A stretch of 11,402 bases of DNA, from positions 1 to 11,402 of the forward strand of contig CAMGCA010000031.1 in NCBI GenBank assembly GCA_946011705.1. The letters are read 5' to 3'. The stretch's first letter is position 1. Each line of letters opens with the position of its first letter. The stretch is from an uncultured Clostridia bacterium (GTDB taxonomy: Bacteria; Bacillota; Clostridia; Oscillospirales; Oscillospiraceae). The notes beneath the pieces are model-generated. The model did no database searches. It saw nothing but the letters and a program-made list of their open reading frames with translations, and was not told the origin of the DNA. Below, one piece after another: positions 1-11,402 of this stretch. Made by a program: the position numbers and the translations under genes.

Positions 1-28
1 CTATAGAAATATCAGCGTCCGATTGTCG

Positions 29-67
29 AAAACCCCAGTTCTGCGTCAAGCAAAACTGGGGTTTTTT
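29..67 (+). terminator. Rho-independent terminator of an upstream gene
   Basis: A 12-bp perfect stem (29-40 paired with 54-65, core CCCCAGTT/AACTGGGG) encloses a 13-nt loop and ends in a run of six T (62-67). On the + strand this is a typical intrinsic terminator for a gene ending left of the window. On the minus strand the stem is followed by only four T, so it could weakly serve the DUF1576 gene as well. No gene is recognisable in bases 1-28. Confidence 0.8.
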
Positions 68-183
68 GTTGTATTCTGTTGGAAATCAGGCGCAGAGTAT
101 CCTCAAGCCCAAAAAAGTGTGTCATACCGGCTGGGCAGTTCAGTGAAAGACACAGCGTCCTTTTTTCAGCTGACCAGCGTCCG

Positions 184-1518
184 TCACTTGTTTTTCAGCG
201 CCTTGCGCTCAAACTTATCCCGGCTGAACCGCTCCAGGCTGGGCACCAGAATGATGCAGATCAGCGCCGCGGTGAAGCCGCCGTTGTACAGGCAGTAGCC
301 GCCGTGGAGGGTGGGCACGGAGGTCACCAGCAGGTAGTGCATCACCGCCGCCAGGAAGCCGTAGCGCCAGCCGTACTTGTCTGCGAGGGGGCGGAGACCG
401 GAGGCGTAGCCCAGGCCGACGCAGATGGCCGGGGCGTTGACGGCGAAGGTGAAGGTGCCGCCCACCAGCGGGGAAACCAGACCGCAGACTGTGGAGGCCA
501 CAATGTAGCCCAGCATAATGGGCCAGACGTTGCCGGGGTGAGAGCCGGAGTTGCAGGTGGCGAGCATACAGAAGATGATGCCAAAGGTCACGCCGTTGAA
601 GGAAGCGCCGATCAGGTTGTAGTAGCCCAGAATGAACAGACCGAACACGCCCACGTTCATCAGGAACACAGGATTGCCGTAGGTGGAGGAGAAATTGGTC
701 ACCAGCGCCGGGTCGATGATCAGCTTCCAGTAGTCCTTGGGACGGCAGCCCAGCGCAAAGGCGATGACGATGCAGGCGCCGAACAGAAGGATGCAAAAGG
801 TATTCACCGTCAGCCGGGAGGCAACCTGCAGCTGGGCCGTGTCGGCACCGGCGGGCAGGGCCACGCCCAGGGTCTTGAACAGGGTGGCGTTCAGGAAGAA
901 GGCGGTCATGCCCACGGGCAGAGCGGCGGAGTACAGGTCAAAGCCCTTGTGAACCTTGGGGGAGTTGGCAAGTCCGGCGGGCAGGAAGAAGCCAATGAAG
1001 AAGCCTACAACCAGCGCAATGAGGATGCCCTCCAGATTGAAGCCGATGGCCTCGGCGTTGGGGTAGCGGATCATCAGGTCCGTAATCAGGGGCGCAATGC
1101 CGGTGGAGAAGAGCATGGCGTTGACATTGGCGCCGAACTTCTCCTTTTTCACCAGACAGTAGATCATCACACCGAAAATGGTGGGCCAGATGTTCAGAAT
1201 GTTGATGCCCCAGGAGCCGAAGCCCAGGGTCAGCACGAAGGCCAGAGTGGACACATTGGTGGGGGTGGCCTTAAACACGATGTACAGCAGCAGACAGATC
1301 AGGCCTACCAAGCCCATGTTCAGGAAGGTGGCGGAATAGCCGCCGATGAAAAAGTAGTTGGTGGACAGCTTGCTGGGCTGGCTAAGAATCTGCCACAGAC
1401 CGGTAAACATACTTGCCCGGTCGGGCATAATCACAGCGGCGATGAGAAACGCGGCGGTGAAGAAGGCGAAGAACAGCTTCAAAAATTCGCCTTCGGTCAT
1501 GGAGCGGATCTTTTTCAT
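184..1518 (-). CDS. DUF1576-like polytopic membrane protein under a ZTP riboswitch
   Basis: This 444-residue protein is very hydrophobic, with roughly ten or more likely membrane segments (for example around 13-30, 56-82, 90-122, 162-180, 236-257, 331-352, 386-402 and 414-426). I recognise it as resembling the uncharacterised DUF1576 family, from memory and without a search. An internal duplication is visible. FLNMGLVGL (66-73 region) matches FLMNVGVFGL (285-294), and NIWPTIFGVMIY (109-120) matches NVWPIMLGYIV (330-340), an offset of about 220 residues. Two-fold repeats of this kind are common in transporters, so a transport role is a reasonable inference, but the substrate is unknown. The start at 1518 is chosen because AGAGGTG lies about six bases upstream. 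The frame stays open to 1626, but that extension would run into the riboswitch leader. The gene is divergent from purE and shares its ZTP-type control. Confidence 0.75.
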   Translation of the reverse strand: MKKIRSMTEGEFLKLFFAFFTAAFLIAAVIMPDRASMFTGLWQILSQPSKLSTNYFFIGGYSATFLNMGLVGLICLLLYIVFKATPTNVSTLAFVLTLGFGSWGINILNIWPTIFGVMIYCLVKKEKFGANVNAMLFSTGIAPLITDLMIRYPNAEAIGFNLEGILIALVVGFFIGFFLPAGLANSPKVHKGFDLYSAALPVGMTAFFLNATLFKTLGVALPAGADTAQLQVASRLTVNTFCILLFGACIVIAFALGCRPKDYWKLIIDPALVTNFSSTYGNPVFLMNVGVFGLFILGYYNLIGASFNGVTFGIIFCMLATCNSGSHPGNVWPIMLGYIVASTVCGLVSPLVGGTFTFAVNAPAICVGLGYASGLRPLADKYGWRYGFLAAVMHYLLVTSVPTLHGGYCLYNGGFTAALICIILVPSLERFSRDKFERKALKNK

Positions 1519-1557
1519 GAAAAACACCTCTGATTTTGCAGTCGGATCGTCTAAAAC

Positions 1558-1595
1558 AAAAAATGGACAACCCAGCCTCAATACTGAATTGCCCA
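1558..1595 (-). terminator. Intrinsic terminator of the minus-strand ZTP riboswitch
   Basis: Read on the minus strand, TGGGCAA (1595-1589) pairs with TTGTCCA (1570-1564), including one G-T wobble, and is followed by six T (1563-1558). The 5' arm of the stem is the last part of the aptamer's conserved CCGTCTGGGCA segment. Aptamer folding and terminator folding are therefore mutually exclusive, which is the expected arrangement of a ligand-activated switch. Confidence 0.8.
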
Positions 1596-1664
1596 GACGG
1601 TCGGCATATCTTCTCCCACACTCCACCGCGGTGTACCGCGAAATCCGTCAGTCATGCAGAAGCT
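1589..1664 (-). promoter_or_regulatory. ZTP (pfl) riboswitch aptamer upstream of the DUF1576 gene
   Basis: On the minus strand the leader contains GACTGACGGATTT (1653-1641), a P2-like hairpin CGCGG-TACA-CCGCG (1640-1627), GTGGAGT, a short linker, and then TGCCGACCGTCTGGGCA (1606-1590). These are the two conserved halves of the ZTP/pfl aptamer. A P1 helix can form between 1662-1655 and 1620-1613, with three wobble pairs. Compared with the purE copy, the linker between the halves is short and lacks a hairpin. The aptamer lies just downstream of a strong promoter and is followed by a terminator, so it should raise DUF1576 expression when ZMP/ZTP is high. The match is from memory of the family consensus. 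Confidence 0.9.
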
Positions 1665-1666
1665 TG

Positions 1667-1679
1667 CGTACATTGTACG
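1667..1679. promoter_or_regulatory. Palindrome overlapping the -10 of the DUF1576 promoter
   Basis: CGTACA-T-TGTACG is a perfect 6-1-6 inverted repeat that covers the minus-strand -10 box. Its position would suit a repressor operator. No regulator is identified, and the palindrome might be chance, since part of it is the TACAAT box itself. Confidence 0.35.
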
Positions 1680-1700
1680 AAAGTGATCCCGATTTGTCAA
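1672..1700 (-). promoter_or_regulatory. Sigma-A-type promoter for the DUF1576 transcript
   Basis: The minus strand reads TTGACA (1700-1695), a 17-bp spacer, then TACAAT (1677-1672). This is one mismatch from the consensus -10 with an ideal spacing. Initiation would fall near 1665, just before the ZTP aptamer, giving a leader of about 147 nt. A 13-bp palindrome covers the -10 element. Confidence 0.85.
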
Positions 1701-1729
1701 CTGGTACTTTACCCATAAAACAGAGTCAT

Positions 1730-1775
1730 CATTTGTCACTTTCCACGGGAGCTGCTCCCATTTGTCACTTTCCAC
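1730..1775. repeat. 17-bp direct repeat pair around a palindrome in the divergent spacer
   Basis: CATTTGTCACTTTCCAC occurs twice (1730-1746 and 1759-1775), 29 bp apart. The spacer between the copies is a 6-1-6 inverted repeat, GGGAGC-T-GCTCCC (1747-1759). A weaker relative, ATTTGTCAACT, lies at 1692-1702 and includes the -35 of the minus-strand promoter. The pair sits between the two back-to-back promoters. It could be regulator binding sites or the relic of an insertion-sequence end with repeated internal motifs. The sequence does not decide between these. Confidence 0.55.
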
Positions 1776-1819
1776 ATGGCAGCTGCGCGAAACCTGTCAG
1801 AAATTGTCTTTCTGCGGAC

Positions 1820-1848
1820 TTGACGCATTTTTTGGCCCGTGGTATAAT
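1820..1848 (+). promoter_or_regulatory. Sigma-A-type promoter of the purine operon
   Basis: TTGACG (1820-1825), a 17-bp spacer and a perfect TATAAT (1843-1848) form a near-consensus promoter. Transcription would start near 1855, about ten bases before the ZTP aptamer. Confidence 0.88.
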
Positions 1849-1865
1849 TTTACCGTAAAGAGAGA

Positions 1866-1963
1866 AACCCTTATGACTGACGGATTCGTGGAGCACCACA
1901 TGGAGTAAGGGCATATGTTTGCGTGCGAAATGATTTCACGCACTGCCGACCGTCTGGGCACAC
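1866..1963 (+). promoter_or_regulatory. ZTP (pfl) riboswitch aptamer upstream of purE
   Basis: All conserved parts of the ZTP/pfl aptamer are visible. P1 is CCCTTA/TAAGGG (1868-1873 with 1906-1911). GACTGACGGATTCG is followed by a P2 hairpin GTGG-AGCA-CCAC (1888-1899) and ATGGAGT. A variable linker contains a GTGCG/CGCAC hairpin (1923-1927 with 1939-1943), and the 3' element TGCCGACCGTCTGGGCA spans 1944-1960. The family binds ZMP and ZTP, which build up when 10-formyl-THF is limiting, and activates purine and one-carbon genes. That fits the genes downstream here. The 3' element overlaps the following terminator. Confidence 0.95.
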
Positions 1964-1998
1964 TTTTCCTGCGTTCAGGATAGGTGCGCCCATTTTTT
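1955..1998 (+). terminator. Intrinsic terminator of the purE ZTP riboswitch
   Basis: TGGGC (1955-1959) pairs with GCCCA (1988-1992), CAC (1961-1963) pairs with GTG (1984-1986), and an inner TCCTG/CAGGA hairpin (1967-1971 with 1976-1980) extends the stem. Six T follow (1993-1998). The 5' arm is shared with the aptamer's CTGGGCA, so ligand binding should block terminator formation and let RNA polymerase read into purE. Confidence 0.88.
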
Positions 1999-2021
1999 GT
2001 TGCTATTTTTGGAGGTAACCC

Positions 2022-2516
2022 ATGAAAAAAGTTGGAATTGTCATGGGCAGTGACAGTGATCTGCCTATCCTGCGCAAGGCTATGGACACCCTGGATTCTC
2101 TGGAGATTCCCTACGAGTGCCACATCTATTCCGCCCACCGCACCCCGGAGGAGGCCCGCCAGTTCGCCCTGAACGCCCGGAAAAACGGCTTCGGCGCCAT
2201 CATTGCCGCCGCCGGTATGGCTGCCCACCTGGCCGGTGCCATCGCTGCCAACACCACATTGCCCGTAATCGGTATTCCCTGTAAGGGAGCCTGCCTCGAC
2301 GGCATTGACGCACTTCTTTCCACCGTTATGATGCCCTCCGGAATCCCGGTGGCCACCGTAGCCATCAACGGAGGCGTGAATGCCGCTTTGTTATGCGCCC
2401 AGATCATCGCCGTGGAGGATGCCGCCCTTGCCGCCCGGCTGGACGCCAAGCGGGCCGCCGACACCGCCAAGGTTCTCGAAAAGGATGCCGCGCTGCAGGC
2501 GGAACTGAATAAGTAA
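2022..2516 (+). CDS. purE: N5-carboxyaminoimidazole ribonucleotide mutase (PurE)
   Basis: PurE, 164 residues, usual length for class I. It moves the carboxyl group of N5-CAIR to C4, giving CAIR. Visible motifs are GSDSD (9-13, phosphate and ribose binding), SAHRTP (37-42), the AAAGMAAHLAG loop with His69 (62-72), and the GIPVATVAI segment (107-115). The glycine loop is slightly unusual, GMAAHLAG where class I enzymes usually have GGAAHLPG. The start follows GGAGG six bases upstream and lies 23 nt past the riboswitch terminator's T run. It is the first gene of the ZTP-controlled operon. Class I PurE normally works with PurK, which is not in this window. Confidence 0.95.
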   Translation: MKKVGIVMGSDSDLPILRKAMDTLDSLEIPYECHIYSAHRTPEEARQFALNARKNGFGAIIAAAGMAAHLAGAIAANTTLPVIGIPCKGACLDGIDALLSTVMMPSGIPVATVAINGGVNAALLCAQIIAVEDAALAARLDAKRAADTAKVLEKDAALQAELNK

Positions 2517-2523
2517 AAGCCCG

Positions 2524-2638
2524 TGTCATCCTGAGCGAGCGAAGCGAGTCGAAGGATCTGCGCAGTTTCGATGATACTGAGCAAAACTCAGTGCGAAGTT
2601 CCTTCGACTGCGCGCTTCGCGCTCCGCTCAGGATGACA
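2524..2638. repeat. Palindromic intergenic repeat, family A
   Basis: The outer arms form an imperfect inverted repeat of about 35 bp. TGTCATCCTGAGCG begins the left arm at 2524, and CGCTCAGGATGACA ends the right arm at 2638. Each arm also contains TCGAAGGA or its complement TCCTTCGA. The centre is different sequence. It begins 8 bp after the purE stop. Repeats with the TGTCATCCTGAG...CTCAGGATGACA form are widespread non-coding elements in bacterial genomes. There is no coding capacity. Confidence 0.8.
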
Positions 2639-2658
2639 AGAGGTAAGATTACGCACCC

Positions 2659-2802
2659 CACAGGGATCGGTTCCCCTGTGAATTCCATAAACCGCTTTCT
2701 TTGGCAGCTGTGAAAGAAGCGGGAGCCGGAATCATCGCTTTCCAGCGAGATTCCACAGGCTTCGCAGCGTAGGAGAGGGAAAAAGTCCCTCCCCTGCGTT
2801 GC
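2659..2802 (+). other. Run of four hairpins in the purF leader region
   Basis: Four successive stems can be drawn in the purE-purF spacer. H1 is CACAGGG/CCCTGTG (2659-2665 with 2674-2680). H2 is CCGCTT and CTTT with AAAG and AAGCGG (2692-2702 with 2713-2722, one T bulge). H3 is GCC, GGAATC and TCGCT with AGCGA, GATTCC and GGC (2725-2739 with 2744-2760). H4 is a stem of about 16 pairs with one mismatch and some wobbles (2764-2779 with 2787-2802). I do not recognise a known riboswitch, T-box or PRPP-type aptamer. It may be an attenuator-like leader for purF, an RNA-processing region, or a repeat element. Confidence 0.5.
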
Positions 2803-2824
2803 TGTTTTCCAAGCATTCCCTGCA

Positions 2825-2830
2825 TATAAT
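2825..2830 (+). promoter_or_regulatory. Possible internal -10 box before purF
   Basis: A perfect TATAAT lies 36 bp before the purF start. No convincing -35 is present at 17 bp (TGTTTT is closest, and TTGCTG is too far at 20 bp). It could give weak purF expression independent of the ZTP switch. Confidence 0.3.
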
Positions 2831-2866
2831 CGTTGTTCGTTATTTTACTTCAAGGAGGATTCCAAA

Positions 2867-4288
2867 ATGGGTGGTTTCTTCGGGGCTGTGTCCCGTAAAA
2901 GCTGCAAGTATGATGTATTCTTCGGCACGGACTATCATTCCCACTTAGGCACCAAGCGAGGCGGTCTGGCCTTCTACGACCCGGAAAAGGGCTTCCAGCG
3001 CCAGATCCACAACATCGAAAATACCCCTTTCCGCACCAAATTCGAAGGGGATCTGACAAAATTCGAGGGCAGCTATGGCATCGGCTGCATCTCCGACACC
3101 GACCCCCAGCCGCTGCTGGTCAGAAGCCACTTAGGGCTTTTCGCCATCTCCACCGTGGGCATCATCACCAACGCCGAGGAGCTGGTGGAAAAGACCTTCT
3201 CCGGCCCGGGCCATCAGTTCATGGCCATGTCCTCCGGCGCGGTGAATGCCACGGAGCTGACGGCGGCCCTCATCAACCGCTGCGACAATCTGGTGGACGG
3301 CATCCGCTACGCCCAGGCTGCCATCCAGGGCTCCTGCACCATTCTGATTCTGAAGGCCGACGGCCTAATCGCCGCCCGGGATCAGATGGGCAGACTGCCC
3401 ATCGTCATCGGCAAGAGCGAAAACGGCTACTGCGCCGCTATGGAGTCCTTCGCCTGTCAGAAGCTGGGCTATCAGCCCTGCTATAACCTTGGCCCCGGCG
3501 AGATCGTGCAGGTGACTCCCGAGGGCTACACCCAGCTGTCCGCCCCCGGCGAGAAGATGCGGATCTGCGCCTTCCTGTGGAGCTACTACGGCTACCCCAA
3601 CTCCAATTACGAGGGCGTCAACGTGGAGGTCATGCGCAACCGCAACGGTGAGATCATGGCCCGCCATGAAATGGAAAACGGCACCATGCCCGACGTTGAT
3701 TACGTTGCCGGTGTGCCGGACTCCGGTCTGCCCCACGGCATCGGCTACGCCAACTACTCCCACAAGACCTTTGCCCGGCCCTTCGTCAAGTACACCCCCA
3801 CCTGGGCAAGATCCTTCATGCCTTCCAATCAGGAGATGCGCAATCTGGTGGCGGAAATGAAGCAGATTCCCGTGCCGGAGCTGATCGAGGGCAAGAAGCT
3901 GCTGCTGGTGGACGACTCCATCGTCCGGGGCACCCAGCTGCGGGAGACGGTGGATTTCCTGTACAAGAGTGGTGCCAAGGAAGTGCATATGCGCTCCGCC
4001 TGTCCGCCCATCATGTACGGCTGCAAGTACCTGAACTTCTCCAGCAGCAAGTCCGAGATGGAGCTGCTGACCCGCAAGACCATTCAGGACCTGGAGGGTG
4101 CGGTAGGCCAGCAGCATCTGGCTGAATATGCCGACCCCAACACCGAGCGGGGCAAGACCATGCTGGATGCCATCTGCAAGGAAATGGGCTTCGACTCCCT
4201 GGGCTACCAGTCTCTGGACGGCCTGCTGGAAGCCATCGGCCTGGATAGAGATAAGGTCTGCACCTACTGCTGGACGGGTGAGGAATAA
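2867..4288 (+). CDS. purF: Amidophosphoribosyltransferase (PurF) homologue lacking the N-terminal catalytic Cys
   Basis: This 473-residue protein matches PurF over its full length. PurF makes phosphoribosylamine from PRPP and glutamine. The phosphoribosyltransferase half is well kept: LLLVDDSIVRGT (345-356) is the PRPP loop, and AGVPDSGLPHGIGYA (281-295) is also typical. C234, C386, C465 and C468 resemble the four ligands of the Fe-S cluster of Bacillus-type PurF. The glutaminase half is atypical. The protein begins MGGFFGAVS, whereas active enzymes begin with Cys after the initiator Met or a short propeptide, in a CG-FG context. The usual HRGQES-type segment is also changed to TKRGGLAFYD (29-38). 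The enzyme may use ammonia, a different subunit, or another cysteine such as C13. AGGAGG nine bases upstream supports the start. I recall similar MGGFFG proteins in other Clostridia. Confidence 0.85.
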   Translation: MGGFFGAVSRKSCKYDVFFGTDYHSHLGTKRGGLAFYDPEKGFQRQIHNIENTPFRTKFEGDLTKFEGSYGIGCISDTDPQPLLVRSHLGLFAISTVGIITNAEELVEKTFSGPGHQFMAMSSGAVNATELTAALINRCDNLVDGIRYAQAAIQGSCTILILKADGLIAARDQMGRLPIVIGKSENGYCAAMESFACQKLGYQPCYNLGPGEIVQVTPEGYTQLSAPGEKMRICAFLWSYYGYPNSNYEGVNVEVMRNRNGEIMARHEMENGTMPDVDYVAGVPDSGLPHGIGYANYSHKTFARPFVKYTPTWARSFMPSNQEMRNLVAEMKQIPVPELIEGKKLLLVDDSIVRGTQLRETVDFLYKSGAKEVHMRSACPPIMYGCKYLNFSSSKSEMELLTRKTIQDLEGAVGQQHLAEYADPNTERGKTMLDAICKEMGFDSLGYQSLDGLLEAIGLDRDKVCTYCWTGEE

Positions 4289-4294
4289 AACGGA

Positions 4295-4427
4295 TGTCAT
4301 TGCGAGCCAGTGCGCACACTGGCGTGGCAATCCGTTCTCTGAAATGGTGTGTTTTACCGGGTTCCTAAAAATAACCGGACTTTTGGAGAGCGGATTCCCA
4401 CGGTCGCTTCGCTCCCTCGGAATGACA
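4295..4427. repeat. Palindromic intergenic repeat, family B, full copy 1
   Basis: The left arm begins TGTCATTGCGAGCCAG and includes a hairpin CCAGTG-CGCA-CACTGG (4307-4322) and TGGCAATCCG. The right arm has CGGATTCCCACG and ends CGGAATGACA at 4427. It starts six bp after the purF stop. Related copies lie at 6188-6296 and 7044-7088. No ORF is present. Confidence 0.85.
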
Positions 4428-4456
4428 TGATTTTTGACACACTGATTGTTTGATTC

Positions 4457-4506
4457 ATTGCCGCAGGCAATACCTCAATTTTGCATTTTGCACTTTGCAT
4501 TTTGCA
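4457..4506. repeat. Small hairpin and 7-bp tandem repeats before purM
   Basis: ATTGCC-GCA-GGCAAT (4457-4471) is a perfect short hairpin. It is followed by four tandem 7-bp units: TTTTGCA, TTTTGCA, CTTTGCA and TTTTGCA (4479-4506). This AT-rich tract ends just before the purM ribosome-binding site. Confidence 0.65.
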
Positions 4507-4528
4507 TTACAAAAAGGAGCTTATATCT

Positions 4529-5581
4529 ATGGATCACAAAAATTCCTTCTCCGCCAGCTACGCCGCTGCCGGCGTGGACATCACCGCCGGCTACAAGGCT
4601 GTGGAGCTGATGAAAAAGCACGTTGCCCGCACCCGCAATGAAGGCTGCCTGGACGACGTGGGCGGCTTCGGCGGCTGCTTCGGTCTGCCTGTCGCGGGCA
4701 TGGAGGAGCCGGTGCTGGTGTCCGGCACCGACGGCTGCGGCACCAAGGTCAAGCTGGCCATTCTCATGGACAAACACGACACCATCGGCATCGACGCCGT
4801 TGCCATGTGCGTCAACGACATTATCTGCGTGGGCGCGAAGCCCCTGTTCTTCCTGGACTACATCGCCTGCGGCAAAAACGTGCCGGAAAAGATTGCGGAA
4901 ATCGTGGGCGGCGTGGCCGAGGGCTGCGTCCAGTCCGGCGCGGCGCTGATCGGCGGCGAGACTGCCGAGCATCCGGGTCTCATGCCTGTGGACGAGTACG
5001 ATCTGGCGGGCTTTGCCGTGGGCATTGTGGACAAGAAGAAGATCATCGACAACACCCGGATGAAGGCGGGAGATGTGGTCATCGCCCTGCCCTCCACCGG
5101 CATTCATTCCAACGGCTTCTCCCTGTGCCGGAAGGTCTTCGACATTGATAACAACAACCCTGAGCTGTACGTTGCCCGGGAGGAGCTGGGGGGTAAGACC
5201 ATCGCCGAAAGCCTGCTGGTTCCCACCAAAATTTATGTAAAACCCGTTCTGGCTCTGCTGGAGCAGGTGGACGTGAAGGGCATCAGCCACATCACCGGCG
5301 GCGGCTTCTATGAGAACATTCCCCGCTCCATCCCCGACGGCCTGTGCGCGAAAATCGACAAGTCCAAGGTCAAGGTACTGCCCATCTTCGATGTAATCGC
5401 CAAGTGGGGCAACATCCCCGAGCGGGATATGTTCAACACCTACAACATGGGCGTTGGCATGAGCATCGTGGTTCCTGCCGCTGAGGAAGCCAAGGCCATC
5501 GAGATTCTGAAGGCAAACGGTGTGGATGCCTACACCATTGCTGTCATTGACGAGAATGAAGAAAAATTGATTATGGAGTGA
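4529..5581 (+). CDS. purM: Phosphoribosylformylglycinamidine cyclo-ligase (AIR synthetase, PurM)
   Basis: PurM closes the imidazole ring, turning FGAM into AIR with ATP. It has 350 residues, close to the family's usual length. Visible motifs are SYAAAGVDI (10-18), GTDGCGTK (66-73), [10 protein letters not shown] (89-98), [11 protein letters not shown] (140-150) and [11 protein letters not shown] (189-199), with [10 protein letters not shown] further on. The start at 4529 is preferred over an in-frame ATG at 4481, because AAGGAG lies nine bases upstream and the earlier start would translate the tandem-repeat tract. The stop codon overlaps the GTG start of purN, so the two are probably translationally coupled. 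Confidence 0.96.
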
Positions 5582-6174
5582 AAACCAAAATCGCGGTGCT
5601 GGTCTCCGGCGGCGGCACCAATTTGCAGGCTCTGATTGACGCACAGGGAAGCGTGTTAACCAGCGGTGAAATCGCGCTGGTGGTTGCCAACAATGCAAAC
5701 GCTTATGCGCTGGAACGGGCAAAAAAAGCCAATATTCCCACTGCTGTGGTGCTGAAAAAGCAGTGTGGCTCGCAGGAGGCCTTTGAAGAAAAGCTGAAAG
5801 AAATTCTGACGCAATACGGCATCGAGGTCATCATTCTGGCGGGCTTCATGACCATTTTAACAGAAAAGTTCACCTCCTGCTATCCCAGACGGATTCTGAA
5901 TGTCCACCCCTCCCTGATTCCTTCCTTCTGCGGCGAAGGCTTCTACGGCCTGCGGGTGCATGAGGAAGCGTTGAAATACGGCGTGAAGGTCACCGGCGCT
6001 ACGGTACATTTCGTCAACGAGATTCCAGACGGCGGCGAGATCATCGCCCAGAAGGCCGTCTACATCGAACCCGGCGACACCCCGGAGATTTTACAGCGCC
6101 GGGTCATGGAGCAGGCGGAATGGATTCTGCTCCCCCAGGCGGCAGAAATGGTCTGCGCCGGGTTGCAGGAGTAA
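5578..6174 (+). CDS. purN: Phosphoribosylglycinamide formyltransferase (PurN)
   Basis: PurN transfers the formyl group of 10-formyl-THF to GAR, giving FGAR. It has 198 residues, the usual size. The GAR-binding loop [11 protein letters not shown] (11-21) and the catalytic Asn108, His110 and Asp151 (in [12 protein letters not shown] and NEIPDGGEI) are all visible. It starts with GTG at 5578, and the GTGA overlaps the purM stop TGA. No separate strong Shine-Dalgarno is seen beyond GGAG directly at the junction, which points to translational coupling. Because it uses 10-formyl-THF, it belongs to the step group whose limitation raises ZMP/ZTP. Confidence 0.95.
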
Positions 6175-6187
6175 ACCATAAGAAGAA

Positions 6188-6296
6188 TGTCATTGCGAAC
6201 CAGTCCGCAGACTGGTGTGGCAATCTCCTTCGATTTCTGTGTCCTCTGTCAACCGGGGGATTCCCACGCCAGTGTGCGCACTGGCTCGGAATGACA
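6188..6296. repeat. Palindromic intergenic repeat, family B, full copy 2
   Basis: The left arm TGTCATTGCGAACCAG contains a hairpin CCAGTC-CGCA-GACTGG and then TGGCAATCTCC. The right arm has GATTCCCACGCCAG, a second hairpin built on CCAGTG and CACTGG, and ends CGGAATGACA. It fills most of the purN to purO-like spacer, leaving about 28 bp for the ribosome-binding region. Confidence 0.85.
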
Positions 6297-6324
6297 GTAT
6301 GTAATATTTAGGAGGAATTGATAA

Positions 6325-7038
6325 ATGAACGTCTACGAAACCAAAACCATGGCGGAAGCCGTGTCCAGCAACACCTACCCCGGTCGGGGCATTGTGCTGG
6401 GCGTGACCCCTGACGGAAAAAAGGGCGTCGCCGCCTATTTCATTATGGGCCGCAGCGTCAACTCCCGGAACCGGGTATTCGTGCAGGAGCCGGACGGCAT
6501 CCGCACCGAGGCCCACGACCCTTCCCTGATGAAGGATCCCCACCTGATCATCTACCATCCCGTCCGGGAAGCCGGGTGTGGCCTGATCGTCACCAACGGT
6601 GACCAGACCGACACCATCTGGGAATTCCTTTCTAAGGGCGAGAGCTGGGAAGCTGCCCTGCGCACCCGTCAGTTTGAGGACGACGGCCCCAACTGGACGC
6701 CCCGGATTTCCGGCTTTCAGGCACTCGACGGCAGCTATAAGCTGTCCATTCTGAAAGCCGCCGATCCCGAGGGAGCGAACTGCGCCCGGTTCTTCTACGA
6801 GTACCCCGCAACTGCCGGTGTGGGCCATTTCCTGCACACCTACGTCTGCGACGGCAATCCCGTAATCCCCATCTTCCAGGGCGAGCCGGAGCGAGTGAGC
6901 ATCCCCGCCGATATTGACGCCTTCACCACCGAGCTGTGGGAGAACCTGAACGAGGATAACAAAATCTCCCTGTTCGTCCGCTATACCGATCTGGAAACCG
7001 GCAAGCACGAGCAGAGAATCATCAACAAGCACCAGTAA
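6325..7038 (+). CDS. purO: IMP cyclohydrolase, PurO type
   Basis: This 237-residue protein resembles the archaeal-type IMP cyclohydrolase family (PurO), which closes FAICAR to IMP, the last step of the pathway. Supporting segments are GRSVNSRNRVF (42-52), TNGDQTDTIWEFL (90-102) and EDDGPNWTPRISG (118-130). It is unrelated to the N-terminal cyclohydrolase domain of bifunctional PurH, and it is followed by a stand-alone AICAR transformylase, so together they replace PurH. AGGAGG ten bases upstream supports the start. The symbol follows the archaeal name; many genomes annotate this gene only as IMP cyclohydrolase. Confidence 0.85.
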   Translation: MNVYETKTMAEAVSSNTYPGRGIVLGVTPDGKKGVAAYFIMGRSVNSRNRVFVQEPDGIRTEAHDPSLMKDPHLIIYHPVREAGCGLIVTNGDQTDTIWEFLSKGESWEAALRTRQFEDDGPNWTPRISGFQALDGSYKLSILKAADPEGANCARFFYEYPATAGVGHFLHTYVCDGNPVIPIFQGEPERVSIPADIDAFTTELWENLNEDNKISLFVRYTDLETGKHEQRIINKHQ

Positions 7039-7043
7039 AGAAA

Positions 7044-7088
7044 TGTCATTGCGAACCAGCGCGCACGCTGGTGTGGCAATCCGTTCTC
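7044..7088. repeat. Palindromic intergenic repeat, family B, left half only
   Basis: TGTCATTGCGAACCAG, the hairpin CCAGCG-CGCA-CGCTGG and TGGCAATCCGTTCTC match the left arm of copy 1 up to 7088, where similarity stops. No right arm is present. The half element ends six bp before the GGTGG ribosome-binding site of the next gene. Confidence 0.8.
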
Positions 7089-7104
7089 CTTTTGGTGGCT
7101 AATA

Positions 7105-8289
7105 TTGAACGAATTTGCTCTGAAATACGGCAGCAACCCCAACCTGAAGCGCTCCCGTATCTACATGGCGGACGGCTCTGACCTGCCCATTACCATTCTG
7201 AACGGCCGTCCCGGCTACATCAATTTCCTGGACGCGCTGAACTCCTGGCAGCTGGTGAAGGAACTGAAGGAAGCCACCGGCATGGTGGCGGTCACCTCCT
7301 TCAAGCACGTTTCTCCCACCTCCGCCGCCGTGGGCAAGCCCCTGAGCGACACACTTAAAAAAGCCTGCTTCGTGGACGATGTGCCCGAACTGGACGCCAG
7401 CCCCCTAGCCTGCGCCTACGCTCGGGCCCGTGGCACCGATCGGATGTGCTCCTTCGGCGACTGGGTGGCTCTGAGTGATGTCTGCGACACCACCACCGCG
7501 AAGCTCATCGCCCGAGAGGTCTCCGACGGTGTTATTGCTCCCGGCTACACCGACGAGGCTCTGGAAATTCTGAAAACCAAGCGGAAAGGCAGCTACAACG
7601 TAGTTGCCATCGACCCCACCTACGTTCCTGCCGAGCAGGAGACCAAGCAGGTCTTCGGCATCACCTTCCAGCAGGGCCGGAACAACTTCAAAATCAACGC
7701 TGAATTGCTTGAAAACATTGTCACCCAGAACAAAAACCTGCCGGAATCCGCCAAAATCGACCTGATTGTGGCGCTGATCACCCTGAAATATACCCAGAGC
7801 AATTCCGTCTGCTTTGCCTATGACGGACAGGCTGTGGGCGTTGGCGCGGGCCAGCAGTCCCGGATCCACTGCACCCGTCTGGCCGGCTCCAAGGCCGATA
7901 CCTTTTTCCTGCGCCAGCACCCCAAGACCCTGGCCCTGCCCTTCCGCCCCGATCTGGGCCGCCCCAACCGGGACAATGTCATTGACGGCTACATCAACGG
8001 CAACGAAGAGGACGTCTGCGCCGACGGCATCTGGCAGAACTACTTTACCGAGCAGCCCCAGCGGCTGACCGAGGAGGACAAGAAGGCTTTCCTCGCCACC
8101 TTCGACGGCGTGGCTCTCGGCTCCGACGCATTCTTCCCCTTCCCGGACAACATCAAGCGGGCCAAGACCTCCGGCGTCAAGTACATCGCCCAGCCCGGCG
8201 GCTCCATCCGGGACGATCTGGTCATTGAAGAGTGCGATAAGAATGACATGGTCATGGCCTTTACCGGCATGAGACTGTTCCACCACTAA
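7105..8289 (+). CDS. purJ: Stand-alone AICAR transformylase (C-terminal PurH-type domain)
   Basis: This 394-residue protein matches only the transformylase half of PurH. It formylates AICAR (ZMP) with 10-formyl-THF, so it consumes the riboswitch ligand. Visible features are LKYGSNPN near the N-terminus, SFKHVSP with the catalytic Lys67-His68 pair, KYTQSNSVCFAYDGQAVGVGAGQ (228-250 region), ALGSDAFFPFPDNI (337-350), YIAQPGGSIRD (360-370) and a C-terminal GMRLFHH. The start is an unusual TTG at 7105, chosen because GGTGG lies six bases upstream and the LKYGSNPN segment belongs to the family's conserved N-terminus. The first ATG (7165) would remove it. No cyclohydrolase domain is fused; the PurO-like gene upstream supplies that activity. 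Confidence 0.9.
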   Translation: MNEFALKYGSNPNLKRSRIYMADGSDLPITILNGRPGYINFLDALNSWQLVKELKEATGMVAVTSFKHVSPTSAAVGKPLSDTLKKACFVDDVPELDASPLACAYARARGTDRMCSFGDWVALSDVCDTTTAKLIAREVSDGVIAPGYTDEALEILKTKRKGSYNVVAIDPTYVPAEQETKQVFGITFQQGRNNFKINAELLENIVTQNKNLPESAKIDLIVALITLKYTQSNSVCFAYDGQAVGVGAGQQSRIHCTRLAGSKADTFFLRQHPKTLALPFRPDLGRPNRDNVIDGYINGNEEDVCADGIWQNYFTEQPQRLTEEDKKAFLATFDGVALGSDAFFPFPDNIKRAKTSGVKYIAQPGGSIRDDLVIEECDKNDMVMAFTGMRLFHH

Positions 8290-8295
8290 TTCTAA

Positions 8296-8331
8296 GATAC
8301 GAAGATACAAGATACTAGATACAAGATATTT
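8296..8331. repeat. Left heptamer-repeat arm of the four-helix-bundle cassette
   Basis: Units of seven bases based on GATACAA are repeated in tandem (GATACGA, then GATACAA, GATACTA, GATACAA and GATATTT, 8296-8331 with one extra A). The inner end, AGATACAAGATATT (8317-8330), is perfectly inverted relative to 8698-8711 on the far side of the next gene. Confidence 0.8.
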
Positions 8332-8348
8332 CTTGTTGGGAGTTTTCT

Positions 8349-8699
8349 ATGTCTGGTGATAGTGTTATCAAACAGAAAAGTATGGAGTTCGCCAAACGGA
8401 TCGTACGACTGTATCAGTATTTATGCAGAGAGCGGCATGAATTTGTCATGTCGAAGCAGATTCTGCGCAGTGGGACGAGTATTGGTGCCAATGTTGCGGA
8501 GGCAATTTACGGAAGCAGCCGTAAGGATTTTGCGGCAAAGCTACAGATTGCCAGAAAGGAATCTGCAGAGACACTGTACTGGCTGGAATTGCTTCATGAA
8601 TGCTCCTATCTTCCAGATAAACTTTACCAATCACTGTATGCAGATTGTAAAGAATTGATGGCCCTGCTGACAGCAACAATCAAAACCTGTGAGGACTAA
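8349..8699 (+). CDS. Four-helix bundle protein (23S rRNA-intervening-sequence protein family)
   Basis: This small 116-residue, mostly helical protein has the family signature LRSGTSIGANVAEA (40-53) followed by SSRKDFAAKLQIARKESAETLYWLELL. It belongs to the four-helix bundle group that includes 23S rRNA IVS-encoded proteins and the Avd accessory proteins of diversity-generating retroelements. Its biochemical role is not known. GGGAG seven bases upstream supports the start. It has no evident link to purine synthesis and is visibly more AT-rich than its neighbours. It is flanked closely by inverted heptamer repeats (8296-8331 and 8700-8731). These signs suggest a cassette that entered the operon between purJ and purD. 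No reverse transcriptase or rRNA is nearby. Confidence 0.88.
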   Translation: MSGDSVIKQKSMEFAKRIVRLYQYLCRERHEFVMSKQILRSGTSIGANVAEAIYGSSRKDFAAKLQIARKESAETLYWLELLHECSYLPDKLYQSLYADCKELMALLTATIKTCED

Positions 8700-8731
8700 T
8701 ATCTTGTATCTTCTATCTTGTATCTTGTATC
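8700..8731. repeat. Right heptamer-repeat arm of the four-helix-bundle cassette
   Basis: Tandem TATCTTG, TATCTTC, TATCTTG, TATCTTG and TATC (8700-8731) is the complement of the left-arm GATACAA units. It begins at the last bases of the stop codon of the four-helix-bundle gene and ends just before the purD ribosome-binding site. Confidence 0.8.
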
Positions 8732-8754
8732 TACTACCAAAGGGGTATTAAATT

Positions 8755-10020
8755 ATGAAGCTTTTAGTTGTCGGCGGCGGCGGGCGGGAGCACGCCATCA
8801 TCCGCTGCCTGAAAAAGAATCCCGAAGTCACCGAAATTTTTGCCCTGCCCGGCAACGGCGGCATTGCCGCTGACGCTACCTGTGTGGCAATTGGGGCTAC
8901 CGATCTTGACGGCATCGTGAACTTTGCCGTGGAAAACGCCATTGACTACGCCGTTGTAGCCCCCGACGATCCGCTGGTGCTGGGCTGTGTGGACGCGCTG
9001 GAAAGCAAGGGCATTCCCTGCTTCGGCCCCCGTGCCAACGCCGCCATCATCGAGGGCAGCAAGGTATTTTCCAAAAATCTGATGAAAAAGTACGGCATCC
9101 CCACCGCCGGGTATGAAGTGTTCGAGGACATGAACGCGGCGCTTTCCTATCTGGACACCGCTGCCGTGCCCACCGTGGTCAAGGCTGACGGTCTGGCCCT
9201 GGGCAAGGGCGTCATCATCGCCCAGACCCGGGAGGAAGCAAAGAAGGCCGTCCGGGACATGATGGAGGGCGGTATGTTTGGTAAGTCCGGCAGCCGGGTG
9301 GTCATTGAAGAATTCCTCACCGGCCCCGAGGTCTCCGTGCTGGCCTTCACCGACGGCAAGGTGGTGAGGCCCATGGTGTCCTCCATGGATCACAAGCGCA
9401 TCGGCGACCACGACACCGGCCTGAACACCGGCGGCATGGGCACCGTGGCTCCCAACCCCTACTACACCCCCGAAATTGCCGAAACGTGCATGAAGGAAAT
9501 TTTCCTGCCCACCATCGCCGCCATGAACGCCGAGGGCCGCACCTTCAAGGGCTGTCTGTACTTTGGCCTGATGCTGACTCCCAAAGGCCCCAAGGTCATC
9601 GAATACAACTGCCGCTTTGGCGACCCCGAGACCCAGGTGGTGCTGCCGCTGCTGGAAAGCGATTTGCTGACCATCATGCGGGCCTGCACCAATGGTACGC
9701 TGGCGGATACGGAAGTGAAGTTCTCCGACAAGAACGCCTGCTGCGTGATTCTGGCGTCCAACGGCTACCCGGTGAGCTACAAAAAGGGCTTTGAGATCAC
9801 CATGACCGAGGAAGCCGCCGCCCATACCTTTGTGGCGGGTGCGAAACTGGCTGACGGCAAGCTTCTCACCTCCGGCGGCCGGGTCACCGGCACCACCGCC
9901 ATTGCGGACACGCTGGAAGAAGCCATTCGGGAAGCCTACCGCCTGTCCGACGGCGTGAAATTCGAGGGTGCCTACCGCAGAAGCGACATCGGCCAGCGGG
10001 CGCTGCTGGCGCTGAAGTAA
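8755..10020 (+). CDS. purD: Phosphoribosylamine-glycine ligase (GAR synthetase, PurD)
   Basis: PurD joins glycine to phosphoribosylamine with ATP, giving GAR. It has 421 residues, the family's normal size, and is not fused to PurM or PurN. Motifs seen are VVGGGGREHAI (5-15), the APDDPLVLG segment (69-77), the ATP-grasp strand VVKADGLALGKGV (141-153), GPEVSV (190-195), MDHKRIGDHDTGLNTGGMG (211-229) and EYNCRFGDPETQ (283-294). In the fifth motif His219 and Leu223 replace the more common Gly and Pro. AAAGGGG about ten bases upstream serves as the ribosome-binding site. The preceding repeats separate it from purJ, but no promoter was found between them, so it is probably read from the main operon transcript. 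Confidence 0.96.
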   Translation: MKLLVVGGGGREHAIIRCLKKNPEVTEIFALPGNGGIAADATCVAIGATDLDGIVNFAVENAIDYAVVAPDDPLVLGCVDALESKGIPCFGPRANAAIIEGSKVFSKNLMKKYGIPTAGYEVFEDMNAALSYLDTAAVPTVVKADGLALGKGVIIAQTREEAKKAVRDMMEGGMFGKSGSRVVIEEFLTGPEVSVLAFTDGKVVRPMVSSMDHKRIGDHDTGLNTGGMGTVAPNPYYTPEIAETCMKEIFLPTIAAMNAEGRTFKGCLYFGLMLTPKGPKVIEYNCRFGDPETQVVLPLLESDLLTIMRACTNGTLADTEVKFSDKNACCVILASNGYPVSYKKGFEITMTEEAAAHTFVAGAKLADGKLLTSGGRVTGTTAIADTLEEAIREAYRLSDGVKFEGAYRRSDIGQRALLALK

Positions 10021-10036
10021 ATCAAGGAGGAACACC

Positions 10037-11402
10037 ATGGTTTATCGCGTTTATGTTGAAAAAAAGGAAGGCCAGACCCACGAGGCGTCCAGCCTTTTGA
10101 AGGAAATCCGGGACTTTTTGCAGATTTCCAGCCTAACAGGCCTGCGGGTGCTGAACCGCTATGACGCGGAAAATATTGACGAGGAACTGTTCCGCTACGC
10201 CGTGAACACCGTCTTCTCCGAGCCCCAGGTGGACAATGTCAGCTACGAAGTTCCCCAGGGCCAGACCGTGTTTGCCGTGGAGCCTCTGCCCGGTCAGTAC
10301 GACCAGCGGGCCGACTCCGCCGCCCAGTGCATCCAGATCATCTCTCAGGGCAACCGTCCCACAGTGCGCACCGCCAAGGTCTATGTCCTTACCGGGAATG
10401 TTACCGAGGACGAGCTGGCTGCCATTAAGAAGTATGTTATCAACGCCGTGGAGAGCCGGGAGGCTTCCCTGGATATGCCCGAGACGCTGGCGGTTCAGTA
10501 CGCGATCCCTGAGACCGTAGCCACCGTCGCCGGCTTCATCTCCATGGACGAAACCGCTCTCGGCGAGCTGCTGGATAAGCTGGGCCTTGCTATGGACCTG
10601 GACGATCTGAAATTCCTCCAGAACTATTTCCGAGACGAGGAGCATCGTGACCCCACCATCACCGAGATTCGGGTGGTGGACACCTACTGGTCCGACCACT
10701 GCCGCCACACCACCTTCTCCACCCACTTGGACAACATCGACATTGAGGACACCGCAGTGCGCAAGGCCTACGAGCAGTACCTTGCTGCCCGGGTGGAGGT
10801 TTACGGTGAGGAGAAGGCATCTAAGCGGCCCCAGACTCTGATGGACATTGCCACCATCGGCGCGAAAACTCTGAAAAAGCGGGGAATGCTTCCCGAGCTG
10901 GACGAGAGCGAGGAGATCAACGCCTGCTCCATCCACATGGACGCCGAGGTAAACGGCGAAAAGCAGGACTGGCTGCTGATGTTCAAGAACGAGACTCACA
11001 ACCATCCCACGGAAATCGAGCCCTTCGGCGGCGCGGCTACCTGCATCGGCGGCTGCATCCGGGATCCCCTGTCCGGCCGTGCCTACGTCCATCAGGCCAT
11101 GCGGGTCACCGGCGCGGGAGACCCCCGGAAGTCTTTGAAAGACACACTGCCCGGCAAGCTGCCCCAGCGCAAGCTTTGCCAGACCGCCGCGGCGGGCTAT
11201 TCCTCCTACGGCAACCAGATCGGTCTGGCTACCGGTCATGTGGCGGAGCTGTACCACGAGGGCTACATCGCCAAGCGTATGGAGTGCGGCGCGGTGGTTG
11301 CCGCCGCTCCCGCGGAAAATGTCCGCCGGGAATGCCCTGCCCCCGGTGACGTAGTCATCCTGCTGGGCGGCCGCACCGGCCGGGACGGCATCGGCGGCGC
11401 CA
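10037..11402 (+). CDS. purL: Phosphoribosylformylglycinamidine synthase, large single-chain type (PurL), 5' part
   Basis: The frame is open from ATG 10037 to the end of the window (455 codons), with AAGGAGG seven bases upstream and only 16 bp after purD. PurL converts FGAR to FGAM using glutamine and ATP. The N-terminal region (PurS-like, then linker) is followed by VVDTYWSDHCRHTTF (about residues 213-227) and FKNETHNHPTEIEPFGGAATCIGGCIRDPLSGRAYVHQAMRVTGAGDP (about 316-363), which are hallmark segments of the first synthetase domain. The fused PurS-like N-terminus indicates the long single-chain form, which normally has about 1200-1300 residues. The second synthetase half and the glutaminase domain would lie beyond the window. 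The form resembles the clostridial type of PurL. Confidence 0.95.
   Translation, partial: MVYRVYVEKKEGQTHEASSLLKEIRDFLQISSLTGLRVLNRYDAENIDEELFRYAVNTVFSEPQVDNVSYEVPQGQTVFAVEPLPGQYDQRADSAAQCIQIISQGNRPTVRTAKVYVLTGNVTEDELAAIKKYVINAVESREASLDMPETLAVQYAIPETVATVAGFISMDETALGELLDKLGLAMDLDDLKFLQNYFRDEEHRDPTITEIRVVDTYWSDHCRHTTFSTHLDNIDIEDTAVRKAYEQYLAARVEVYGEEKASKRPQTLMDIATIGAKTLKKRGMLPELDESEEINACSIHMDAEVNGEKQDWLLMFKNETHNHPTEIEPFGGAATCIGGCIRDPLSGRAYVHQAMRVTGAGDPRKSLKDTLPGKLPQRKLCQTAAAGYSSYGNQIGLATGHVAELYHEGYIAKRMECGAVVAAAPAENVRRECPAPGDVVILLGGRTGRDGIGGA

Follow-up and report, generated by a model that had tools for sequence, protein, structure and literature searches.

We consider it reasonably likely that, in the window (the whole stretch of 11,402 nucleotides analysed here), the leaders of two divergent genes carry ZTP riboswitches which act as ON switches, and that one of these genes, encoding a membrane protein of family DUF1576, specifies a putative formate importer, unrelated to FocA, which would feed Fhs, while the other, purE, opens the purine operon. 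This joint reading builds on results that were computed, namely the riboswitches, their covariation, the terminators, the linkage of DUF1576 to fhs-fchA-folD, its alternation with FocA-family genes and the resemblance of its predicted fold to known channels.

Two ZTP riboswitches share the DUF1576-purE spacer

The DUF1576 gene and purE are separated by a spacer of 503 bases (1519-2021), for which the preliminary description had proposed two divergent ZTP aptamers, each with a promoter and an overlapping terminator. An Rfam check of both strands agreed with this proposal, since both aptamers (59 and 54 bits) scored above the gathering score of 39 of model RF01750 (Table 1). The strings GACTGACGGATT and TGCCGACCGTCTGGGCA, described earlier as common to the two aptamers, were likewise found on both strands. 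Each strand also carries a sigma-70-like promoter by consensus match, and promoter-like sites in the scanned stretch numbered three, compared with 0.7 in shuffled sequences. In the own genome, the assembly of which is 73% complete, the two spacer aptamers were the only ZTP matches.

Folding placed the TGGGC strand that closes P3 of the aptamer at the start (5′ arm) of both terminators. Because the same strand serves both structures, aptamer and terminator are mutually exclusive, and ligand-ON switches are therefore predicted on both strands. A simple terminator scan reported two sites, both on the minus strand, and missed the plus-strand terminator that was seen by folding. For pfl RNAs, an earlier study describes the same exclusivity of terminator and aptamer, with expression expected to rise with ligand (PMC2864571). 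As a separate observation, an exact 17-base direct repeat, CATTTGTCACTTTCCAC, lies between the two promoters (1730-1746 and 1759-1775, period 29); a single copy of this region aligns in an alignment with five sister loci.

Table 1. Position, strand and supporting evidence of the features found in the window.
Feature	Position	Strand	Basis
DUF1576 membrane protein, 444 aa, proposed formate channel	184-1518	-	PF07613, 237 bits (cut-off 25)
Intrinsic terminator, overlaps P3	stem 1595-1564 (13 bp), TTTTTT 1563-1558	-	folding
ZMP/ZTP aptamer, DUF1576 leader	1665-1584	-	RF01750, 59.0 bits, E 9.1e-08, full length
Sigma-70-like promoter, TTGACA-17-TACAAT	1700-1672	-	consensus match only
Sigma-70-like promoter, TTGACG-17-TATAAT	1820-1848	+	consensus match only
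ZMP/ZTP aptamer, purE leader, with linker hairpin	1863-1966	+	RF01750, 54.0 bits, E 9.7e-07, full length
Intrinsic terminator, overlaps P3	stem 1955-1992, TTTTTT 1993-1998	+	folding
purE, first gene of the purine operon	2022-2516	+	TIGR01162, 189.3 bits
purF-like	2867-4288	+	best model TIGR01134, below its cut-off
purM	4481-5581	+	family match
purN	5578-6174	+	family match
IMP cyclohydrolase-like	6325-7038	+	family match
AICAR formyltransferase	7105-8289	+	family match
Four-helix-bundle gene (23S rRNA intervening sequence family)	8349-8699	+	family match
purD	8755-10020	+	family match
Start of a further long ORF, probably purL (reading of translation)	10037-11402, runs off contig	+	

Within the purine operon, the IMP cyclohydrolase-like protein and AICAR formyltransferase are encoded by separate genes (6325-8289) instead of by a bifunctional PurH, and the four-helix-bundle gene lies between AICAR formyltransferase and purD.

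It had also been stated, on the ground of their different linkers, that the two aptamers did not arise by a recent simple duplication. The argument did not stand, because the window, L082, L084 and L105 have a hairpin in the linker of the purE aptamer but the equivalent locus of two sister genomes (L081 and L083) has none; the linker is thus uninformative on duplication. The conclusion itself is likely correct as judged by sequence scores: a model of the DUF1576-linked aptamers gave 87.9 bits for the minus-strand aptamer and 36.0 bits for the plus-strand one, a gap that is partly built in because the 40 rows used to train the model include the minus-strand aptamer.

The DUF1576-linked riboswitch is conserved by compensatory changes

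The minus-strand ZTP riboswitch is kept by compensatory changes in relatives. In a MAFFT alignment of 40 DUF1576-linked aptamers, with a structure based on Rfam and the window, 14 of 26 pairs had changed on both sides (nine in the P1 region, two in P2 and three of the five in the pseudoknot). In 500 shuffles, the covariation score, the percentage of paired cells and the double changes were never attained, and the number of pair types was attained 20 times; 86% of the cells were paired, versus 40-45% in slid controls. The two outer pairs were mostly unpaired, and P3 adds no covariation because it varies on one side only, with no double change. With regard to the expression platform, a hairpin with a T-rich tail was counted in all 41 DUF1576-linked leaders, starting inside P3 in 40 of them (raw counts by the criterion of the script); the hairpin with the best score was a long one, and not of the short classical type, in L081, L083, L084, L105, L115 and L136.

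The ZTP link hardly extends beyond one genus

The occurrence of the arrangement was followed in the best 80 loci of 299 matched relatives, taken from named records. A ZTP riboswitch was present within 700 bases upstream of DUF1576 in 41 of these 80, which, together with the covarying stems and pseudoknot, bore out the tie between DUF1576 and the ZTP riboswitch that had been put forward from the window. The Rfam model, run on 99 genomes (own genome included) that partly coincide with the 80-locus set, found ZTP riboswitches at 25 of 67 first-repeat DUF1576 matches. Beyond the genus, window-type DUF1576 genes were followed in 19 loci from nearer genera, one of which had a ZTP riboswitch upstream (L270, genome G544). 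At class level, model R1, which we built ourselves, matched none of 40 stretches with DUF1576 genes and the Rfam model none of 33, the remaining seven being covered by R1 alone, a model less sensitive than that of Rfam for distant ZTP RNAs (23.7 versus 47.2 bits at L355). The class-level proteins form another subfamily, 25-34% identical to the window protein. The expectation that ZTP motifs would precede other DUF1576 genes thus held for part of the loci within the own genus, but in the class-level stretches scanned and in the 19 loci of nearer genera it did not, apart from L270. Throughout, the own genus (g1) was equated with Faecousia.

When 62 genes neighbouring class-level DUF1576 were scanned with Pfam, no common partner emerged among the families listed (25 of 69). 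In 26 of 39 class-level loci (L191-L229), an ORF of 111-139 aa lies directly 3′ of DUF1576, and the one displayed in full had no Pfam match.

The wider partner of DUF1576 is fhs-fchA-folD

The preliminary description had coupled DUF1576 to purE. This pairing is real as a local arrangement, found divergently in the window and in five of the best 80 of 299 loci, but the partner of DUF1576 met more widely is fhs-fchA-folD, whose products Fhs, FchA and FolD lead from formate to methylene-THF. Among the best 80 of 299 loci, fhs or folD lay upstream on the same strand as DUF1576 in 49, with folD within 200 bases upstream in 28. Either a ZTP riboswitch or fhs/folD was found upstream in 71 of the 80, and three of the other nine are cut by a contig end. 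Outside the genus, folD was directly upstream in 16 of 19 DUF1576 loci of the window or L041 type from nine other genera, these 19 loci having been chosen for a weakly scoring second DUF1576 repeat, as in the window. In the window itself, DUF1576 adjoins purE under its own switch, away from fhs-fchA-folD, which in the own genome lies on a separate contig with neither DUF1576 nor FNT adjoining. A candidate rule tying the appearance of ZTP exactly to the departure of DUF1576 from the fhs operon was rejected, as it was not significant after kinship correction.

Several further observations were made around these operons. The FTHFS RNA motif (RF02981), an orphan riboswitch candidate, heads fhs-fchA-folD at L341 8537-8646 (contig C45 of the own genome) and at L342 904-1036. 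A short trigger-factor-like gene lacking the N-terminal part of the profile lies 5′ of fhs in L092 and L106 and, by tblastn, in L107 and L154. In 18 of the best 80 of 299 loci (L085, L095, L097, L106, L132, L157 and others), DUF1576 has a gene for a PF00999 Na+/H+ exchanger as a neighbour. In the distant genome G071 (L041 56-7350), DUF1576 comes after PFL-like and radical-SAM genes and before a gene for a CLC-type channel; the PFL-like gene was discarded as support, since a tRNA in between makes it only suggestive.

FocA-family genes alternate with DUF1576

Six of the 61 genomes of the genus had no DUF1576 match. Matches to the FocA family (FNT) occurred in three of the 61: G001 and G046, both without DUF1576 and with the gene order fhs-fchA-folD-FNT, and G043, which has both genes in tandem. 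A wider comparison covered 300 genomes of the family (f1, which we infer to be Oscillospiraceae), in which the slot 3′ of 150 listed fchA loci was occupied by FNT in 17 cases, by DUF1576 in 16, by both in none and by neither in 117. None of the 16 genomes with DUF1576 in the slot had any FNT match, versus 153 of 300 overall (Fisher p 7e-06, kinship ignored), nor had six more such genomes inspected by hand (G514, G544, G567, G645, G697 and G737). Both states of the slot were found within each of five genera (g1, g279, g302, g334 and g345).

In two of the 17 slot-FNT loci (G669 and G561), the spacings are incompatible with folD lying in between, and in G669 folD was not found by tblastn. A direct tblastn search for fchA-folD-FNT yielded 17 loci, 11 with an FNT protein of FocA-length type and six with a shorter type. 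FNT stood behind folD in seven of 40 fetched FNT loci, most FNT genes lying elsewhere. For the four FNT proteins examined, the best-scoring models were those for formate/nitrite and FocA, and the scores stayed under the curated cut-offs.

One FNT operon is itself preceded by a ZTP riboswitch: in L355 (7051-7142, genome G725; Rfam 47.2 bits), it is directly upstream of fhs-fchA-folD-FNT. Applied to 28 loci comprising slot FNT/fchA genes and DUF1576 controls, R1 gave one weak match, this same locus, where Rfam confirmed ZTP; no further ZTP riboswitch was seen near FNT among the Rfam-scanned loci. Just 3′ of the slot FNT gene, a THF riboswitch was observed in five loci (L319, L322, L355, L358 and L359).

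These data bear on the compound transported. The preliminary description had suggested a purine, a folate or folate precursor, or a one-carbon donor; the last of these is now favoured, and formate is a likelier cargo than a purine or folate, given that a FocA-family gene takes the place of DUF1576. Purines and folates were accordingly dropped as candidates after the operon and replacement data.

They also bear on the reading that there is mere shared regulation or co-inheritance in one clade, with DUF1576 having no direct one-carbon role. Such a reading would fit the near confinement of the ZTP link to one genus, with one of 19 loci outside it, and counts which are not independent of kinship. 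Against it stand the linkage of DUF1576 to fhs-fchA-folD in ten genera (nine and the own), the alternation with FNT in five genera and the distribution of the ZTP label on a quick tree of 81 DUF1576 proteins, where it changes 16 times, at least nine of these changes being forced by starred branches. We regard it as highly improbable.

The DUF1576 protein is predicted to have a channel-like fold

The window protein consists of two tandem DUF1576 repeats (PF07613 in two stretches). His190 and His405 occupy matching motifs of the two repeats, and each was present in 105 of 105 window-type proteins. Formate uptake by FocA depends on a histidine of its pore (PMC8914244). The structure model used had a pLDDT of 92.2, a single-sequence prediction (pLDDT 41.7) having been set aside, and among the families listed its predicted fold resembles urea and ammonium channels, at rmsd values of 4.6-6.8 Å for the group of urea transporters, Amt-Rh and RnfD-NqrB. 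A profile search against PDB sequences (E up to 10) gave no match, and a Pfam search with the window protein (E up to 10) gave no FNT (PF01226) and no urea transporter, Amt or RnfD-group match. Neither DUF1576 nor PF07613 was named in the literature searched.

The fold matches could also suggest another small solute linked to one-carbon metabolism, such as urea, ammonia released by glycine cleavage or a precursor of folate. The five THF riboswitches found 3′ of slot FNT genes indicate that folate genes may be near, and another THF riboswitch lies near the class-level DUF1576 gene of L215, on the opposite strand. We nevertheless hold a solute other than formate to be unlikely: the gene that alternates in the same operon position belongs to the FocA family and not to Amt, UT or a folate carrier, and a channel of such a fold would be small for folates. 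Judged by its companion and by the genes it replaces, window-type DUF1576 probably represents a novel type of formate channel.

A proposed formate entry route under ZTP control

With regard to the formate supply of the genus, we surveyed the 13 DUF1576-bearing genomes that are at least 95% complete. FNT was found in none of them, a PFL-like gene in one and Fdh-alpha in one, and 11 had none of the three. The window genome, 73% complete, contains Fdh-alpha and gave no FNT or PFL-like match. A 2024 gut survey had reported CO-dehydrogenase/Wood-Ljungdahl genomes of Faecousia and CAG-170 without fdh, pfl or the formate-transporter homologues searched for, and it names other formate-producing reactions for these genomes instead (PMC11338639).

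The 11 genomes with none of the three genes mean that a one-carbon source other than formate has to be considered, and DUF1576 might accordingly export formate, with fhs-fchA-folD running from serine, glycine or histidine to formate and ATP and the channel venting the product. FocA is indeed bidirectional (PMC8914244). A ZTP ON switch, however, would signal a lack of formyl-THF, precisely when export would be harmful, and this signal would be common to purE and DUF1576. We therefore judge export to be quite unlikely. The ON direction, formate as the cargo and import as the main direction are what we infer.

On these premises, a shortage of 10-formyl-THF would stall the formylation of AICAR, and ZMP (AICAR) and ZTP would rise. 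Both would bind the nascent leaders, hold P3 together with the pseudoknot and prevent the terminator, and the resulting read-through of both leaders would allow expression of the purine operon and of the DUF1576 gene. The DUF1576 channel, of predicted urea-transporter/Amt-like fold, would then admit formate or formic acid to feed Fhs (formate-THF ligase), which would yield 10-formyl-THF, and AICAR formyltransferase would consume ZMP. DUF1576 would in this manner do the job of the FocA-family channel of near relatives. Up to read-through, this mechanism rests on the known riboswitch class, while the channel step is a new proposal. On balance we lean, with some reserve, towards fhs-linked DUF1576 proteins being a new family of formate channels unrelated to FocA, with a urea-transporter/Amt fold and a twin-histidine pore, turned on by ZTP and providing the formate entry route that is missing for those Faecousia and kin without Fdh, PFL and FocA.

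A domain of unknown function thereby becomes a testable candidate formate channel, which would fill the published gap of Faecousia genomes without Fdh, PFL or a known formate transporter (PMC11338639). Should this hold, surveys restricted to known transporter genes would under-count the cross-feeding of formate in the gut, and the ZTP regulon would comprise the entry of formate in addition to its use.

Comparison with known systems

In the parts of the ZTP literature searched, a scope outside which the founding paper (Kim et al. 2015) and supplements lie, neither control of DUF1576 nor a back-to-back ZTP pair was found. The riboswitches of the window correspond to the ZMP/ZTP riboswitch (pfl motif, RF01750) in their full-length model match, P3, pseudoknot and overlap with the terminator. 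As in the window, purine and formyl-THF genes are described downstream of the pfl motif (PMC2864571). Unlike the known motif, the window has two copies back to back in one spacer, one of which controls a DUF1576 membrane gene.

On the protein side, DUF1576 has, at E up to 10, no detectable sequence kinship with the fold group of urea transporters (SLC14), Amt-Rh and RnfD-NqrB, nor with FocA/FNT (PF01226). The FNT fold is aquaporin-like; the slot FNT proteins have about 260 aa, versus 444 aa for DUF1576, and the predicted folds differ. The two families nonetheless share the slot behind fhs-fchA-folD, never both among the 150 listed loci, and FNT, like DUF1576, is once found under a ZTP riboswitch (L355).
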